This document shows, piece by piece, positions 1 through 64,000 of a stretch of 64,000 nt of DNA. A program made the translations under genes and the position numbers. The DNA comes from Brachyspira aalborgi (GTDB taxonomy: Bacteria; Spirochaetota; Brachyspiria; Brachyspirales; Brachyspiraceae): contig NZ_SAXU01000001.1 of assembly GCF_008016455.1 (NCBI RefSeq), positions 806,001 to 870,000 on the forward strand, read 5' to 3'. The notes beneath the pieces are model-generated. The model searched no databases. It was given only the letters and a program-made list of their open reading frames with translations, and was not told where the DNA came from. How positions within the stretch are numbered: the stretch's first letter is position 1; every line of letters starts with the position of its first letter.

Positions 1-98
1 TTTATATAAAAAGCGTTGGATAATATTATGCTTGAAGAAGTGGCTATTATAATTGCAATTGCAAACATAATTGGAATTTTATAAATTAATTTTCTCAT
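1..98 (-). CDS. N-terminal fragment of a membrane protein, possibly a methyl-accepting chemotaxis protein
   Basis: Only the first 32 codons lie in the window; the gene runs off the left edge. The protein starts MRKLIYKIP and goes straight into a hydrophobic segment, as in the first membrane helix of spirochaete chemotaxis receptors. An AGAGG sits about 12 nt upstream. The receptor assignment is only a guess from the N-terminal pattern; any protein with an N-terminal membrane anchor would fit. Confidence 0.4.
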   Translation of the reverse strand, partial: MRKLIYKIPIMFAIAIIIATSSSIILSNAFYI

Positions 99-219
99 TT
101 TTTAATCATACCTCTTTATTTGTGCATTTATAAAATATATTTTATAAAATTTATCGGTTTATCTAATAAAATGTATAATATTTAATTTAAAATGTCAATT
201 ATTCTATTAAAAAAATTAT

Positions 220-247
220 TTGACATTATAAAATATTATTCTATAAT
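220..247 (+). promoter_or_regulatory. Sigma70-type promoter upstream of rnr
   Basis: TTGACA at 220-225 and TATAAT at 242-247 are separated by 16 bp. Transcription would begin near 254 and give a leader of about 36 nt before the TTG start at 290. Confidence 0.65.
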
Positions 248-289
248 TAATAGCATATTAAAAAAATAATAAAAATGGATAATTAAAAT

Positions 290-2104
290 TTGAAAAATAG
301 TAAAAGTAAAAAGAATAAAGTTAATAACGATAAATCTAATAAAGAAAAAAAATCAATTAAATATAATAAAAATTCAAATAAAAAAATTTTAGTTAAAAAA
401 AAATTGGATAAAAAAACGGATATTAAGAAATCTATTCCAAAACCCGATATAAAGATAGATATAAACAATCCTAAAAAAGACGCCGAATTAATAGCAAAAG
501 CTTATAATATTCCGATTGAATTCAATAAAAAATGTTTAGAGGAAGCAAAATCACTGCCCGATAATTTGGAAAACGAACCTTTAGAATTTGACAGAATAGA
601 TTTAAGAGATTTAAAAACTATAACTATAGACGGAGCGGATTCAAAAGATTTTGACGATGCGATAAGCGTAGAAAAATTAAACGATGGTTATAAAATCGGA
701 GTTCATATTGCAGATGTGAGTCATTTTGTAGATATTGGAAGCGCTTTAGACAGAGAGGCGAGAAAGAGAGGAAATAGCGTTTATTTGATAGATAAAGTTT
801 ATCCAATGTTTCCGCATGAACTTTCAAACGGAATTTGTTCTTTAAATGAAGGAGTTAGCAGATTTGCTATGACGGTTTTTATAAATATTGACAATAAAGG
901 CAATGTTAGAGAAAGCAGTTTTCATAAAAGCGTTATAAAATCCGACAGAAGATTAACCTACGATTACGCTCAAGATATTTTAGACAAAATTGAAGAAGAC
1001 GAAGAATGGCTAAAAAAATTATTAACCGAAGCAAATGAAATAAAAGAAATATTATTAAAAAAAAGAATTGAAAACGGAAGTATAGAATTTAATTTAAACG
1101 AAACTAAAATTATACTTGACGGAGACGGAAATCCGAAAGACTTTTTTATCGCCGAAAGGAAAGAAACGCATAAAATAATAGAAGAGTTAATGCTTTTGGC
1201 AAATTGCGAAGTCGCTAAAAAATTGAAAAATATAAAAGGCGCTATTTACAGAGTTCATGATTCTCCCGATAAAGAAAAATTGGACACATTTAATAGAATC
1301 GCTTACAACAGAGGATATAAATTAGTAAAAGACAATGAAGGAAATTTTGATTTTCAATCTTTTATGGAAAATATAACGGGAAAGGCGGACGAAAAATTAC
1401 TTCTCACTTTACTTTTGCGTTCTATGAAACAGGCTGTTTACGATATTAATAATATAGGACATTTTGGGCTTGGCTTTCAATATTATACGCATTTTACATC
1501 GCCGATAAGAAGATATACAGATTTGCTCACTCATAGATTATTAAAATTAGTATTGGAAGAAGATATAAAAACTCTTAAACCTTCAATGCAGAAAATGTTT
1601 AATAACGCCGCTTTGTCATGCTCAAAAACCGAAAGAGTGGCTATAGAATGCGAGCGAGCTTTAAATAAAGTAAAATCCGTTAGGTTTATGAAAGATAAAG
1701 TTGGAAACGAATATAACGGAATAATAAGCGGAATAACGAAATTCGGAATATTCGTGGAAATAGAAGAGCGAGGAATAGAAGGACTTATAAGATACGCAAT
1801 TTTAAAATCGCATTATAGATTTGACGAAAAAGAACAAGCTGCCTATAGCGAAGCTAACGGCAAATGGTTTACTTTGGGCGATAAAATAAGAATAACGGTT
1901 TATAAAGTTAATCTTAAAGAATTATTTATAGATTTTATTCCATCTGACGAGTTTGATAATTCATTTGATAGAGAGAATATAATTGACGGTAAAGATTTTT
2001 TTAATAAAATTAGAAAAAGCAAAAATAAAAAGAATAATAAAAATAATTCTAATCGCGGTAATAATAGAGGAAGAAATAAATCAAAAAATAATCGCAAAAG
2101 ATAA
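290..2104 (+). CDS. rnr: Ribonuclease R-like 3'-5' exoribonuclease without N-terminal cold-shock domains
   Basis: RNase R degrades structured RNA from the 3' end. The RNB catalytic motif DGADSKDFDDAI lies near residues 114-125, the catalytic domain runs to about 440, and an S1 RNA-binding domain follows around 470-545. The last 35 residues are a Lys/Asn/Arg-rich tail. At 604 aa it is shorter than typical RNase R of 700-800 aa. The usual helix-turn-helix and cold-shock domains are replaced by about 50 Lys/Asn-rich residues. The start is TTG: it is the first start codon after an in-frame stop at 284-286 and no ATG occurs in the N-terminal part. Only a weak GGA (277-279) lies upstream. It stands alone behind its own promoter. 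RNase II is less likely because of the basic tail. Confidence 0.88.
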   Translation: MKNSKSKKNKVNNDKSNKEKKSIKYNKNSNKKILVKKKLDKKTDIKKSIPKPDIKIDINNPKKDAELIAKAYNIPIEFNKKCLEEAKSLPDNLENEPLEFDRIDLRDLKTITIDGADSKDFDDAISVEKLNDGYKIGVHIADVSHFVDIGSALDREARKRGNSVYLIDKVYPMFPHELSNGICSLNEGVSRFAMTVFINIDNKGNVRESSFHKSVIKSDRRLTYDYAQDILDKIEEDEEWLKKLLTEANEIKEILLKKRIENGSIEFNLNETKIILDGDGNPKDFFIAERKETHKIIEELMLLANCEVAKKLKNIKGAIYRVHDSPDKEKLDTFNRIAYNRGYKLVKDNEGNFDFQSFMENITGKADEKLLLTLLLRSMKQAVYDINNIGHFGLGFQYYTHFTSPIRRYTDLLTHRLLKLVLEEDIKTLKPSMQKMFNNAALSCSKTERVAIECERALNKVKSVRFMKDKVGNEYNGIISGITKFGIFVEIEERGIEGLIRYAILKSHYRFDEKEQAAYSEANGKWFTLGDKIRITVYKVNLKELFIDFIPSDEFDNSFDRENIIDGKDFFNKIRKSKNKKNNKNNSNRGNNRGRNKSKNNRKR

Positions 2105-2154
2105 AATTGAATTGATAAAAATTTTATTTAAATTTTGTAGTTTATAAAAATATT

Positions 2155-3552
2155 TTAATTTATTCCAAGTCTTTTAACCGCTTCTGAAATATGCTCTATT
2201 CCTATAACTTTTATTCCTTCAATAGTTTTTGAGTTTTGAATTTCTTTTAACGCTCTTTTTGAAATATAAACTTCTTTAAGAGAAAATTTTTTCATCTCTT
2301 TTATTCTTCTTTCTATAAATCTAACGGGACGAACTTCACCCGAAAGTCCTAACTCTCCTATATAAGCGGTTGTTCTTTGAATTGCAATTCCCGACATACT
2401 TGAAGCTATAGCCATTGCAACCGACATATCGCTCGCCGTTTCTTTTACATTAAGTCCATTTGCTATATTAAGATAAACATCCTGATTCGACAAATTAAGA
2501 TGCGCTCGTTTTTCAAGAATCGCTATTATTATTAAAAGTCTGTATTGGTCATATCCCATAGTTAATCTTCTTGGATAACCGAAAGAACTACTGCCAACCA
2601 AAGCTTCTTGCTCAACGCAAAAAACTCTGCTTCCTTCAATTACGGGAGTTATAACATTTCCTGCAAATATCGATTCGTTAATTCCTTTAGTAAAAACTCT
2701 CGATGCATCGCTCACTTCCATTAATCCTTTTTCTGTCATTTCAAATATTCCGACTTCATCAACTGCACCGTATCTATTTTTTACCGCTCTTAAAATTCTA
2801 TATATTCCTTTATCGTCTCCTTCAAAATATAAAACGCAATCTACTATATGCTCTAATATTTTAGGTCCCGCTATAGTTCCTTCTTTCGTTATATGTCCGA
2901 CTAAAAATATAGTTATGTTTTTTAATTTTGCTATTTGCATTAAAGCCCAAGCGCAGTTTTTAATTTGAGCGGGAGAGCCTGCTATACTATTTGTTGAAGA
3001 AGTATATATAGTTTGAACGGAATCGATTATCGCAAGTTTTGGTTTTTCTTCCATAAGAGTATTTACAATATTATCGCAATTTGATTCTGAAGAAATTAAA
3101 AAATCCGAATCGTTTATATTCATTATATTTAATCTATCCGCTCTTAATTTTATTTGCTCTAAAGATTCTTCGCCCGTAAAATAAAATACTTTTTCTTTTT
3201 TTGATATATTTGAAGCGACTTGCAAAAGCAGAGTAGATTTTCCAATTCCAGGCTCGCCTCCGATTAAAATAACGCTTCCTTGCACTAATCCTCCGCCAAG
3301 CACTCCGTTAAGCTCTTCTATTTCAGTAGATATTCTAACATTATCTCCCGTTTTAATTTTTTTTATTGAAGTTAGTAAAGCCTTTCCTTCGGAATTTCTC
3401 TCTCTTATATTTTTTATATTATTATTTTCTTGCGGTTCTGTGAAAGGTTTTAATGTATTCCAAGAATTGCAGGACGGACATTTTCCCATCCAATTAATCG
3501 TAGTTTCTCCGCAATTATCGCATATAAATATCGTGTTATTCTTTTTCGGCAT
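2155..3552 (-). CDS. radA: DNA repair protein RadA (Sms)
   Basis: RadA is a RecA-like branch-migration ATPase used in recombination and repair. An N-terminal four-cysteine zinc finger (CDNC...CPSC) is followed by Walker A GGEPGIGKST near residue 98, the RadA signature KNRYG near 258, and a C-terminal Lon-protease-like domain. I place the start at the ATG at 3552 (MPKKNN). The reading frame is open a little further to a TTG at 3567, but that adds only five residues and has no better ribosome site. The gene overlaps the end of the upstream GldG-like gene by 17 nt, so the two are probably cotranscribed. Length is normal for the family. Confidence 0.95.
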   Translation of the reverse strand: MPKKNNTIFICDNCGETTINWMGKCPSCNSWNTLKPFTEPQENNNIKNIRERNSEGKALLTSIKKIKTGDNVRISTEIEELNGVLGGGLVQGSVILIGGEPGIGKSTLLLQVASNISKKEKVFYFTGEESLEQIKLRADRLNIMNINDSDFLISSESNCDNIVNTLMEEKPKLAIIDSVQTIYTSSTNSIAGSPAQIKNCAWALMQIAKLKNITIFLVGHITKEGTIAGPKILEHIVDCVLYFEGDDKGIYRILRAVKNRYGAVDEVGIFEMTEKGLMEVSDASRVFTKGINESIFAGNVITPVIEGSRVFCVEQEALVGSSSFGYPRRLTMGYDQYRLLIIIAILEKRAHLNLSNQDVYLNIANGLNVKETASDMSVAMAIASSMSGIAIQRTTAYIGELGLSGEVRPVRFIERRIKEMKKFSLKEVYISKRALKEIQNSKTIEGIKVIGIEHISEAVKRLGIN

Positions 3553-5593
3553 TATTGAATTTCTCAAATATTTTCTTTCTTCGTTTTTTGTCCGAATTCC
3601 ATAAAGCGAGTCCGAATACTATAACAGCTAAAGGAACTATAATTATATTTACAATTCTAACTAATAATTTAGAAATTTCGGGATTTATAATAACGCCGAA
3701 TAAGTTTAAACCTTTATAAGGCGGATTAAATATAGCTCCCTTTCTTCTTATGCTCATAAGTCCGACATCGCCAGCCATATAATCGACTAAATTCATTAAA
3801 AGTATTCTATTCACAGTATATGCGCTATTTTTAGCTATGTCGTAAGAACCTATAAGTATTATTTTTCCGTCAGTAGTAGAATTAATTCTATTTATATTTG
3901 CCAAATCCGATTGATTAGGAATATCTTTATTTAAAAAAGCGCTTTCCATTTTTCCTTCGGATACCGCTCCTATTAATCTTCTATATAATCTGTTTGCATC
4001 CGATGGCGCTCCAGACATAGAAGATGAAATATTTTGAGTTTCAGTCCAACTCTTAACGCTTGTATGAAATAAAGGAGTTATTTTTAATCCGTCTATATTC
4101 GTATTAATTAAAACTTCAGAAACCATCGGAACAAGAATGGCGTTTATACTTTTAGTTATATCGCTTTTAGGATTTATATTTTCCGTAGCTATTGCGGGAA
4201 CATAATATACCATCTGCTCTGGTGCGTTTTGCTCTCTTCTACTTCTATAACAATATTCGTCAAAAACCATATTCGTAGCGACAGTTAAACCATAATTTTG
4301 AATCATATTATTTAATCCGTTTGTAACGGGAACTAAAACAGGCTCGCCATATATTGGAGAATTAGGATTATTTTCATCCATTTCTACTCCGCTAATCATA
4401 AATAAAACGGGCTTGCCTCTCATTATAAATTGGTCTAGTTTATATAATTCGCTTTCAGTCCATTCAACTTTACCGCCCGCTATTATCAAAGCGTCTATAT
4501 TTGAAGGAATATCTTCTTTTGTTGTATCTATAACTTGATAATTATAATTCGCTTCAATTTCGCCTAAATATTCCGTAAAACTATTATATCTATCGTTTGG
4601 ATTTCCGCCGTATTGTTCGGGAATGTCGAAATACGGAGGCTCTCCATGTCCCGTTATATATCCTACAGTCGCTTTTATTCCAAGCATACCGTCAATATTT
4701 TTTAATATATCGTCTTTGATTGCGGAAAAATCGCCGTATAAAATTGAAGCCGTTGATAATTCTTTTATATCGTCTCCGTTTTCTAAAAATAATGAAAAAT
4801 AACCGCTTCCTTTATTTGCCACTATGTTTCCTTTTTCGTCTTTAATATCTTCCCACTCTAATTTTTTTATATTTAATTTTTTTAATAATTCTTCGTTATT
4901 AATTTCGTCTTCGGAGTTTACAATATTTATATTAGTGAACACCACTTTATTCATTAAATTTTTATTCGCTTCGTTTACGGCTTGCATTATTGATTCTGGA
5001 ACTAAATTTGCAGCTCCAATCGGAAGAAGTCCGTAAATTTCAGGCGAAGATATATAATAAACATTTAAATTATTTTCAAGTCTTTTTAATTTATCGTTTT
5101 TATCAATCATTTTTCTTATAACTGTGTCTATTCTATATTCTAATCCTTCCGTAGATTCTATAAAAGGAATAGTTTCGATAGAATCTCCATACAAAAAGGC
5201 AAGTCCCATATAAGCGACTTTAGTTTGAGTTTGGTCTCTCTCCAATACGCTAATTTGACTTGAGCTAATTCCATATTGATTAGCCAAAGACTGATTTTTT
5301 GAAGCGTCTATAATTTCAAAACTTATATTTTTTGATTTATATTCTTCAAAGATATCTCTTACATATTTTTCGTAAGTTGAAAAAGGCGGCGGAAGATTTG
5401 GAGTTATAAAAAACTTCACGCTCATAGGCTCTTTTATATTTTTTATTAGAGTTTTACTTTCTTTACTTAAAGAATAAACTTTATCTCTCGTTAAATCCAA
5501 AGAAGGATTAAATTGATTAATAATCGCATTGATTAAAATTATAATTATTAAAACTAAAATAAATGTTATGATTCTGTCTTTTTTCTTTGTCAT
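3536..5593 (-). CDS. GldG-like ABC-transporter accessory membrane protein
   Basis: The 685-residue protein has one N-terminal membrane helix (about 10-28), a large extracytoplasmic region resembling the GldG / ABC_transp_aux family, and a C-terminal helix (about 645-670) followed by a basic tail. A SLDLTRDKVYSLS segment just after the first helix is typical of GldG. Relatives act with a GldA-type ATPase and GldF-type permease. Neither gene is next to it here: it is first in its transcript, after a TAGGA ribosome site, with radA downstream. It may serve a transporter encoded elsewhere. Confidence 0.75.
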   Translation of the reverse strand: MTKKKDRIITFILVLIIIILINAIINQFNPSLDLTRDKVYSLSKESKTLIKNIKEPMSVKFFITPNLPPPFSTYEKYVRDIFEEYKSKNISFEIIDASKNQSLANQYGISSSQISVLERDQTQTKVAYMGLAFLYGDSIETIPFIESTEGLEYRIDTVIRKMIDKNDKLKRLENNLNVYYISSPEIYGLLPIGAANLVPESIMQAVNEANKNLMNKVVFTNINIVNSEDEINNEELLKKLNIKKLEWEDIKDEKGNIVANKGSGYFSLFLENGDDIKELSTASILYGDFSAIKDDILKNIDGMLGIKATVGYITGHGEPPYFDIPEQYGGNPNDRYNSFTEYLGEIEANYNYQVIDTTKEDIPSNIDALIIAGGKVEWTESELYKLDQFIMRGKPVLFMISGVEMDENNPNSPIYGEPVLVPVTNGLNNMIQNYGLTVATNMVFDEYCYRSRREQNAPEQMVYYVPAIATENINPKSDITKSINAILVPMVSEVLINTNIDGLKITPLFHTSVKSWTETQNISSSMSGAPSDANRLYRRLIGAVSEGKMESAFLNKDIPNQSDLANINRINSTTDGKIILIGSYDIAKNSAYTVNRILLMNLVDYMAGDVGLMSIRRKGAIFNPPYKGLNLFGVIINPEISKLLVRIVNIIIVPLAVIVFGLALWNSDKKRRKKIFEKFNNAEKE

Positions 5594-5804
5594 TATATAT
5601 TCCTATTAAAAATAATGCTTATATAATAATATATAATTAATTATAAAACAAGTATTTTTTGTTAAATTATTTTAAATATTTAGACTTACTTTATTAAAAA
5701 ATATATAAACTTACAAAATTAATAAATATTGAAAATCTACATTAATAAAATAAAAACTTTAAATGAAATTTATAATTAAGATAAACATAAATAATTTTAC
5801 ATTC

Positions 5805-5832
5805 TTTACAAATAAAATTATTTTGTTATAAT
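5805..5832 (+). promoter_or_regulatory. Promoter placing transcription start at the ATG of the Rpn-like nuclease
   Basis: TTTACA (5805-5810), a 16-bp spacer and a perfect TATAAT (5827-5832) are followed by only 6 nt before the ATG at 5839. A normal +1 would fall on or next to the start codon, and there is no Shine-Dalgarno. Confidence 0.6.
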
Positions 5833-5838
5833 ATAATT

Positions 5839-6762
5839 ATGAAACATGAAGAAGTATACAAATTAAGTGATTTATTTGCACGATATTTACTCGGAAAAAA
5901 CGGAAACGAAGATTTATTAACCGATTTGGTAAATTCCACTTTAAGAGAATTTAATTTTGAGGAAGTTAAAGATTTAGAGATAATTGACCCATTCAATTTG
6001 TCAGAAAATATTGAACTTAAAGAGTCGATAATTGATATTAAAGCAAAAACAAAAAATAATGAAACTGTGATTATAGAATTTCAACTTTGCGGAAATATGG
6101 ATTTTCTTAAAAGAATTTTTTATTATATTTCAAAAAATGTTGTCAATGAAGTGACGCTTACAGCGGGCAGACGCCAAGAAGGCGAAAATTATAACAATGT
6201 TCAAAAAATTATTAGCATTAATTTATTAGATTTTAATTTAAAATTCGGAGATAAAGGTAAGGCTCACAGATGTTTTAAATTGATTGATACAAAAGATTTA
6301 AATATAAGTTTAGATTTAATTCAAATTCATATTTTAGAAGTAAAAAGATTTATTGAAATAATTAAAAATTCAACTAAAGAGGAATTAAAGAAAAACAGAT
6401 TATTAAGTTGGATGAAATTTTTTACAAGCGATAATTTAGAATTAATCGAAGAAGAGCTAAAGGAGGAGAATCAAATTATGAGTAAAGTTATTGAAGAATA
6501 CAGAAAATTTACTTCGGATGATAAAATGATGCGAGCGTATGCAGCTAGAGAAGCGTTTTTAGTTGGGCAAAAAATGATGTTAAGAAGAGAGCGAGAAGAC
6601 GGTTTTGACGAAGGAATAGAAGAAGGTATAAAAATGGGTAAACTTGAAGGAATAAGAGATGAAAAATACTCAATGGCAAAATCAATGAAAACTAAAAACC
6701 TAGACATTAACCTTATAAGCGAAATCACAGGCTTAACCATAGACGAAATTGAAAAACTATAA
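5839..6762 (+). CDS. Rpn-family PD-(D/E)XK nuclease / putative transposase
   Basis: This 307-residue protein matches the Rpn recombination-promoting nuclease family (PDDEXK transposase-like). The N-terminal half carries the nuclease core: an acidic residue in SIIDIKAK followed by IIEFQL, the E-x-Q version of the D...E-x-K active site (about residues 64-84). The C-terminal part is helical and charged, with a GFDEGIEEGIKMGKLEG stretch typical of the family. It is the first gene of the accessory island that contains hsdS and hsdR. Family members are often mobile and multicopy, but no inverted repeats were found at its ends. The transcript is predicted to be leaderless. Confidence 0.85.
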   Translation: MKHEEVYKLSDLFARYLLGKNGNEDLLTDLVNSTLREFNFEEVKDLEIIDPFNLSENIELKESIIDIKAKTKNNETVIIEFQLCGNMDFLKRIFYYISKNVVNEVTLTAGRRQEGENYNNVQKIISINLLDFNLKFGDKGKAHRCFKLIDTKDLNISLDLIQIHILEVKRFIEIIKNSTKEELKKNRLLSWMKFFTSDNLELIEEELKEENQIMSKVIEEYRKFTSDDKMMRAYAAREAFLVGQKMMLRREREDGFDEGIEEGIKMGKLEGIRDEKYSMAKSMKTKNLDINLISEITGLTIDEIEKL

Positions 6763-6873
6763 TAAATGAATAAAATTAATTTGACTTGTTAAATTAAAAC
6801 CATTAAAATTAAAATAATAAACTATCATTTTATTAAATTATAAAAATTCTAGCTTATCCTAAAAATATAATAT

Positions 6874-6902
6874 TTGACTATAAAACATATAAATTATATA
6901 AT
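6874..6902 (+). promoter_or_regulatory. Promoter placing transcription start at the ATG of hsdS
   Basis: TTGACT (6874-6879), a 17-bp spacer and TATAAT (6897-6902) are followed by 6 nt and the hsdS ATG (6909). The geometry is the same as for the gene at 5839, and no Shine-Dalgarno is visible. Confidence 0.6.
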
Positions 6903-6908
6903 TAATTT

Positions 6909-8147
6909 ATGAATAAATTACCTGACGGCTGGGAAGAAAAATATATTGAAGAAGTATTTGAAATTAGAAAAAATTATACTAATGCAAGAAAAGATTTGGA
7001 TAATAATTCTAATATTTCTTATTTGCATTACGGAGATATACATAAATATTACCAACATAAATTAGATTGTAAAAATATATCTTTGCCTAAAATTTCTGAG
7101 AACAAACTTTCTAAATATATTAATAAATTGGAGTTAGTAAAAAACGGAGATTTAATAGTAGTTGATGTTTCGGAAGATTATAAAGGAATATGCTCAAGCG
7201 TTGAGGTTAAAAACTTATCGTATAAACTCGTATCTGGCTTACATACCCTTTTATTAAGAGATAAAGGAAATTATTTTGCAGATGGTTATAAAGGATATAT
7301 TTTTTATAATCATAATGTGCATAAAGAATGTTGTAAAGTAGCCACAGGAATATCGGTTTATGGAATAAATCGAAAAAATTTAAAAAAAATAAAAATTCCT
7401 ATTCCTCCATTAGACGAACAAAAACGCATTGCATCCGCACTTTCAAAAATTGACGCATATTTAGAAAATACAATTAAACTAATAGAAGAAAAAGAAAGAT
7501 TTAAAAGAGGAATTGCTAAAAAATTATTGACTTGTAAAGAAGGCGAAAATATTCCCGAAGCAAGATTTAAAGGTTTTGAGAACGAATGGGAAATAGTTAA
7601 ACTTGGCGATATGTTTGATAATTTTAAAGAAAAGAATAACGAAGATAAAATAATATTGGCTTCTACGATAGATAAAGGAGTTATACCTAATAGTTTGACG
7701 GAAAGAAAAATAATAAGAAAAAAAGAAAGTTTATCTAATTATAAATTAGTAAAAAAAGGTTGTTTTGTTATAAGTTTAATGTCGTTTCAAAGCGGATTTG
7801 AATATTCCGATTATGAAGGAATTATAAGTCCAGCATATACCGTATTAAAACCTAAAATAGAAATGGCTCACTATTTTTATAAATATTATTTTAAAAGTTT
7901 CAAATTTATTAAAGATTTAAGACCTTATGCGGAAGGTATTAGGTATGGTAAACAAATTAAATTTAAAGCTTGCAAAGATATATTAGTTCCATATCCGAGT
8001 ATTGAAGAGCAAGAAAAGATAGGCAGATATTTAAGTTTGCTTGATGAAGAAATTGATAATTTGAAAAAGCAAAAAGAATTGATTAAGGAAATGAAGAGAG
8101 GAGCTATGCAAAAATTATTGTCTGGCGAGGTTAGGTTGTTGGAGTAG
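6909..8147 (+). CDS. hsdS: Type I restriction-modification specificity subunit HsdS
   Basis: HsdS recognises the two halves of the target and holds HsdM and HsdR. The 412-residue protein has two target-recognition domains, each followed by a helical spacer. The first spacer begins after IPIPPLDEQKRIASALSKID (about 160-200) and the second is the C-terminal EQEKIGRYLSLLDEEIDNLK. The full two-domain layout suggests an intact subunit. No hsdM lies upstream; the nearest gene is the Rpn-like nuclease. hsdR lies 1.4 kb downstream, separated by small genes. Confidence 0.92.
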   Translation: MNKLPDGWEEKYIEEVFEIRKNYTNARKDLDNNSNISYLHYGDIHKYYQHKLDCKNISLPKISENKLSKYINKLELVKNGDLIVVDVSEDYKGICSSVEVKNLSYKLVSGLHTLLLRDKGNYFADGYKGYIFYNHNVHKECCKVATGISVYGINRKNLKKIKIPIPPLDEQKRIASALSKIDAYLENTIKLIEEKERFKRGIAKKLLTCKEGENIPEARFKGFENEWEIVKLGDMFDNFKEKNNEDKIILASTIDKGVIPNSLTERKIIRKKESLSNYKLVKKGCFVISLMSFQSGFEYSDYEGIISPAYTVLKPKIEMAHYFYKYYFKSFKFIKDLRPYAEGIRYGKQIKFKACKDILVPYPSIEEQEKIGRYLSLLDEEIDNLKKQKELIKEMKRGAMQKLLSGEVRLLE

Positions 8148-8247
8148 ATTTGTTGCTTTAGCGTGCAATCCAATTTTAATAAAATTCATTTATTAATGAA
8201 ACTAATTTTTAAAATTAATTTTCTTAAATGTCGATTGACAATTAAAA

Positions 8248-8427
8248 TTATTTATTTTTCTTGCGTTCTCTACATTCTCTAGCGTATTTTTCGGCAAAAT
8301 ATTTTATAAGTTCGTCTAATTCGTTATCGTTTATTATATTGTATCGGTTTAGATTACATAAAAAACTTGTAACTAAAACGCCCATTTTGTATTCTTCTTC
8401 GGTTATTTGAATTCTTATTACATTCAT
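8248..8427 (-). CDS. Small hypothetical protein (59 aa)
   Basis: The frame encodes MNVIRIQITEEEYK and a Lys/Arg-rich end. Its ATG overlaps the stop of the preceding small gene by 4 nt (ATGA), and GAGGA lies a few bases upstream, so the two look translationally coupled. No family was recognised. It sits on the strand opposite hsdS and hsdR, inside the restriction/toxin-antitoxin island. Confidence 0.6.
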   Translation of the reverse strand: MNVIRIQITEEEYKMGVLVTSFLCNLNRYNIINDNELDELIKYFAEKYARECRERKKNK

Positions 8428-8600
8428 TTTATTTCCTCTTTAGAATTTAATTTATTATTGATTTCTTTTAATTCTTTTAATATCTCTTTTTGGTTATCGT
8501 TAATTTCATTTAATAATTTAACTCCTTCTTCAAGCATAGCTCGTTTTTGAGGATTGTTAAACATATCGTTTATATCTTCTTGCCATTTAAATAAACCCAT
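8424..8600 (-). CDS. Small hypothetical helical protein (58 aa)
   Basis: The frame starts MGLFKWQEDINDMF and continues as an acidic/basic heptad-like helix (residues 22-55). GGAG lies 9 nt before the ATG. The stop overlaps the start of the next small gene (ATGA). No family was recognised. A two-gene accessory cassette is plausible, but any function would be a guess. Confidence 0.6.
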   Translation of the reverse strand: MGLFKWQEDINDMFNNPQKRAMLEEGVKLLNEINDNQKEILKELKEINNKLNSKEEIK

Positions 8601-8835
8601 TTTTAATTACTCCTTTTTTAATTATATTATATAGTTTAATATTATAATATCAATAATATATTCTTAATATATCGACAAAAAATATTTTTAATATTGACAT
8701 TAAATTTATTTGAAATATCCGCAATATATTGTATGTTTTTATTTTATAGGAAAAATATTTGCATATATAGACGGTTTATATTTAGTTATCGTTATTATAC
8801 AAATTCAAAATTTATAAAACGCTAATAATTAATAG

Positions 8836-8863
8836 TTGATTTTATAATCTTAAATTATATAAT
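8836..8863 (+). promoter_or_regulatory. Promoter for the HicA/HicB genes with a very short leader
   Basis: TTGATT (8836-8841), 16 bp, and TATAAT (8858-8863) lie just before the ATG at 8875. The predicted leader is only about 4-5 nt and has no Shine-Dalgarno. Confidence 0.5.
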
Positions 8864-8874
8864 TAATATATATT

Positions 8875-9117
8875 ATGAATAAAAAAGAAATTATTAATAA
8901 ACTAAAAAATAATAATAAAAATATTGAATATGCCGACTTTTGCTCAATATTAAAATATTTTGGATTTGTATGCAAAAGACAAAGAGGAAGCCATAGATTA
9001 TATTATAGAATTGGAGTTAAAGAATTGCTAAATATACAAAATGTCAACGGAGAAGTTAAACCTTATCAAATTAAACAATTTTTAAATATTATAAAAAAAT
9101 ATAATCTTGAGGAGTAA
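8875..9117 (+). CDS. hicA: HicA-type mRNA interferase toxin
   Basis: HicA toxins are small double-stranded-RNA-binding-fold ribonucleases. The 80-residue frame has the family pattern: a glycine-rich turn and catalytic histidine in QRGSHRLYY (about residues 37-45) and a C-terminal helix after VKPYQIKQFL. A HicB-like gene begins 2 nt after its stop. The toxin-antitoxin pair lies between hsdS and hsdR, a common place for such modules. The family pattern is clear although the N-terminal region is somewhat longer than usual. Confidence 0.8.
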   Translation: MNKKEIINKLKNNNKNIEYADFCSILKYFGFVCKRQRGSHRLYYRIGVKELLNIQNVNGEVKPYQIKQFLNIIKKYNLEE

Positions 9118-9119
9118 TT

Positions 9120-9290
9120 ATGAAATATACGATAAAAATATTTTTCAGCGAAGAGGACGAAGGATATATTGCGATAGCCGAAGAGCTTGACTCGATAAGC
9201 GCATTTGGAAAAACGGAAGAAGAAGCATTAAAAGAACTTAAAAACGCTATTTCGCTTTATTTTGAAGAAAGAAATATATTGCAAAACTAA
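9120..9290 (+). CDS. hicB: HicB-type antitoxin (short form)
   Basis: This 56-residue protein starts MKYTIKIFFSEEDEGYIAIA and continues ...SAFGKTEEEALKEL, the degenerate RNase-H-like HicB fold. GAGGAG lies just upstream, overlapping the hicA stop, so translation is coupled. It ends after the RNase-H-like domain and lacks a separate C-terminal DNA-binding domain, as in the short HicB class. It would neutralise the upstream HicA by direct binding. Confidence 0.8.
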   Translation: MKYTIKIFFSEEDEGYIAIAEELDSISAFGKTEEEALKELKNAISLYFEERNILQN

Positions 9291-9314
9291 AATATTTTAA
9301 TTTGAGGAAATTTT

Positions 9315-9488
9315 ATGACGGTTAAAGAAGAGTTAATTCAAATTATAGACAAAATGCCCGAAGAAAATATTTCAAGAGTTATGAAATTAATAAAATCCAA
9401 CGAATATCTTGACGAAGCTCTTGAGATGGAAAATAAAGGAAAATTAATAACAAAAACTATTAAGGAATTAGAAAATTATATATATTGA
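9315..9488 (+). CDS. Small antitoxin-like protein (57 aa)
   Basis: The frame encodes MTVKEELIQIIDKMPEENIS and a second helix. This resembles short antitoxin-like proteins with a helical pair after a 'KEELxxxID.MPEE' start. GAGGA lies 7 nt upstream. It follows hicB and precedes hsdR in the same direction. No toxin partner is next to it, so it may be an orphan or an accessory of HicAB. Confidence 0.5.
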   Translation: MTVKEELIQIIDKMPEENISRVMKLIKSNEYLDEALEMENKGKLITKTIKELENYIY

Positions 9489-9530
9489 TTTATAAACGCT
9501 TTATTAAAATATTTAAAATCAGGACTAACT

Positions 9531-12500
9531 ATGCCAAAAGAATATAGCGAAAGATTTTTGCAAGATAAAGTTATTGAACTATTCAAAAAAATGGGCTATA
9601 AATATTTAAGCCGTGAAGAAGCTTTTAAAGAAAGAGGAAACAATAAAGGAAATGTTTTACTTAAAAATATTCTTGCAAATAAAATGAACGAATTTAATTA
9701 TTTTGTTTATGACGATAAAAAATATAAATTCTCCGAAGAAAATATTAAACAAGCTATAAAAGATTTAGATGTTTCTTTAATAAACGGCTATTTGTCAGCT
9801 AACGAAAAGATAACCGAAAAACTTTTAAAAGGCGAAGGTTATAAAGAAAATGTTGGAAATAAAAGAGAGAGTTTTAATATAAGATATATAGATTTTGATA
9901 ATATTAAAAATAACGCTTTTCATATAACAGAAGAATTTGAAGTAAAGAGACAAAATACGGAAGAAAAAGAAAAAACTAAAAGACCTGATTTAATAGTATT
10001 TATAAACGGAATTCCTCTTGGAATAATAGAACTTAAAAAAGCGAGCGTGAGTATAGAAAACGCTATAGAACAAATGATTGGAAATCAAAACGAAGGCGAG
10101 ATTAGAGAGTTATTTAAATTCTCTCAATTATTATTATGCGCAAATGACGAAAGCGTAAAATATGCGACTGCAGGAACGAACAAAGAATTTTATTCCGTAT
10201 GGAAAGATAAAGAAGAAGATGGAAAAATAAAAAAAGAATTGAGCGAAATTATAAAAGATAGAAAATTAGATAAAATTGATATAACTATATATTCGCTTTT
10301 TAAAAAAGAAAGATTTTTAGATATTTTGGAATATTTTATAATATTTGACGGAATGGTTAAAAAAATAGCGAGATATAATCAATACTTTGCAATCAAAAAA
10401 ACTATTAAAAGAATAAATAATATAAAAGACGGAAAAAGAGACGGAGGCGTTATTTGGCATACTCAAGGAAGCGGAAAAAGTTTAACTATGGCAATGCTTA
10501 CAAAAATTATATCAAGAAAAATAAACGGAGCTAAAGTTATAGTTGTAGCCGACAGAATTGATTTGGACGAACAGATAAGCAAAACTTTTCAAAATACTTC
10601 TATATCGGTTAATAAGGCAAATTCGGGAAAACATTTAACCGAACTTATAAAAAATAATAAATCGGTAATAACAACCGTAATAAATAAATTTGAAAAAGCG
10701 TTTGAAGAAAAAATAAAAATCGATTCTCCCGATATATTCGTTTTGGTTGATGAAAGTCATAGAACGCAATATGGAGATTTGGCAAATAAAATGAGAAAAG
10801 TTTTCCCAAACGCATGCTATATAGGTTTTACGGGAACTCCTTTATATAAGTCGGAAAAAAGCACTGCTAAAAAATTCGGCGGTTTTATCGACTGTTATAC
10901 TATAAGAGACGGACTTAAAGATAAAGTAATCGTGCCTTTGTATTATGAAAGCAGATTAATAAAATTAAAGATTTTAGACGAAAAAAGTTTAGACGAAAGA
11001 TACGAATTAATAACAAAAGATTTTACCGAAGAACAAAAAAGCGATTTGCAAAATAAAAGAGTTACGGAAAATACTATAAATCAAAATTATAATCGACTAA
11101 TGAAATTGGCTAGCGATATATTTAATCATTATGATAAGAATTTAAAGAATACTAATTTTAACGCTATGCTTGCAGTTTCAAGCAAATATCAGGCTTTGAA
11201 AATGAAAGAAATTTTTGACGCATATCATAATTTAGAAACCGAAGTTATTATATCCTCCGAATCTACAGAAAACGAAGAGGATGAAAATTCTGAAAATAAA
11301 AAATATGTTTATAAAAAATGGAATGAGCTTTACGGAAAATATGCAAATAACGAAAGAAAATATACGGAAGAGATAATAAAGAAATTTAAAGACGGAAATA
11401 TCGATATACTTATAGTTGTCGATAAACTTTTAACGGGATTTGACGCGCCTAAAGCTCAAGTTTTATATATGGATAAAGAATTGAAAGACCATGCGCTTTT
11501 GCAGGCAATAGCGAGAGTAAATAGAACTTGTGAAGGAAAAGATTTTGGAATATTAATCGATTATAGAGGCTTATTAAAAAATTTAGATTTGGCTTTAAAT
11601 AAATACGATAAACTTGCAAATTATGATTCTGAAGATATAGAGGATGCGATTTTTAACTTAAAAGAAAAAATAGAAGAGTTTAAAGAATCATGCAATAAAT
11701 TAATAAATTTTTTACCCGAATTAAAATCAAATAAAAAAGATAAATTATCTTTATGCAGAGATTTATTATACGAAAAAGAAAAGAGAGAAGAATTTTATAA
11801 ACTATTTTCAAACTATTCAAAGTTATTAAATATTTGTCAGTTTAGCGGATATTTTTTAGAAAGTTTTAACGAAGAGGAAATAAATTTTTACAAAGAATTA
11901 TTTAAAAACTGCATAGAATTAAGAAAAAGTTTAAGATTAAAATATAACGAAGCTATAGATTTTAAAGAATATGAAGCGAAAATGCAAAAGCTTTACGACA
12001 CATTTATAGGAACGGAGATAGAAGTAAAAGTTCTTAATAAAATTCCTAATATATTAAGCGAAGAGCTTGAAAAAGAAATTGAAATTTTTGAAAACGATAA
12101 AGATAAAGCAGAAGCGATATTAAACGCGGCAAGTAATATGATAAAAGAAAAAATGGAGGAAAATCCCGCTTTCTACGAAAAACTTTCAGAAAAAATAAAA
12201 AGAATAATAAAAGATTACGAGAGCAAGAGAATAACTGAAGAAGAATTTTTAAAAGAAGCTTTGGAAATAAAATCTGAAATGAGGGGCGAAAATCAAGAAG
12301 AAAATCTTAAATATGACGAAAGAATAAGAGATAATAAATGCGCAAGAGCGATTTACGATAATGCCGAAAAATATATAAACTACAAAGAAGCGTTAATAGA
12401 ATTTTCATTATTCGTTGATAAATTATTTAAAGAAAAAAGCAACAAACCTGATTGGCAAGATATTAAATCCATAAGAGACGATATAATGAACGATATTGAC

Positions 12501-12617
12501 GATAAATTAGATAATTTGGAAGACGAAGGAAAAATAAAAAAATTAGAAAATATAAATATAGATAATTTTCTTGAAGTGTTAATGAAAATAGGATTAAGCG
12601 CTTATTCAAGTAATTGA
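9531..12617 (+). CDS. hsdR: Type I restriction endonuclease subunit HsdR
   Basis: HsdR is the ATP-driven translocase and nuclease of type I systems. In order: a PD-(D/E)XK nuclease (D153 in RPDLIVF, E167 and K169 in IIELKK), a superfamily 2 helicase with Walker A TQGSGKS at 312-318 and DESH at 407-410, a second motor domain with LLTGFDAP and QAIARVNRT, and a long helical C-terminal region that normally docks to HsdM. At 1028 aa it is full length with no visible lesion. The cognate hsdS lies at 6909-8147, but no hsdM gene is present in the window. Confidence 0.95.
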   Translation: MPKEYSERFLQDKVIELFKKMGYKYLSREEAFKERGNNKGNVLLKNILANKMNEFNYFVYDDKKYKFSEENIKQAIKDLDVSLINGYLSANEKITEKLLKGEGYKENVGNKRESFNIRYIDFDNIKNNAFHITEEFEVKRQNTEEKEKTKRPDLIVFINGIPLGIIELKKASVSIENAIEQMIGNQNEGEIRELFKFSQLLLCANDESVKYATAGTNKEFYSVWKDKEEDGKIKKELSEIIKDRKLDKIDITIYSLFKKERFLDILEYFIIFDGMVKKIARYNQYFAIKKTIKRINNIKDGKRDGGVIWHTQGSGKSLTMAMLTKIISRKINGAKVIVVADRIDLDEQISKTFQNTSISVNKANSGKHLTELIKNNKSVITTVINKFEKAFEEKIKIDSPDIFVLVDESHRTQYGDLANKMRKVFPNACYIGFTGTPLYKSEKSTAKKFGGFIDCYTIRDGLKDKVIVPLYYESRLIKLKILDEKSLDERYELITKDFTEEQKSDLQNKRVTENTINQNYNRLMKLASDIFNHYDKNLKNTNFNAMLAVSSKYQALKMKEIFDAYHNLETEVIISSESTENEEDENSENKKYVYKKWNELYGKYANNERKYTEEIIKKFKDGNIDILIVVDKLLTGFDAPKAQVLYMDKELKDHALLQAIARVNRTCEGKDFGILIDYRGLLKNLDLALNKYDKLANYDSEDIEDAIFNLKEKIEEFKESCNKLINFLPELKSNKKDKLSLCRDLLYEKEKREEFYKLFSNYSKLLNICQFSGYFLESFNEEEINFYKELFKNCIELRKSLRLKYNEAIDFKEYEAKMQKLYDTFIGTEIEVKVLNKIPNILSEELEKEIEIFENDKDKAEAILNAASNMIKEKMEENPAFYEKLSEKIKRIIKDYESKRITEEEFLKEALEIKSEMRGENQEENLKYDERIRDNKCARAIYDNAEKYINYKEALIEFSLFVDKLFKEKSNKPDWQDIKSIRDDIMNDIDDKLDNLEDEGKIKKLENINIDNFLEVLMKIGLSAYSSN

Positions 12618-12744
12618 GTAATTTTAGAAGTTATTAAAAATATTCTTTTTGTTTTTTGTGAGACTTTTGAAAGAAGTATTCAAAATTTATTTGTTATTTT
12701 TTATACCGAAAAAGAACAAATAATTTTATAAAAATCATTTTCTC

Positions 12745-13458
12745 TTACTTTATCATTCCAACGGTTAAAATTCTCCCAATTTGTTTTCCGTCTCTTCTAT
12801 AAGAATAAAACATTTCATTATAACTATTTAAATTCGATACTTCAATATTTTCTTCAAAAAGTCCGCTATCAATCATTTGTAAAACCGATTCCATAGCGTT
12901 ATCTGTATGCCATTTTCCGTTTATAATTCTTTTAGCTCTAAAATGAATCGCTACCTCCTCGCCTACTTCATAATCTTTTTGAAATATATGCGCTCCTATA
13001 TATCCGTAAGTTGTCCTCGCGTCAATATTATATTCTTTTTTCATTAATTCTATAGTTTTAGGAACTATTTTTTGAACTATTCCTCGCCAGCTACAATGAA
13101 TCGCAGCCATAGATTTGCTTTCTTTACAATATAATATTATAGGCAGACAATCGGCGGTTTGAATTACCAAAGGAACATTTTTCAAATTTGTAATTAAAGC
13201 GTCAGTTTCTTTAACGGGATTTTCTTTACTATAAATATTTTTATTAGTTTCGTCTATTTTTACAATATTATCTTTATGAACTTGATGCATAAAAATAGCT
13301 TTATTCATATCTAAATTAATTTTATTAAAAAAATCAATTTCAATTTCTTTTCTTTTTTCTTCCGTAATTTCAGAAGCCTTTATATTTTGCCCTTTAGACG
13401 AAGAGGCTATAAATATTTCATTTTTATCGTTATTAGAAGGAAAAAAAATATTAATCAT
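12745..13458 (-). CDS. pgeF: Peptidoglycan editing factor PgeF / multicopper-oxidase-like purine nucleoside phosphorylase
   Basis: The protein (237 aa) belongs to the YfiH/PgeF family, which has been described as a laccase-fold purine nucleoside phosphorylase and as an editing factor for peptidoglycan precursors. Family motifs are present: an HQVH, TADCLPI with the metal-binding cysteine, and HCSWRG, plus a C-terminal YSYRRDGKQIGR. It begins 3 nt after the upstream coiled-coil gene, so the two form one transcript. Confidence 0.88.
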   Translation of the reverse strand: MINIFFPSNNDKNEIFIASSSKGQNIKASEITEEKRKEIEIDFFNKINLDMNKAIFMHQVHKDNIVKIDETNKNIYSKENPVKETDALITNLKNVPLVIQTADCLPIILYCKESKSMAAIHCSWRGIVQKIVPKTIELMKKEYNIDARTTYGYIGAHIFQKDYEVGEEVAIHFRAKRIINGKWHTDNAMESVLQMIDSGLFEENIEVSNLNSYNEMFYSYRRDGKQIGRILTVGMIK

Positions 13459-13461
13459 TAT

Positions 13462-13698
13462 TTAATCTTTTTTGTTTAATTTAATTTGATTTTCCAATTC
13501 TTTAATTTTTTCGGTTAACTGCTTATTTTCTTTTCTTGAATTTTCCATAATATTTTCATACAAAACAAAAAATCTTTGGGCGTATTCAAGTTTATTTTTT
13601 AATTTTGTTATCTCTTCTTTATAAACTTCAATTTTTGATAAAAGCAATTTATTATCTTCTTGTAAATCCGAAATAATATCTTTTTCTTTGTATTCCAC
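13462..13698 (-). CDS. Small coiled-coil protein (78 aa)
   Basis: The sequence is almost entirely a Lys/Glu/Leu heptad-like coiled coil. It starts with GTG at 13698, with AAAGG about 10 nt upstream. It is cotranscribed with pgeF. The size and coil recall ZapB-like or septum-associated proteins, but no specific motif supports that. Confidence 0.65.
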   Translation of the reverse strand: MEYKEKDIISDLQEDNKLLLSKIEVYKEEITKLKNKLEYAQRFFVLYENIMENSRKENKQLTEKIKELENQIKLNKKD

Positions 13699-13726
13699 TT
13701 ATCTTATACCTTTAATTATTTTCTAT

Positions 13727-13763
13727 ATACTATATAGTATGTTAATAAAAATCGAATTGTCAA
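13727..13763 (-). promoter_or_regulatory. Promoter with an overlapping 14-bp palindrome
   Basis: On the minus strand TTGACA (13763-13758) and TACTAT (13739-13734) are 18 bp apart. The -10 is embedded in the perfect palindrome ATACTATATAGTAT (13727-13740), a possible operator. It would drive the coiled-coil gene and pgeF separately from the leucine operon. Confidence 0.45.
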
Positions 13764-13782
13764 GCGAAAAATTAAAAAAAAT

Positions 13783-14883
13783 CTAAATTTTTGACATTAT
13801 AATATCGCCCATTTCAGAACATCCGACTTTTTTATATGATAATTCCATATTTTTTGGAATTAAATCTATTGTTCTATAATTTTCTTCAATAGTTTTATTA
13901 ACCGCATTCTCAATATCTTCCGCTTCTTCTAATAAATTAAAAGAATATCTAAACATCATAGATAAAGATAAAATAGCGCCTATTGGATTTGCAATATCTT
14001 TTCTAGCGATATCGGGCGCAGAACCATGAATAGGCTCATACATTCCGATAGAATTATCCGATAAACTTGCAGAAGGCGACATTCCAATCGAACCCGTTAA
14101 CATACTCGCTTCGTCAGAAAGTATATCTCCAAACATATTTTCTGTTACTATAATTCCAAATTGCGAAGGATTAGCTATTAATTGCATTGCCGCATTATCG
14201 ACATACATATCTTTATATTCAATCTCTTTATATTCTTTAGACAAATCGTTCATAATCTCTCGCCATAATTTTGAAGAATATAAAACATTAGCCTTATCTA
14301 CCGAAACAATATTTTTTTTATTTTTTTTAGCCATCTCAAAAGCGACTTTTCCTATTCTTTTTATTTCGTCTTCTCTATAAATCATAATATCGCTTGCCTG
14401 CCTAATATTATTGACAGTTTCAAAAGAATGTTTGCCGAAATATATTCCGCCCGTAAGTTCTCTAACTATAATAAAATCTATAGAATCGTTTTCATTTATT
14501 TTAAGAGGCGATGCATATTCCAAAGGCTTTAAAATTTTTGTCGGTCTTATATTTGCATAAAGATTCATTTCTTTACGAAGTTTTAATAATCCTCTTTCGG
14601 GTCTATTTTCTGGCTCTACATTATCCCATTTATAACCGCCAACCGAACCAAGCAAAACTGCATCCGATTTTAAGCACTTTTCTAAATTTTCGTCAGTTAA
14701 AGGAATTCCATATTTATCAATCGAACATCCGCCCATATCGACATATTCCAAATTAAATTTATGCGAATATTTTTTTTCTATTTTTTTTAATATTTCTATA
14801 GCTTTTTCAATGATTTCTGGACCTATTCCGTCTCCTTTGATAACCGCAATATTTTTTTCTATTTTTTTAATTTCTTTATTCAT
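13783..14883 (-). CDS. leuB: 3-isopropylmalate dehydrogenase LeuB
   Basis: LeuB oxidises and decarboxylates 3-isopropylmalate in leucine synthesis. It shows the N-terminal nucleotide/substrate site IKGDGIGPEI, the SVGGYKWD region, ELTGGIYFG, and the C-terminal EPIHGSAPDIA motif. I start it at the ATG at 14883 (MNKEIKK). The frame is open to a TTG at 14892, but that would overlap leuD and has no better ribosome site. It is the last gene of the ilv-leu operon. Confidence 0.95.
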   Translation of the reverse strand: MNKEIKKIEKNIAVIKGDGIGPEIIEKAIEILKKIEKKYSHKFNLEYVDMGGCSIDKYGIPLTDENLEKCLKSDAVLLGSVGGYKWDNVEPENRPERGLLKLRKEMNLYANIRPTKILKPLEYASPLKINENDSIDFIIVRELTGGIYFGKHSFETVNNIRQASDIMIYREDEIKRIGKVAFEMAKKNKKNIVSVDKANVLYSSKLWREIMNDLSKEYKEIEYKDMYVDNAAMQLIANPSQFGIIVTENMFGDILSDEASMLTGSIGMSPSASLSDNSIGMYEPIHGSAPDIARKDIANPIGAILSLSMMFRYSFNLLEEAEDIENAVNKTIEENYRTIDLIPKNMELSYKKVGCSEMGDIIMSKI

Positions 14884-14888
14884 AATAA

Positions 14889-15374
14889 TCAACCGTTTTT
14901 TATAGAATTCAAAAGCCCGTTTGAGTTTATAATATTTTTAATAAATTCTGGAAAAGGCTCGGATTTATATATTTCGTTTTTAGTAATATTTTTTATTATT
15001 CCGTTATCAAAATCGACTTCCACTTCGTCATTATCTACAATTTTTTTGCTCGCTTCTTCGCATTCTAAAATTGCAAGCCCAATATTAATTGAATTTCTAT
15101 AAAAAATTCTAGCAAAAGAAGAGGCAATAACGCAAGAAATTCCCGATTCTTTTATTGCTATCGGCGCATGCTCTCTCGAAGAACCGCATCCGAAATTTTC
15201 GCCTCCTACAATAATATCGCCTTTTTGGACTTTATTAACAAAATCTTTATCTATATCTTCCATACAATGAGATGCAAGCTCTTTATGATTAGCGGTATTC
15301 AAATATCTTGCTGGAATAATGACATCCGTGTCGATATTGTCTCCGTATTTATGAACATAACCTTTAGCTTTCAT
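14889..15374 (-). CDS. leuD: 3-isopropylmalate dehydratase small subunit LeuD
   Basis: LeuD is the swivel-domain subunit of isopropylmalate isomerase and pairs with LeuC. It carries [12 protein letters not shown] near the N-terminus and the [14 protein letters not shown] signature (about 58-71). At 161 aa it is the short form typical of LeuCD in anaerobes. GGAG lies 8 nt upstream. leuB begins 5 nt after its stop. Confidence 0.95.
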
Positions 15375-15407
15375 TTAATTAACTCCTTTTTTAATAAATT
15401 ATAATAA

Positions 15408-16655
15408 TTATTTTGGCTCGGTTATATAGCCCGTTAATGCGCTATAAGCCGCAGTCGCTGGACTTGCCAAATAAACCTTTGAAGTTTTATCTCCCATTCT
15501 TCCTACAAAATTTCTATTCGTAGTCGTAACGGCAACTTCATCATGAGCGAGTATTCCCATATATCCGCCTAAACAAGGTCCGCATGTCGGAGTAGAAACC
15601 GCGCATCCCGAATCGATAAATATATCCATATAACCTCTTTTAATGCATTCTTTATACACTTTTTGAGTGGCTGGAATTATAATGCATCTAACATTTTTAG
15701 CTATTTTTTTACCTTTCAAAATATTAGCCGCCGTTTCCATATCGGAAATTCTACCGTTTGTGCATGAACCTATAACTACTTGGTCTATCTTTATATTTTT
15801 AAGCTCTTTAGCTTCTTTAGTATTTTCGGGCAAATGCGGACATGCAACCGTAGGTTCCATAGAAGATAAATCTATATCTATAATTTTTTCGTAAATCGCA
15901 TTTTCATCGGCTTTGAATATTTTATAATCTCTACTAACTATATCTTTTAAATAATCTACAGTCTGATTATCGACTTCAAATATTCCGTTTTTAGCGCCCG
16001 CCTCTATTGCCATATTTGAAATGCATGCTCTATCGTCCATAGTTAAAGAATTAAGTCCTTCTCCCGAAAATTCCATCGATTTATATAAAGCTCCATCAAC
16101 TCCGATATTTCCGATAATATGAAGTATAACATCTTTACCCGAAACATTATTTTTTAATTTTCCTTTCAAATTAAATTTAATAGCCGAAGGAACTTTAAAC
16201 CAAACCTCTCCCGTAGCCATAGCAGCCGCCATATCCGTGCTTCCCACTCCCGTAGAAAAAGCCCCAAAAGCTCCATAAGTGCAGGTATGGGAATCCGCTC
16301 CAATTATTAACTCTCCAGGCGCTATTAAACCTTTTTCAGGCAAAAGCGCATGCTCTACTCCCATATCGCCAACATCGTAATAATGTTTTATATCGTATTT
16401 ATTTGCAAAGTCTCTGCATTGTTTACATTGTTCTGCGGCTTTTATATCTTTATTTGGGGCGAAATGGTCCATAACCAAAGCGATTTTTTCATTATCAAAA
16501 ACTTTATTAAATCCGTATTTTTCAAATTCGTTAATCGCTACGGGACTCGTTATATCGTTTCCCAATACCAAATCGGTTTTTACTTTTATAAGCTCTCCCG
16601 CTTCAACTTTTTCTGCATTGCAATGAGCCGCTAAAATTTTTTGAGTAATAGTCAT
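15408..16655 (-). CDS. leuC: 3-isopropylmalate dehydratase large subunit LeuC
   Basis: LeuC holds the 4Fe-4S cluster of isopropylmalate isomerase. Cluster cysteines are visible in GSCTNGR and in the CGPCLGG region, and [15 protein letters not shown] is a strong family motif. The 415-residue length fits the two-subunit class. AAGGAT precedes the ATG. It lies between leuA and leuD. Confidence 0.95.
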
Positions 16656-16697
16656 ATTATAATCCTTTTTATAATTTAATTTTTATTTATTATTTTA

Positions 16698-18200
16698 TTA
16701 TAACTTATTTAGGGCATTAACATAAGCTTTTAAACTCGCTTCAATAACATTTGTGCTAACCGCTCTTCCTATAACCATTTTATCTTTTCCATCCGAAAGT
16801 TTTACTATAACCTCGCCCAAAGCGTCCTCTCCTTCAGTAATAGCGTTTATGCTGTAAGTAGTTAATTTCGCTCTGTTTGAAGTTATAGAATCTATCGCGC
16901 AAAATGCGGCGTCAATCGGTCCGTTTCCTTTCGCTATTCCTTCGACTACATTATTATCGTTATAAAGTATAGAAACCGCAGCCAAAGAAGAAATATCGCT
17001 TCCCGAATTGACTACAAAACTTTTTAAGGAATAAGTCGGATTTTCCATAACGCTACCGCTTCCTATTACCAAAGCCTCGATATCGGAATCTGTGACAATT
17101 TTTTTCTTGTCGGCTAAATTCTTAAAACTTATAAAAGCTTCTTCCAAAGTTTTTTTATCAATATCGTATCCTAAAGATTTTACTCTATCCTTAAAAGCAT
17201 GCTTGCCTGAATGTTTGCCCAAAACCATTTTATTTTGAGGAATTCCTATATCTTCGACATTCATTATCTCATAAGTGCTTCTCTCTTTCAATACGCCATG
17301 TTGATGAATTCCCGCTTCATGAGCGAATGCGTTTGAACCGACTATAGCCTTATTAGGAGCGACAACCATACCAGATATTGTAGATAATAATTTTGATATT
17401 TTATATATTCTTTTTGTATTTATATTAGTATAAGCGTTATAAAAATCTTTTCTCGTCTTTATTCCCATAACTATCTCTTCCAAACTCGCATTTCCAGCGC
17501 GCTCTCCAATTCCGTTTATAGTGCATTCCACTTGAGTAGCACCCGCCAAAATTGCAGAAAGAGAATTTGCAGTTCCAAGTCCCAAATCGTCATGGCAATG
17601 AACGGATATATCTACTTTATCAATTCCTTTAACATTTTCTTTTAAATATTTTATCAAATCAGCCATTTCAATAGGCGTAGAATAACCGACAGTATCTGGA
17701 ACATTTATCGTAGTAGCTCCGTTTTCAATAGCGATAGAATAAGCTTTTGCCAAAAATTCTCTATCGCTTCTAGATGCATCTTCGGCGGAAAATTCTATAA
17801 AATCAAATTTCTTTTTTGCATAAGAAACAGAATCTTTTATAGCTTTCAATACCTGCTCTCTCGTCATTTCAAGTTTATGCTTCAAATGAATATCGCTTGT
17901 CGCTATAAATATATGGAGCATCGGATGTTTTGCTTCGGCTAAAGATTCGTAAGCTCTATCTATATCTTTTTTATTGCATCTAGATAAACTTGCCAATTTT
18001 GAATTTTTTACGACTTTGCTAATTTCTTTTATAGCTTTAAAATCATCGTCCGAACAAATTGCAAATCCGCCTTCTATTACATCGACTCCCAATTTATCCA
18101 ATTCAGAAGCCATCTCCAATTTTTCGTTTAAATTCATTGTGCAACCTGGCGATTGCTCGCCGTCTCTTAAAGTAGTGTCAAAAATTTTAATCTTTCTCAT
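16698..18200 (-). CDS. leuA: 2-isopropylmalate synthase LeuA
   Basis: LeuA condenses acetyl-CoA with 2-ketoisovalerate, the committed step to leucine. The TIM-barrel opens with FDTTLRDGEQSPG, has HCHDDLGLGTAN as metal-binding motif, and ends with the regulatory domain that binds leucine in relatives. I choose the ATG at 18200 because GAGG lies 8 nt upstream; the frame is open to an ATG at 18215, which would put the ribosome site inside the gene. A complete regulatory domain suggests feedback inhibition in addition to operon control. Confidence 0.95.
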   Translation of the reverse strand: MRKIKIFDTTLRDGEQSPGCTMNLNEKLEMASELDKLGVDVIEGGFAICSDDDFKAIKEISKVVKNSKLASLSRCNKKDIDRAYESLAEAKHPMLHIFIATSDIHLKHKLEMTREQVLKAIKDSVSYAKKKFDFIEFSAEDASRSDREFLAKAYSIAIENGATTINVPDTVGYSTPIEMADLIKYLKENVKGIDKVDISVHCHDDLGLGTANSLSAILAGATQVECTINGIGERAGNASLEEIVMGIKTRKDFYNAYTNINTKRIYKISKLLSTISGMVVAPNKAIVGSNAFAHEAGIHQHGVLKERSTYEIMNVEDIGIPQNKMVLGKHSGKHAFKDRVKSLGYDIDKKTLEEAFISFKNLADKKKIVTDSDIEALVIGSGSVMENPTYSLKSFVVNSGSDISSLAAVSILYNDNNVVEGIAKGNGPIDAAFCAIDSITSNRAKLTTYSINAITEGEDALGEVIVKLSDGKDKMVIGRAVSTNVIEASLKAYVNALNKL

Positions 18201-18235
18201 TTTTAAACCTCGCATATAAAACGATAAATTAAATA

Positions 18236-19282
<1,047 letters not shown>

Positions 19283-19307
19283 CTATAATTATTATTAATT
19301 AATTTAA

Positions 19308-19820
19308 TCAATAATTATCGGTTAAATCAATAGTTGGAATTTTATCTCCTCGCTCCATTGCCGTTATTCCCGTTCTCGATAATTCTAAAATATTAAATTC
19401 CGAAATTTCTTTTAAATAATTATCTATAGTTTCGGGTTTATCGGTAAATTCGGTTATAATACCGCCTGAAAATTCATCCGTAATTTTAGCTTTGTATTTA
19501 TTAATTATATCATATAACTCATTTTTTTTAGAATCTTCTACGGCTATTTTTAATAATAATAAATCTCTTTCAATAATATTTTCATTATCAAGCAAAAATA
19601 CAGAATGAATCTCTATCAATTTTAATGTTTGTTTAATTATTTGAGAGATTTGAGATTCGTCTCCTTCCGTTACTATTGTCATCCTCGCAATATTTGGATA
19701 GCAAGTAGCCGAACAAGTTATACTCAATATATTAAATCCTCTCTGACTAAATAAAAGGCAAACTCTTGTAAGAACGCCCGAGCTATTGTCTACAAATAAA
19801 ACTAAAATTCTTTTCTTCAT
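19308..19820 (-). CDS. ilvN: Acetolactate synthase small (regulatory) subunit
   Basis: The 170-residue protein has an N-terminal ACT domain (VLFVDNSSGVLTRVCLLFSQRGFN) and the C-terminal domain found in IlvN/IlvH. It activates IlvB and normally confers valine feedback inhibition. AGAGG lies 8 nt before the ATG. It follows ilvB by 20 nt. The name ilvH would be equally valid. Confidence 0.93.
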   Translation of the reverse strand: MKKRILVLFVDNSSGVLTRVCLLFSQRGFNILSITCSATCYPNIARMTIVTEGDESQISQIIKQTLKLIEIHSVFLLDNENIIERDLLLLKIAVEDSKKNELYDIINKYKAKITDEFSGGIITEFTDKPETIDNYLKEISEFNILELSRTGITAMERGDKIPTIDLTDNY

Positions 19821-19840
19821 TTTTTAACCTCTTTAAATCT

Positions 19841-21514
19841 TTAATTTAATATAATATCTTCAACAGTTCCGCCCGATGGAATCATAGGCAAAACTTTTAA
19901 ATCTTTATCTATTATGCATTCTATCCAAACTGGAACTTTTTCTTTTAAGGCGTTATCAAATGCTTTTTCAAATTCTTCTAAAGTTTCGCATCTGAATCCT
20001 TTAGCTCCAAAACCTTCCGCAACTTTTATATAATCTATTTTTTTATTCATATCCGTGCTTGAATATCTCTCTTCATAAAAAACATTTTGCCATTGTCTAA
20101 CCATACCTAATGTATTGTTATTAAATATTACGGAAATTATAGGTAATTTATATTCTATAGCCGTAGCGACTTCATTTAAATTCATATAAAAAGAACCGTC
20201 TCCCGTTAAATGAACAACATGCCTTTCAGGTTTCGCAATTTTAGCGCCAATGGAAGCTCCATAACCAAATCCCATAGTTCCAAGTCCTCCGCTCGTTATA
20301 AAACTTCTTGGTTTTGTATGATGAAGATATTGAACCGCCCACATTTGATGCTGTCCAACATCGGTTACATATATTACATTATCCTCGCATTTATAACCGA
20401 TTGATTCTATAATATTTTTAGGATGAAATATATTGTCTTTGGAATATTTTTTTGTATTATTTTCTTCTTCTTTCATTTTCAAATTTGATAATTTTGAAAC
20501 CCATTCGTCATTATTTAATCTATTAATCAATTTTGAAAATTTATCTAATACATCATCAATATCTCCTATTATGCTATAATCTACTTTAACATTTTTATTA
20601 ACTTCGCTTCCATCTATATCTATATGCACTTTTTTAGCGTTATTTCCAAATTTTGAAGTATTGAGGGCTACTCTATCGCTGAATCTCGTTCCTATAGCCA
20701 ATATTAAATCGGCTTCGTTTATAACTTTATTTGCAGTTTCGCTTCCATGCATTCCTAATAAACCGATATTAAGAGGCTCGTTATATCCTAATGTTCCAGC
20801 TCCCATTATCGTATGAACGGATGGAATATTTGTATTAATCATAAACTTTCTTAATTTATCGCTAGAATCTTTAGCGCCGCCTCCAAAATATATAATAGGT
20901 TTTTTAGACTGATTTATTAATTTTGCAACATTTTCTATAACGCTTTCGTCTTCTTTAGTTATTTTTGGATTTTTTAATTTAATTTTTTCTTTAGGTATAA
21001 AATCGGTAATATCGGCGGTTATATTTTTAGGAACATCGATTAAAACGGGTCCCTTTCTTCCCGAATTCGCTATTATAAAAGCTTTTCTTATTGTGTCGGC
21101 TAAATCTTCTATTTTTCTAACGACAAAATTATGCTTCGTAATAGTCATAGTAATTCCCGCAATATAAACCTCTTGAAAGCTATCTTTACCCATTAAACTT
21201 ATTGGAACATTTCCCGTTATCGCCACAATCGGAACGCTATCCATATAAGCGGTTGCTAAAGGCGTGACTAAATTTGTAGCTCCAGGTCCGCTTGTCGCTA
21301 ATATTACTCCCGTTTTTCCGCTAACTCTCGCATATCCGTCAGCTGCATGTCCAGCGCCGCATTCATCAACAGGCATTATATGATTTAATTTATTTCTATA
21401 TTTATAAAGCGCATCATATATATATAATACAGCTCCTCCAGGATAGCCAAATATTGTGTCTACTCCTTGCTCTATTAAAACTTCCATAATTATTTCAGAA
21501 CCGTTTAATTTCAT
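19841..21514 (-). CDS. ilvB: Acetolactate synthase large subunit IlvB
   Basis: This is the thiamine-diphosphate enzyme that starts branched-chain amino acid synthesis. FGYPGGAVL and the essential glutamate region VDECGAGHAADGYAR lie in the N-terminal domain, a FAD-type middle domain follows, and the ThDP/Mg2+ motif GDGSFYMNLNE lies near residue 440. AAGGAG is 8 nt before the ATG. It is the first enzyme gene of the operon, about 90 nt after the end of the leader-peptide ORF. Confidence 0.96.
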   Translation of the reverse strand: MKLNGSEIIMEVLIEQGVDTIFGYPGGAVLYIYDALYKYRNKLNHIMPVDECGAGHAADGYARVSGKTGVILATSGPGATNLVTPLATAYMDSVPIVAITGNVPISLMGKDSFQEVYIAGITMTITKHNFVVRKIEDLADTIRKAFIIANSGRKGPVLIDVPKNITADITDFIPKEKIKLKNPKITKEDESVIENVAKLINQSKKPIIYFGGGAKDSSDKLRKFMINTNIPSVHTIMGAGTLGYNEPLNIGLLGMHGSETANKVINEADLILAIGTRFSDRVALNTSKFGNNAKKVHIDIDGSEVNKNVKVDYSIIGDIDDVLDKFSKLINRLNNDEWVSKLSNLKMKEEENNTKKYSKDNIFHPKNIIESIGYKCEDNVIYVTDVGQHQMWAVQYLHHTKPRSFITSGGLGTMGFGYGASIGAKIAKPERHVVHLTGDGSFYMNLNEVATAIEYKLPIISVIFNNNTLGMVRQWQNVFYEERYSSTDMNKKIDYIKVAEGFGAKGFRCETLEEFEKAFDNALKEKVPVWIECIIDKDLKVLPMIPSGGTVEDIILN

Positions 21515-21550
21515 TTTAAAACTCCTTATTAAAAAATTGCATTAATTTTA

Positions 21551-21575
21551 AAATATTATATTTTGTATAATATTT
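21551..21575 (-). terminator. AT-only hairpin, candidate attenuator of the ilv-leu operon
   Basis: A perfect 10-bp stem (AAATATTATA / TATAATATTT) with a 5-nt loop lies between the leader-peptide stop and ilvB. It is followed by TTTT and, 10 nt later, TTTTTT. A stretch inside the leader ORF (ATAATATT) is complementary to the 5' arm and could form an alternative structure. In such AT-rich DNA the hairpin could also arise by chance. Confidence 0.4.
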
Positions 21576-21606
21576 AAATTTTATTTTTATAAATTATTTT
21601 TATTTA

Positions 21607-21738
21607 TTACAGAATATTAATTAGAATAGATAAGAGAATGTTAAGAATATTATTTTGATTTCTTTTATTGTTATATTTTTTAGAATAATTAAACGAATAA
21701 GAATAACTTATTTCGTTTGATGCATGAAACTTGTTCAT
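21607..21738 (-). CDS. Branched-chain amino acid leader peptide (attenuation)
   Basis: AGGAG lies 8 nt before an ATG that opens a 43-codon frame. The first part is rich in Asn, Lys, Tyr and Ser. The last 13 residues are ILNILLSILINIL, with five Ile and five Leu codons. The five Leu codons are all different (CTT, CTC, TTA, CTA, CTG), while all five Ile codons are ATT. It lies between a good promoter and ilvB, the layout of amino-acid attenuators of ilv and leu operons. Ribosome stalling on the Ile/Leu run would sense shortage of charged tRNAs. It was identified from sequence alone. Confidence 0.8.
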   Translation of the reverse strand: MNKFHASNEISYSYSFNYSKKYNNKRNQNNILNILLSILINIL

Positions 21739-21784
21739 TTTTCTTCTCCTATTTTTTTATTTATTTAGTTTTAATTTTAAAGAA

Positions 21785-21813
21785 ATTATAACATTTTTTA
21801 AAATAAATTGCAA
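21785..21813 (-). promoter_or_regulatory. Promoter of the ilv-leu operon
   Basis: TTGCAA (21813-21808) and TATAAT (21790-21785) are separated by 17 bp. Transcription would start near 21778, about 40 nt before the leader peptide and about 265 nt before ilvB. It overlaps the 3' end of the neighbouring membrane-protein gene. Confidence 0.7.
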
Positions 21814-21817
21814 TACT

Positions 21818-23872
21818 TTAATTAAATTTTTTATTCAATTCAAATATATTAATTTCTCCTACATTATTCAAATAATTAAAATTATAGTCGGTTAATTCGT
21901 TTTTAATTTTATCTATATCTTTATAATCAATCATTAAATAAAAATTATTTTCTTTAATGGAATTCAATTCGTTTCTATCATTTAAATATGAGTAATAAAG
22001 ATTAGTATTCAAATAATGAAAATCATAATAATTAATAAAAGATTTATAAGCGTAAACATTATAATTATTAGTTAAAACATATTTATCTTTATCAACAACT
22101 TCAAAATAAACAAATCTTTTAGAATTAGTTATATTAAATATATAAATTATTGATATTAAAGAAAGTAAAATAATTCTAATTTTTAAATTAGTAATAAAAC
22201 AAATAATTAATGGAATAAAAAATAATATAAATATATAACTTGATGCCGAATATCTTTCAAGTTTATACGGCGAAGTCAAATCTCCCAAAATTGCAAATAT
22301 TAATCCTAATAAAATAATAAATATTAATAATTTAAATTTTGATTTTTCTGCGATTATATTTAAATCTTTTTTCTTTATAATTTTTGATATTAAAATAAAA
22401 ACAAACAAAGTTAATAAAATTATTAATAATCCGTCAAAAGCTAAATCGTTAATATAATTAAATAATTTTCCCGAAAAAGCCAAAGAAGAAGACGCTCTAT
22501 TATTTGCATTAAATAAAGAAGCGAAAAAACTATTATATAATATTCTTGAGACAAATAAAGCCGAGATAAAAGCGAGCGCATAATATATTATTATTTTATA
22601 ACTTTTTATTTTTAATAAAGGATTTAATATCGCGTATTTATTTTTTAAGAATTCTAATTTATCAATATTTAAACAATAATTAAAAAATAACATTGCCGAT
22701 AAAATTAAAATAAATAATAATGAAGAATATAAAGTTAAATAACCAATTCCCGCGATTATTGAAGTTAAAATTAAATTTAGGATAGAATATTTATTATAAT
22801 AAATCGTATTCAAAACAAAATAAGTAATTACAATAAAGAAAGTTTCCTGCATTTGATAGGCTCTCAAAAACATAGAAAAACTTATTGATATTGGAGATAA
22901 TGAAAAAATTAATAAAGTAAATATTATAAATTCATTTTTATTTTCAAATATTAATTTTAAGATTTTAAATAAAAATATAAATGAAATAATTGAAAAAATG
23001 CAATTTAAAATCGTTCCTGTAATAATTATATTTTTAATATCAACCGCTTCTCTTCCGATAAAAGCTAATCTTAAAAAAGTATAATATAAATTGCTTATAA
23101 AAGGGTCGTTAGTGTCTTTATATAATCTCTTTATATCGTTTATGCAATCTTCTATGCTTGAATTATCAAATGTTAAATCTTTTAATATATCAAAACCTTT
23201 AATATTTTTATAATTATTAATTTTATCTTCATTTGCAAAAACTTTATAATTAGCAGCGCTTAAACTATAATATTCGTCCCAATACATACCTTCTTGTTTT
23301 GAAGCCCAGTAAATTCTTACGAATAAAGAAAATGATAATATTAAAAATAAAAAACTATATAAAATGTATTTTTTGTTAATTAAATTATAAAATTTATTAT
23401 AATAATAAATTTTAATATTATTCATTATAAATATTATTAAGATTGATAAATGTAATAATATAATTATCTCTATAATATTCTTTTTTATTTTTAATGTATA
23501 ATTAATATTGTCAATTTTATCTTCTTCAATAATTTTTTTATCTGAAATAAAAATTCCAAAAGGACTACCAAAATAATCCATTTTAATTTCTTTCACAAAA
23601 TCTGGTAAGTTTGATAAATCAGGATAAACTCCGTAAATATCGTTATTTCTAAATGTTTTGTCATAATATCTAATTCTAAAATGATAAACATAATTAGTTA
23701 TATTTTCCGAATTATTTAACTTCATTGTTTTATCAACAACTAAACTAAAATCACTTAAATATCCAATTCTATTTTTAGAACCAAGAATTTGTAAAACGAT
23801 TAGAGTAATAATTGTAATAATCACAAACGGAATATAAATTTTTAGAAATAAATTTTTGTTTTTAGATTTCAT
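21818..23872 (-). CDS. Polytopic membrane glycosyltransferase-like protein (GT-C / GT39-like)
   Basis: The 684-residue protein has an N-terminal membrane helix, an extracytoplasmic segment (about 30-130), then about ten hydrophobic segments. The motif RIYWASKQEGMYWDEYYSLS near residue 190 has the acidic pair after a membrane helix seen in GT-C enzymes that use lipid-linked sugars, such as ArnT or PMT relatives. This supports a role in surface glycan or lipid modification, with donor and acceptor unknown. AAGGA lies 9 nt before the ATG. Expression is probably controlled by the repeat-containing attenuator immediately upstream. Confidence 0.65.
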   Translation of the reverse strand: MKSKNKNLFLKIYIPFVIITIITLIVLQILGSKNRIGYLSDFSLVVDKTMKLNNSENITNYVYHFRIRYYDKTFRNNDIYGVYPDLSNLPDFVKEIKMDYFGSPFGIFISDKKIIEEDKIDNINYTLKIKKNIIEIIILLHLSILIIFIMNNIKIYYYNKFYNLINKKYILYSFLFLILSFSLFVRIYWASKQEGMYWDEYYSLSAANYKVFANEDKINNYKNIKGFDILKDLTFDNSSIEDCINDIKRLYKDTNDPFISNLYYTFLRLAFIGREAVDIKNIIITGTILNCIFSIISFIFLFKILKLIFENKNEFIIFTLLIFSLSPISISFSMFLRAYQMQETFFIVITYFVLNTIYYNKYSILNLILTSIIAGIGYLTLYSSLLFILILSAMLFFNYCLNIDKLEFLKNKYAILNPLLKIKSYKIIIYYALAFISALFVSRILYNSFFASLFNANNRASSSLAFSGKLFNYINDLAFDGLLIILLTLFVFILISKIIKKKDLNIIAEKSKFKLLIFIILLGLIFAILGDLTSPYKLERYSASSYIFILFFIPLIICFITNLKIRIILLSLISIIYIFNITNSKRFVYFEVVDKDKYVLTNNYNVYAYKSFINYYDFHYLNTNLYYSYLNDRNELNSIKENNFYLMIDYKDIDKIKNELTDYNFNYLNNVGEINIFELNKKFN

Positions 23873-23955
23873 AGAGCGATATCCTTAAAAGTTAATTTTT
23901 GTAGACGCAAGAGAAAGCGTTTAAATGTTTCAAATAATTCTTTAGTTTTGCAATG

Positions 23956-23985
23956 AAAAAACAGCCAAAAATTATAATAATGGCT
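23956..23985 (-). terminator. Intrinsic terminator in leader A, with the leader stop codon in its loop
   Basis: Stem AGCCA/TGGCT, a 13-nt loop containing TAA, then G and TTTTTT. It lies directly after the pentanucleotide repeats and about 85 nt before the glycosyltransferase ATG. The equivalent stem in leader B has different bases that still pair, supporting a conserved structure. Confidence 0.6.
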
Positions 23986-24037
23986 TGTATTGTATTGTAT
24001 TGTATTGTATTGTATTGTAGAATTTACATCCGCTCAT
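23972..24037 (-). CDS. Leader peptide A containing pentanucleotide repeats (21 aa)
   Basis: AAAGGAG sits 9 nt before ATG. The frame reads MSGCKF, then YNTIQ twice, then YKPLL and TAA. The repeats supply a five-codon period because the 5-bp unit is not a multiple of three. The stop lies in the terminator loop. Gain of one repeat would move the leader into a frame that stays open to a TGA overlapping the glycosyltransferase ATG (ATGA). Loss of one would give a frame that reads through the stem and stops about 20 nt before that ATG. Confidence 0.7.
   Translation of the reverse strand: MSGCKFYNTIQYNTIQYKPLL
23985..24019 (-). repeat. Pentanucleotide tandem repeat, (TACAA) x7 on the minus strand
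   Basis: Seven perfect copies inside leader ORF A. Perfect short tandem repeats of this length are prone to slipped-strand mispairing. The last base overlaps the outer base of the terminator stem. Confidence 0.95.
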
Positions 24038-24092
24038 TTTTCTTTTCTCCTTTTTTCGACAATTACAAATTACAATCAATTAATTTAAGAAA

Positions 24093-24121
24093 ATTATAAC
24101 ATATTTAATAAAAAATGTCAA
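24093..24121 (-). promoter_or_regulatory. Promoter of leader A and the glycosyltransferase gene
   Basis: TTGACA (24121-24116), 17 bp, TATAAT (24098-24093). The sequence around the -10 (ATATGTTATAATTT) is nearly identical to that of promoter B at 30593, as expected if both leaders derive from one ancestor. Confidence 0.75.
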
Positions 24122-24219
24122 TACTAATGATTTTATTTTATTGAAAAATAATCGGTTTTATTATATTATTAAAGCGTATTTATAATTTTATTAATTTCAA
24201 TTTTAAGGAGAATAAAATA

Positions 24220-25182
24220 ATGGTTAAATTTTCAGATTTAGGTTTAGTAAATAGCCGAGGGCTTTTTCAAAAAGCTGTAAGCGGAGGATATGCAATTCCC
24301 GCTTTCAATTTCAATAATATGGAGCAACTTCAGGCAATAATTCAAGCCTGCGTTGAAACAAAAAGCCCCGTTATACTTCAAGTTTCTTCAGGCGCTAGAA
24401 AATATGCCAATCAAACTTTATTAAGATATATGGCGCAAGGAGCGGTTGAATATGCAAAAGAATTGGGAGTAAATGTTCCTATAGTTTTACATTTAGACCA
24501 TGGCGACACTTTAGAACTTTGTAAAAGTTGTATTGAATATGGTTTTTCTTCCGTTATGATAGACGGCAGTCATCATGATTATAATAAAAATGTAGAATTG
24601 ACAAAAAGCGTTGTAGAATATGCTCATAAATACGATGTCACAGTCGAAGGCGAATTGGGAGTTTTAGCTGGAGTTGAAGACGATGTTGTAGCCGAACAGC
24701 ATACTTACACTCGCCCCGAAGAAGTTGAAGATTTTGTTAAAAAAACGGGAGTAGATTCTCTTGCAATATCTATTGGAACGAGTCATGGAGCTTATAAATT
24801 TAAACCAGGACAGAATCCTAAAATAAGGTTGGATATTCTTAAAGAGATAGAGAAAAAAATTCCAGGATTTCCTATAGTTTTGCATGGTTCTTCAAGCGTT
24901 CCACAAGAATATGTTAAAATTATTAACGAAAACGGCGGAAAATTAGACGATGCAATTGGAATACCAGAAGAGCAATTAAGAGAAGCCTCAAAAAGCGCGG
25001 TTTGTAAAATCAATATAGACAGCGATTCAAGACTAGCAATGACGGCGGCTATAAGAAAAGTATTTCATGATGACCCAAAAGAATTCGACCCAAGAAAATA
25101 TTTGGGACCTGCAAGAGATGAAATGAAAAAACTTTATATGCATAAAATAAATAATGTTTTAGGCAGTAATAATAAAATATAA
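24220..25182 (+). CDS. fba: Class II fructose-1,6-bisphosphate aldolase
   Basis: A zinc-dependent glycolytic aldolase that interconverts fructose bisphosphate and two triose phosphates. The zinc/catalytic segment HLDHGD lies near residues 87-92, VEGELG near 143, and a GSSSVP segment with HGSS lies near 225. The length of 320 aa matches the family. AAGGAG lies just before the ATG. A tiny basic gene follows after 9 nt and is probably cotranscribed. Confidence 0.96.
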   Translation: MVKFSDLGLVNSRGLFQKAVSGGYAIPAFNFNNMEQLQAIIQACVETKSPVILQVSSGARKYANQTLLRYMAQGAVEYAKELGVNVPIVLHLDHGDTLELCKSCIEYGFSSVMIDGSHHDYNKNVELTKSVVEYAHKYDVTVEGELGVLAGVEDDVVAEQHTYTRPEEVEDFVKKTGVDSLAISIGTSHGAYKFKPGQNPKIRLDILKEIEKKIPGFPIVLHGSSSVPQEYVKIINENGGKLDDAIGIPEEQLREASKSAVCKINIDSDSRLAMTAAIRKVFHDDPKEFDPRKYLGPARDEMKKLYMHKINNVLGSNNKI

Positions 25183-25191
25183 GGAGATATT

Positions 25192-25284
25192 ATGGGAAAG
25201 CAACATAGAAAAGTTGTAAAAAGAAAGAGAGCGGCAAGAAGAATAAAAAGACAAAAAGACGCTCTAAACGGCAAAACAAAATAA
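25192..25284 (+). CDS. Very small basic protein (30 aa)
   Basis: AAGGAG is 6 nt before the ATG. The product begins MGKQHRKVVKRKRAARRIKR and more than half of its residues are Lys or Arg. The composition suggests RNA or ribosome binding. It lies directly after the aldolase gene and before a hairpin. No family was identified with certainty. Confidence 0.65.
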   Translation: MGKQHRKVVKRKRAARRIKRQKDALNGKTK

Positions 25285-25306
25285 TTAAAATAAGTTTATA
25301 TAGCGA

Positions 25307-25329
25307 GGGCGTAAGTTATTCTTATGCCC
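25307..25329 (+). terminator. Probable terminator after the aldolase and small basic genes
   Basis: A 9-bp stem GGGCGTAAG / CTTATGCCC with one G-T pair and a 5-nt loop, followed by an imperfect T-rich stretch (TTAATTTATTATT). Confidence 0.6.
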
Positions 25330-25376
25330 TTAATTTATTATTGATAAAATTATTTGATAAAAAAGGATTTGATAAA

Positions 25377-26279
25377 ATGAAAAAGACAATATTTTTTATA
25401 ATTTTAATTTGGACGATTTTAATTTCATGTTCAAATAAATCTAATAAATCGCCTTTGGCAATACAAACCGATTTTGGAAGAAAAGATAACGCTGTTGCAA
25501 GTATGTATGGCGTTGCTTTGAGCGTTGATAAAGATTTGAAAGTTTACGATTTAACTCATGAAATTCCCGCTTATAATATTTGGGAGGCGGCTTTAAGATT
25601 GGAGCAGACGGCAAGATATTGGCCTTCGGGAACTGTATTTATTAATGTTGTCGACCCTGGAGTTGGAACGGAAAGAAAATCTGTAGTAATGAAAACTAAA
25701 AATAATTATTATTTCGTCACTCCCGATAATGGCGCTTTAACTTTTGTGGCGGAAAGTTTAGGAATTGAAGAAGTCAGAGAGATAGACGAAGCGATTAACA
25801 GAAGAGAAAATTCCGAAGAATCTTACACATTTCATGGGCGAGATGTTTATGTTTATACGGGCGCAAAATTAGCTTCAAAACAAATTACTTTTGAAAAAGT
25901 TGGAAAATCTTTAGGAACTAATATAACTAAAATAGATTACGAAAAAGCGAGATTTGAAGACGGAAAATTTTTCGCAAATATTCCAATTTTGGATATTCAA
26001 TACGGAAATGTTTGGAGTTCTTTACCAAGAAAATTAATGATAGATAACGGAATTCAAATTGGCGATATTTTAAATGTTAAAATTTATAATAATAATTCGC
26101 TTGTATGGACGGGAGACATTAAACTTGTAAATACATTCGGCGATGTGGCAGAAAATGATAATTTGGCTTATTTTAATTCAGAGCTTAATTTTTCGATTGC
26201 GATAAATATGGGAAATTTTTCAGAGAGGTATAGGGTTTACAGCGGTGCGGAATGGAGTATTGAGGTTGCTAAAATATAA
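25377..26279 (+). CDS. Lipoprotein of the SAM hydroxide adenosyltransferase (DUF62) family
   Basis: The mature region matches the family that hydrolyses S-adenosylmethionine or halogenates it: LAIQTDFGRKDNAVASMYG near the start, VDPGVGTERK, PDNGALT and FHGRDV. The start at 25377 follows an AAAGGA; the open frame extends to 25341 but without a ribosome site. The N-terminus is a clear lipoprotein signal ending in ILISC, so the protein should be anchored outside the cytoplasm, which is unexpected for an enzyme using SAM. It may act on another substrate or have become structural. Confidence 0.82.
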   Translation: MKKTIFFIILIWTILISCSNKSNKSPLAIQTDFGRKDNAVASMYGVALSVDKDLKVYDLTHEIPAYNIWEAALRLEQTARYWPSGTVFINVVDPGVGTERKSVVMKTKNNYYFVTPDNGALTFVAESLGIEEVREIDEAINRRENSEESYTFHGRDVYVYTGAKLASKQITFEKVGKSLGTNITKIDYEKARFEDGKFFANIPILDIQYGNVWSSLPRKLMIDNGIQIGDILNVKIYNNNSLVWTGDIKLVNTFGDVAENDNLAYFNSELNFSIAINMGNFSERYRVYSGAEWSIEVAKI

Positions 26280-26284
26280 TTAAT

Positions 26285-26404
26285 TTAAGCATGCCAGATA
26301 TAGAATGATAGATTTGAAATTGAAAGAATTTTTATACCACAATTTATATATAAACTAAAATTTATTGTAATAATAAAATTAATTAATAAAATAAATATTG
26401 TCAT
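26285..26404 (-). CDS. Small hydrophobic peptide (39 aa)
   Basis: A very strong ribosome site (AAGGAGG, 6 nt from ATG) precedes a frame starting MTIFILLINFIITINFSLYI, a single membrane helix, with a short tail ending WHA. The open frame continues further upstream, but the ribosome site supports this ATG. It could be a small membrane toxin or regulatory peptide, but no antisense RNA or antitoxin was identified. Confidence 0.45.
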   Translation of the reverse strand: MTIFILLINFIITINFSLYINCGIKILSISNLSFYIWHA

Positions 26405-26534
26405 AATATCCTCCTTAAAATTTATTGATATCTTTAATAGCACACTCACGCTAAAAGCATGCTTAAACCAATTATATTTCCATTTCAAAGAACCTGTATA
26501 GTAATATAACAAAAAATAAGTCAATTTTATAAAT

Positions 26535-26918
26535 TCAATTATTATTTAAATTGCTATATAAAGTGGATGTACAATTTCCACATATTTTACTACCAATTAC
26601 CGCAGCTATAACCCTCATACCTCTTTCATTAAAATCATTATCATTTTCTGTGTATATAACTTCTAAATTATTTGTATTGGGATATTTGCCATAATAAATA
26701 TTCAAGTTGCTATTACAAATAGTAGATTTTACTTCTACATCGTATAATTTTAAATTTGTATAATTATATTTATTACCCAAATTTATTTTACTACATTTAG
26801 ACATTCCATATACATCTATAGATATAATATTATTATATTTTGAAGTAATTTTAGTATCAAAAATATGATAATCAGAATCTCCATTAAACTCATATAATAG
26901 TAAAGCTTTTCCAATAAT
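26535..26918 (-). CDS. Hypothetical protein (127 aa), possible ATT start
   Basis: The first ATG of this frame is at 26804, but the frame is open and protein-like for another 38 codons upstream, to just after a stop. An ATT at 26918 lies 5 nt after AAAAGG, a good ribosome-site distance. The product would start IIGKALLLYEFNGDSDYH and contains ICNSN and SKICGNC near its C-terminus. Either a rare ATT start is used or an ATG was lost by mutation and the gene is decaying. No family was recognised. It lies in a region of gene debris. Confidence 0.5.
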   Translation of the reverse strand: MIGKALLLYEFNGDSDYHIFDTKITSKYNNIISIDVYGMSKCSKINLGNKYNYTNLKLYDVEVKSTICNSNLNIYYGKYPNTNNLEVIYTENDNDFNERGMRVIAAVIGSKICGNCTSTLYSNLNNN

Positions 26919-27023
26919 CGCTACCTTTTAATTTAATCAAATTTTCTAATTAATTAATATGAATTATACATTATATTAAGAATTATGTCAATACTTTTAT
27001 TAGTAAATTATTTATTTTAATTT

Positions 27024-27128
27024 TCATAAATAACTACTATTAATACTATCTTTTGGTATCCAACCTAAAACATTTTTAACTTTTCCAATATTTGCATAAA
27101 TAACAGCATAGCCTATAGTTTGATTACA
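27024..27128 (-). pseudogene. C-terminal remnant of an NDP-sugar epimerase
   Basis: The 34 codons before the TGA read QTIGYAVIYANIGKVKNVL then GWIPKDSI. This matches the end of UDP-glucuronate/UDP-galactose epimerase-like proteins (a QPGDV-like stretch, YANI.K.K..LGW.PK). No start codon or upstream portion remains. It indicates an eroded sugar-nucleotide gene next to the glycan genes. Confidence 0.45.
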
Positions 27129-27183
27129 TTATTGATTACATGATTTTTGAGTATTAACGATATATTTTTAATAGAGCTTATTT

Positions 27184-27882
27184 TTATAATAGTGTTGGAT
27201 TATTAAATTCATCATCTAATTCCTTTTGTTTTTGCTCTATTTCTCTATAGATATCATAAATTTCATTTTTCTCTTTTTCTATACTATACCCATTGATTTC
27301 TTTATGTATAACTTCTGATATTCTATTACAATAATTTGAAATATGCTTTATATATTTGTCAAATATAAATGAATAGTTGATACTTGATGTAGTTTGTGAG
27401 TATTTTAAATATTTAAAAATTGATTTTAATTTAGGGTAATATAGCTTATAAGAATTAGGAATATCTTTCTCATATTTTTCCAATAAAGCGATTATTTTAT
27501 TTATATTATCAGAATAACCTTTAACTATTTTATATATATCATATAAATAATAAAATTGTTGTGATAAACTGCCATTATCATTATTTATATTATAATAAAA
27601 TTTATCTAAATACTCTTCAGTAACTAATTTATCAATATAAAAATCAAATTCTTTGGATATATTAATACATCTATTAATTTTATTTAATTTAGACTGTAAT
27701 ATAAAACCTAGTATGAATATTAAAATTGGAACAATAGCTTCTATACCAACATGTATTATATCCAAATATGATGTTTTTGTTAGACTATAAATAGTATTAC
27801 TATTTAATCCAAAATTTGTTATCTCAGTATAATTAGTAATATAGTTTGTAATAAAATTAGTTAATATGATTTCATTTGTCAT
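27184..27882 (-). CDS. Hypothetical protein with one membrane helix and a helical cytoplasmic domain
   Basis: The product (232 aa) has an N-terminal Asn/Thr/Ile-rich stretch, a membrane helix at about residues 46-68 (VGIEAIVPILIFILGFILQ), then a long mostly helical soluble part ending in a Glu/Lys coiled coil. GGAG lies 8 nt before the ATG. No family was recognised. It stands alone in a region of broken genes and may be a recent arrival. Confidence 0.65.
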   Translation of the reverse strand: MTNEIILTNFITNYITNYTEITNFGLNSNTIYSLTKTSYLDIIHVGIEAIVPILIFILGFILQSKLNKINRCINISKEFDFYIDKLVTEEYLDKFYYNINNDNGSLSQQFYYLYDIYKIVKGYSDNINKIIALLEKYEKDIPNSYKLYYPKLKSIFKYLKYSQTTSSINYSFIFDKYIKHISNYCNRISEVIHKEINGYSIEKEKNEIYDIYREIEQKQKELDDEFNNPTLL

Positions 27883-28034
27883 CTATAATTCTCCATAAAT
27901 AATAGATTAAATAATCATAATTCAAATATTATATTATTTCAATAATGCTAAAATAATTATAGTTTCATTTAATAGAGTTATACTAAAATCTTATATTCTC
28001 ACTCAAAGCCTAATTATAAATTAATTAATATTTC

Positions 28035-30404
28035 TCATTTAAAAAATTTCCTCTTAAACCTCTCCCTCAATTTCCTAATAGGTATCCACCAAGCCAACTT
28101 ATTAATATTCTTTTCATTTATTTTTAATGAAATCTTAATTCCAAATAAATAAAACATTAAATAATCTTTCGTATTATAAATGCCAAATAATTTTATCCAA
28201 TTCTGTTTTTCATTAATATAATTCCGTAAATAATGTATCTCGCTTTCTTTCTCATTATTTTCTTCAATCAAATAATTTATTATATCGTCTCTATAATTAT
28301 ATTTTTCTTTTTTATTTTCTAATGCATTTTTTAACCAATTCAAGGATTTTACTTTTTCTATTTCAAGTTTTTTATTAATTTCTGTATAATCCATTTTTAG
28401 TAAAAAATCAGTATTATGCATAACTTCCGACAAATCGCTAATTATTCTGTTTTTTATATCAAACATATTCGATAAACTTTCTAATCTTGAAATTCCGCTT
28501 CCTTCGTTTAATATGCATACAAAAGGTTTATTAAAAATTATGGCAAAACAACTTCCATGAAAAGAATCGGTTATTAATAATTCAGAATTTTTTATAGTCC
28601 AAAGCCAATCTTCAATACTTATTTCTTCATTATCCTTAATTAAATATTCAATATCGAGGTTTAATTTATTTAAAATAAAATTAAGTTCATTTTCAATATT
28701 TGTATAAAGAGAATAAACGACAATAAATTTATTATTTTTATTTTTCATTGATTTGCTAACTAAATAATCGTAATCGTTAAGTAAAAATACTGGGTCTAAT
28801 ACATGAGTAGCTTCGACATCAAAATCTTCTTTACAAATTTTTACGCCGTCATATTCTCTAACCGAAACTTTATCAAATTGTTTTAAATAATACTTAAAAA
28901 GTATTTTATCTTTTAATTCTCCTTCAAAATAATTTATTCCAAAAGACGATGAATAAGCAATTTTATTTTTGAAGTTATATGCAAAATTTAGAAAATAAAA
29001 TTGAGCCGTTTCACCATGTGCTTTTGCTCGCCAAACTTGGTCAGAACCGACTACGAAATTATCGCATTTTTCATTTAATTTTTCCAATTCTTCTTTTGAA
29101 AAATATTCGTTTGCAATATTCAAATATTTTAAACCAAATCGATTGCCTAGCATATTGGAATATAAACTATTTTTATAACAGTAAAGATTATTATAAATTA
29201 TTAACGGATTATAACCCAAATCTTCTATAGTTTTATATAAAGCGTAAACCGTCAATATCGCTCCAAAATTATTTTGAAAAAGCATATTTGCTATTGCCAC
29301 ATTATATTTTGGATTATTTGAATTATTATATAAAGTCTCAAAATCTTCTTTATCCAAATTATCAAAAAAATATTTTCTGCTCGCAAATATAGGAACATTT
29401 CCGCCCAAACCTCCATTAGAAATATTATAAACTCTTTTATAATTAAAATTTGATTGATTAATATTTTCAAAAATTGATTTTCCTTTAATACTATTTACCA
29501 AAACCAAAGAAACTCCTTTATCGTCATTATCCTCAACGCCCCAATAATCGCCAATCGTAATATCGCCAGCTCGCTCAAATTTTCTATATTTACAACGAAT
29601 GCACTCTTCTTTGCAAGAAATATGCTCCAAAAACGCTCTCATGTAAAAATCTTCGCTCTTTTTGTCTATATATTCGATTTCCGCCGATTTCAAGAAACAC
29701 CCACCCAACCAACCTAGGGCTTTTTTGTCTCTAAAGCTTATATATTCTATTTTTGCAGTATCGTTAAATTTCTCCAATAAATATTTTCTCCAAACTTTTT
29801 GCGGAACTACGCTATTGCAAAGCAAATCAACCGTTATTAAATTTTCGTAATCTCTACCTAAATAAAAATTTAATGCAGAAACTTGACAAGGCGTCCCTGA
29901 AAATAAAACCAATTTTTTATCGTTTAATAATCTCTTTATTTCAGAAAAAATATTTCCCAAAGAACTTTCGACATATTTCGAGCCTCTCAATTTGTCCAAA
30001 TCTTTTTTGTCTTCAATTATTATATGTTCTACACCAAGCCAATCTTCCCGCCAACTTGCGCCGCATACAAAACCGTTATTTTCAAAAACATAATCGGCAA
30101 TTAAAGTAAACATTCCGCCCGAAGACGATTTCATTCTTATTTCATCGCTCGCCCTTACATCGTAGAATTCTTGATTAAAGTCGGTTTTAAAATTATCGTT
30201 TAGAGCATGGCATTTTTTAACGCATAAACCGCAATCTGTGCATAATTTTTCATCGATAACAGGACAATGAAAGCCTTCTTTAGTTTCAATCATTTTAATG
30301 CAATTATGAGGACAAACTTGTGCGCATACCGAACAACCCGTGCATTCTTTTTTGTCTAAAATATTAATATTATTACCGTTATTTTTTTCATGGAGTTTAA
30401 TCAT
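28035..30404 (-). CDS. Fused FrhB-type Fe-S oxidoreductase and polysaccharide pyruvyl transferase
   Basis: Three parts are visible: a two-cluster ferredoxin domain with Cys motifs CTGCSVCAQVCPHNC (21-35) and CTDCGLCVKKC (55-65); an FrhB-like domain (about 75-330); and a polysaccharide pyruvyl transferase-like domain (about 365-650) with FVVGSDQVWR and ITDSFHGSCFA. A basic C-terminal tail follows. Pyruvyl transferases add ketal pyruvate to surface glycans, and FrhB domains are found in glycan clusters of many anaerobes. AAGGAG is 8 nt before the ATG. It is the gene controlled by repeat-containing leader B. Confidence 0.85.
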   Translation of the reverse strand: MIKLHEKNNGNNINILDKKECTGCSVCAQVCPHNCIKMIETKEGFHCPVIDEKLCTDCGLCVKKCHALNDNFKTDFNQEFYDVRASDEIRMKSSSGGMFTLIADYVFENNGFVCGASWREDWLGVEHIIIEDKKDLDKLRGSKYVESSLGNIFSEIKRLLNDKKLVLFSGTPCQVSALNFYLGRDYENLITVDLLCNSVVPQKVWRKYLLEKFNDTAKIEYISFRDKKALGWLGGCFLKSAEIEYIDKKSEDFYMRAFLEHISCKEECIRCKYRKFERAGDITIGDYWGVEDNDDKGVSLVLVNSIKGKSIFENINQSNFNYKRVYNISNGGLGGNVPIFASRKYFFDNLDKEDFETLYNNSNNPKYNVAIANMLFQNNFGAILTVYALYKTIEDLGYNPLIIYNNLYCYKNSLYSNMLGNRFGLKYLNIANEYFSKEELEKLNEKCDNFVVGSDQVWRAKAHGETAQFYFLNFAYNFKNKIAYSSSFGINYFEGELKDKILFKYYLKQFDKVSVREYDGVKICKEDFDVEATHVLDPVFLLNDYDYLVSKSMKNKNNKFIVVYSLYTNIENELNFILNKLNLDIEYLIKDNEEISIEDWLWTIKNSELLITDSFHGSCFAIIFNKPFVCILNEGSGISRLESLSNMFDIKNRIISDLSEVMHNTDFLLKMDYTEINKKLEIEKVKSLNWLKNALENKKEKYNYRDDIINYLIEENNEKESEIHYLRNYINEKQNWIKLFGIYNTKDYLMFYLFGIKISLKINEKNINKLAWWIPIRKLRERFKRKFFK

Positions 30405-30466
30405 TTTGAAAACTCCTTAATATAAAAATAATTAGATAATTCTTTAATAAATAATTTTCTGCAATG

Positions 30467-30498
30467 AAAAAATCGCCGAAAAAATTTACAATGCGGCG
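30467..30498 (-). terminator. Intrinsic terminator in leader B, with the leader stop codon in its loop
   Basis: Stem CGCCG/CGGCG, a 15-nt loop containing TAA, then A and TTTTTT. The T-run is followed by CATTGCA, exactly as in leader A. All five stem pairs are kept although three positions differ from leader A (only the central bases are shared). Confidence 0.65.
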
Positions 30499-30560
30499 TG
30501 TGTAGTGTAGTGTAGTGTAGTGTAGTGTAGTGTAGTGTAGTGTAGTGGCAAACTAAACAT
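30486..30560 (-). CDS. Leader peptide B containing pentanucleotide repeats (24 aa)
   Basis: AGGAA lies 6 nt before the ATG. The frame reads MFSLP, three copies of LHYTT, then HAAL and TAA, with the stop in the terminator loop. Adding one 5-bp repeat opens a frame through the terminator to a TGA that overlaps the ATG of the pyruvyltransferase fusion (ATGA). Removing one opens a frame that reads past that ATG and stops two codons into the gene. Confidence 0.7.
   Translation of the reverse strand: MFSLPLHYTTLHYTTLHYTTHAAL
30501..30545 (-). repeat. Pentanucleotide tandem repeat, (CTACA) x9 on the minus strand
   Basis: Nine perfect copies form most of leader ORF B. The repeat unit differs from that of leader A while position and function in the leader are the same. 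Confidence 0.95.
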
Positions 30561-30592
30561 ATAAAATTCCTACTTTATTTTTTAATGAATAA

Positions 30593-30620
30593 ATTATAAC
30601 ATATTAATAAAAAAAGTCAA
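30593..30620 (-). promoter_or_regulatory. Promoter of leader B and the pyruvyltransferase fusion
   Basis: TTGACT (30620-30615), 16 bp, TATAAT (30598-30593), with the same AATATGTTATAATTT context as promoter A. Confidence 0.75.
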
Positions 30621-30661
30621 TACTTTAATTTTCTTCTTTTATTATTAATAATTATAAAATA

Positions 30662-31414
30662 TTATTTTATATTTTTTAAAGAATTTCTCATATACTCGAC
30701 TACATTTATATTATAAATATTATTCAATAATTCTAAATTAAAATTCTCAATATCGCCAAAATATATAATCTCTCCTTTATGTAAAAGCAATATTTTATCG
30801 GCAAAATTTAAAGCGTTATTGATATCATGCATCACGGCTATAATGCATCTAAAATCTTTATTAACCCATTCTTTCAAATTATAAATAAGTTCAATTTGAC
30901 TATTTAAGTCTAAATGATTAGTAGGTTCATCCATTAATATAATTTTTGGATTTTGAGCGAAAGCTCTAGCTAAAAAAACTTTTTGAAGCTCGCCACAAGA
31001 AAGTCGATTTATAAGTTTATCTTTCAAATGAATAATATTTAATTTTTCTAAACATTCAAATACAAATTCTTTATCTTCTTTGGTTGGAATTGATAAAAGT
31101 TTATCTTTAAAATTTGCGTATCTTCCCAACATAACCGTATCAAAAACATTATAATCAAAATATATTTCTGAAGACTGACTTAAAAAAGATACGGATTTAT
31201 AAACTTCAATATTTTTTATATTTTTATTATTAATAAATATTGAGCCTTGAAAATCTAAAATATTGCATAAACATTTTAATAAAGTAGTTTTTCCCGAACC
31301 GTTTGGACCTATAATACATAATCTTTCGTTTTCAAATAACTTAAACGATATGTTTTTTAATATTTTTTTATTATTGTAATCGTAAGAAAAAGATAAATTA
31401 TTAACTTCAATCAT
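30662..31414 (-). CDS. btuD: ABC transporter ATP-binding protein, vitamin B12 uptake
   Basis: The 250-residue ATPase has Walker A GPNGSGKTT near residue 36, an LSCGELQKVFLARA signature near 138, and Walker B IILMDEPTNHLD near 158. It belongs to the Fe-siderophore/B12 class. Its start overlaps the permease stop by 4 nt. Assignment to B12 rests on the cobalamin riboswitch at the head of the operon; the protein alone could serve heme or siderophore uptake. It is the last gene of the operon. Confidence 0.85.
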   Translation of the reverse strand: MIEVNNLSFSYDYNNKKILKNISFKLFENERLCIIGPNGSGKTTLLKCLCNILDFQGSIFINNKNIKNIEVYKSVSFLSQSSEIYFDYNVFDTVMLGRYANFKDKLLSIPTKEDKEFVFECLEKLNIIHLKDKLINRLSCGELQKVFLARAFAQNPKIILMDEPTNHLDLNSQIELIYNLKEWVNKDFRCIIAVMHDINNALNFADKILLLHKGEIIYFGDIENFNLELLNNIYNINVVEYMRNSLKNIK

Positions 31415-32415
31415 AGTTTATTATTCCTGCCTATAATAAAAATATATAAGAAAAAAGGCGCTCCTATCAACGCGGTTACTATGCCGATTGGAATATTCGC
31501 TCCCGAAATTATAATTCTTGAAAATATATCGGCAACATTAAGAAGTATTCCGCCAAAAAGAGCGGATATAGGCAAAACTATAATATGATTCGCTTTAAAT
31601 ATTTTTCTTGCAATATGCGGAGATACCAAATCGACAAATCCTATTATTCCGACAAAAGAAACTAAAACGGCGGTTATAAACGAAGAGATAATTATAAAAA
31701 ATATTCTCATTTTTTTAGCGTCTACTCCAAGCGATAAACTCGTATCGTCTCCAAAAGTCATTATATCCAAAACGGTTGAATATTTAATTAAAACAAGAAG
31801 AAAAATTAAAGTAATAAAAATTATAATAAAAATATCGGCAAAATTTTTTAAATATAAATTTCCTAATTGCCATAATATTATTTGATTTGAGTGTTTAGGA
31901 AATATATAAATAAAAAAACTCATAAGAGAATAAAGAAATAAAGATATTACAATTCCAGCAAGAATTATTGAATTATTATTCATATATTTGTCTATTCTAT
32001 TAGATATAAATAAAATAAATATTATAGTTATAAAAGCGAAAATAGTCGAAACCGCTACAAAAACATATTGATTAAAATATATTCCCGTAATTATTAATAA
32101 TGCAGCGCCTAATCCCGCTCCAGAAGATATTCCCAAATTATAAGCGGATGCGAGCGGATTTCTTAATATTGATTGCATAACGACTCCCGTTAATGACAAT
32201 GAAGCTCCGACAAAAAAAGCTAAAATTGAACGAGGCAATCTTATATTAAAAATAATATCCGCGTTGATTTTATTTTCAATTAAATTTGGGTAAAATATTT
32301 TATAAAAGAATATTGATATTATTTCTTTTGGAGATATAAAAATACTTCCAATACATATAGACAATATAATTGAAGCAAAAACAAATATAAGAATTATTAT
32401 AATTTTTTTTATCAT
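31411..32415 (-). CDS. btuC: FecCD-family permease, vitamin B12 uptake
   Basis: This 334-residue polytopic protein matches the BtuC/FecCD permeases, with the conserved RLPRSILAFFVGASLSLTG in the N-terminal third and FVGIIGFVDLVSPHIAR near residue 255. About ten membrane helices are visible. It would form the inner-membrane channel with two copies of the downstream ATPase. Substrate is inferred from the upstream riboswitch. Confidence 0.88.
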   Translation of the reverse strand: MIKKIIIILIFVFASIILSICIGSIFISPKEIISIFFYKIFYPNLIENKINADIIFNIRLPRSILAFFVGASLSLTGVVMQSILRNPLASAYNLGISSGAGLGAALLIITGIYFNQYVFVAVSTIFAFITIIFILFISNRIDKYMNNNSIILAGIVISLFLYSLMSFFIYIFPKHSNQIILWQLGNLYLKNFADIFIIIFITLIFLLVLIKYSTVLDIMTFGDDTSLSLGVDAKKMRIFFIIISSFITAVLVSFVGIIGFVDLVSPHIARKIFKANHIIVLPISALFGGILLNVADIFSRIIISGANIPIGIVTALIGAPFFLYIFIIGRNNKL

Positions 32416-32438
32416 ATTATTATTTTATTACGCGTATA

Positions 32439-33362
32439 TTATTTATCAATATCTTTAAACTCTTTCGGATAAGTCGATTTTGCCATTGAAAATAAAGCTT
32501 GTATAACATTATGATTTGGCAACAAACTTGAGTTTATAAAATATACTTCTTTATTTTTAATAGCTTTTATATTCTGCCAAGATTTACGATTAAGAATTTC
32601 ATTTATTGGATTATCTATATAATCTACGCTTGTAAAAATAATATCGGGATTTGCAGATAAAACGCTCTCTTCTGAAACCGCTATCCAAGAATTTTTATCT
32701 TCAAAAATATTTTTAGCTCCAATAATATTTATCATATCGTCCAAATAAACATTGCATCCGAAAGTATATAAATTCGGCATAGCTCCTATTTCAAAATAAA
32801 CCGATTTTTTATTAGTTATTTTATCGCCAATAGATTTTATTTTTTCAATATTTATTTGCATTTTAGATATAACTTTTTTAGAAGCGTCTTTTAATTTTAA
32901 AACTTCTCCTAAAAAATAAATATCTTCTTCTATTGCGGTTAAAGTATCGCTATTTGGAATAACGGCAACCGACAAACCAAGATTTTTTATAGCGTCTACA
33001 GAATTTTTAGCGGAAAAAACGCTAAATGTATTTACAAATATAATATCGGGTTTAAGAGATATAATTTTTTCAACATCGGGATTCATCATATCGAAAATTT
33101 GCATACTTGAAGTAGATATATTATTTTTTTCTAAAATTTCTTTTGAATAAGAATCTACCGAAATTATTTTATCTTCTTCTTCAATTTCAATTAAAATTTC
33201 CGTAATCGAAGGAGAAAGGCAAATTATTTTTTCAATCTTTTTTGGAATAATTATATCGTTTCCCGCTCTATCTTTTATTTTAGAAATTGAATTATTTTTA
33301 TTATTATAATTACAAGAAATTATTATTAAAAAAATAATTAAAAATATTTTAAAATTTTTCAT
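32439..33362 (-). CDS. btuF: Substrate-binding lipoprotein of the B12 importer
   Basis: A lipoprotein signal (MKNFKIFLIIFLIIISC) is followed by the helical-backbone metal-receptor fold: the IICLSPSITEILIEI start, an MNPDVEKIISLKPDIIFVN region and a C-terminal lobe. This is the class that contains BtuF and FhuD. It lies between the TonB receptor and the permease, the natural place for the binding protein of the same pathway. Confidence 0.87.
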   Translation of the reverse strand: MKNFKIFLIIFLIIISCNYNNKNNSISKIKDRAGNDIIIPKKIEKIICLSPSITEILIEIEEEDKIISVDSYSKEILEKNNISTSSMQIFDMMNPDVEKIISLKPDIIFVNTFSVFSAKNSVDAIKNLGLSVAVIPNSDTLTAIEEDIYFLGEVLKLKDASKKVISKMQINIEKIKSIGDKITNKKSVYFEIGAMPNLYTFGCNVYLDDMINIIGAKNIFEDKNSWIAVSEESVLSANPDIIFTSVDYIDNPINEILNRKSWQNIKAIKNKEVYFINSSLLPNHNVIQALFSMAKSTYPKEFKDIDK

Positions 33363-33382
33363 TGTTATATCCTTATAAAAAA

Positions 33383-35332
33383 TTAAAAATTATAACCTAA
33401 TTCTATCTCCCAAGTAAACGGTTTTGCAACCGAATAAGTCGATAAAATAGGAGTTTTATTAAAAATATTCTTAAAATGCGTAGAGATTATCAAATGCTTA
33501 AACCATATCGAATAAAAAGAAATATTGAAATCATGAAAATCGTCAGAGTATTTAATAGGTTTATAATCCGTTATCGGTCTTTTCATTGAATAAATATAAT
33601 AAATATTTAACGATAAAGAAGTTAAAATATTATTTTCAGAAATAAAATCATAACCTAATAAAACCGAAATCACATCTTCGGGCATTCCTATTTTTGGAAG
33701 TTTATTCTCGCTCATATATGCAAGTTGATAGGAATAACCGACTTTAGCCTTTATTTTATTATAAGTTAAAAATGGAATCTCATAACCTATATTTGCATTA
33801 ACTATATGCGATTTTGCAATATCTACATTTTCTGGTTTTAATCCATACCAAATTATTTTATTACTGTAAACTGTGTAAGAATAAGAGCCTTCAATTTTTA
33901 AGTTGGTTATCGGTTCTAATGTTAATTTTGTAAGTATTTGATTATAATCTTCGGCTTTCAAATTAATATTTCCAAAATCGCCATAATATAAATCGTTAAA
34001 TGTCGGAGCGGTATAATCATGAGAATAAGAAAAATATAAACTGTAGCCCTTGTAAAAATTCAAATTAAAAGCGCCGCTATAAGCTAAATAATTTCTATTT
34101 TTATAACCGTTTAAGTAATCAAGTTGATATTCGTATTTAATAAATGGAAGCAAAGTAAAAATTGGAGTATCTTCATCCCAATAACCAAAAGAAATTTGAG
34201 GTTCGTATTTTATAGAAATAGAATGCCTTTTAGGACTTGTCGGATAATTTGTCAAAATAGCGTTTTTCTCTTCGGTTAAAATATCAAATCTATATTCGGG
34301 AGTTATTTTATTAAACATTGTTATTAAATTAGGCAAAAATTCATCCATTCTATTTAATGAAAAATTAAGCGAAACTGCATGCGATTTATAATCGGATTCA
34401 AATTTACCATTAGAATGAAAAGGTCTATCTACAAAAGAATCGTATAAATAAGACAAATTTATATCATAATTAAGAATATCGGAAAAACCATTATATGATA
34501 ACGAAGATACTAAAGTAGTAAAATTAAACCAAGAATCCGTTGCGGTTATAGGCGGAATATTATATTGAGCTGCGGAACTATTAAAAGAAATATTAACGAA
34601 AGCTCTTATATAATCTTTATTAGGAAGCAAATACTTATAATCTGTAGAAAAATTCATAATAAGTTGACGATTATCATGCAAATAGCCTTTTATTCTATCT
34701 CCCCATTGATTAATAAAATCATAATAATAATTTGCATCCGAATAATAAGAATCGGCGGTAAAAGTAAAGACATGTTTATTATCAAAATTCCTTGAAAATA
34801 AAATTGAAGGACGAATTGTATTATAAGAACCGTAAGAAAGAGAAATTAAAAGTATATCATTTAAAGGCGTTTTTGTCGTTATATAAATAGAATTGCCTAT
34901 AATTTCTATACTTTCAATTAAATTCGCGGGTATTCTTCTTAAATCGACTCCTGCATCCGCATTGCCTTTTGCAGTATTCATTAAAACGCCGTTAATATAT
35001 ATTTTTATGTTATCGGCATTAGCTCCCGCAGGGTCAACGGTTTCATTTCCCATATAATTGCCTTTATTTACAAAACCAGGTTGATTTGCTAAAACTTCCC
35101 CTGCATTTTTAAAGCCCATTCTGTCTATATCTTCCGAAGTTATAATATTGTTATTCACTTTAATAGGTTCTTTAGGTTTGCCTTCGTTAGTAGTAATATT
35201 AGTTAAAGAGGAATTTGTAATTTCAACTCTCGAAGTTACCCAAATACCGCCAATTAATTCTTTAATTAAATAAGATTGAGAATATAAATTAATATTAAAT
35301 ATAAATAATAATATTAGAATTAAATATTTCAT
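33383..35332 (-). CDS. btuB: TonB-dependent outer-membrane receptor, probable B12 receptor
   Basis: The 649-residue precursor has a signal peptide ending near NLYSQS, a plug domain (ITSEDIDRMGFKNAGEVLANQPG to about residue 155) and a beta-barrel of alternating aromatic strands ending WEIELGYNF, the terminal aromatic residue recognised by the Bam machinery. It is in the riboswitch operon with BtuFCD, which supports cobalamin. No obvious TonB box could be picked out by eye. Confidence 0.85.
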   Translation of the reverse strand: MKYLILILLFIFNINLYSQSYLIKELIGGIWVTSRVEITNSSLTNITTNEGKPKEPIKVNNNIITSEDIDRMGFKNAGEVLANQPGFVNKGNYMGNETVDPAGANADNIKIYINGVLMNTAKGNADAGVDLRRIPANLIESIEIIGNSIYITTKTPLNDILLISLSYGSYNTIRPSILFSRNFDNKHVFTFTADSYYSDANYYYDFINQWGDRIKGYLHDNRQLIMNFSTDYKYLLPNKDYIRAFVNISFNSSAAQYNIPPITATDSWFNFTTLVSSLSYNGFSDILNYDINLSYLYDSFVDRPFHSNGKFESDYKSHAVSLNFSLNRMDEFLPNLITMFNKITPEYRFDILTEEKNAILTNYPTSPKRHSISIKYEPQISFGYWDEDTPIFTLLPFIKYEYQLDYLNGYKNRNYLAYSGAFNLNFYKGYSLYFSYSHDYTAPTFNDLYYGDFGNINLKAEDYNQILTKLTLEPITNLKIEGSYSYTVYSNKIIWYGLKPENVDIAKSHIVNANIGYEIPFLTYNKIKAKVGYSYQLAYMSENKLPKIGMPEDVISVLLGYDFISENNILTSLSLNIYYIYSMKRPITDYKPIKYSDDFHDFNISFYSIWFKHLIISTHFKNIFNKTPILSTYSVAKPFTWEIELGYNF

Positions 35333-35342
35333 AATAAAACTT

Positions 35343-35897
35343 TTAATAATTTGTTAATTTTCCCAAAGGGTCAACAGGAGATGTATAATGCGTCCATTCT
35401 GTAGAATTATCGGGTTTTATATTCTCATTACTACCGCCTCCATAATAACCTCTTTCTTGTCCATCGGATTGAATATATATTAACATCCAATTATTAGGCA
35501 TTCCTTTAGTATAATAATTATAATAAACACCCATTAAATATAAAGTATCATTATTAGAGCATATAGTAGCGCCATAGCATTTAGCTCTCGGATACTTTCC
35601 TTGCTTATATGAGGCTTCCCAATAATCGCCCGTTCCATCTTCAAAATACCATCCAAAATAACTATTGTAGGTCGGGTTTAATACTTTTTTACCGCCAATA
35701 TAATTTTTCCATGCATTCGTCATCTCTGAAGGTTTTATTTCTTTTTCTATAGTACCCATTCTAACTTTATAAGTTTTATCTGCCTCCGTAATAATTACTT
35801 TACCTTTTTCATTATCATTCTTTGGCGGATTCATAGGATTTCCGCATGATATAATTAATACCGAAATTAATAATAAAATTAAATTTTTAGTTTTCAT
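35343..35897 (-). CDS. B12-operon lipoprotein of unknown function (YYGGG paralogue 1)
   Basis: A lipoprotein signal ending VLIISC precedes a 165-residue exported domain with many aromatic residues. A C-terminal segment, RGYYGGGSNENIKPDNSTEW, has a close match in the next upstream gene (HAWYGGGEDINILPDKNTDW), so the two are paralogues. It lies between the riboswitch and the TonB receptor. By position it may capture or hand over cobalamin at the cell surface. No known fold was recognised. Confidence 0.8.
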   Translation of the reverse strand: MKTKNLILLLISVLIISCGNPMNPPKNDNEKGKVIITEADKTYKVRMGTIEKEIKPSEMTNAWKNYIGGKKVLNPTYNSYFGWYFEDGTGDYWEASYKQGKYPRAKCYGATICSNNDTLYLMGVYYNYYTKGMPNNWMLIYIQSDGQERGYYGGGSNENIKPDNSTEWTHYTSPVDPLGKLTNY

Positions 35898-35909
35898 TAT
35901 AATACTACT

Positions 35910-36449
35910 TTAAATATTAACTTTTAAATATCCAAATAAAAAATCATATTTAACCCAATCGGTATTTTTATCGGGTAAAATATTTATATCTTCTCCGCCG
36001 CCATACCAAGCATGCTCTTCGCCTTTGTCGTTTATAATAATTAAGCGATATCTTATTCGCATTCCAATGCCTGTTTTATTATCCCAATATACGGCGGATA
36101 AATAAGCTTTATTTTCAAATTTATAAACATAGCATTTTTTAAATTTTGTCCTTGTTCTTCCGTTTTCAATATAGTCGGAATTGGCATCAAAGCGTCCGAT
36201 TATATAAGTTGGAGTTAAAGACGAAGAAGAATAAACCTCTTTATTTGAAGTAATTTCTTTCCATAAATTTGTAAGCGTATTATTATCATTTACATCAACA
36301 TGAGAACTTTTTAAACCGTAATTAACGAGTCTAATTCCTTCGGTTATAATTTCTAATTTATTATCTTTTTTATTATCGTAATTTGCAATCGGATTACCGC
36401 AAGATATTAAAGAAATTAATATTATAATAAACGATAATGATTTTTTCAT
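35910..36449 (-). CDS. B12-operon lipoprotein of unknown function (YYGGG paralogue 2)
   Basis: A lipoprotein signal (ISLISC) is followed by a domain paralogous to the next gene, sharing a central YxA-YW pattern and the WYGGGEDINILPDKNTDW segment. The order of genes suggests a tandem duplication. Regulation by the upstream B12 riboswitch is inferred from cotranscription (33 nt from the preceding gene). Confidence 0.8.
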   Translation of the reverse strand: MKKSLSFIIILISLISCGNPIANYDNKKDNKLEIITEGIRLVNYGLKSSHVDVNDNNTLTNLWKEITSNKEVYSSSSLTPTYIIGRFDANSDYIENGRTRTKFKKCYVYKFENKAYLSAVYWDNKTGIGMRIRYRLIIINDKGEEHAWYGGGEDINILPDKNTDWVKYDFLFGYLKVNI

Positions 36450-36482
36450 TTTTTACAAACCTAAATTAATAAATCAAATATT

Positions 36483-36929
36483 TTATTTAACCTTTTTACA
36501 ACTTGAATAAGTGCCATAATAACCGTTATTTATAGTAAATTCGGTTATGGCTTCTACTAAAGAATCCGCTGACATTTTCCCGTCTTTAAACGCTCCAGAA
36601 ATCGATATACTAGTATCTGTTAAATCCTTAAATGAAACAGCGTAATATTTTCCAACCACACTCGGACTATAAGTATTTTCAGTATATCTTCCGTAAATAA
36701 TTCCAGATGCATCTGAACTCCAAATTATGCTTTTTACCTTCATTTTATAAGAACCGCTTGAAGTAAATGTTATTCCATCGTATATATAAGTTTCGCCACT
36801 ATATTTTGGGTTTTTCCAAGTTCCTAAAAGTCGATTATACGGATTTTTATTGCAGGATATTATAGCTATAAATAAAAATACTAATAATAGCGAATATGTA
36901 TGAATTTTGCCGAATTTTTTTGTTTTCAT
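36483..36929 (-). CDS. B12-operon lipoprotein of unknown function, first gene after the riboswitch
   Basis: The 148-residue precursor has a basic n-region, a hydrophobic core and the lipobox AIISC. The mature domain starts NKNPYNRLLGTWKNPKYSGE, a lipocalin-like 'LxGTW' opening seen in several spirochaete lipoproteins. Its AAGGAG ribosome site (36941-36936) is complementary to CTCCTT at the end of the riboswitch, so translation should be blocked in the closed state. Confidence 0.78.
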   Translation of the reverse strand: MKTKKFGKIHTYSLLLVFLFIAIISCNKNPYNRLLGTWKNPKYSGETYIYDGITFTSSGSYKMKVKSIIWSSDASGIIYGRYTENTYSPSVVGKYYAVSFKDLTDTSISISGAFKDGKMSADSLVEAITEFTINNGYYGTYSSCKKVK

Positions 36930-36935
36930 TTTTAA

Positions 36936-37079
36936 CTCCTTAATTTAAGATAAAGGAGCGGCTCTAATCAAGCGCGCTCGACTCGATTATTATTTAAGGT
37001 ATTCCGACTTTGCCGATTTATAAATAATCGAACTTTACGGTTGCGTGCCAGCGTGGGATTTTCACCCTCATTCCCCTTT
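36936..37079 (-). promoter_or_regulatory. Cobalamin riboswitch with ribosome-site sequestering hairpin
   Basis: On the minus strand the core reads GGGGAATGAGGGTGAAAATC, then CCACGCTGGCACGCAACCGT, and later AGTCGGAATACC, matching the B12-element core including the B12 box. At its 3' end CTCCTT (36958-36953) pairs with the Shine-Dalgarno AAGGAG (36941-36936). The same CTC can instead pair inside GAGCG...CGCTC (36979-36975 with 36960-36956). These two pairings exclude each other, giving a likely translational switch. High B12 should close the site. Confidence 0.9.
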
Positions 37080-37091
37080 TTAATCTTTTAT

Positions 37092-37120
37092 ATTATAATA
37101 TACTGTTAATAGAATTGCAA
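37092..37120 (-). promoter_or_regulatory. Promoter of the B12 uptake operon
   Basis: TTGCAA (37120-37115), 17 bp, TATAAT (37097-37092), placing the start of transcription just before the riboswitch core. Confidence 0.7.
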
Positions 37121-37155
37121 TAGTTTAAAAATAATTTTTTTATAATTATATTAAA

Positions 37156-37737
37156 TTATATAGAACTCAAATTTCTTAAAGCCAAACTTATTAAATCTTC
37201 AACGCTCATATTTTCTTTATTTTCTATTTTCGATAAAGATTTAATAGCTTCATTATTTGAAAAACCTAAAGAAATTAAAGCCTTTATAACATCGCTTTCA
37301 TTATCGTTAGGTTTAGAAGAAGAAATATCGATATTAATATTAATTTTATCTATTTTATCTCTAATTTCAAATAATAATTTTTCCGCTTTTTTTAATCCCA
37401 TTCCTGGAACTTTTTTAAGCATTGAAATATCTTTATTAAATAAAATATGCATTATCTCGTTTATAGAATAAGTTGAAAGAATTTCCATAGCAAGTTTAGC
37501 GCCGACTCCCGAAGTTGAAGTTAAAGTTGAGAACATTGTTTTTTCTTCACGCGTTGCAAATCCGTAAAGAGTCATAGAATCTTCTTTATGTATAAGTTGA
37601 GTATATAATCTTATATTATCATTATTTTGAGCATTCAATTTTTTTGAAACATTGACTTCATACCCTACTCCATTGCATAAAACGGCTATAAGATTTTCCG
37701 ATATTATTTGAACTTTACCTTCTATAAAAGCGAACAT
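37156..37737 (-). CDS. ruvA: Holliday junction branch migration protein RuvA
   Basis: RuvA binds Holliday junctions and loads RuvB. The N-terminal OB fold begins MFAFIEGKVQIISENLIAV. Helix-hairpin-helix motifs include TSTSGVGAKLAMEIL and VPGMGLKKAEKLL, and a small C-terminal UBA-like domain (about 145-193) contacts RuvB. At 193 aa it is normal length. It begins 3 nt after the HMA gene, suggesting cotranscription. Confidence 0.95.
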   Translation of the reverse strand: MFAFIEGKVQIISENLIAVLCNGVGYEVNVSKKLNAQNNDNIRLYTQLIHKEDSMTLYGFATREEKTMFSTLTSTSGVGAKLAMEILSTYSINEIMHILFNKDISMLKKVPGMGLKKAEKLLFEIRDKIDKININIDISSSKPNDNESDVIKALISLGFSNNEAIKSLSKIENKENMSVEDLISLALRNLSSI

Positions 37738-37740
37738 TTA

Positions 37741-37950
37741 TTATATTGAAGCCTCGTATTCCAATTCTTTAATTGTTTCTATCATTTTATCCGCGTTTAC
37801 TTTTAACTCGTCATATTCCACTTCGGCTAATTCTTTTTCTAAACTTACATTAACTTTATTTATTCCGTCAATTTCGCTTAAACTTTCCATAACCGCATTT
37901 ACGCAATTTTGACAACCCATGCCTTTTATTTTTATTATTATATTTTTCAT
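37741..37950 (-). CDS. Heavy-metal-associated domain protein (CopZ-like)
   Basis: The single 69-residue domain has the metal-binding motif GMGCQNC (about 10-16), where MxCxxC is the family pattern, and the expected beta-alpha-beta layout. It could be a copper chaperone or a small metal carrier. GGAG precedes the ATG. No metal ATPase is nearby; the next gene is ruvA, so the link is probably transcriptional only. Confidence 0.85.
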   Translation of the reverse strand: MKNIIIKIKGMGCQNCVNAVMESLSEIDGINKVNVSLEKELAEVEYDELKVNADKMIETIKELEYEASI

Positions 37951-38199
37951 TTTATTTCTCCTTGTTATAATTTTCTAACAAAATAAAATTATATATTATA
38001 TTTTAAATTAGACAATATTTTTGTTTTTGCTTTATCTTTAAGTTATTACAAATTCTATTAAAGTATTAAAAATATTTTATAGTTTAATAATATTATTAAC
38101 TTTAATAATTTCTTTTAGTATGATTAAAATTAAATCTAATATTATAAAAATTCTTAAAATAAAAATATTAGATAATTTAAATAATTTTTAAAATAGTTT

Positions 38200-38826
38200 T
38201 TATCTATCTTCTTTAAAAAAATGCTCTTCAACTTTTATGCATAATTCATGATATATCGCTTCATGATATTCTTGAGCTATATGAGTTTCTTTTGCAGGCG
38301 CTTTTATTTGAATATCCGCTATTTCGGACAATTTGCCTCCATTTTCATTTGTGAAAGATATAATTTTTATTCCCATAGCTTTTGCAAGTTTAACTGCATA
38401 TAAAATATTTTTAGCGTTTCCCGAAGTGCTTATTGCAATAAAAATATCGCCTTTATCTCCAAAACCTAATAATTGTTGAGCAAAAACCAAATAAGGCTCT
38501 CTGTCGTTTAAGTATGCGCTTGAAAGTCCAATATGCGAAGTTAAGGCAACCGCTTTTAATGGCGCTTCCAAATTGTCGGCTATATATTCTCCGTCTTCAA
38601 TTTTTAATAATTCCTTTCTTAAATCTTCTTTAATCGGACGCTTTTTCAAAAAACTTTTTAATAATTCGCCCGCTATATGTTCGCTATCGCAAGCGCTTCC
38701 GCCATTTCCCGCTATTAAAACTTTTCCGCCTTTCTCATAACATTTTATAATCTCTTCTATTGCAAGTTCTATATTTTTTTTAATCGGTTCTAATTTTGGC
38801 AATCTTTTTATTAAATTTTCTATCAT
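38200..38826 (-). CDS. gmhA: Sedoheptulose-7-phosphate isomerase, SIS domain (GmhA)
   Basis: The 208-residue SIS-domain protein has AGNGGSACDSEHIAGEL near residue 39, which is typical of GmhA, and a second phosphosugar segment ISTSGNAKNI near 132. GmhA makes D-glycero-D-manno-heptose 7-phosphate for heptose-containing surface glycans. No other heptose gene is adjacent. Zinc ligands appear present (the HIAGE and C-terminal HEAIYHE segments). Confidence 0.88.
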   Translation of the reverse strand: MIENLIKRLPKLEPIKKNIELAIEEIIKCYEKGGKVLIAGNGGSACDSEHIAGELLKSFLKKRPIKEDLRKELLKIEDGEYIADNLEAPLKAVALTSHIGLSSAYLNDREPYLVFAQQLLGFGDKGDIFIAISTSGNAKNILYAVKLAKAMGIKIISFTNENGGKLSEIADIQIKAPAKETHIAQEYHEAIYHELCIKVEEHFFKEDR

Positions 38827-38910
38827 AAATTAAATATCCTTAAATAAAATTTTCTTAAATTATTATAACAAATATTATAACAAAAAATAAATATAATGAC
38901 AAATAAGAAT

Positions 38911-39591
38911 TTAATTATTTATTACAAAATCGTAAACTTCGTAAAAAGAATTTATATAATAATCGTTTTTCAAATTCAAAAGAATATTTTTATCGGTTAT
39001 TCCATACAACGCAAGCAAAACTTTTAATTTGGAATTTTTAGCAAAATCATAATCGGGAATTCCATCTCCAATCATAATAGTTTTATCTTCAATTAAATTA
39101 TAATCTTTTTTCAAATTATTCCAAATATTAATGTCGGGCTTTCTATAAGGATAAACTCCATCTCCAATAATCGCCTTAAAATAATTAAATATATTTAGTT
39201 TTTTTGCAGTATTAATCGCAATATTATTCGGCTTATTCGTTATAATAAACATATCAATATTTAATTCAAAAAGTTTTTTTAGAGTATCTTCCACTCCTTC
39301 GTATAAATTAGTTTCGTCAATGCAATGTTCAAAATAATATTCCATATAAAAATTATACATTTTCTCTTCAACGATTTCTAAATATTTTTTATCATATTTG
39401 TAAGAAAAGAAATTTAAAGTTCTTTTTATAAGCGCTTTCGCTCCGTTTCCTACATATTTGCGGATATTGTCTATAGGAATTTCAGGAAAATTAATATATT
39501 CCAAAGATTTATTAATCGATTTATAAATATCGGGAATAGAATCAATTAAAGTGCCGTCCAAATCGAAAATAATATTTTTTATTTTTTGCAT
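38911..39591 (-). CDS. HAD-superfamily phosphatase, phosphoglycolate-phosphatase-like
   Basis: The N-terminal DLDGTLIDS is the HAD nucleophile motif, FIITNKP is motif II, and MIGDGIPDYDFAK is motif IV. The alpha-helical cap between motifs I and II is of the Gph/PGP type. Length is 226 aa. The next gene upstream is def, ending 4 nt before this start. Substrate cannot be deduced from sequence. Confidence 0.85.
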   Translation of the reverse strand: MQKIKNIIFDLDGTLIDSIPDIYKSINKSLEYINFPEIPIDNIRKYVGNGAKALIKRTLNFFSYKYDKKYLEIVEEKMYNFYMEYYFEHCIDETNLYEGVEDTLKKLFELNIDMFIITNKPNNIAINTAKKLNIFNYFKAIIGDGVYPYRKPDINIWNNLKKDYNLIEDKTIMIGDGIPDYDFAKNSKLKVLLALYGITDKNILLNLKNDYYINSFYEVYDFVINN

Positions 39592-39595
39592 AATA

Positions 39596-40147
39596 TTAAA
39601 CGCTATAAAAATGTTTCGGGCTGTTTCTCAATTCTTTCAATTCTCTTTTTAATCTTCTCTTTTGATAGGATTCTAATCTGTCAATAAAAGTTATTCCGTT
39701 AGTATGGTCAATTTCATGCTGTAAAACTTTTGCCACATAATCGTTAGCTTCAAGTATTTTCTCTTCTCCGTTTGTATCGATATATTTAACTTTAATGTTT
39801 TTATATCTTGCAACTTCGTCTCTTATTTCGGGAAAAGATAAACAACCTTCTTCAAGAATTTCTTTATCGTTAGAATGCCAAATTATTTCGGGATTAATTA
39901 AAGCCAATTTGAAATCGGGTTTTTTAGATTTTTTATCGTCTTCTTCGTTATCGAAATCGGGAACGGATATAACGATTAACTTTTTTAATATTCCAATTTG
40001 AACCGCCGCAAGCCCTACTCCGTTTGCCTTATACATAGTTTCAAACATATCTTCGATTAAATCTAAAATTTCATCGTCAACTTTTTCTATATATAAAGAT
40101 TTTTGCTGTAATCTTTCATCTCCGTATATAATTAAATCTCTAATCAT
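39596..40147 (-). CDS. def: Peptide deformylase
   Basis: Removes the formyl group from nascent proteins. All three motifs are present: GVGLAAVQIG, EGCLSFPE, and QHEIDHTNG with the metal-binding histidines. I start it at the ATG at 40147 (MIRDLIIYG), the normal N-terminus. The open frame extends to 40207 but the extra 20 residues are hydrophobic and not part of the family. TAGGA lies about 10 nt upstream. The product is about 183 aa. Confidence 0.94.
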   Translation of the reverse strand: MIRDLIIYGDERLQQKSLYIEKVDDEILDLIEDMFETMYKANGVGLAAVQIGILKKLIVISVPDFDNEEDDKKSKKPDFKLALINPEIIWHSNDKEILEEGCLSFPEIRDEVARYKNIKVKYIDTNGEEKILEANDYVAKVLQHEIDHTNGITFIDRLESYQKRRLKRELKELRNSPKHFYSV

Positions 40148-40243
40148 TATTTTTTTTCCTAATAAAATTAATGTAAATATAATATTAAATTTTTTATTTA
40201 TAGTCAAGTCTATTAATTCGTTATATTTAGTAAAAGGTTGATT

Positions 40244-40280
40244 AAAAATAAAAAAGCCCGCTCAAGTTAATGAGCAGGCT
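40244..40280 (-). terminator. Intrinsic terminator after the lipoprotein gene
   Basis: On the minus strand AGCCTGCTCA / TGAGCGGGCT forms a 10-bp stem with one G-T pair and a 6-nt loop, followed by TTTTTTATTTTT. Confidence 0.88.
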
Positions 40281-40298
40281 AATTATTTTCTAACTCGT

Positions 40299-40802
40299 TT
40301 ATTTATTTGTAGCTTGTAATGAATATCTTATAGGCAAGAGATAATTATTAAATTTAACATCAATATAGCCGTCTTCATAGAATACTACATCCGCATATTG
40401 ACAAGCTCCTCCATTTCTTTCTTTTCCTGATTCTATAAGTAATTTATAATTAGCTCCTTTACAAGCAGGACCGGCTCCTTGATAGAATTTAAAACCGTCT
40501 TCAAATTCAATATAAGCTTGTTTATCATCTCTTCCTACTCTAGCCGTAAATACAAGAACTCCGCTTATGCCCTGATATCCGCCGCTTTCATAATAATAAC
40601 CTAAAAACTGTTTTAAGTCTCCGTTAGGGTCAATTTTTACTTTTGGTCCTTCGGGTTGAATTGGCTCTTCTGGAGGCGTTATTTCTTCGCCAACATCTAC
40701 AGTAGCGTTAACACCCGTAGGTTTCTTTTTACAAGCTACCGCTACCATTACTACCATTATAGCTATTGCTATAACCTTAAATAAATATTTTTGTTTACTC
40801 AT
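40299..40802 (-). CDS. Lipoprotein of unknown function (167 aa)
   Basis: A signal peptide with core IAIAIMVVMVAVAC gives a lipobox cysteine near residue 24, followed by KKKP and a Pro/Glu-rich linker (EEPIQPEGP). The C-terminal domain (70-167) is beta-rich with two cysteines. AAGGAG precedes the ATG, and a small hairpin (AAGGCT/AGCCTT) lies in the leader. It ends at a strong terminator. No family was recognised. Confidence 0.75.
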   Translation of the reverse strand: MSKQKYLFKVIAIAIMVVMVAVACKKKPTGVNATVDVGEEITPPEEPIQPEGPKVKIDPNGDLKQFLGYYYESGGYQGISGVLVFTARVGRDDKQAYIEFEDGFKFYQGAGPACKGANYKLLIESGKERNGGACQYADVVFYEDGYIDVKFNNYLLPIRYSLQATNK

Positions 40803-41058
40803 AAAATACTCCTTGTAAGGCTCAAAGCCTTTACATTATTTATACTCTCTGTATATAAGATAATAAATTTTTTTAAATAGTCAAGAACTTTTTTTAAATT
40901 TTTTCTAATTTTTTTAATATTTACATAATATTTTTTAATTTTTCATAATGTTTTTCAATGATTTTTATAAAGAATATAGATTTAAATCAAAAAAAATTAT
41001 TTTCATTAATATTTATTTATAAGTTAGAAAGAATAATATAAATATTAAAAATAAATAA

Positions 41059-41087
41059 TTGAAATAAATTAAAAAAACCTATATAAT
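41059..41087 (+). promoter_or_regulatory. Promoter of the gatC-signal peptidase transcript
   Basis: TTGAAA (41059-41064), 17 bp, TATAAT (41082-41087). The rest of the 320-bp gap between 40803 and 41122 holds no gene that I can support. Confidence 0.6.
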
Positions 41088-41122
41088 CATTTAATAATTT
41101 CAGAAAAAGGAAATTTTTAATT

Positions 41123-41452
41123 ATGAAAACAGACAGAGAAGAATTAGAAGCGCTTTTATATCAAACAAGATTAAGAATAGAAGAAAATCAAAAAGAAGAA
41201 ATGTTAAGCAGATTAAATAAAGATTTGGAATTTATTGAAGATTTATTTGAGGTTAATGTTGAAAATATTCCGCCTCTTTATCATGTAATCGATTTGCCCG
41301 AATATTTAAGAGAAGATGAAGCAGGAGAAACTTTAGACAATCAAACTATAATGAATCTTTGCAGAAGCGGAGAATACGGTTATATAGTCGTTCCTGCAGT
41401 TCCAGCGGCTTTAGAAAATAGCGAGCATCAGGCAAAAAAGATTTCTAAATAA
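41123..41452 (+). CDS. gatC: Glu-tRNA(Gln)/Asp-tRNA(Asn) amidotransferase subunit C
   Basis: GatC bridges GatA and GatB in the tRNA-dependent amidotransferase. The 109-residue protein has an N-terminal helix pair (LSRLNKDLEFIEDLFEVNVE), the PLYHVIDLPEYLREDE segment (GatC consensus 'P..H...L...LREDE') and a VVPAVP end. AAGGAAA precedes the ATG. gatA and gatB are not in the window. The N-terminal region is somewhat longer than usual. Confidence 0.78.
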   Translation: MKTDREELEALLYQTRLRIEENQKEEMLSRLNKDLEFIEDLFEVNVENIPPLYHVIDLPEYLREDEAGETLDNQTIMNLCRSGEYGYIVVPAVPAALENSEHQAKKISK

Positions 41453-41466
41453 AAATCGTTAAAATA

Positions 41467-42147
41467 ATGAAAGAAAAAACAAATTTTTTTATATTCAAAA
41501 TAGCGGTTTTATGGAAAATTTTTGTAAGACTTATTTTAGGATTTATAATCGCTTTTTTTATTTTTGGAATAATTACTATATTTGTAAGATTCGATAAAAT
41601 GAAAAGTTCCGCCATGTCAAATTCTACAAAAAATTCTATAGAAAAAAACGAAACTGTTATAACTTCAAAATTAAGATATGCGATTGCAATAAAACCTTTC
41701 GTATCTTCTCTAACAGGAAAAACAATTATATTTTCAAGACCTAAACGAGGAGATATAATATTTATGACAGACCCAAGAAGTTCGAGAGAAAATTTTATAA
41801 AAAGATTTTTTTCTTATGTTATTTATTTTGCAACTTTTGGAAATGTCAATATTTCTAAAAAAAGATATTTGATAAAAAGAGTTATCGGGCTTCCAAATGA
41901 AACTATAGAAATAAGAGAAAAAAAAGTTTATATCAACGGAAGTTTTTTAGAAGAATCTTGGGCTAATATAAATAACGATTTGCGATTTTTAAATTCTGAA
42001 GTTTCGGGAAGAGATAATTTTGGACCTTATATTATCGGCTATAACGAATATTTTGTTCTTTCGGATAACAGAGATTACGGATACGACAGCAGAGATTTTG
42101 GAAGCGTCAATTTTTCTTTTATAAACGGAAAAGTAATTAATCGTTAA
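41467..42147 (+). CDS. lepB: Signal peptidase I (LepB family)
   Basis: An inner-membrane protease that removes signal peptides. One membrane helix (about 14-40) is followed by the catalytic lysine region KRVIGLPNETIEI and the SDNRDYGYDSRDFG box. The usual SM-PT nucleophile box is degenerate here: KSSAMSNST (about 49-57) has no PT, so the exact catalytic serine is unclear. It may be a divergent paralogue. The gene follows gatC by 14 nt. Confidence 0.83.
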   Translation: MKEKTNFFIFKIAVLWKIFVRLILGFIIAFFIFGIITIFVRFDKMKSSAMSNSTKNSIEKNETVITSKLRYAIAIKPFVSSLTGKTIIFSRPKRGDIIFMTDPRSSRENFIKRFFSYVIYFATFGNVNISKKRYLIKRVIGLPNETIEIREKKVYINGSFLEESWANINNDLRFLNSEVSGRDNFGPYIIGYNEYFVLSDNRDYGYDSRDFGSVNFSFINGKVINR

Positions 42148-42223
42148 TATTTGAATTTCTATATTTTCTATAATATAATTTTTGCGAATTTTATTTTTTT
42201 ATTTTTAATTTGGAGTTTTTAAA

Positions 42224-43465
42224 ATGCGATTTAATATAAAATTTAATTATACTCATACTTTATATGCAAGTTATCTTTGTTATATAAATCAAGCTATGGT
42301 TAATATATTTCCAACTTTGATTTTTATAGCTTTTCAAAAACAATTTGGCATTTCGATTGAAAGAATAGCTTTTTTAATTTCTTTTAATTTTATAATTCAA
42401 GTTATTGTAGATTTTTTATCCGCTAAATTTGTAGATAAAATAGGATATAGAATTCCAATCGTATTTGCAAATATTATAATAGCTTTTGGATTTATATTAT
42501 TAGGAATTTTGCCTTTTTATGTAAATCCTTTTACGGCAATATTGATATGTTATTTTCTAAATGCAATCGGCGGCGGATTGACTGAAGTTTTGGTAAGTCC
42601 TATAGTGGAAGCGCTTCCAGAAAAACAAAAAGTAAAAGCTATGAATATACTTCATTCTTTTTACTGTTGGGGTTGGATGTTTATAGTAATTTTATCGACT
42701 ATATATTTTAAAATATTTGGAATAGAAAATTGGAGATATTTATCTATATTTTGGGCTATATTTCCGATAATTTGTTCGATTTTATTTCTAAAAGTTCCAA
42801 TAAATACTTTAAAATCGGAAGGCAATGAAAATAATTCAATTTCAATTAGAAAATTATTATCCGTTCGTATAGTTTTGGCTTTTGTATTATTAATGATTTG
42901 CTCGGGCGCTTCGGAACATGCGGTAGCTCAATGGGTTTCTTTTTTTTCCGAAGTCGGTTTAAATGTAAATAAAACTGTCGGCGATTTATTAGGAGCTTGT
43001 ATGTTTGCTTTTTGCATGGGAATAGTTAGATTAATTTACGGAATGAAATCGGAAAATATAGATATAAATAAAGCTTTAACAGTTTCGTCAATATTTTGTA
43101 TGTTTGGTTATTTAATAATAGCATTTAGTCCGCTCGCTTTTTTATCTTTAATAGGTTGCACTATAGTCGGGCTTTCAGTCGGCATAATGTGGCCTTCGGT
43201 ATTTAGTTTGGCTTCAAAATCTTACCCAAAAGGCGGAACGGCTATGTTTGCGGTTTTAGCTTTAGCGGGCGATGTTGGATGCTCAATAGGACCTGGAATT
43301 GTAGGAATAATTTCAAATAATAAAACTATAATAAATAAATTTTCTTATATAATTTCAAATAATGATATTATTCAAATAGGATTAAAAGCGGGAATATTTT
43401 TTGCAATAATTTTTCCAATATTGATATTTATAATTTTGTTTATATTAAGAAGAAGTGAAAAGTAA
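42224..43465 (+). CDS. Major facilitator superfamily transporter
   Basis: The 413-residue protein has about twelve hydrophobic segments in two bundles, with the loop KFVDKIGYRIPI between helices 2 and 3 as in MFS sugar transporters. A GGSLTE-like motif (GGGLTEVLVSP) lies near residue 120. GGAG precedes the ATG. Substrate is unknown, and there is no catabolic partner; the next gene is an esterase. Confidence 0.82.
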   Translation: MRFNIKFNYTHTLYASYLCYINQAMVNIFPTLIFIAFQKQFGISIERIAFLISFNFIIQVIVDFLSAKFVDKIGYRIPIVFANIIIAFGFILLGILPFYVNPFTAILICYFLNAIGGGLTEVLVSPIVEALPEKQKVKAMNILHSFYCWGWMFIVILSTIYFKIFGIENWRYLSIFWAIFPIICSILFLKVPINTLKSEGNENNSISIRKLLSVRIVLAFVLLMICSGASEHAVAQWVSFFSEVGLNVNKTVGDLLGACMFAFCMGIVRLIYGMKSENIDINKALTVSSIFCMFGYLIIAFSPLAFLSLIGCTIVGLSVGIMWPSVFSLASKSYPKGGTAMFAVLALAGDVGCSIGPGIVGIISNNKTIINKFSYIISNNDIIQIGLKAGIFFAIIFPILIFIILFILRRSEK

Positions 43466-43675
43466 ATTTATTTTTAAAAGAAAGTCAAAACTTCAAGTTA
43501 TTTTTTATATTTTTATATATAGAAAAACTACGCCAAATGTGGACAGCGTCAAAATAGATTTAATTATTATTATAAATTATTAATAAATAAAAACTAAATT
43601 TTAATATTGACAAAGAAAATTAAATTATATATTCTTACAATTATAACAAAACTTTTATAAATTAAGGATTTAATT

Positions 43676-44650
43676 ATGTTATTTGATTTAAGTTTAGACA
43701 AGTTGAAAGAATATAAAGGCAGCTCAAAAGAGCCAAAAGATTTCGATTCTTTTTGGAAAAGAACTCTAAAAGAAAATTCTCATAACGCTGACGCTAAATA
43801 CAAATTAAAGAATGATTATTATTTAAAATTATTCGATGTATGGGAAGTTAATTTTGCTGGTTTCGGCGGGCATCGTATATACGGTTGGTATATAGCGCCT
43901 AAAAATGCCAAAGGACGATTAACTTGCGTTATGTATTATCCTGGCTATGGCGGAGGAAGAGATTTTCCTTTTAAGTATTTATTGTATCCATCAGCTGGTT
44001 ATTCTACTTTTGTTATGGAAGCGAGAGGACAAGGAACTGAAGGAGCAAACGGCGGAAGCGTGACTTATGACCCTGTAGGTTCTGGACCGCATTCCGATGG
44101 TTTTATGACAAAAGGAATATTAAATAAAGACGAATATTATTACAGAAGAGTATTTATTGATTCTCTTAAAGCTATTGAAGCCGCTAAACAACATGAACTA
44201 ACGGATAAAATAGTTATAAGCGGAGCGAGTCAAGGAGGCGGAATGTCTCTTGCAGCTACAGCTTTATCGGGATTTGCAAATATAAAAGTTGAAGCTTCTT
44301 TAATCGATGTTCCATTTTTATGCGATTATAGAAGAGCTGCTACGATTGTAGACACATATCCATATCATCAAATTGCAAGATATTGTTTATCCGATAGAAG
44401 TAAAGAGAATCAAGTATTTGAAACATTAACATATTTTGACGGAGTATTTTTTGCAAAAAGATGCAAAGTTAAAGCTTTATTTTCAACCGCTTTAATGGAT
44501 ATGATATGTCCGCCTTCTACAGTATTTGCCGCTTATAATAATTATGCTGGAAAAAAAGATATCGTAGTATATACTTTCAACGGACATGAAGGAGGCGATA
44601 ACGAACATAATCAGAAAAAGTTAGCTTTTTTGAATAAGAATAAAATTTAA
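43676..44650 (+). CDS. AXE1-family acetyl esterase (cephalosporin-C deacetylase-like)
   Basis: An alpha/beta hydrolase with the catalytic serine in GASQGGGMS near residue 181, an acidic residue near DMICPPST (about 275) and the histidine in NGHEGG (about 303). Family marks are RGQGTEG (about 118) and the N-terminal SKEPKDFDSFWKRTL. It removes acetyl groups from xylan-derived or other acylated sugars. AAGGA precedes the ATG. The enzyme has no signal peptide and so should be cytoplasmic. Confidence 0.92.
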   Translation: MLFDLSLDKLKEYKGSSKEPKDFDSFWKRTLKENSHNADAKYKLKNDYYLKLFDVWEVNFAGFGGHRIYGWYIAPKNAKGRLTCVMYYPGYGGGRDFPFKYLLYPSAGYSTFVMEARGQGTEGANGGSVTYDPVGSGPHSDGFMTKGILNKDEYYYRRVFIDSLKAIEAAKQHELTDKIVISGASQGGGMSLAATALSGFANIKVEASLIDVPFLCDYRRAATIVDTYPYHQIARYCLSDRSKENQVFETLTYFDGVFFAKRCKVKALFSTALMDMICPPSTVFAAYNNYAGKKDIVVYTFNGHEGGDNEHNQKKLAFLNKNKI

Positions 44651-44668
44651 TAATTGTTTATAATACTA

Positions 44669-44696
44669 TTGACAAAAAATTAAATAATGTTATAAT
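44669..44696 (+). promoter_or_regulatory. Promoter of tRNA-Phe
   Basis: TTGACA (44669-44674), 16 bp, TATAAT (44691-44696). Transcription would start about 18 nt before the tRNA. Confidence 0.8.
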
Positions 44697-44720
44697 TAAT
44701 ATCAATTAATTAAATTAATC

Positions 44721-44793
44721 GCCGAGTTAGCTCAGTTGGTAGAGCAAAGGACTGAAAATCCTTGTGTCTAGGGTTCGATTCCCTGACTCGGCA
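44721..44793 (+). tRNA. tRNA-Phe (anticodon GAA)
   Basis: The 73-nt cloverleaf has acceptor arms GCCGAGT/ACTCGGC, discriminator A, D-loop with AGCTCAGTTGGTAGAGC, anticodon stem AGGACTGAAAATCCT with anticodon GAA, and the TPsiC sequence GGTTCGATTCC. The CCA end is not encoded. Confidence 0.98.
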
Positions 44794-44838
44794 TATTAAA
44801 TAATTTATAAAGTCTTTAATAGAATATCAATTAATTTT

Positions 44839-45552
44839 ATGCAATCCTTAAAAGAATTAACCGAATATATAAATCCATTGTATGAAGATAATCATTTAAT
44901 AGTAGCCGTAAAACCTCCAAATATTCCAACGCAAAAAGACAAAAGCGGAGATATTTCATTTTTTGAATATGTGAAAGATTATATAAAATTAAAATATAAT
45001 AAAAGCGGAAATATATTTTTAGGCTTGGTTCATAGATTGGATAGACCCGTTTCGGGAATTATGGTATTTGCTAAAACTTCAAAAGCGGCGGGAAGATTGA
45101 GCGAATCTATAAGAGAGAGAAAATTTGAAAAAATATATTATGCGGTTGTTAATGGAATTTTTTTAGATAAAACGGGAATATTAGAAAATTATATTATTAA
45201 GAAATCAAATAAATTGGGAAATATAGCCCAAATAGTTTTTGAAAATACTAAAAATTCAAAATTTGCCAAATTAAAATACGAAGTTATAGAAGAAAATATT
45301 ATTAAAAATTTAAGCCTCGTGAAAGTAGAACTTGAAACGGGAAGATTTCACCAAATAAGAGTTCAATTTTCAAATATCGGACATACGATTTACGGCGATA
45401 GAAAATACGGAAATTATATTAAATACGATAAAAGCGATATTTTGCTTGCATTATTTTCAAAAAGTTTGAAATTTCCGCATCCTGTGAAAGACGAAATTGT
45501 ATTTATTGAAGCCGATTTGCCAAATTATAAACCTTATAATTTATTTTCATAA
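44839..45552 (+). CDS. RluA-family pseudouridine synthase
   Basis: The catalytic aspartate is in VHRLDRPVSGIMVFA (about residues 70-84). The fold's ETGRFHQIRVQ and GDRKYG segments are also present. There is no S4 domain, so a RluA-like short form of 237 aa is likely. It modifies uridines in rRNA or tRNA. It lies just after the tRNA-Phe gene and may be transcribed with it. No ribosome site is obvious. Confidence 0.88.
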   Translation: MQSLKELTEYINPLYEDNHLIVAVKPPNIPTQKDKSGDISFFEYVKDYIKLKYNKSGNIFLGLVHRLDRPVSGIMVFAKTSKAAGRLSESIRERKFEKIYYAVVNGIFLDKTGILENYIIKKSNKLGNIAQIVFENTKNSKFAKLKYEVIEENIIKNLSLVKVELETGRFHQIRVQFSNIGHTIYGDRKYGNYIKYDKSDILLALFSKSLKFPHPVKDEIVFIEADLPNYKPYNLFS

Positions 45553-45621
45553 AATTAAAATTTATCAATACAAAAACCGATATTTTAATATAAAGAAAGT
45601 CAAAAATTATAAATTTATTAC

Positions 45622-45649
45622 TTGACTTTTTTTAAAAGTTTGCTATATT
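45622..45649 (+). promoter_or_regulatory. Promoter with long structured leader for the lipoprotein at 45819
   Basis: TTGACT (45622-45627), 16 bp, TATATT (45644-45649). The resulting leader of about 165 nt contains a 9-bp hairpin at 45671-45697 (CTTGCTATT paired with GATGGCAAG, two G-T pairs). It does not match a riboswitch class I recognise. Confidence 0.5.
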
Positions 45650-45818
45650 ATGAGTAGAGAATATTTGATACTTGCTATTGGTAATTCGGATGGCAAGATA
45701 AAGAAAAGTTGATTTGAAATTAGGCTTTTTTAAGTTTATTTGCTAAAGTGGAAAATTATTGGAGGTAAAACTCCATTATTTTAAATAAAAATATTAAATT
45801 ATTAAAGGAGGAATTAGT

Positions 45819-46751
45819 ATGACTAATTCAAAAAAAATTAAAAGAAACATAGGCGCAAGCCGTAGGCTTGCGCCCTTCGGACATGTCCGAAGCATAACTT
45901 TCACAATAATGTTGTTGGCAGTAGCATTAATTTTCGGTTGTAGAAAAAGCGGAGGCGGCGGAGGAGGAGACCCAACGCCCGTTAATCCTACAATAAACGC
46001 TGGAGGTTTGCTCATTATTTCTACTAACGGAGCAACCAATATAAACTCAATTAATTTAAGTTTCGCCAATGCCAACGGAACTTTGACGGAGGTTAGCAGT
46101 GAAGAAACAACTTTGCAAACATTAACCACAAATAATTTTATTATCGAAAATGGAACTTTGAAAGTGACAAATTTCGATTTTAATAATATGCCTGCTGGAA
46201 AATCTAATGCAGTCACTTTAACATTTAAGCTAACTCCAAGTTCGGCTACTCCAATTACGAAAAACACCGAAACTGCAACTATTTATATTGGTAAAATGCA
46301 AACTAATATTTCGGTTGACACATTTAAGAAAAGTAAGTTTGATATGACAGATAAAAATGGTGCTACCTTAACGGACCAAGGTAGTATTAGTGGCGGTAAT
46401 ATTACTTCTGAACCACATGAAAACATATTCTTTGAAAATAGTAAATTCGCAGTAGGAACAGACGATACAACTAAATTTTTCCTTACCAATTCGCAAGATG
46501 GTAAAGCAGGTAATCAATTAAGCGTGGCAGAATTTACAACTATTCTATCAAATTCTATTAAAAAGAATGCCGACATTCAAAGTTATAATTCTTTAGATTT
46601 TGAAATTACAAGCGCTACTAATAAGGATGCTCCGAGAATAGCCACTTGGACAATTAAGTTTAAACCGTCCGTTTTCTATAATGAGCATTCAATTTTGATT
46701 AATATGAGTAAAAATGATAGTCTGCGGGATGTAGGTGGTTGGGTAGATTAA
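45819..46751 (+). CDS. Lipoprotein carrying a palindromic insertion in its signal peptide
   Basis: AAAGGAGG lies 8 nt before the ATG. The signal peptide is MTNSKKIKRN, then 15 residues encoded by an inserted GC-rich palindrome, then a hydrophobic core ending IFGC. Removal of the insert leaves a normal lipoprotein signal. A KSGGGGGGDPTP linker follows. The exported domain (about 60-310) is rich in Thr, Ser and Asn, with two Ig-like-looking parts, and has no family I recognise. It is probably surface-exposed. Confidence 0.75.
   Translation: MTNSKKIKRNIGASRRLAPFGHVRSITFTIMLLAVALIFGCRKSGGGGGGDPTPVNPTINAGGLLIISTNGATNINSINLSFANANGTLTEVSSEETTLQTLTTNNFIIENGTLKVTNFDFNNMPAGKSNAVTLTFKLTPSSATPITKNTETATIYIGKMQTNISVDTFKKSKFDMTDKNGATLTDQGSISGGNITSEPHENIFFENSKFAVGTDDTTKFFLTNSQDGKAGNQLSVAEFTTILSNSIKKNADIQSYNSLDFEITSATNKDAPRIATWTIKFKPSVFYNEHSILINMSKNDSLRDVGGWVD
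45852..45892. repeat. Double GC-rich palindrome inserted in a lipoprotein gene
   Basis: Two abutting perfect palindromes: GGCGCAAGCC-GTA-GGCTTGCGCC (45852-45874) and CTTCGGACATGTCCGAAG (45875-45892). The 41 bp is flanked by the direct repeat CATA (45848-45851 and 45893-45896), which looks like a 4-bp target duplication. Element plus one repeat copy is 45 bp, exactly 15 codons. It is far more GC-rich than its surroundings. Confidence 0.8.
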
Positions 46752-46799
46752 CTATAAAGTAAATAATAAATTCCTCACTATATTAAATAGATTTTATTA

Positions 46800-46839
46800 A
46801 ACTCCTCATTGTAAGTAGTTTTTGCTTGCAGTGAGAGTT
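46800..46839 (+). other. Stable hairpin downstream of the lipoprotein gene
   Basis: AACTC/GAGTT and TCATTGTAAG/CTTGCAGTGA (with wobble pairs) form a long stem. It lacks a T-run and lies about 50 nt after the stop, so it may stabilise the mRNA 3' end ahead of the true terminator. Confidence 0.45.
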
Positions 46840-46919
46840 TGATAAAATAATTAAAAAAGTTGAGGGTTTAAGTTGCGATTTTTAGGTTGCGGTTAGAAAA
46901 TTCTTTTTTTTATATTATT

Positions 46920-46958
46920 GAAGAGGCTTGTCTAAAATGGGCGAGCTTCTTTTTTTTG
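46920..46958 (+). terminator. Intrinsic terminator
   Basis: GAAGAGGCTTGTC pairs with GGCGAGCTTCTTT through a 7-nt loop and is followed by a run of T. It probably ends the lipoprotein transcript. The remaining sequence of the 414-bp gap to 47166 holds no supported gene. Confidence 0.75.
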
Positions 46959-47165
46959 TTTTGTTAGTTGTGGGTTGTTTGGCTTATTCCGAAATGATAA
47001 TATTTTTACGAAATAGAAATATTAATAAAATTCTATATTATCAAATAATAGAGTAAAATTTTATTTGTTAAATATAATATTTATAAAATAATATATAAAC
47101 AATAGATATTGAGATTTTTTAATTTAAATATAAAATGTTAAAAGCTATAAATCATAGGAGAATAT

Positions 47166-47855
47166 ATGAGTATAGGGACAGGTAAAACCGAACTCGAAGC
47201 TGGAATAAAATTATTTAGAAACGAAAATTATAAAGAGGCTATAGATTCGCTTGAAAAAACTTTTGAAAGCAAAAACGATATAGAATCGGGTTATCATTTG
47301 GCTTTAGCTTACGCTCAAATTCAAAATTATGATAAAACTCTTGAAATTTTCGATAAAATAATGCGAAGATTAGACAATCCTTTAAGAATTATGCAAGCTC
47401 ATATAATTGTAGGTTATATTTATTCTGTAAGAGAAATGTATGATTTGGCGGAATTTGAATTATCGGACGCTTTATCTTCAGGAATAGAAAATACTCAAAT
47501 ATATTCCGTGCTTGGTTATATATATTATAAAAAAAATAATATTAGAAAGGCTATAGAATCTTTAAGAAAGGCTTTGGCTTTAGACCCTAAAAGCGCAAAT
47601 GCAAGAAATTCTCTCGGATTTATTTTAGCGGATAGCGAAACTAACATAGAAGAAGGAATTTCAGAAATAAAAAAAGCTTTAAGTTCAGACCCGAATAATC
47701 CCGCTTATTTGGATTCTTTAGGTTGGGCATTTTTCAAAAAAAACGATATAGCTAATGCAAAAGAATTTTTAACTAAAGCTTTTGAAATTTCTCCGACAAA
47801 TAAAGATATTAAAGAGCATCTTATAAAATTAGACCAATTAGGTTATAAAAAATAA
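47166..47855 (+). CDS. Tetratricopeptide-repeat protein
   Basis: The 229-residue protein is built of about six TPR-like helical pairs; clear units include YKEAIDSLEKTFESKN, KAIESLRKALALDPKSANAR and NAKEFLTKAFEISPTN. There is no signal peptide. TPR arrays hold protein partners. AGGAG lies 6 nt before the ATG. It is followed after 22 nt by an M23 peptidase gene, which suggests one transcript for envelope or division functions. Confidence 0.85.
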   Translation: MSIGTGKTELEAGIKLFRNENYKEAIDSLEKTFESKNDIESGYHLALAYAQIQNYDKTLEIFDKIMRRLDNPLRIMQAHIIVGYIYSVREMYDLAEFELSDALSSGIENTQIYSVLGYIYYKKNNIRKAIESLRKALALDPKSANARNSLGFILADSETNIEEGISEIKKALSSDPNNPAYLDSLGWAFFKKNDIANAKEFLTKAFEISPTNKDIKEHLIKLDQLGYKK

Positions 47856-47877
47856 TTAAAATAATAAAGGTTGTATC

Positions 47878-49065
47878 ATGAAATTTATTTTTACATTTAT
47901 ATTTTTTCTTTCGATAAATTCAATAAATTTGTATTCTCAATACGATTTTAAATATATAGGAAATGTCAATATTATAAGAGATAATAAAAAAATAAATTTG
48001 GATAATTCAAAAAAACTATTTGATAGAGATATAATAGAAACGGGAGAAGACGGATTTTTAGAAGTAAAAATAAATAATAAATATTATTATATTGCAAATA
48101 ACGGAAAAGTTGATATTTCAAAAAATGCTAAATTGAAAAACGGAGCGATTTATATAAAAGACAAATCTTTTAAATCATTGGAAGATTTTAAAAAATATAA
48201 CGAAGATTTAAAAGTATATGCCAACCCTGTTCCTCTTTATGCGGGGAAAGTCGGAAATATTTTTATAACGAGCAAAGACGAAATAAAAATAAAAGATTCA
48301 AAATTAATGGGAAGCTCAAGACCGATAGTAAAATTTTTTGAAGTAAAAAATTCTAACGAAAATATAAAAATTTATAAAACCGTATTCGGAATATATGTCG
48401 GCGCTCAAGATGAAAAATATCAATTCGTTTGCAATATAGAATTAAAAGATAAAACTTTATTAAATTTGGCAATAGATATAAAATCGGATTTCACTCCGCC
48501 TCCGCCGAAACCAAAACAAATTCCAGGCGTTACCGCGGCTATGACAAATATAATAAGCAATCCTCAAAAATCTAAAGAAGAGAGAGAACTTTTGCATGGA
48601 AAAGTCTATACTTCATACACTCCAACAAATTATGCCGACACTGTTTATATAATGCCCGCTCAAGGAAGATATTCTTCGCAATTCGGAGCGTTTAGAGGTT
48701 ATACTAAAGATTATGCAAGATATCATCAAGGATTTGATATAGCGAATACTAACGGTTCGCCAATAGTCGCTGCAAATAACGGAGTGGTGAGAGTATCGAG
48801 AGAGCTTTTTGTTAGGGGAAATTGCGTTGTAATAGACCATGGCGAAGGAGTTTATAGCAGTTATTTTCATATGTCTAAATTGATAGCGGAAGAAGGACAA
48901 TATGTAAAAAAAGGCGATATAATAGGATTAATCGGTTCTACGGGAATGGCTACGGGACCTCATTGTCATTGGGAAATGCGCGCGGGAAATATGACTTTCG
49001 ACCCTTTAAGCATTTTAGAAAAAAATTCTTCGTTTGATATAAAAAGTTTAACTCGAATAAAATAA
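47878..49065 (+). CDS. Exported M23 (LytM-type) peptidase
   Basis: A signal peptide (residues 1-21, ending LYSQ) leads to a FecR-like beta-domain (about 25-130), then a C-terminal M23 domain. Zinc/catalytic residues are present: YHQGFDIAN (His and Asp), YFHMSK and GPHCHWEM (HxH). The enzyme should cleave peptidoglycan peptides in the periplasm. A Pro/Lys linker (PPPPKPKQIPG) joins the domains. Length is 395 aa. Confidence 0.9.
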   Translation: MKFIFTFIFFLSINSINLYSQYDFKYIGNVNIIRDNKKINLDNSKKLFDRDIIETGEDGFLEVKINNKYYYIANNGKVDISKNAKLKNGAIYIKDKSFKSLEDFKKYNEDLKVYANPVPLYAGKVGNIFITSKDEIKIKDSKLMGSSRPIVKFFEVKNSNENIKIYKTVFGIYVGAQDEKYQFVCNIELKDKTLLNLAIDIKSDFTPPPPKPKQIPGVTAAMTNIISNPQKSKEERELLHGKVYTSYTPTNYADTVYIMPAQGRYSSQFGAFRGYTKDYARYHQGFDIANTNGSPIVAANNGVVRVSRELFVRGNCVVIDHGEGVYSSYFHMSKLIAEEGQYVKKGDIIGLIGSTGMATGPHCHWEMRAGNMTFDPLSILEKNSSFDIKSLTRIK

Positions 49066-49080
49066 TCAAATATTATAAAC

Positions 49081-49109
49081 TTGACAAAGCCGATTAAATA
49101 TGTTATATA
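49081..49109 (+). promoter_or_regulatory. Promoter placing transcription start at the ATG of the GIY-YIG/methylase fusion
   Basis: TTGACA (49081-49086), 17 bp and TATATA (49104-49109) stand 7 nt before the ATG at 49117. The reading frame is open to a TTG at 49081, but that TTG is part of the -35 box and has no ribosome site. Confidence 0.55.
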
Positions 49110-49116
49110 TATAAAT

Positions 49117-50391
49117 ATGAAAAAAGAATATATTTATATAGTTCAAGCAAGATTAGAATCTTCAAAATGCAAGATAGGAAAAACTAACGATTTGGAAAGA
49201 AGGCTAAAAGAATATAATAGTATGACGGGAAAATCTAAAGAAAATACCTATCAATATTTATTTTGCTCTGAAGTAAAATATATGTCAATTTTAGAAAACG
49301 ATATAAAGAAAAAATTTTCTAATCTCAGAGAAGAAAAGAGTAAAGAAATATATTTTTATAATTCGCCTTTATTTGAAGATTATGTTAAATTTATTAAATC
49401 CCATAAACTATTTATAAAAGAAATATATACAAAATCGAAAGAAGAAATTTTAAAAAAAGTTAAAATAGTAAAGAAAACTACGCCGACTCTTAAAGAAAGA
49501 GGCTTATCAAGAAAAGATATACTTCAAAAAGCCCAAAAAGTTAATAATGATGAATTTTATACTCGAATGGAAGATATTGAAAAAGAATTATCTATGTATA
49601 ATAAAAAAATTTGGAGAAATAAAACGGTTTTCTGCAACTGTGACGATGCCGTCGGCGATGACGAAAGAAATACATCCGCATTCGCTTTATATTTTTTAAG
49701 AAATTTTATAGAACTTAAATTAAAAAAATTAATATGCACGCATTACGATGGACCTGTGGATTTATTTAATCAAGGTTCAAAAGCGTATGTATTTACAAAA
49801 GACGGCTTTTTAGAGAAAAAATTTTATCCAAAACATTATACGGGAAGTTTTGACGACCCTTTATCTTTGAAAATTCTTAAAGAAGAAGCGGATATTGTAT
49901 GCACAAATCCTCCGTTTTCAAGAGCTACAGATTATTGGAAAATATTAGTAGATAGCAAAAAGAAATTTATTATAATATCTAATATTGCAAATGTTTTAAC
50001 TCCCGCTTATATATCGTATTTCAAAGATAATTTGGTATGGGCGGGATATAATAGCGTTGATAATTTCCTAACTCCTAAAAAAGAACTTACTCGCGCCGCT
50101 GGACATTGGTATACGAATTTTAAAATAAAAAATCGTCCGAAATATAAGAACTTAAAAATAATGCCGTTAAAAGAGATACCTGAAAAATATAAAAAATATG
50201 ACGATTCTAAAATATTATTGGTTGATAATAATTATATTCCAAGCGATTATAAAAAACCTTTTGCCGTGTCATCGCGTTCGATATTAAACGGAATACTTGA
50301 AAAAGGTTATCAAATTTTTGGAGATAGAGAATATTATCCGTATATAAAAGAAAAGAAATGTTTTGGAAGAATTCTTATAAAGAAATATTAA
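49117..50391 (+). CDS. Fusion of a GIY-YIG (T5orf172-type) domain with an EcoRI-family adenine methyltransferase
   Basis: Residues 1-95 form a GIY-YIG domain of the T5orf172/MUG113 type: YIYIV at 5-9, KIGK at 19-22, the catalytic-type arginines in ERRLKEY (27-33) and glutamate E60 in SILEND. Residues 120-424 match M.EcoRI-family adenine methylases, with FCNCDDAVGDDERN and the catalytic TNPPFS around N264. Such a protein could modify and cleave the same target or act as a lone methylase with a damaged nuclease. The gene lies between two envelope genes, with a promoter of its own. Confidence 0.82.
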   Translation: MKKEYIYIVQARLESSKCKIGKTNDLERRLKEYNSMTGKSKENTYQYLFCSEVKYMSILENDIKKKFSNLREEKSKEIYFYNSPLFEDYVKFIKSHKLFIKEIYTKSKEEILKKVKIVKKTTPTLKERGLSRKDILQKAQKVNNDEFYTRMEDIEKELSMYNKKIWRNKTVFCNCDDAVGDDERNTSAFALYFLRNFIELKLKKLICTHYDGPVDLFNQGSKAYVFTKDGFLEKKFYPKHYTGSFDDPLSLKILKEEADIVCTNPPFSRATDYWKILVDSKKKFIIISNIANVLTPAYISYFKDNLVWAGYNSVDNFLTPKKELTRAAGHWYTNFKIKNRPKYKNLKIMPLKEIPEKYKKYDDSKILLVDNNYIPSDYKKPFAVSSRSILNGILEKGYQIFGDREYYPYIKEKKCFGRILIKKY

Positions 50392-50393
50392 AA

Positions 50394-51569
50394 ATGAAAG
50401 AAAACAAAAAATTAATTATTGAAAAAGAAAATATACATAAAATAGAGCCTTTCTTTATAAAATATTTAACTATAATAAGTTCAATCATATTTATTTTATT
50501 GTTTATATTTTTATTCGGGAAAAATAGATTAAACGAAGAATATAATATAATAAATATTTGGAATAAATCTAATTATAATTATGAAATGCCTTCGCATGAT
50601 AATAATTTTAATATTGAAGGAGAATTTAATCATAATTTTTTTACTAAATCCGAAAGTATGATTCATTATTTTAATAAAGACGGAATAACAACTTTTTATA
50701 CGAATTTACAGAGAGGAGAGCTTGCTTCTTTAAATAATGAAATTTTTATTATTTATAAAAGATACGGAAATTATATTGACGCTTACAATAATAACGGGCT
50801 AATTTTATGGAAAACTAATACTTCTATTTATCCTGAAATTTCGCCTTATGCAAATAGAATTATTTATCATTCAAGCGATAATTCAAAAATTCAAATGTTT
50901 GATTTTGATAATAATTATTTAAGTTCGCATATTCAATATGGAGAAATTGTAACGGACGGAGCTTTTGCTAAAAATACGGGAGATTATATAGCGGGATTTT
51001 CAAGCGGAGATATTGCTTATATAAACAGAAACGGAACTTTAGACTTTGTAATCTCTTCAATATTAAGCGAAATAAATATAATCAAATCGGTTGCCATAAG
51101 CGAATACGGAAGCTTTGCATTATCTATAAGCGGAATAAGAGCGGAATATATAAGTTTGTATAATTCAAAAGGCGGGACTTTATGGTATTTAGACACGGGA
51201 TTAAATAGAAGAAGACATGTTTCCGCTTATGTGAGCGAAAAATCTATGACTGCTTTTATGCTTTCGGACAGAAATATTATTTTATATAATTTGAATAATG
51301 GAAAAGAAAAAGACAGAATAAATATAGAAAAATATAATATGCAAAATGCAATTAACATGAAATTAAACAGCGAAACGAATACTACAATAATGAGCGTATC
51401 GAAAGAAGGAAAAAGCGCGGTTATAATTTACGATAATAAATTGAAAGAAATTATTTATGAGAATTTTATAGACGGATGGATTTATCATTTGGATATATCG
51501 AGCGAGAAAAACGAATATATGATAGTAAGCGACAAAAATATTTATACTTATAAAAGGGTAAAATTATGA
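50394..51569 (+). CDS. Membrane-anchored beta-propeller-like protein
   Basis: A membrane helix (about 19-42) anchors a large extracytoplasmic part with repeated beta-strand units of WD40/PQQ style, e.g. INRNGTLDFVISS, NNNGLILWKTN and YNSKGGTLWYLD. It probably acts as a scaffold. I choose the ATG at 50394; an upstream ATG at 50358 would overlap the methylase gene by 34 nt. Its stop overlaps the next gene's start by 4 nt (ATGA), coupling it to an M23 peptidase. Confidence 0.72.
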   Translation: MKENKKLIIEKENIHKIEPFFIKYLTIISSIIFILLFIFLFGKNRLNEEYNIINIWNKSNYNYEMPSHDNNFNIEGEFNHNFFTKSESMIHYFNKDGITTFYTNLQRGELASLNNEIFIIYKRYGNYIDAYNNNGLILWKTNTSIYPEISPYANRIIYHSSDNSKIQMFDFDNNYLSSHIQYGEIVTDGAFAKNTGDYIAGFSSGDIAYINRNGTLDFVISSILSEINIIKSVAISEYGSFALSISGIRAEYISLYNSKGGTLWYLDTGLNRRRHVSAYVSEKSMTAFMLSDRNIILYNLNNGKEKDRINIEKYNMQNAINMKLNSETNTTIMSVSKEGKSAVIIYDNKLKEIIYENFIDGWIYHLDISSEKNEYMIVSDKNIYTYKRVKL

Positions 51570-52432
51570 CAAAAAATATTTTAATTATATCTATTTTATT
51601 ATTTATTTTATCTTCAATATTATTTGGAAGAGTTCCGATTGACGAAAATAAAATAAAAATAACAAGCACTTTTGGAGAATTCAGAACGGACCATTTTCAT
51701 AATGGCGTGGATTTCGGAGGAAGCAAAATGGAAATATATCCTATGGCGGATGGAGAGATTGTTCATTATTTTGATATAGCCGAAGACCCGACAAGGCAAT
51801 TATACGGAGTTGGAAACACTATTATATTAGAGCATCCAAATGGAATTAGAAGTTATTATTATCATATAGAAGACGGAACTATAGAAAAATCTTTTGCAAA
51901 AGTGACGGAAAGAGATATTATAGCTTTAACGGGAAATAGCGGAAGGTCGGGCGGCGCTCATTTGCATTTAACCGTAGAAAATATAAAAGAAGGTTTGGTA
52001 GTTGACCCTTTAGAGCATTTAAAAATTTCAAAAGGCTCGGAACAAAGCCCTTTAATACATGGAATATATTTAAGAACGGAAAATAGATTAATTCAAATAA
52101 AAGACAAAATGCCAATGCGATATAACGGAGAGTTGAGGCTTTTCGTTAAAGCTTATGATTTGCTTGGCAGCATCCCAATGGGACTTAAAAGAGTAAAAAT
52201 ATTTATGAACGAAGAGCTTATAAGAGATTACGATTTTACTTATTTTATAAAAAGAGACAATATTTATTATATAGCGCCAAATTATAGATTTGAAGAAGTT
52301 TACGGAGTAGATTCACATTTTTACAGAGGCGGAAGTTTTATTCCAAGAAGAGGAAAATATACTTTTAAAACAGAAGTTACCGATTTTGATAATAAAACAG
52401 TGACGCTAACGAGAATTGTTAATTTTTATTAA
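51566..52432 (+). CDS. Exported M23 (LytM-type) peptidase, smaller form
   Basis: A signal peptide (about 1-20) is followed directly by the M23 domain with HFHNGVDFGG (His and Asp), YYYHIEDG and GGAHLHLTVE (HxH). The C-terminal 110 residues form a beta-rich domain with DNKTVTLTRIVNFY at the end. It ends 8 nt from the end of the convergent endonuclease gene. All zinc ligands are in place, so catalysis is likely. Confidence 0.9.
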   Translation: MTKNILIISILLFILSSILFGRVPIDENKIKITSTFGEFRTDHFHNGVDFGGSKMEIYPMADGEIVHYFDIAEDPTRQLYGVGNTIILEHPNGIRSYYYHIEDGTIEKSFAKVTERDIIALTGNSGRSGGAHLHLTVENIKEGLVVDPLEHLKISKGSEQSPLIHGIYLRTENRLIQIKDKMPMRYNGELRLFVKAYDLLGSIPMGLKRVKIFMNEELIRDYDFTYFIKRDNIYYIAPNYRFEEVYGVDSHFYRGGSFIPRRGKYTFKTEVTDFDNKTVTLTRIVNFY

Positions 52433-52439
52433 AAATATT

Positions 52440-53834
52440 TTAATTTACTCTTTCAAAATTTACTCTATAATCGAAATTATATAAGTCGGTTCTGCAACTT
52501 AAGGCATTCACGGCTAATTTTATATTATTGTCTATCTTCTTTCCAATTATGATAGCTCTTACTTCTTTGTCTTGCTCTCTTTCTAAAAAAGACACATATC
52601 TTGCAACTTGTCCTATAACTTTATCGGAAACTCTATTCTTTTTAAGTTCTATAACTACCATTCGTCCTTTATTATCTGTAGCTAATAAATCTATAGGTCC
52701 CGATATAGTAGGATATTGTCTTCTGATTAATCTTAATCCTTTTTCTAATTCTTTTATATGTCTTTCTAAAAAATCTTCTAATATTTTTTCATCGACAAGA
52801 ACGGATTTAAACTCCGTTTCTGAAATTGCATTTATACTCTTATCAATCTTAATTTTATTTTTCTTGCAATAATTATAAATATTTAAAGCGTTATCGACAT
52901 CCGATATATCGGTATAATAATCTAAAGCAAATTCTATTGGCGATATATTTTTATTGTCGCTTCCATAATAATAAAACCAATCTTTTTTCTCTTTAAAATC
53001 TATCCATATACTGCTATTTTTACAATCATTTAAAAAGTTTTCTAACTGTTTTTTATCTTTAATAAAGATATTTGAATTTTCTATATAAAACAAATTGGAA
53101 GAAGCGAAAAAATTAAAAGCGTAACTACTATCTAATTCTATGGTATTTAATATAGATTTTCTTTTTTTATTTCGTATATTCTTAATATTTTTTGCTCTCA
53201 AATAATCTTTTATTTTATCTTTGTCTTTATCGCTCAATAATCTATATCTTTCTATTTCATCGACTGACTTTTTTATTTCGTTATTATCCGATTTTTTAGC
53301 GATAAATAAGCAATATTCGTCTTTTGTTAAGCGCTTATCTTTTAATTTTATTAAAACATTGGCTAAATAAAATATAGGCAATACTTTAATATTTTCTTTG
53401 CTTCTTGTAATATTAAAATTATTAAATTCAAATCTTCTTATTTGATTAAATATTATTTCTTCATAATTTGATTTTTCTAATAATTTATTTCCTATATCCG
53501 TTATATGTAATTTCTCTTTTTCATTAACCCAAGCTAAACCTAAAGTAGAAGTAATAACTTTTATAACTCTTATTATAGCGTTTTCATCTTCTTCATTTTG
53601 ATTTTCAGCTCTCGGTTCAAATAATCCTTTTTTTATAAATTCTTTTCTAATAATTGTTTGAAGTTCATTATTCCAAATTTTATTTTCGTATTCTTTCAAA
53701 ACTGACAATTTATTTTTTATGCTCTCAAAATTATCGCTTTTTATCGCGTATCCTTTAGGTATATACCAATATAAATTATCGTTTAAGTAGTTTATAAAAA
53801 ATTCTTTCCAATATAACTCTTTTATTATATTCAT
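52440..53834 (-). CDS. Restriction-type endonuclease with C-terminal NucS-like (DUF91) domain
   Basis: The 464-residue protein has an unrecognised helical N-terminal two-thirds and a C-terminal PD-(D/E)XK nuclease of the NucS/DUF91 type: ELEKGLRLIRRQYP, GPIDLLATDNKGRMVVIELKK and VIGQVARYVSF. D in GPIDLL and E-x-K in IELKK are the catalytic residues. It begins 2 nt after the methyltransferase gene, so both are translated from one mRNA. I infer a type II restriction enzyme with an N-terminal target-recognition part. Confidence 0.8.
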   Translation of the reverse strand: MNIIKELYWKEFFINYLNDNLYWYIPKGYAIKSDNFESIKNKLSVLKEYENKIWNNELQTIIRKEFIKKGLFEPRAENQNEEDENAIIRVIKVITSTLGLAWVNEKEKLHITDIGNKLLEKSNYEEIIFNQIRRFEFNNFNITRSKENIKVLPIFYLANVLIKLKDKRLTKDEYCLFIAKKSDNNEIKKSVDEIERYRLLSDKDKDKIKDYLRAKNIKNIRNKKRKSILNTIELDSSYAFNFFASSNLFYIENSNIFIKDKKQLENFLNDCKNSSIWIDFKEKKDWFYYYGSDNKNISPIEFALDYYTDISDVDNALNIYNYCKKNKIKIDKSINAISETEFKSVLVDEKILEDFLERHIKELEKGLRLIRRQYPTISGPIDLLATDNKGRMVVIELKKNRVSDKVIGQVARYVSFLEREQDKEVRAIIIGKKIDNNIKLAVNALSCRTDLYNFDYRVNFERVN

Positions 53835-53836
53835 AA

Positions 53837-54763
53837 TTATAACTCAAATAACATTTTTTCTTCCGTTGCCTTTACAATATTATTAGTATTATTTTTATTT
53901 GGCATTTTTATTCTATCTATAATTAAATTACGAGCCAAATTTTTATCGACATTCGCTATTCTGTCTCTTGCAATATTGCAATAATCCATATTTAATTCTA
54001 TCCCTATAAATCTTCTTTTGCTTATATATGCCGATAAAGTTGTAGAACCCGAACCGTTAAACATATCCAAAACTATATCTCCTTTAAATCCCAATTCTTC
54101 CACTCCTCTAAAAGTATACATAGCGATTAATCTGTTTGGAATTTCTAAAGGGAAAGGCGCTGGATGTCCTCCCGCATTTTTTCTATTTATATTCGTAGGC
54201 ATTATTGGCCAAATCTGCATCGACATATTTAACCATTCTTCTTGCGTAATTTTACTATATTCTTTAATCTCTTGAGGAATTTTTTTAGGCGAGCCTTCTT
54301 TTACCAAAACATTTATAAACTCTATAGTATTGTCTTCGTAAATATTAGGCGGATACGGATAACTGCCAAACATTTTTTTAGAGGTTTGTTTTTGCCAAAT
54401 ATATAAACTAAATCTATGAAGTCCCAAATTGCTATCTAAAACTTTTCTCTCTATATCCGCCGAAATATTTAAAAGTTTTCTCGTATGAGTAGAAGCGTCC
54501 ACCGATTTTGATACGGGAACTATTGGGGTAATATAGGCTATTTTACCATTAGGTTCTAATGCTCTAGCCGACTCTTTAAATATATCAAGCATTTGATATA
54601 AATATTCTTCGTAAGAGCATTGCCCGTATTGTCCATCGACTCCGTAATCTATTAAATTCCAATAAGGCGGACTTGTGACGATTAAAGAAATAGTATTATC
54701 GTCTAATAATTTCATGGTTTTAAGAGCGTCATCGCAGGTTATTTTGTTTATAAAATTTTCCAT
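53837..54763 (-). CDS. DNA methyltransferase, beta class (N4-cytosine or N6-adenine)
   Basis: The catalytic motif TSPPYW lies at residues 30-35 and the SAM-binding motif DMFNGSGSTT near residue 235, i.e. catalytic motif first, as in beta-class enzymes. SPPY suggests N4-cytosine or N6-adenine methylation. GQYGQCSYEEYL is also typical. It is first of a two-gene unit with the NucS-like endonuclease. No Shine-Dalgarno is visible and a TATTAT box ends 6 nt before its ATG. Confidence 0.88.
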   Translation of the reverse strand: MENFINKITCDDALKTMKLLDDNTISLIVTSPPYWNLIDYGVDGQYGQCSYEEYLYQMLDIFKESARALEPNGKIAYITPIVPVSKSVDASTHTRKLLNISADIERKVLDSNLGLHRFSLYIWQKQTSKKMFGSYPYPPNIYEDNTIEFINVLVKEGSPKKIPQEIKEYSKITQEEWLNMSMQIWPIMPTNINRKNAGGHPAPFPLEIPNRLIAMYTFRGVEELGFKGDIVLDMFNGSGSTTLSAYISKRRFIGIELNMDYCNIARDRIANVDKNLARNLIIDRIKMPNKNNTNNIVKATEEKMLFEL

Positions 54764-54769
54764 GTAAAT

Positions 54770-54797
54770 ATAATATATTAATATTATATAAAATCAA
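54770..54797 (-). promoter_or_regulatory. Promoter placing transcription start at the ATG of the beta-class methyltransferase
   Basis: TTGATT (54797-54792), 16 bp, TATTAT (54775-54770), then 6 nt and the ATG (54763). Other A/T boxes in this stretch make the exact -10 uncertain. Confidence 0.4.
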
Positions 54798-54831
54798 GTA
54801 TAACAAAAACTTTATTATCAACTTGCATTTT

Positions 54832-56046
54832 TTATTTTTTAATGATAGGAAGCAATCTTTCTAATTCGGTTTTAGATATTTGAGTATTTCCGCTAATAAG
54901 TCTCATTACTTTTATATTTGTTTTATCTTGTAAAGCTTTAAAAATATCTTCCAAAGAATAATTTTGATTTGCATTTTTGGACATGTAAATAACATTAACA
55001 TGATTTTCGCAAACAAATTCTTTTTCATTAACTATAGCCGCTTTTATATTTATATCTTTTGAAGAGCCTGTTATTCTATTTACTACAACTACCCTACTTT
55101 TAATTATTAAATCGTTTGAAATATTTTTTATATATTGAGGTTTTCCTTTAGTATAACCAATAATTATTTTTCCGTTATTTATATTTGAAGCCCAAATTAA
55201 AAGAGTCGAATTATTTTTATCGTTAGTTAATTTTTCTTTATGCTCGTTCCAAATTATACTTCCCGTTTTTACCGTATAACCAATATCTTTTAAGCTAACC
55301 GTATTTTTATAAGATTTATTCAAAAAATTCTTATCTTCCGTAAAAATCGTAATTTTGTTTTTTTTAAAAATATATTTTGACGATTTTTTTAAATTAGTTT
55401 TTTTTAAAATTATAAGCATAACTTTTTGATTTGCCAAATGAAAATTATCCGCTCCGTCAATTATATGCAAATATTCTAAACTTGAATTTTTAATTATATA
55501 TTCTCTCAACTTTGAAAAATAAGCGCCGTTATTCATTGAAGGCGGAACGACATAAGCCAAATAACCGCCGTCTTTAAGCAAATCCAAACCCGTTTTTATA
55601 AATAAAGAAAATATATTTACTCTTCCTTTAATTATATCAAAATATTTTTTCTTAATCTCTTCGTTTAATTTTAATTCAAAATAAGGCGGATTTCCTATAA
55701 TATAATCGTATTTCTTTTTATTAATATCGATATTTAAAAAGTCAAAATTTTTTATACTCGCATTTTTTACTAATTTTGAAGAGATATTAATTAATTTTTT
55801 ATCTATATCAAAACCGTAAAGAATTGGATTTTTAAAATATTTTTTGCATGAAAGTAAAAACTCTCCGCTTCCGCAAGCTGGGTCAAGAATATCGGCGTTA
55901 TCTTTTTTTGGCAATTTTGAAAGCAGTAATTCTCTTATAGATTTTGGCGTAAAATACTGCCCTAATTTTTTTCTTTTTTTTATATCTGTATTTTTTAAAT
56001 AATCTATACTTTCTTTTGTATATTCTTCAATATAATTTTTTTTCAT
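54832..56046 (-). CDS. N6-adenine DNA methyltransferase, TaqI/Eco57I type
   Basis: The 404-residue protein starts with a KKRKKLGQYFTPKSIRELL motif, has SAM-binding DPACGSGEF (about 56-64), YGFDID and the catalytic IGNPPYFEL (about 116-124), then a C-terminal target-recognition region. This gamma-class layout is that of TaqI/Eco57I methylases. Together with the beta-class enzyme 69 nt away it would protect both strands of an asymmetric site. AAGG precedes the ATG and TTGACA/TATATT lies upstream. Confidence 0.9.
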   Translation of the reverse strand: MKKNYIEEYTKESIDYLKNTDIKKRKKLGQYFTPKSIRELLLSKLPKKDNADILDPACGSGEFLLSCKKYFKNPILYGFDIDKKLINISSKLVKNASIKNFDFLNIDINKKKYDYIIGNPPYFELKLNEEIKKKYFDIIKGRVNIFSLFIKTGLDLLKDGGYLAYVVPPSMNNGAYFSKLREYIIKNSSLEYLHIIDGADNFHLANQKVMLIILKKTNLKKSSKYIFKKNKITIFTEDKNFLNKSYKNTVSLKDIGYTVKTGSIIWNEHKEKLTNDKNNSTLLIWASNINNGKIIIGYTKGKPQYIKNISNDLIIKSRVVVVNRITGSSKDINIKAAIVNEKEFVCENHVNVIYMSKNANQNYSLEDIFKALQDKTNIKVMRLISGNTQISKTELERLLPIIKK

Positions 56047-56143
56047 AAAACCTTAAAATATTAAAATAATGATAAATATATAATGATATTTTCTATTGTC
56101 AAGCGATAATTTATAATTAAATTAATAATTTAAAATTTATAGC

Positions 56144-56171
56144 TTGACTAATAATAAATTATATGTATAAT
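56144..56171 (+). promoter_or_regulatory. Promoter of the thioredoxin gene
   Basis: TTGACT (56144-56149), 16 bp, TATAAT (56166-56171). Confidence 0.7.
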
Positions 56172-56210
56172 TAAAAATATAAGATAAATTAAAATAAGGA
56201 GTTTTTATTT

Positions 56211-56528
56211 ATGTTAGAATTAGATAAAGACAGTTTTGACGAAAAAGTTATTAACTCAAAAGAATTATGTTTGGTTGACTATTTTGGAGACACTTGCGAA
56301 CCTTGTAAAGCTTTAATGCCTAAAGTTCATGAGTTATCCGAACAATACACGGGCAAAGTCAACTTCTATTCTTTCAATACTTCTAAAGCAAGAAGATTGG
56401 CTATCAGAGAAAAAATATTAGGACTTCCGACTATAGCGATTTATAAAGACGGCGCTAAAGTTAAAGAAGTTACAAAAGAAGAAGCCACTATAGAAAATAT
56501 TAAATCTATGGTTGATAGCATGTTATAA
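56211..56528 (+). CDS. trxA: Thioredoxin of the glycine-reductase-associated type
   Basis: The 105-residue thioredoxin has the active site CEPC (in [11 protein letters not shown], about 30-33) instead of the usual CGPC, and an [23 protein letters not shown] segment typical of thioredoxins in glycine-reductase operons of clostridia and spirochaetes. The cis-proline is in GLPT. AAGGAG precedes the ATG. No glycine reductase gene is in the window; a single gene with its own promoter and terminator is seen. Confidence 0.88.
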
Positions 56529-56544
56529 TTAAGTTTAAAATTGT

Positions 56545-56577
56545 AAGGAGTTTTATTTTATATAAAGCTCCTTTTTT
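56545..56577 (+). terminator. Intrinsic terminator of the thioredoxin gene
   Basis: AAGGAG pairs with CTCCTT, extended inside by TTTAT/ATAAA, and is followed by TTTTTT. Confidence 0.8.
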
Positions 56578-56638
56578 ATTTTAAAAATATATTTATTAAT
56601 GCCAAAATTAAATTAATAAACTATACTCGATTAAATTA

Positions 56639-58450
56639 ATGAAAAAAATTATTATTTTTATATTTATATTGATTATTCTATCATGCGAAACTATTAATAT
56701 AATTATTCCTAACGATATAAAAAAATCTCTCGTAAGAAGCATGGACGAAAAGAGAGAATATAATCCGATATACAGAGAATTTAGAGCGGCTTGGTTTTCT
56801 ACAGTCGTAAATATAGATTTTCCCATAAAAAACGGAAGCGAAACGGAACAAAAACATCTTATAGTAAAGCATTTAGAAACTTTAAATAAAAATAATTTTA
56901 ACGCGGTATTTGTGCAAGTGAAACCAGATGCGGGAGTAATTTTTAATTCTAAAATAAATCCTACTACAAGATATTTTTTTGGAAACGATTCTACAAACGA
57001 AAGAGACGAATATCCTTTTAAAACCGATTTGCTTGAGTTTATAATCGAAGAAGCTCATAAAAGAAATATTGAAGTTCATGCTTGGTTTAATCCTTATAGA
57101 ATATCATTAACTTATAACTCTAAAAAAAGTTATAAAGAACAATTTTCAAAAAAGAATTTTATTCATACTTATGTTTCAAATAATTTAAAGCCGATATATT
57201 GGTTTGATAAAAGATTATATTTAGACCCTGGCGAGCCTATAAGCGAAAAATATGTAATAGATTCGGTTATAGAAGTAGTTGAAAATTACGATATAGACGG
57301 AGTGCATTTTGACGATTATTTTTATCAAAACGCGGCAAAAGGAAAAACTTATAAAGATTGGGATGATAAAATAAGCGCCTCAAAATACGGAAAAGAAGCG
57401 GGATACGATATTGCAAATAAATCTTATGACGATTACGGAGTTAACGGTTTATACTCTTGGAGAAGAAATAATATAAATAACTTGGTAAGCAAATTATATG
57501 AAGAAATAAAAAAAAGAAAGCCTTATGTTAAATGGACAATATCGCCCGCTGGAGTTTGGCGAAACAAAAATAAATTATCGGAATATAAAGGCAGCGAATA
57601 CGGAAGCGATACAAAATCCTATAATCCTAATTTTGACGCTTTGCATGCGGATGTTTTATTATGGATGCTAAACGGAGAGAAAACAGAATCGTTAAGCAAC
57701 GCTACCGAAAAAGACGGAATAAATAAAATGTATATTGACGCTATTATTCCGCAAATTTATTGGAGTTCAGGGCATAAATTAATTCCTTTCAATATAATAG
57801 TAAATTGGTGGATTGAAGAAGCGAAAAAATCTACAAATAACAATTTAGCCGATTTATATATCGGGCATGCATTATACAGAATGGGCAGTTCAAATAGTTC
57901 GGAAAATTGGCGAAATACAAATTTACTTTCAGAGCAAATAAATTATATAAGAAAAGAAGGAAAAAATTTTATAAAAGGTTCGGCTTTTTTTACAATGCAT
58001 AATATGTATAAAAACGATATTAATACAAAAAATTACGGAAGCGAAGCGATAAAATATATAAAAGAAAATAATTATATATTCAAAGCTATAATTCCTAAAA
58101 TGAATACAATGAAAGAATTAAACGAAACTCCTTTAAAATTAGAAAATCCTAAAATAAAAAAACATTTTAATTATATAGAAATAAGTTTTACGGACCCTAA
58201 CGAATATAAATTAGACGATTATTCGCATCCAAAAGTAGGAACTTCGGTTTATTATGCCGTTTACAGAAGAAATATTAAAGAAGCGGGAATAGAATTAATA
58301 GATAAAATCAGAAGAACTAATTATAATACAAACGCTAAAATAATTTATAAAGATAAAACCGTAAATAAAAAATCAAATTATGTATATTATATCACGGCGT
58401 TGGATAGAATACATAACGAAAGCGATTATTTAGAAATCGTTTACAAATAA
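56639..58450 (+). CDS. GHL10-family glycoside-hydrolase-like lipoprotein
   Basis: A lipoprotein signal (IFILIILSC) precedes a TIM-barrel of the DUF187/GHL10 type: YREFRAAWFSTVVNIDFP near 47, VQVKPDAGVIFNS near 95, EVHAWFNPYR near 142, YDIDGVHFDDYFY near 220 and TISPAGVWRN near 300. A C-terminal fibronectin-like part follows. Relatives include peptidoglycan- or exopolysaccharide-acting glycosidases; the substrate is open. No clear ribosome site is seen before the ATG. Confidence 0.86.
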   Translation: MKKIIIFIFILIILSCETINIIIPNDIKKSLVRSMDEKREYNPIYREFRAAWFSTVVNIDFPIKNGSETEQKHLIVKHLETLNKNNFNAVFVQVKPDAGVIFNSKINPTTRYFFGNDSTNERDEYPFKTDLLEFIIEEAHKRNIEVHAWFNPYRISLTYNSKKSYKEQFSKKNFIHTYVSNNLKPIYWFDKRLYLDPGEPISEKYVIDSVIEVVENYDIDGVHFDDYFYQNAAKGKTYKDWDDKISASKYGKEAGYDIANKSYDDYGVNGLYSWRRNNINNLVSKLYEEIKKRKPYVKWTISPAGVWRNKNKLSEYKGSEYGSDTKSYNPNFDALHADVLLWMLNGEKTESLSNATEKDGINKMYIDAIIPQIYWSSGHKLIPFNIIVNWWIEEAKKSTNNNLADLYIGHALYRMGSSNSSENWRNTNLLSEQINYIRKEGKNFIKGSAFFTMHNMYKNDINTKNYGSEAIKYIKENNYIFKAIIPKMNTMKELNETPLKLENPKIKKHFNYIEISFTDPNEYKLDDYSHPKVGTSVYYAVYRRNIKEAGIELIDKIRRTNYNTNAKIIYKDKTVNKKSNYVYYITALDRIHNESDYLEIVYK

Positions 58451-58490
58451 AAATTATGCTTGTTAAAATTTTTTCAAGGAAATATTTAAA

Positions 58491-59294
58491 ATGAATAATA
58501 AAATAAAAACTAAAATCAATAGAAATACTTTTATGATAAATGGCGAGTCGGAAGAAGATAATAAAAAAAGAGAGATTATAAAAAATATTTTAATAAACGA
58601 AGAAAATAAAAATAAATCCGATTTGCATAATTATTTTTTGAATAATAAGGAAGAAGCAATTTATAAACATCTCCCCTATTTCGATATTTACGAAAGACAT
58701 TTTTCAAAATACAGAGGAAAAGATATTAATCTGCTTGAGATTGGCGTTGGATATGGCGGTTCTCTTAAAATGTGGAAAAATTATTTTAGTAAATTAAACC
58801 CAAACTCAAAAGTAAATATTTATGGAATCGATAAAAAAGAAAGATGCAAAAAATTTGAAGAAGACGGAATAAAAATTTTTATAGGCTCGCAATCCGATAG
58901 AGAATTTTTAAGAAGATTAAAAAATGAAATTCCAAAATTAGACATATTAATTGACGATGGCGGACATATTCCCGAAGAGCAGATAATAACATTTGAAGAG
59001 ATGTTTGAACATATAAATAACGGCGGTTTGTATTTTTGCGAAGATATTTACACTTCTTATTGGAACGATTATAAAAATAAATCTTCTTTTATAGAATATG
59101 CTAAAAAATTAATTGATTATTTAAATGCATATTGGAGTTTGAAAGGAGACGATTTGAATGCAAATTATTTTACCGATTTTGTATATTCTCTGCATTTTTA
59201 CGATGGAATAGTCGCTATAGAAAAGAAATTAAGAGATAAAAGATATATTGATATTTGTCAGCAGGCTTCAATTGGGAAATTAAGTAAATTTTGA
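58491..59294 (+). CDS. Class I SAM-dependent methyltransferase (macrocin-O-methyltransferase-like)
   Basis: The 267-residue protein has the SAM-binding LLEIGVGYGGSLKMW (about 82-96), an acidic YGIDKK strand and the metal/substrate segment LIDDGGHIPEEQ near 160, which is typical of cephalosporin-hydroxylase/TylF-like O-methyltransferases. It probably methylates a sugar. AAGGAAA precedes the ATG. It follows the GHL10 gene by 40 nt. Confidence 0.8.
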   Translation: MNNKIKTKINRNTFMINGESEEDNKKREIIKNILINEENKNKSDLHNYFLNNKEEAIYKHLPYFDIYERHFSKYRGKDINLLEIGVGYGGSLKMWKNYFSKLNPNSKVNIYGIDKKERCKKFEEDGIKIFIGSQSDREFLRRLKNEIPKLDILIDDGGHIPEEQIITFEEMFEHINNGGLYFCEDIYTSYWNDYKNKSSFIEYAKKLIDYLNAYWSLKGDDLNANYFTDFVYSLHFYDGIVAIEKKLRDKRYIDICQQASIGKLSKF

Positions 59295-59458
59295 AAGAAA
59301 ATAAGCTTATGTATATCTGCGGGTTTTTTATTATTTAGTAAATAAGAAAATCCTTGTTTCCATAGAGACGCATAAGTGAAAACCTTATTGTTATCTAAAA
59401 ATGCATCGTTTATTCTTGCAAATCCTCTCAAGTTTTCAAAAGAAGCGAAAGATATTAA

Positions 59459-59569
59459 AGTATTGACGAAACTTATAATAAATTGATTGGAAATTTAAGA
59501 GAGAGAATGAAAATTTTAGCCAAAAAGATTGAGCCGAAGATTTACGAATTCGGTTTTTTGAAAAAATAA
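59459..59569 (+). pseudogene. Short coding remnant downstream of the methyltransferase
   Basis: Thirty-six codons, ending in a normal stop and overlapping a plus-strand terminator, read DETYNKLIGNLRERMKILAK then KIEPKIYEFGFLKK. There is no start codon and a stop lies just upstream, so this is the tail of a lost gene. The rest of the gap 59295-59458 has another protein-like frame on the minus strand (see findings). Confidence 0.4.
59534..59559 (+). terminator. Plus-strand terminator
   Basis: CCGAA pairs with TTCGG through a 10-nt loop, followed by TTTTTT. It overlaps the end of the remnant gene and faces the flgK terminator. Confidence 0.6.
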
Positions 59570-59573
59570 AAAA

Positions 59574-59600
59574 GCGACACTCTAAAAAATAGAGCATCGC
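59574..59600 (-). terminator. Intrinsic terminator of flgK
   Basis: On the minus strand GCGATGCTCTA pairs with TAGAGTGTCGC (two wobble pairs), followed by TTTTTTATTTTTT. It lies 20 nt after the flgK stop. Confidence 0.85.
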
Positions 59601-59620
59601 CTAAACTAATTTATATAATT

Positions 59621-61534
59621 TTAAACACCCATTCTATTTATAACAACATCTAGCAATTGGTCCATAACGCTAACAACCCGAGCGGAAGCGTTATATCCAT
59701 GTTGATACATTGCCATTTGAGCGATTTCTTCATCCAAATTAACGCCCGAAACCGACTGCCTTAATTTTTCAAGATATTCCATTACTATAGTTTGTTTTTC
59801 CGATTCTGCATTTGCCGTTTCTGTTCTTGACGCTATTCTTGCAATGCTTCCCGTATAAAAATCGTTAAAAGTTGATTTGCTTTCAACCATAATATCTTTA
59901 TTTTTTAAATTAGCTATAGCCAAAGCGTTTGAGCCATCTCCGATTCCGTTCCATTTATCATTAAAACCGTTTCCCGTTGTGTCTATTCCTTTTGAAGCCG
60001 CGATATAATTAATATCATTTCTTATTATATCATTAACTTGAATAGAAGATGCAGGATGTCTATAAGGAGTTACGGTGAAATTTCTAAAATCGCCTGCAAG
60101 TTGATTAACTTGATTTATTTGATTCCAATCATAAGCGCCAGCCTCTCCCGATTGATTTAAAACTCCCGTTATTCCAACTAAAAAGTCGCCCGAATCTTCT
60201 ATATGTTTTATAAAATAAGAAGGACGCATATAATCGTCAAAACCTTTCGCTTTAAGAACGAGTCTATTTTTATCGTCCAAATAAGCCGAAACATTTGCTT
60301 CGCTTGAATTAATTTTATCTATCAAATCTTTAACTTTCATTTGAGCGGTATAATCTATAGCAATATTAACGCCTTCTCTAGATTTATTTCCAAAAATCAA
60401 TGTTCCCGCGCTTCCTATACTATCGTTTAAATCGATTGAGTTGATTCCGCTAACCTTAAACATTATGCTTGCATCTTCTTCGCCGTCATTATTAGTATCG
60501 AAGTTGCCGATAACGGAAGGAGTATTTTTTGTCATAGTAAAGAAATCGATTCCCGTTTCTTGATTTAATCCGAATCCGCTTTTGTGAACTTCATTAACCG
60601 AATCGGCTAAATTCATTGCAAAAGTATCCAAATCGTTTATAGCTTGAATTGTGTCTATATCGCGCATTTCAAGTAAGGCTTTCAATTCGCCTCCGCCAAG
60701 ATTAACTTGAATATTATCCTTTTCCCAATAAATATCAAACATTCCTTCGTTGTTTGCGCTTCTCTCCAAACTCAATTTACTTATTATATTTCCTTGAATT
60801 AAAGCTCTACTTCCGATATAAATCATAGTTTCGTCAGGGTCTGCCGATTTTATATCGACATTTGCAATAGAAGATAATTCGTCTAAAAGTGAATCTCTTC
60901 TATCAAGCAAATCGTTAGGATTCTGTCCCAATGCCTGCTGTTTAACTATTTCTACATTTAAATCTTTAATAGAGTTTGCAATATCGTTTATTCTATTTAC
61001 TTTGCTTTCAATAAGATTATTTAAATTTCCTCGCATTCCGTTCATCTGCTCGAACATATAATTTAAAGAAGAATTAATTCTATCCGCTCTTTCAACTAAA
61101 ACTAATCTCGTTCCTCTTTCGGATGGATTAACCGCCATTTCTTGCCAAGCGTCCCAAAATGCATCCAAATCGTTTCTTAAATTATTTGTGCCAGGCTCAT
61201 TGTAAATCGCTTCAAGCTGTTTAAGATATTCGTATTTAGTATTCCAATATCCGCTTTCGCCAAGCTCCGTCATAATTTTTGAATCTATAAACTCGTCTCT
61301 TATTCTTTCAATAGTAGTTATTTCGGCTCCTTGTCCTAATTGTCCCGCGCGTTCGGCTCTATTTAAACTCGGCGCTTCCAAAGGTTTATCGAAAGAACGC
61401 ATTACTACTCGCTGTCTGCTATAGCCTTTAGTAGCGACATTATTTATATTATGTCCCGTTACCTCCAAAGCCGTTTTGAAATTTTGAAGCGACCTTTTTC
61501 CTAATTCTATTCCGAAAAATGAGCTTGTTGACAT
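59621..61534 (-). CDS. flgK: Flagellar hook-associated protein FlgK
   Basis: FlgK joins the hook to the filament. The N-terminus FFGIELGKRSLQNFKTALEVT, with the flagellar rod motif GHNINNVATKGYSRQ, and the C-terminal coil ending YNASARVVSVMDQLLDVVINRMG are the two conserved D0 ends. I place the start at the ATG at 61534 with AAGGAG upstream; the open frame extends to 61621 but the extra 29 residues are not part of FlgK. In spirochaetes the product is in the periplasmic flagella. No flgL or flgM gene follows. Confidence 0.95.
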   Translation of the reverse strand: MSTSSFFGIELGKRSLQNFKTALEVTGHNINNVATKGYSRQRVVMRSFDKPLEAPSLNRAERAGQLGQGAEITTIERIRDEFIDSKIMTELGESGYWNTKYEYLKQLEAIYNEPGTNNLRNDLDAFWDAWQEMAVNPSERGTRLVLVERADRINSSLNYMFEQMNGMRGNLNNLIESKVNRINDIANSIKDLNVEIVKQQALGQNPNDLLDRRDSLLDELSSIANVDIKSADPDETMIYIGSRALIQGNIISKLSLERSANNEGMFDIYWEKDNIQVNLGGGELKALLEMRDIDTIQAINDLDTFAMNLADSVNEVHKSGFGLNQETGIDFFTMTKNTPSVIGNFDTNNDGEEDASIMFKVSGINSIDLNDSIGSAGTLIFGNKSREGVNIAIDYTAQMKVKDLIDKINSSEANVSAYLDDKNRLVLKAKGFDDYMRPSYFIKHIEDSGDFLVGITGVLNQSGEAGAYDWNQINQVNQLAGDFRNFTVTPYRHPASSIQVNDIIRNDINYIAASKGIDTTGNGFNDKWNGIGDGSNALAIANLKNKDIMVESKSTFNDFYTGSIARIASRTETANAESEKQTIVMEYLEKLRQSVSGVNLDEEIAQMAMYQHGYNASARVVSVMDQLLDVVINRMGV

Positions 61535-61769
61535 TATCTGCTCCTTAAAATTATAAAAATAAAAAATCTTATAATAGTTATCGTATATTTTAAATTTTTT
61601 ATTAGGATTTTTTATTAACAATAATGTGGCGTTAGTTTACATAATATTATAATATGTTAACTAAAATATTTTAATTATATACGCGTAAAATATTCCGTTA
61701 ATATTGATAAGTTTAAAATTTTAAGATAATTAAAAAATAAAATAAATAATAATTAGAGAGAATTAATTA

Positions 61770-63296
61770 ATGGCTGTAAAAAAAACAATCAAAAAAGCAA
61801 ATAAAAAAATATCTACAATAAAAACAATAAAAACAAAATCAGAAAATACAAACTCAAAAAATTTGATTGAAAAATTGCAATTAAAATTAAAAAAATCGGA
61901 AGATAAAATAATCGAATTAAATGAAAAATATAAAAAAATAATAGATATTCAAAAACAAAAATTAGAAAATAAATACAAAAAAGCGGAAGAAAAATATAAA
62001 AAAATAGTTAAAAATTTAGAAGATAATCTTAAAAAATCGACTGCGGAAAATTTGGGAAGTTCAAAATTGAATAAAAGCGAATTATCTAAACTTCAAAAGA
62101 AAATAGAACAATTAGAAAGCAAAAACGCAAAATTGGAAGCGGAGAAAATAAAAGCGGAAGCGAAAATTTCAAAAACGGCAAGAGTAGAGAGAGTTGCAAA
62201 AGATTCTTCAAAAGAAACATTAAAAGAGATAAAGGAATTAAGAAAAAAATTAAAAGAGTCGGAAGAAGAAAGAAAAGAATTAACTTCAAAATTAAAAGAA
62301 GCGTTAGCCGAATTAAAGAAAAGTAAAAAAAATAAATTAGCGATTTCTAAAGAAGATAAAAATCAATTTAAAGAAAATATTAAAATTTTAAAAAAGATAA
62401 AAAGAGAAAATGAAATATTAGATAAAAAAAGAGAATTATTGAAAAAAGAAGCTCAAAAAGTAAAAGCGATTAGAAGCAATATTAAAGATTCCGCAAGAGA
62501 TATAGCATCGACTATAAGAAACAGTCAAGTTAATTATTACGGAAGCAGCGATAAAGCGGACAGCAATTTAAATCCCGAATATCCTACGGACTCTTTAAAT
62601 ATAACGGATAACGAAGAAGAATTAAAAAAACTTGCCACTATTCTATGCGCCGCAATGGACGATTATAGAGAGCAAAAAGAAATCGAAGAGAAAGAAAAAA
62701 ACTCCGAATTATCGGAAGGCGAAGAGCGATTAAATAGAGCCGCAGAGCAATTAGAAGCTATGGCGGGAAATGAAGACAATTTAAAAAGAAAATTTACTAT
62801 AATTGATAAAATAGAAAATAGCAGAGTAGAAATTAACGAAGGATATTCCACAACGGCTGGCGGACAAAATATAGTTGCAAAACCTCAAGATGAAAATGCT
62901 CCTCAAAATCAAATGCCCGTTCCGAATATAACGGTAAAAGTTGAAGCGCCTAAAGAATCTTCAAAATTAGCGAAACCCGAAACTCAATTAAAACCTGCAA
63001 GCGAAACTCCAACAATGAGAATGAAACTTTTGGACGATACTGACGATTACGAAAAAAAACTTGTTATAACTTATGGATTTGACAATATGCCCGAAAATAC
63101 TTATTATTCAAAATATAAAAAAATATTGAGAAATGCGGCGAGAATAAGTTTGCTTGGAAATTTGCAAGAAGGATTAGAAATGTTTAAACTTATAAGAGAG
63201 CAGAAAATTCCCGAAGAATATAAGCAAATGATAGATAAAAATATTCAAGATATAACTTATTATTTAAGAGGTTTGCATAGAGTTAGGATTGAATAA
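61770..63296 (+). CDS. Large coiled-coil protein with a conserved C-terminal helical domain
   Basis: The first 250 residues are a Lys/Glu/Leu coiled coil after a very basic start (MAVKKTIKKANKK). Residues 260-400 are a charged linker with a Pro/Ala/Lys stretch, and the last 100 (from YEKKLVITYGFDNM) form a compact helical domain with YYSKYKKILRNAARISLLGN. No family was recognised. It lies divergent from flgK, so a cytoskeletal or motility role is possible but unproven. Confidence 0.7.
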   Translation: MAVKKTIKKANKKISTIKTIKTKSENTNSKNLIEKLQLKLKKSEDKIIELNEKYKKIIDIQKQKLENKYKKAEEKYKKIVKNLEDNLKKSTAENLGSSKLNKSELSKLQKKIEQLESKNAKLEAEKIKAEAKISKTARVERVAKDSSKETLKEIKELRKKLKESEEERKELTSKLKEALAELKKSKKNKLAISKEDKNQFKENIKILKKIKRENEILDKKRELLKKEAQKVKAIRSNIKDSARDIASTIRNSQVNYYGSSDKADSNLNPEYPTDSLNITDNEEELKKLATILCAAMDDYREQKEIEEKEKNSELSEGEERLNRAAEQLEAMAGNEDNLKRKFTIIDKIENSRVEINEGYSTTAGGQNIVAKPQDENAPQNQMPVPNITVKVEAPKESSKLAKPETQLKPASETPTMRMKLLDDTDDYEKKLVITYGFDNMPENTYYSKYKKILRNAARISLLGNLQEGLEMFKLIREQKIPEEYKQMIDKNIQDITYYLRGLHRVRIE

Positions 63297-63334
63297 ATTA
63301 TTTTTTATTTTTTGATAACAAAAAACCGAACTAT

Positions 63335-63355
63335 ACTAAAGTCCTCCATTGGAGG
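63335..63355. repeat. Short palindrome in the intergenic region
   Basis: GTCCTCCA-T-TGGAGGAC is an 8-bp perfect inverted repeat about 45 nt after the stop of the coiled-coil gene. It has no T-run, so it is not a convincing terminator. Confidence 0.5.
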
Positions 63356-63419
63356 ACGAAGTAACCCACATTTAAAAAATTAATTTTATAAATGTAGTTT
63401 CATTAAAGGTTGATTACTT

Positions 63420-63490
63420 CTTTTCCTTTCAATCGCTCTCAATGATGGGGAGCGAGATTGCTTCAGTAGTAGCTTATCAATGACGATATT
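63420..63490 (-). repeat. Interspersed-repeat-like intergenic element
   Basis: Read on the minus strand the stretch contains CGTCATTGATAAGC, GAAGCAATCTCGC and a second ATCATTGAGAGCGATTG. The paired CATTG...CAAT modules match the widespread 'GTCATTGCGA...GAAGCAATC' intergenic repeats. It is more GC-rich than its surroundings. No coding frame is evident. Confidence 0.5.
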
Positions 63491-63531
63491 TTTATGAAAT
63501 AAAAAATATAAATAAAGTTAATATATTCTAG

Positions 63532-64000
63532 TTATTTTTCCAAATACGAATAAGAAAATTTATATTGCGCAAATGGAATATAAAAAACATCTTTCAAATT
63601 CGGACTTTTCAATACAGGCGGTTCAAAATAATAAATTGGAATAATAACCGCTTCGTCTTCTATAAGAATTTTTTCCGCTCTATGTAAGGCGGGCATTCTT
63701 ATATTTTGGTCTATAGTTTTTGAAGCCGTAAGAATTTCATCGTCAAAATCTTTATTCGTAAATAAAGAATGATTTTTATAAGAATAACTTACGAACATTC
63801 CTAAAAAAGTCGTAGGGTCGTTATAGCTTCCTGTCCAGCTCGCTCCAGCCATAGTATAATTTCTTTCCGTTCTAAAAGCGTTAATAAAAGGCGCAAATTC
63901 CATTCGAATAAGTTTAATATCTATTCCTAAATTAACTTTCCACATATTTTGAATAGCTTCAAACATTGGAATATCATTATTAAAAGTAAGATAAAATTCT
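63532..64000 (-). CDS. C-terminal part of an oligopeptide ABC transporter binding protein (OppA-like)
   Basis: The frame continues past the window edge. Visible residues include EAIQNMWKVNLGIDIKLIRM, MAGASWTGSYNDPTTFL and LHRAEKILIEDEAVIIPIYY, all typical of the final lobe of family 5 solute-binding proteins. It would be a periplasmic lipoprotein delivering peptides to an Opp transporter, whose other genes would lie to the right. Confidence 0.9.
   Translation of the reverse strand, partial: EFYLTFNNDIPMFEAIQNMWKVNLGIDIKLIRMEFAPFINAFRTERNYTMAGASWTGSYNDPTTFLGMFVSYSYKNHSLFTNKDFDDEILTASKTIDQNIRMPALHRAEKILIEDEAVIIPIYYFEPPVLKSPNLKDVFYIPFAQYKFSYSYLEK

Follow-up and report, generated by a model that had tools for sequence, protein, structure and literature searches.

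A leader peptide before the ilv-leu operon of Brachyspira and its possible action as an attenuator without an intrinsic terminator

The ilv-leu operon of Brachyspira is preceded by a conserved leader ORF that ends in a run of Leu, Ile and Val codons, and we lean towards the view that it is a ribosome-mediated leader-peptide attenuator working without an intrinsic terminator. A homologous leader was found 5′ of ilvB in 24 of the 24 Brachyspira genomes in which this region could be read. Brachyspira are gut spirochaetes, and the ilvB leader probably senses a shortage of branched-chain amino acids; because it lacks a transcription terminator, the operon must be switched by another route. The leader would thus work like a leader-peptide attenuator, but we do not class it as a classical one. 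If this is true, an attenuator of this kind, found across the genus, either lost its terminator or never had one.

The locus was analysed in a window of 64,000 nucleotides of Brachyspira aalborgi DNA, to which all positions given without a contig name refer. The minus strand carries, in this order, a promoter, the leader ORF, ilvB (acetolactate synthase large subunit, 19841–21514; TIGR00118), ilvN (acetolactate synthase small subunit, 19308–19820; TIGR00119), ilvC (ketol-acid reductoisomerase, 18236–19231; TIGR00465), leuA (2-isopropylmalate synthase, 16698–18215; TIGR00973), leuC (3-isopropylmalate dehydratase large subunit, 15408–16655; TIGR02083), leuD (3-isopropylmalate dehydratase small subunit, 14889–15374; TIGR02084) and leuB (3-isopropylmalate dehydrogenase, 13783–14892; TIGR00169), and all seven enzymes exceed their NCBIfam cut-offs. 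The leader ORF (21738–21607, minus strand; 43 codons plus stop) encodes MNKFHASNEISYSYSFNYSKKYNNKRNQNNILNILLSILINIL. Its Shine–Dalgarno (SD) sequence, AGGAG (21746–21750, minus strand), lies 12 nt 5′ of the ATG, and the distance from its stop codon to ilvB, which has an AGGAG of its own (21522–21526, minus strand), is 92 nt. Everything that the first-pass annotation had described here, namely a 43-residue leader with a ribosome site and an Ile/Leu-rich end before ilvB, is present. Upstream of the leader lies a promoter-like site, TTGCAA-17-TATAAT (21785–21813, minus strand), with an extended −10 element and a 10/12 match to the consensus; the scan that gave it was overall near chance level, and the TATTGCAAT and TATAAT blocks can be aligned in the relatives and in a second copy of the leader described below. 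Directly 5′ of the leader, the window encodes a 684-residue hydrophobic protein, probably a membrane protein (21818–23872, minus strand), with no Pfam or NCBIfam match. The intergenic stretch at 23985–24019 carries seven perfect tandem copies of the 5-base unit TTGTA, possibly a phase-variable or hypermutable tract.

The putative regulatory codon run occupies positions 21610–21648 of the minus strand and reads ATT CTT AAC ATT CTC TTA TCT ATT CTA ATT AAT ATT CTG. Ile or Leu makes up 10 of the last 13 residues, which has a probability of about 1e-4 under the amino-acid frequencies of the window, before correction for the search. The five Leu residues of the run are encoded by CTT, CTC, TTA, CTA and CTG and the five Ile residues by ATT throughout, exactly as had been annotated for this genome; the sixth Ile codon of the leader, ATA, lies before the run.

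ilvB homologues were found in 25 of the 26 genus genomes, among them a contig of B. pilosicoli T010. The 24 readable genomes include the locus L011 and leave out G023, where the region is missing; in the 23 other than the window genome, an SD-led leader ORF lies ~94–134 nt 5′ of ilvB. The leaders, 24–50 residues long, share only their C-terminal part, their N-termini being hardly conserved. Most carry the C-terminal motif (N)ILLSILxNIL, the pilosicoli-type clade has a 24-residue leader with the ending ILLSLIIIL, and the Ser in the run is invariant. The window genome (G000) and G002 form one lineage, with IlvB proteins 91% identical to each other and ~24% divergent from the rest. The first-pass annotation had staked its case on conservation of the leader frame in close relatives; we ran this comparison, and the run is conserved while the rest of the peptide varies. 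A profile search gave clear scores only at ilvB and at one aminotransferase gene, and gave no match at a clear score in G019, a genome that also lacks ilvB, ilvD and the aminotransferase. No leader was seen 5′ of ilvD or hisG by the SD-plus-ORF rule, and a literature search found no relevant work on leader peptides or transcript-start maps in Brachyspira. In one genome (G146, locus L233), an SD-led, Ile/Leu-rich ORF spans both the SD and the start codon of ilvB and terminates within the gene, possibly a variant that uses translational coupling.

Which property of the run has been conserved? In the long ORFs of the window, 59% of the Leu codons are TTA, 1.5% CTC and 0.4% CTG, and 52% of the Ile codons are ATA, whereas in the relatives' leaders CTC accounts for 43%, CTG for 19% and TTA for 17% of Leu, and ATA for 7% of Ile; the Leu codon bias of the leader runs opposite to genome usage. 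Similarly, among 12 representatives, Val is GTC in 8 of 8 cases within the run and GTT or GTA in 11 of 11 outside it. All 25 leaders encode the final Leu of the conserved motif by CTG, with the stop codon, or TTA and a stop, coming next. The conserved feature is the presence of rare codons in the run, with an excess of CTC and GTC, a terminal CTG and few TTA or TTG codons. The "all-different" leucine codons that had first drawn attention to the leader are real in the window genome but peculiar to it, as the relatives use mostly CTC; they are a local accident. The genome encodes tRNA-Leu with anticodons GAG, UAG, UAA and CAA, and tRNA-Val with UAC alone. The preference for C over T at the third position is not explained by tRNA identity because one G34 tRNA could read both codons, and this argues for a role at the RNA level or for rarity as such. 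In theory developed for E. coli, the codon choice in such leaders is expected to be biased, but not simply towards rare codons (PMC1183508). The use of the rarest Leu and Val codons, with C over T, sets tuning to tRNA charging against tuning of an RNA signal, be it an anti-SD or Rho loading.

As the run and its rare codon choice are conserved while the N-termini vary, sensing of charged Leu, Ile and Val tRNA by the translating ribosome is supported. The leader would be translated, and a shortage of charged tRNA for Leu (and Ile or Val) would stall the ribosome in the C-terminal run of genus-rare codons; we consider this step very probable. That the stalled ribosome would then switch the operon on, with no need for a terminator hairpin, we regard as probable. 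The sensing half of the original proposal, an Ile/Leu-reading leader in a spirochaete branched-chain operon, is well supported: the leader is conserved, biased in its codons and duplicated, and it is missing together with ilvB.

The proposed output fared differently. Classical attenuation requires a terminator/antiterminator pair, and the annotation had assigned these roles to an AT-only hairpin behind the ORF and to the pairing of its 5′ arm with ATAATATT in the leader. Both elements do exist, and classical ilvB attenuators occur in two other spirochaete lineages, but neither element exceeds chance: the 10-bp stem (21551–21575, minus strand) is equalled in 9% of dinucleotide-shuffled spacers, and the 8-nt complementarity to ATAATATT (21646–21653) in 64%. 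The hairpin has neither a G-C pair nor a U tract, and the sign would be wrong, as a stall would free the 5′ arm and so promote formation of the presumed terminator. Intrinsic terminators were found in none of the 25 Brachyspira leaders by a rule that was positive in its controls (two other spirochaete lineages and other Brachyspira loci, including 5′ of the aminotransferase gene in Brachyspira genomes other than that of the window), and a tool scan gave none in the window region. The very AT-rich window spacer folds with average energy (z = 0.10), z-scores for a conserved spacer fold are near 0 in all genomes (nested folds), and by spacer z-scores and shuffles, no mutually exclusive terminator/antiterminator pairing beyond chance was found. 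The classical output is therefore not supported, and we consider it highly improbable. T-boxes, whose absence had been annotated, were indeed found neither in the window (Rfam RF00230, gathering threshold) nor in the 26 genus genomes, and known RNA families gave nothing above noise at 21480–21830. A palindrome in the clade-1 spacers, TTTCTATAAGTAGAAA, is conserved; we kept it out of the evidence because it lacks compensatory changes and is disrupted in L016. Beside it, the block GGYTATAAAATA is also conserved in clade-1 spacers (for example, L008 and L010), again without compensatory changes. With no terminators and a hairpin at chance level, the output should be either translational or Rho-dependent.

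For a translational output, we infer three steps, namely stalling, SD occlusion and polarity. Once the ribosome has finished the leader and departed, the ilvB SD would be sequestered by the leader Leu codons (CUCCU in most relatives), whereas a ribosome stalled on these codons would leave it accessible. With ilvB untranslated, Rho-dependent polarity would in turn silence the genes downstream. The window genome has TTCTCTTAT in the run (21630–21638, minus strand), complementary to the leader's own SD, and the corresponding position carries a CTCCT anti-SD in most relatives. In thermodynamic predictions that assumed a ribosome footprint of 30 nt and treated the leader SD as occupied, the ilvB SD was nearly closed (unpaired 0.00–0.06) in 9 of 15 modelled leaders when the ribosome stood at the leader stop, and it opened to ~0.3–0.87 in 8 of those 9, the exception being L008, when the ribosome stood on the run; the modelled relatives are not independent samples. 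In 9 of 14 tested leaders, the gain needs the synonymous codon choice, as ≤3% of leaders resampled with Leu, Ile and Val codons redrawn at genome usage equal it. The gain abolished by codon resampling was mostly kept on spacer shuffling, and the predicted switch therefore resides in the CTC-CTM codons. For the window genome and its sister G002, and likewise for the second copy, L008 and L024, the models predicted no such switch, and one output model therefore does not account for every lineage. Because the ilvB SD is invariant, it offers no covariation by which to test the anti-SD pairing, and selection of codons for decoding may have produced the CUCCU motif as a side effect. With no ribosome on the RNA, folding predicts that the run prefers the leader's own SD to that of ilvB as its partner; pairing with the leader SD is predicted in most leaders, including that of the window, where TTCTCTTAT pairs with it at a probability near 1, and it may limit re-initiation on the leader. 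Control of ilvB translation is favoured over Rho as the output for the genus, where we consider it quite possible though short of probable; for the window genome itself, it is doubtful, and neither route is preferred there.

Could Rho end transcription directly? Rho-dependent attenuation has its model in the tna operon of E. coli; here, once the ribosome has completed the leader, Rho would bind the leader RNA, which is rich in C and poor in G, and terminate in the untranslated spacer unless blocked by a ribosome stalled in the run. Rho is encoded, the long, variable spacer lacks structure, and in most relatives the leader is the sense-strand stretch with the greatest excess of C over G (fraction ~0.0004–0.002), to which the third-position preference for C over T in codons readable by one G34 tRNA contributes a further argument. 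This excess is, however, weak in the second copy and in G002 and modest in the window genome, and rut sites are not reliably callable from sequence. Rho has also been suggested for the Mycobacterium cys leader peptides, which likewise have no terminator hairpin but sense Cys and are unrelated in sequence (PMC1262725). We regard this route as possible but rather unlikely.

The TnaC peptide stalls its ribosome in response to free Trp, and by analogy the SILxNIL end, with its invariant Ser and terminal CTG-stop, could arrest the ribosome on a free amino acid. The invariant Ser and the Leu-stop end would suit such an arrest peptide, but the residues of the run interchange freely among I, L, V, F and N, clade 2 has LLSLIIIL instead, and codon identity is more conserved than a peptide effect would predict, so we give this explanation very little weight. 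The invariant Ser would equally suit a small hydrophobic protein with a function of its own and no cis-acting role, as would the good SD and the conserved hydrophobic C-terminus. On the other hand, the peptide varies from 24 to 50 residues with a barely conserved N-terminus, its hydrophobic stretch is short for a membrane span, and the rare-codon bias is limited to the run. Moreover, the ORF always lies 5′ of ilvB, with a copy 5′ of an aminotransferase gene, and is unmatched where ilvB is absent. This is the least probable of the explanations that we weighed.

The leader-peptide attenuator without a terminator can be compared with several known systems. Like the ilv and leu attenuators of E. 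coli and Salmonella, it has a short, apparently translated leader whose Ile/Leu run precedes a branched-chain operon, and like the leucine-rich attenuator peptide of S. aureus ilvD, which has three Ile and then two Leu codons, it comes without a T-box (PMC5794164); those leaders have a conserved intrinsic terminator and antiterminator, whereas the 25 Brachyspira leaders have none. The nearest designs are the actinobacterial LEU element and the Leptospira ilvB upstream ORF. The LEU element, found 5′ of leuA, also has an upstream ORF with a Leu run and no terminator; there the Leu run base-pairs with the structural gene's SD, an interaction predicted in most Brachyspira relatives but not in the window genome (PMC1262725). 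It has a conserved pseudoknot, whereas no conserved fold was found in Brachyspira among nested folds, and mutation of its Leu codons was reported to have no effect on regulation (PMC1262725); unlike it, the Brachyspira run includes Ile and Val and has a rare-codon bias. The ilvB motif of Leptospira, itself a spirochaete, and the ilvB-II motif of Corynebacterium share the branched-chain-rich upstream ORF before ilvB, but they have been described as structured RNAs, ilvB-II with a strong terminator stem (PMC10272879), and the Brachyspira leader has no Rfam match. Closer by descent, a sister genus in the same family (G066, locus L257) has MQSLLVIIIIAILVAFYSVTQREA, then a G+C-containing hairpin and a T-run before ilvB, and L265 (G069) follows the same plan, a branched-chain-rich leader and then a terminator. 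Both have a strong intrinsic terminator just before ilvB, unlike Brachyspira; as judged from sequence, the classical version is present nearby and absent in Brachyspira. If the proposed attenuator is real, the same-family lineage with the classical form would offer a natural experiment on how the output of an attenuator changes.

The window genome contains a second promoter-plus-leader, with a peptide 57% identical to the first, 5′ of a class I/II aminotransferase gene (locus L063; G000:C1:354315-355505, minus strand). Comparison of the two copies gave z = 9.7 for the ORF, with indels of 9, 6 and 3 nt, z = 4.6 for the promoter and 5′UTR, and z = 2.7 for the spacer. The orthologous aminotransferase genes of the other readable genomes have no leader, and in G002 the contig ends there. 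Fold-type IV aminotransferases (PF01063) were found in none of the 26 genus genomes and in 13 of 14 controls, so that IlvE appears to be missing from the genus, and the aminotransferase behind the second leader is therefore a candidate replacement. From this context, we predict that it may act in place of IlvE at the last branched-chain step, the duplicated leader flagging the enzyme. It is somewhat unlikely, taken as a whole, that the CUC-CUM Leu codons serve as both sensor and ilvB anti-SD, so that a ribosome stalled on them opens the gene directly and no dedicated hairpin is needed, that they replaced a terminator output which a sister genus retains, and that in one lineage the module was copied to a substitute branched-chain aminotransferase. 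The closest solved relatives of this aminotransferase are LysN-like and multiple-substrate aminotransferases.

Follow-up and report, generated by a model that had tools for sequence, protein, structure and literature searches.

A pentanucleotide-repeat leader of Brachyspira aalborgi is probably one of many phase-variable leader-ORF frame switches

On the minus strand of the window (the whole 64,000-nucleotide stretch analysed, from the B. aalborgi genome G000), a gene for a membrane protein is preceded by a short ORF that carries seven tandem copies of TACAA. This raises the question whether the number of repeats sets the expression of the gene, and by which mechanism. The original prediction was a phase-variable attenuator, in which repeat length decides whether ribosomes cross a terminator. 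Comparison with related leaders points to this leader (leader A) being probably one copy of a leader-ORF frame switch that is present many times in this genome and also elsewhere in the genus. We favour a role for hairpins as an added attenuation in a subset of these leaders.

The predicted order of promoter, ribosome site, 21-codon ORF, seven TACAA copies, hairpin with TAA in the loop, T6 run and gene was fully present on the minus strand (Table 1). The leader ORF has a start and a ribosome site of its own behind the promoter. It opens with the codons ATG AGC GGA TGT AAA TTC, continues through (TACAA)7 into GCCATTATTATAATTTTTGGCTGTTTTTTCATTGCA and is followed after approximately 80 nt by the ATG of the gene. 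As in leader B (window 30,380-30,640), the array lies inside this separate ORF and outside the coding sequence of the controlled gene, and the tandem unit is not a multiple of 3. The predicted copy-number arithmetic was also reproduced: at n=7, as assembled, the stop is the TAA in the hairpin loop, at n=8 the leader frame ends as an ATGA overlapping the gene start, and at n=6 the first stop base lies 22 nt upstream of the gene ATG. Leader B likewise overlaps its gene in one phase (ATGA at 30,404-30,401).

Table 1. Features of leaders A and B (positions in the window)
Feature	Position	Strand	Remarks
Promoter, leader A	24,093-24,121	-	TTGACA-17-TATAAT, TG before -10; 12/12 match; -35 TTGACA at 24,121-24,116, 17-nt spacer, extended -10 TGTTATAAT ending at 24,093
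Shine-Dalgarno GGAG, leader ORF A	24,047-24,050	-	sequence
Leader ORF A	23,972-24,037	-	21 codons at n=7 (MSGCKFYNTIQYNTIQYKPLL); ATG 24,037; stop TAA (23,974-23,972) in hairpin loop
TACAA x7 array	23,985-24,019	-	7 perfect copies, 100% identity
Leader A hairpin	23,963-23,985	-	AGCCA (23,985-23,981) / TGGCT (23,967-23,963); 13-nt loop with TAA; fold -5.9 kcal/mol
T6 run 3' of leader A hairpin	23,956-23,961	-	sequence; kept in paralogues
CATTGCA motif	23,949-23,955	-	common to leaders A, B and relatives in other species
ATGA at gene start	23,869-23,872	-	overlap with leader stop in n=8 (3k+2) phase
Gene behind leader A	21,818-23,872	-	684-aa multi-spanning membrane protein; ATG 23,872; glycosyltransferase-C-like by resemblance only
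Promoter, leader B	30,593-30,620	-	TTGACT-16-TATAAT
Leader ORF B	30,486-30,560	-	24 codons at n=9; stop TAA in hairpin loop
TACAC/CACTA x9 array, leader B	30,500-30,544	-	perfect-array scan
Leader B hairpin	30,474-30,498	-	CGCCG/CGGCG, TAA in loop; -6.2 kcal/mol; then T6 (30,472-30,467), CATTGCA (30,466-30,460)
Gene behind leader B	28,035-30,404	-	789 aa, F420 hydrogenase-like + polysaccharide pyruvyl transferase; Pfam PF04230, PF04432, PF04422

The gene behind leader A had been called a glycosyltransferase gene. Its product resembles one, but matched no family in Pfam or NCBIfam, so the name reflects look-alike features; a search of the genome contigs with the glycosyltransferase query found no relative. 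Another leader-controlled gene (L050) does match PMT_2. An Rfam scan of 23,800-30,800 gave no match to a riboswitch, T-box or ribosomal-protein leader, and a known RNA element was rejected as the identity of the leader. Also in the window, at 25,341-26,279 and 3' of the aldolase gene, is a gene for a SAM hydroxide adenosyltransferase with a lipoprotein-like signal sequence.

TACAA arrays were found at 7 places in G000, the reversed control pattern at none. The design of leader A recurs in paralogues, giving four TACAA leaders with 7, 9, 9 and 7 copies. Using the tail TTTTTCATTGCA as a query, further leaders were found, leader B among them, with arrays of CACTA (6 to 23 copies) and AAGCC (8 copies), all in the order promoter, ORF, array, hairpin with TAA in the loop, T-run, CATTGCA and gene; no fewer than 16 related hairpin leaders occur in G000. 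Promoters match the consensus at 11-12 of 12 positions in nearly all of its leaders. The leader ATG of L049, L013, L125, L131, L132, L144, L145, L146 and L037 lies 6-9 nt past the -10 element, and these approximately nine leaders therefore probably have leaderless starts. The leader pattern is conserved in the genus members G010, G011, G013 and G016. Matches to TTTTTTCATTGCA in other Brachyspira genomes were mostly ordinary coding DNA, except in G002 and G024, and the TACAA array of G014 (L017) lies outside the leader design. The motif ATTGCA, present in most leaders, occurs 14 times in 3.9 kb of sequence between array and gene, 6.6-fold above the 2.1 expected (P ~6e-8), and TTTCATTGCA is also found in leaders of distantly related Brachyspira species.

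Copy number thus varies between near-identical paralogues, as in the TACAA and CACTA sets, and between orthologues (9, 19, 10 and 12 copies in B. pilosicoli-type lipoprotein leaders). From these paralogues and orthologues, with one genome per species, we infer copy-number switching. Scaffold gaps and contig ends fall on arrays (L145:653-924 and 4283-4463; G000 contigs C3 and C4), so that assembled copy numbers may be unreliable.

The number of arrays was estimated from the window plus 20 evenly spaced 20-kb stretches, together 464 kb of G000, counting perfect arrays with a unit of 3-9 bp and a length of at least 20 bp. There were 22, 18 with a 5-bp and 4 with a 7-bp unit, 2 of the 22 being second copies across a scaffold gap; units of 3, 4, 6, 8 or 9 bp were absent from the 464 kb. 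Extrapolation to the 2.5-Mb genome gives approximately 100 perfect 5- or 7-bp arrays. When 200 kb was sampled from each of two further Brachyspira genomes, one array was found in G010, not in an evident leader, and three in G009, all showing the leader layout. Products encoded behind leaders include polysaccharide pyruvyl transferase (leader B), glycosyltransferase family 11, PMT_2, MBOAT acyltransferase, radical SAM proteins, methyltransferases (including FkbM and TylF types), RmlC, esterase, PTS EIIC and lipoproteins. Judged by these annotations, the leader-controlled genes would mostly have surface glycan and envelope functions.

Nearly every leader has one frame that runs to the gene start (ATGA, or a stop within ~25 nt of the ATG), the others stopping early. 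The frame test asked of 25 leaders, from which close relatives had mostly been removed, whether any frame is free of stops from the array at least as far as 25 nt before the gene ATG. Such a gene-reaching frame was present in 21 of the 25, versus 6.2 expected from dinucleotide shuffles (P ~5e-15) and 3.5 expected from 55 array-free upstream regions of G000 (P ~9e-17); as the leaders share ancestry and the set was part sample, part pattern-selected, these P values overstate strength and independence, but the excess is large. L055, L013, L106 and L017 fell short of the gene. The gene-reaching frame mostly differs from that of the gene and ends in ATGA or at most 20 nt from the start, so it is not simply a decayed N terminus. 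This overlap with ATGA or the gene start was kept despite differing 3' segments and downstream genes. L011/L054 are an exception to the separation of array and gene, as one phase there fuses the two ORFs.

Some leaders are damaged: L059 has neither an intact stem nor an overlap, L063 and L064, at contig ends, have no 5' stem, and L095 carries 2 copies. These would suit a view of the leaders as neutral repeats or decaying coding DNA that regulate nothing; this view is nevertheless very improbable given frame conservation far above chance, leader frames that differ from the gene frame in the ATGA cases, and consensus promoters. The leader peptide was also considered as a conserved functional protein and set aside: in G002 a loop indel moves the hydrophobic frame (AIIIIFGCFFIAKLKNY) out of step with the array, and leader B has a different one. 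Hairpin and overlap persist in both.

The ATGA overlap follows at n=8, as predicted. It had been treated as secondary, yet a gene-reaching frame is conserved in almost all leaders, most of them without a terminator. As the most general conserved feature, the ATGA or near overlap, which is also found in hairpin-free leaders (e.g. L125, L145, L130 and L089), might suggest that translational coupling is all there is, the switch acting at initiation of the gene and the hairpin being incidental or tuning the level. However, the genes have good Shine-Dalgarno sequences of their own, and no sequestration of these was seen: their accessibility equalled that of shuffles (mean rank 0.54), by which ribosome-site sequestration was rejected as the basis of coupling. 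Reinitiation is thus not necessarily required, and the gene might be translated independently. Moreover, the long frame of the orthologous B. pilosicoli-type lipoprotein leaders ends 30-85 nt upstream of the gene, so coupling is not the whole story there. Coupling as the only mechanism seems to us rather unlikely.

The hairpin of leader A folds well below its shuffles (mean -1.67 +/- 1.66 kcal/mol, z -2.55), but it is weak, and a standard terminator scan did not call it; the scan missed the leader hairpins because loops were limited to 8 nt. Of the predicted terminator, stem, loop TAA and T6 are in place, on a weak fold with a long loop. The stem is kept by paired changes, AGCCA/TGGCT in leader A corresponding to CGCCG/CGGCG in leader B and its relatives, and other stems occur at the equal position (TCTCTAT/ATAGAGA in L049, CCCTTT/AAAGGG in L012). 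Pairing was compared by eye, as MAFFT alignment of the short hairpins misplaced the stems. A hairpin with T-run between array and gene was found in 9 of 24 leaders and in 3 of 74 array-free control upstream regions (P = 1e-4), and in 6 of 21 leaders after relatives were dropped (P = 0.003). An attenuator is therefore a real component of a subset of the leaders. In addition, the loop-stop and pre-hairpin-stop phases now hold 12 of the 16 hairpin leaders of G000 (7.0 expected, P = 0.008), a hint that they stand apart from the others and presumably are OFF.

The closest known system is pil1/pil3 of Streptococcus gallolyticus (Danne et al. 2014, PMC3894217), where a premature terminator follows a leader-peptide ORF that carries GCAGA repeats. 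In pil1, repeat changes lengthen the leader peptide and ribosomes then open the terminator, as established with variants, mutants (terminator deletion, leader start knockout, stop codons) and chloramphenicol (PMC3894217). Expression there is HIGH when the leader ends within or past the hairpin or 4 bp ahead of it and LOW when it stops at least 28 nt upstream, the low phase stopping 39-49 nt before a strong hairpin of -18.7 kcal/mol (PMC3894217). Leader A shares with pil1/pil3 the pentanucleotide array in a short ORF with its own ribosome site, the upstream promoter and the hairpin plus T-run before the gene; out-of-frame repeat changes that lengthen the leader, and control of surface structures, are further likenesses. 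In contrast to pil1, the array of leader A adjoins a weak hairpin whose loop holds the stop, and the gene start is overlapped in a third phase. All stops of leader A are in the loop or at least 68 nt past the hairpin, none upstream of it, so that all three phases place ribosomes on or past the hairpin. By the pil1 rules every phase would then open it, and attenuation by itself would not turn n=7 OFF.

The pil1 architecture itself is found in four orthologous B. pilosicoli-type lipoprotein leaders, the clearest cases of a terminator. Their short frames end at most 12 nt from the array, approximately 80-90 nt before a hairpin of -20 kcal/mol that is crossed by one frame (two in L107). A phase that stops clear of the hairpin, with the others in or past it, was seen in L106-L110 and not in leader A.

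These observations bear on a pure transcription attenuator, in which the loop stop at n=7 leads to termination while ribosomes cross at n=6 and n=8, both ON. The conserved hairpin and T6 with paired stem changes, the enrichment of hairpins, the phases in which most hairpin leaders now stand, the proof of attenuation in pil1 and the strong hairpins of the lipoprotein leaders all speak for it. Nevertheless, we consider it doubtful as a full account: pil1 expression is HIGH with the stop within the hairpin or 4 bp ahead of it, leader A has a weak hairpin and no phase that stops clear of it, and most leaders have a gene-reaching frame without a terminator. What stands of the original prediction is the repeat-length-dependent leader frame, conserved in about two dozen leaders, together with the enriched hairpins; n=7 as the terminated phase does not follow from pil1, and the bias of 12 in 16 is one weak point in its favour.

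Leaders without an intrinsic terminator would be accounted for by Rho-dependent polarity, with an untranslated gap of 80-200 nt in the OFF phase permitting Rho termination. Rho is encoded in the genome, and OFF phases leave long gaps while ON phases leave none. However, the loop-stop gap of leader A is just ~100 nt and this leader has a hairpin of its own, and Rho polarity appears slightly less likely still than the two alternatives above. Attenuation, coupling and Rho polarity are partial mechanisms and not mutually exclusive.

The frame switch that we prefer would combine them. A strong promoter lies before a short ORF with a 5- or 7-bp array, in which gain or loss of a unit changes the leader frame; copy number would change by slipped-strand mispairing. 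In the ON state leader translation would reach the gene with no untranslated gap, RNA polymerase would not be terminated (at the leader hairpin where one exists, elsewhere perhaps by Rho), and the terminating ribosome could restart at the overlapping start codon. In the OFF or low state an early stop would leave a gap in which the hairpin or Rho can act, and the gene would be without a coupled ribosome. For leader A, n=8 (3k+2) would be fully ON, n=6 (3k) intermediate and n=7 (3k+1, as assembled) lowest. The repeat-bearing leaders probably switch genes, largely those for cell-surface sugars, on and off at random, and do so to an unusually large extent. More tentatively, and with somewhat less than an even chance in our estimation, approximately 100 independently slipping 5- and 7-bp switches, many with three distinct frame outcomes (loop stop, stop just before the ribosome site, ATGA), may give graded three-state control of the surface-sugar repertoire by combined attenuation and translational coupling.

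Parts of this design are known from other bacteria. In the E. coli pyrBI attenuator, leader translation through the terminator prevents hairpin formation, as might occur in leader A, but pyrBI responds to UTP via polymerase pausing and has neither a repeat nor heritable switching. In meningococcal siaD a repeat-tract frameshift ends translation early and intracistronic Rho termination results; there the tract is inside the gene itself, without a leader ORF or start-codon overlap. Haemophilus influenzae has many phase-variable surface-sugar genes in one genome, the tetranucleotide contingency loci lic1, lic2A and lex2, with 4-bp repeats in the coding region instead of 5- or 7-bp repeats in a separate leader ORF.

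Since control by a repeat-driven leader frame and a terminator was already demonstrated in pil1/pil3, no new principle is involved. As far as our literature search shows, the presence in Brachyspira, the scale (two loci in S. gallolyticus versus probably ~100 here, with many repeat sequences), the exclusive 5- and 7-bp units and the three outcomes of loop stop, near-Shine-Dalgarno stop and ATGA are new; an open-access search found no paper on such repeats in Brachyspira. If the reading is correct, a single genome of this gut spirochaete would exceed the two leader-type phase-variable switches of S. gallolyticus by a factor of tens, a clonal population could show very many surface-glycan combinations, and phase-variable expression would be predicted for many Brachyspira genes not known as such. 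Natural paralogue sets, with the same leader but differing copy number, hairpin and ATGA, allow a direct test of how attenuation, coupling and Rho polarity share the work.

Several further arrays were observed. AGAGA x52 (L130:8884-9143; G000:C1:133884-134143) lies at the 3' end of the ORF directly upstream of rmlC and overlaps rmlC by ATGA in one phase. GCAGA x18 (L129:4974-5063) and GAGAC x8 (L130:19906-19945) have similar flanks; the GCAGA array is at the C-terminal end of an ORF with a 'IVWFIPVKKLRD' motif and would therefore vary the C terminus. In G024, a leader with the heptanucleotide CAGCAAA x10 (L089) stands before a gene for a family 2-type glycosyltransferase; one phase of the leader runs to ATGA and the other phases stop at once. 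In G021, CACTA leaders (L112, L119 and L127), each with one long frame, precede paralogous genes for lipoproteins that are sialidase-like by eye.

Follow-up and report, generated by a model that had tools for sequence, protein, structure and literature searches.

Pentanucleotide-repeat leaders upstream of glycan and surface genes in Brachyspira aalborgi: candidates for frame-dependent attenuation

Within the stretch of the Brachyspira aalborgi genome studied here, hereafter called the window (64,000 nucleotides, positions 806,001 to 870,000 of contig NZ_SAXU01000001.1), a gene for a polysaccharide pyruvyl transferase fusion is preceded by a short leader, leader B. Comparison with other loci suggests that this leader probably belongs to a phase-variable cassette that is present at many scattered loci and acts by frame-dependent attenuation. 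At least 21 leaders with 5-nt repeats were found in this genome, 16 of the type represented by leaders A and B of the window and five others (L054, L055, L082, L143 and L144).

Leaders A and B in the window

The features of both leaders are compiled in Table 1. The architecture proposed for leader B in the original prediction (promoter, Shine-Dalgarno sequence, ORF of 24 codons, nine CTACA units, stem, TAA in the loop, six T residues, CATTGCA) proved to be correct letter by letter. Frame counting also bore out the two alternatives that had been foreseen for a changed number of repeats. One additional CTACA unit leads to an ORF ending at a TGA that overlaps the start codon of the gene (ATGA), and after loss of one unit the ORF passes the gene start and ends at a TAA whose first base lies 5 nt downstream of the A in the start codon. 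The array of leader B is stop-free in all frames, and the spacer between CATTGCA and the gene start measures 55 nt, including AAGGAG. In B-type copies the ribosome-binding site of the leader ORF reads GTAGGA or GTGGAG.

Table 1. Positions of leaders A and B and of the genes behind them in the window
Feature	Position	Strand	Basis
Leader A (L018), promoter TTGACA-17-TATAAT	24093..24121	-	12/12 consensus letters
Leader A, ORF, 21 codons + TAA in loop	23972..24037	-	frame count
Leader A, ATACA array, seven units	23985..24019	-	repeat count
Leader A, hairpin AGCCA/TGGCT	23963..23985	-	-5.9 kcal/mol, z -2.55
Leader A, TTTTTTCATTGCA	23949..23961	-	motif match
Gene behind leader A, 684 aa, without Pfam or NCBIfam match	21818..23872	-	domain search
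Leader B, promoter TTGACT-16 nt-TATAAT, TG before second hexamer	30593..30620	-	11/12 consensus letters; kept in other copies
Leader B, ribosome-binding site GTAGGA	30568..30573	-	sequence
Leader B, ORF, 24 codons + TAA; ATG at 30560, native TAA (30488-30486) in hairpin loop	30486..30560	-	sequence, frame count
Leader B, CTACA array, nine full units (9.6 copies, 48 bp)	30500..30547	-	repeat count
Leader B, hairpin H1, CGCCG (30498-30494) with CGGCG (30478-30474), 15-nt loop including TAA (30488-30486)	30474..30498	-	fold
Leader B, TTTTTT (30472-30467), then CATTGCA (30466-30460)	30460..30472	-	17 exact genome copies, control 0
AAGGAG, ribosome-binding site of gene behind leader B	30413..30418	-	sequence
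ATGA, gene start codon overlapping leader-ORF TGA (+1 unit frame)	30401..30404	-	frame count
Gene behind leader B (L019), 4Fe-4S + FrhB/FdhB + polysaccharide pyruvyl transferase, 789 aa	28035..30404	-	domain search; 67% identical B. catarrhinii homologue

The promoter of leader B ranks third in the list of promoters for positions 23700-30800. The cassette promoter is nearly identical to promoters lying directly before tRNA-like sequences (tRNA by eye) at L141, L145 and L146, and is therefore probably very strong. H1 of leader B, with -6.2 kcal/mol and a z of -1.33, is weak alone. It was absent from the output of the terminator scan because its loop exceeds the loop limit of that scan, which is 8. 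An Rfam search of the window at the gathering score gave a tRNA as its sole match and none at the leaders.

Gene starts similar to that behind leader A were identified behind L009, L011, L021 and L023. A recurrent protein (~525-685 aa) with a hydrophobic N-terminal stretch is encoded at these four loci, at window positions 21818-23872 and by the second gene of L055, where it adjoins an MBOAT gene; in the copies scanned it revealed no Pfam or NCBIfam match.

Further copies, their genes and cassette exchange

The 2.5-Mb genome contains 17 copies of the sequence TTTTTTCATTGCA versus 0 of the reversed control, and 15 of the 17 matches are preceded by a 5-nt-repeat leader. The two remaining matches, L013 and L022, do not lie behind such a leader. 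Within the 64-kb window alone, the search for TTTTTTCATTGCA with one mismatch gave 7 matches versus 6.2 expected, which is not above chance; the leader family is visible at the level of the whole genome only, not from motif statistics of the window. Searching this genome for the array itself brought in L054, L055 and L056 (B-type), the leader sequence used as a DNA query retrieved L082, and promoter similarity added two leaders with other units, L143 (AATTC) and L144 (AGAAC). Copies beyond leaders A and B thus exist, the total of A/B leaders being at least 16 in this genome and five in Brachyspira catarrhinii Z12. The latter are A-type leaders; the same strain also harbors L133 and L147 (AAGCA).

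Leaders of other types were met elsewhere in the genus: type D in five further genomes, before a gene that by eye is lipoprotein-like, type E in one genome, and type G in one genome with three copies (L067, L134, L135). Altogether, 9 of the 26 genomes of the genus yielded at least 37 5-nt-repeat leaders, most of which precede a glycan or surface gene. This total is a lower bound, arrays with other units having been met only by chance. The number of units varies between copies from 2 to 23 (one genome per species). A search for TTTTTTCATTGCA in the other 24 genus genomes disclosed no array at the 26 loci read among the matches listed. In a collection of 84,980 species, TYGGCKRTTTTTTCATTGCA matched 21 stretches, namely the five B. 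catarrhinii leaders and 16 stretches without a 5-nt array, and none of the five matches of GGCKRTTTTTTCATTGCA in viral contigs had an array. The MTACA leader pattern was present in 6 of the 26 genus genomes versus 0 of 270 other genomes of the phylum; it misses A-type leaders because TATG is required before the array.

Three arrays were dropped as leaders, L073 on account of its position upstream of a promoter, L148 and L149, two 7-nt arrays after promoters, for having no ORF or gene close behind. At L148 (G000:C1:170500-172900) and L149 (G000:C1:2224300-2227000) the arrays (GAGCCTT)7 and (GCTTTCT)7, respectively, directly follow a strong promoter, and both loci possibly encode variable small RNAs. 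The promoter of L149 recurs at L150, there without an array. CATTGCA also occurs after the hairpin of L055 and before the type D terminator, and it resembles the start of a TCATTGC...GCAATCC repeat in L149.

The following genes stand behind the leaders of this genome, as judged by domain matches: a pyruvyl transferase (L019), a PMT_2 glycosyltransferase (L012), a radical SAM/SPASM protein (L014), methyltransferases (L017, L020), a nucleotidyl transferase 297 nt after the array (L010), an MBOAT acyltransferase (L055), a PTS sugar transporter (L054), an esterase (L082) and a GT10 fucosyltransferase (L143). Five similar genes of ~670-685 aa stand behind L009, L011, L018, L021 and L023, two of which (L009, L018) were scanned and had no Pfam match; the proteins behind L015 and L144 had none either. 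At L016 the leader continues into an ORF of 127 aa, beyond which a GT8/radical SAM protein is encoded, and by eye a short gene remnant is all that follows L056. L024 and L025 end with their contigs. They are very similar leaders of 6 and 23 units at the ends of contigs C3 and C4, respectively, both without the 5' stem arm and both ending at the same sequence. In B. catarrhinii, a GT11 (L059), an FkbM methyltransferase (L133), a homologue of the pyruvyl transferase (L061) and a protein without Pfam match (L057) were found, and the AAGCA leader L147 reads in frame into a downstream ORF. The one type G copy scanned, L135, precedes a BNR (sialidase-like) protein.

The A/B copies are alike from the -35 region onward and diverge at differing points after CATTGCA. 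The pyruvyl transferase of B. catarrhinii is 67% identical to the one behind leader B but follows an A-type leader with another spacer; a loop stop and an ATGA frame are nonetheless present. Conversely, L014 and L057 share a neighbouring gene (82% identical), while the genes behind the two leaders are unrelated. Judged by these comparisons, the leader cassettes move between genes.

Reading frames and hairpins

In all 21 A/B copies, five of them from B. catarrhinii, one frame ends in the hairpin loop and others pass it. A TAA immediately ahead of the stem terminates a second frame in five B copies (L009, L012, L014, L020 and L056). An ATGA frame exists in 15 of the 19 A/B copies with the downstream region in reach and is missing in L016, L017, L021 and L059. 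The predicted pair of alternatives therefore held in other copies without exception for the loop stop and with these four exceptions for the ATGA. In this genome the TGA of the ATGA frame lies 69, 90, 96 or 102 nt past the start of the T run, and the hairpins begin roughly 45-115 nt past the leader start. The ATGA register is kept in six of the seven distinct A/B spacers (P 0.0069, with a chance of 1/3 for each), the seven spacers not being completely independent because the first parts of some are shared. At L021, which carries a frame-breaking insertion before an intact-looking gene, the register is lost and the stem mismatched. L082, a leader unrelated to A/B, has an ATGA frame as well, and L058 of B. 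catarrhinii, with two units only, is natively in this frame.

Natively, 11 of 14 A/B leaders of this genome stop at the hairpin, versus 6.3 expected (P 0.009), and none of the 14 is in the ATGA frame; L024 and L025 were left out of this count because their 5' stem arm is missing. Such native frames would be consistent with a sequenced clone in which most glycan loci are silent, though assembly errors in long arrays could matter. At L016 and L147 the leader ORF continues in one frame into the downstream ORF, so that the effect of the cassette there would be that of a classical coding repeat. Before the gene start, A/B spacers (e.g., L009, L010, L011, L023, L061) contain a second small hairpin, ACGC...GCGT, with ATGC/GCAT at its place in L056, and type G leaders (L067, L134, L135) have a small hairpin GCATTTA...TAAATGC before the gene start.

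The stems of types A and B differ in two of five pairs, both of which changed on both sides (from B to A, C-G to A-U and G-C to A-U), and the other three pairs are invariant among intact stems. Pairs were counted by script, since MAFFT had set the 5' arms of A and B two columns apart. All five pairs are present in 16 of the 21 A/B copies and broken pairs were seen in L010, L021, L056, L024 and L025. The compensatory changes claimed for the stem are thus found, but they go back to one evolutionary split between A and B, and this covariation, real but thin, is therefore weak evidence by itself. The broader claim, that structure and phasing are preserved despite changed sequence, agrees with the other repeats and spacers and with the register kept in six of seven of the latter (P 0.007).

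Terminator strength and frame usage differ among the other leader types. Type D and E hairpins reach about -20 kcal/mol with a z of about -6 (-19.9 kcal/mol and -6.1 for the type D leader L086). In type D, one conserved frame runs through the strong terminator in all five genomes, and both other frames stop at most 13 nt from the array in four of them (one such frame only in L085), with stops ~70 nt or more upstream of the hairpin. The sole length difference before the terminator, 9 nt, keeps the conserved frame, whereas behind the terminator single-base differences shift it and the stops scatter; the conserved frame closes 29-85 nt short of the gene. What is conserved thus seems to be passage through the terminator rather than arrival at the gene. 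In type E no frame passes the terminator, and in L054, L082 and types G and H no hairpin with a U tract was seen, so that a terminator is not universal.

The openness of the leader frames was compared with dinucleotide shuffles of the spacer for ten leader families. Nine of them have a frame that stays open at least until 45 nt before the gene start (pooled P 0.0057). Single families, with P from 0.017 to 0.80, were mostly non-significant (D 0.017, AB 0.24, C2 0.31, J 0.54, H 0.62, E 0.80), and the evidence lies in the pooled pattern and in the register.

Proposed mechanism, alternatives and known systems

According to our model, a strong promoter would drive synthesis of a short mRNA leader with a translatable ORF. 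Since the 5-nt repeat resides inside this ORF, each gain or loss of a unit moves the ribosome to another frame, and slippage of the array during replication would make the population a mixture. Where the ORF ends at the hairpin, the ribosome would leave and either the terminator would form or the uncovered RNA would be open to Rho, with little mRNA of the gene as the result. Translation through the hairpin would block it and transcription would continue; in the ATGA frame, the same ribosomes could reinitiate at the gene start. Placed before many different glycan genes, such cassettes may give each cell a random set of surface sugars. We regard the frame switch itself as highly probable. Towards attenuation at H1 as the main step in A/B leaders we lean slightly, and for translational coupling as an important A/B step we see the chances as evenly balanced; the ATGA register kept in A/B leaders points to coupling to the gene in addition. 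More tentatively, the at least 21 leaders could form a genome-wide three-state contingency code, in which each A/B copy would inherit one of the states stop at the hairpin, through but uncoupled, or through and coupled by ATGA, and in which repeat counts in interchangeable cassettes before glycan genes would set a combinatorial repertoire of surface sugars.

The frame that stops in the loop had been taken for the silent one. This was an assumption, as in the pil1 attenuator of Streptococcus gallolyticus a leader stop within the hairpin or 4 bp before it gives high expression and the silent stop lies 39-49 bp upstream of the hairpin (PMC3894217). In E. coli, a terminator is repressed by stops that lie a few bp ahead of it, and terminators can be efficient within the initial 100 bp of a coding sequence (PMC4824070). 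The findings in both organisms make a clean OFF state less likely for A/B leaders that stop in the loop. The weakness of H1, the leaders without a U-tract hairpin, type E and the intact-looking gene behind the broken frame of L021 also speak against the attenuation model. The repression of termination by near or in-hairpin stops (PMC3894217, PMC4824070) would agree with translational coupling as the main A/B switch, in which only the ATGA frame hands ribosomes to the gene, while the hairpin plays a minor part or slows translation. Such a switch would account for the ATGA frame being retained over differing spacers in 15 of 19 testable copies, for its occurrence in L082, where no U-tract terminator was seen, and for the two-unit leader L058 residing in it natively. 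It is nevertheless rather unlikely, considering that most genes have an AAGGAG-like site of their own, that none of 14 A/B copies of this genome is natively in the ATGA frame, and that the conserved type D frame ends 29-85 nt before the gene, with no frame kept behind the terminator.

Leaders without U tracts would be covered if early stops left an untranslated spacer that is ended by Rho and protected in the through frames, no intrinsic terminator being needed. Nine of ten families do share a through frame, whether or not they have a U-tract hairpin, but A/B spacers are short and low in C, and types D and E possess strong intrinsic terminators; we consider Rho-dependent polarity unlikely. Short repeats tune the spacing of promoters or mRNA 5'-ends in other systems, and the arrays of leaders A and B lie ~45-75 nt after the -10 region. 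That they tune such spacing here instead of the reading frame is very improbable, however, for arrays inside ORFs with a Shine-Dalgarno sequence, downstream of the promoter and stop-free in all frames, the more so as stop positions sort by frame and the sole array upstream of a promoter (L073) is not a leader. The similarity of the A/B copies, five of them with broken pairs, might also reflect recent duplication of one promoter-leader unit with neutral, hitch-hiking repeats. We give this explanation equally little credit, as the same plan recurs with units (AATTC, AGAAC) and spacers that are unrelated, and frame and ATGA are kept where the sequence changed. Frame-dependent attenuation thus remains our preferred reading, and type D seems to be its clearest case and the best fit to the known pil1/pil3 model.

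Compared with attenuators of the trp type, no competing antiterminator structure was seen in the folds examined, one set of which covered the H1 region only, and the repeats encode L-H-Y-T-T or Y-N-T-I-Q rather than a run of regulatory codons. In pyrBI attenuation of E. coli the signal is the nucleotide level. As is proposed for the leaders described here, pyrBI has a leader ORF that spans an intrinsic terminator kept open by the translating ribosome; the nucleotide level there contrasts with an inherited repeat number as the proposed signal here. Slippage of short repeats likewise alters the reading frame in classical phase variation by coding repeats, known from opa, mod and similar contingency genes. 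The Brachyspira repeats, in contrast, reside in a separate leader ORF in most copies, and solely L016 and L147 read in frame into the downstream ORF.

Closest are the phase-variable attenuators of the two pilus loci pil1 and pil3 of S. gallolyticus with the 5-nt repeat GCAGA, where experiments on start codon, terminator and chloramphenicol support translation-dependent antitermination (Danne et al. 2014, PMC3894217). As in Brachyspira, a 5-nt repeat resides in a leader ORF led by a Shine-Dalgarno sequence, a hairpin that in Brachyspira is a putative terminator precedes the gene, the frame sets the end of the ORF, and genes for surface structures follow. The leaders found here have the repeat in an ORF with its own Shine-Dalgarno sequence behind a promoter. 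Between array and gene there is a predicted but weak hairpin with U6 in A/B (z -1.33 and -2.55 for leaders B and A) and a strong predicted terminator with a z of -6 in D and E. Depending on unit number modulo 3, type D has at least one frame that stops before the terminator and one that stops beyond it (5/5), and A/B leaders have one frame that ends in the loop (21/21) and others that pass. A stop 28 nt or more ahead of the hairpin, as would be expected of a silent frame, is seen in D, unlike in A/B, where the stop is in the loop or directly before the stem. Further features that set the A/B leaders apart are the position of the nearest stop, inside the loop, and the frame that reaches ATGA; neither "overlap" nor "translational coupling" appears in the pil1 text (PMC3894217). 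Phylum and repeats are other ones as well, and two loci compare with at least 21 leaders here.

Literature searches, judged by title and start of the abstract, retrieved no paper on phase-variable leaders in Brachyspira, and portions of the B. aalborgi genome paper (PMC6779451) hold nothing on such leaders. Among the matches listed for leader peptides, phase variation and attenuation more broadly, pil1 was the only clear precedent. The kind of mechanism is already known from pil1/pil3; as far as these searches go, the spirochaete setting, the scale, the exchange of cassettes and the ATGA coupling would be new. A genus of gut spirochaetes appears to use frame-coded leader attenuation as a general tool, with tens of leaders and several unrelated units, which would explain surface variation in Brachyspira. 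Next to the two pilus loci, these leaders offer natural constructs for studying how leader stop position, termination and translational coupling act together.
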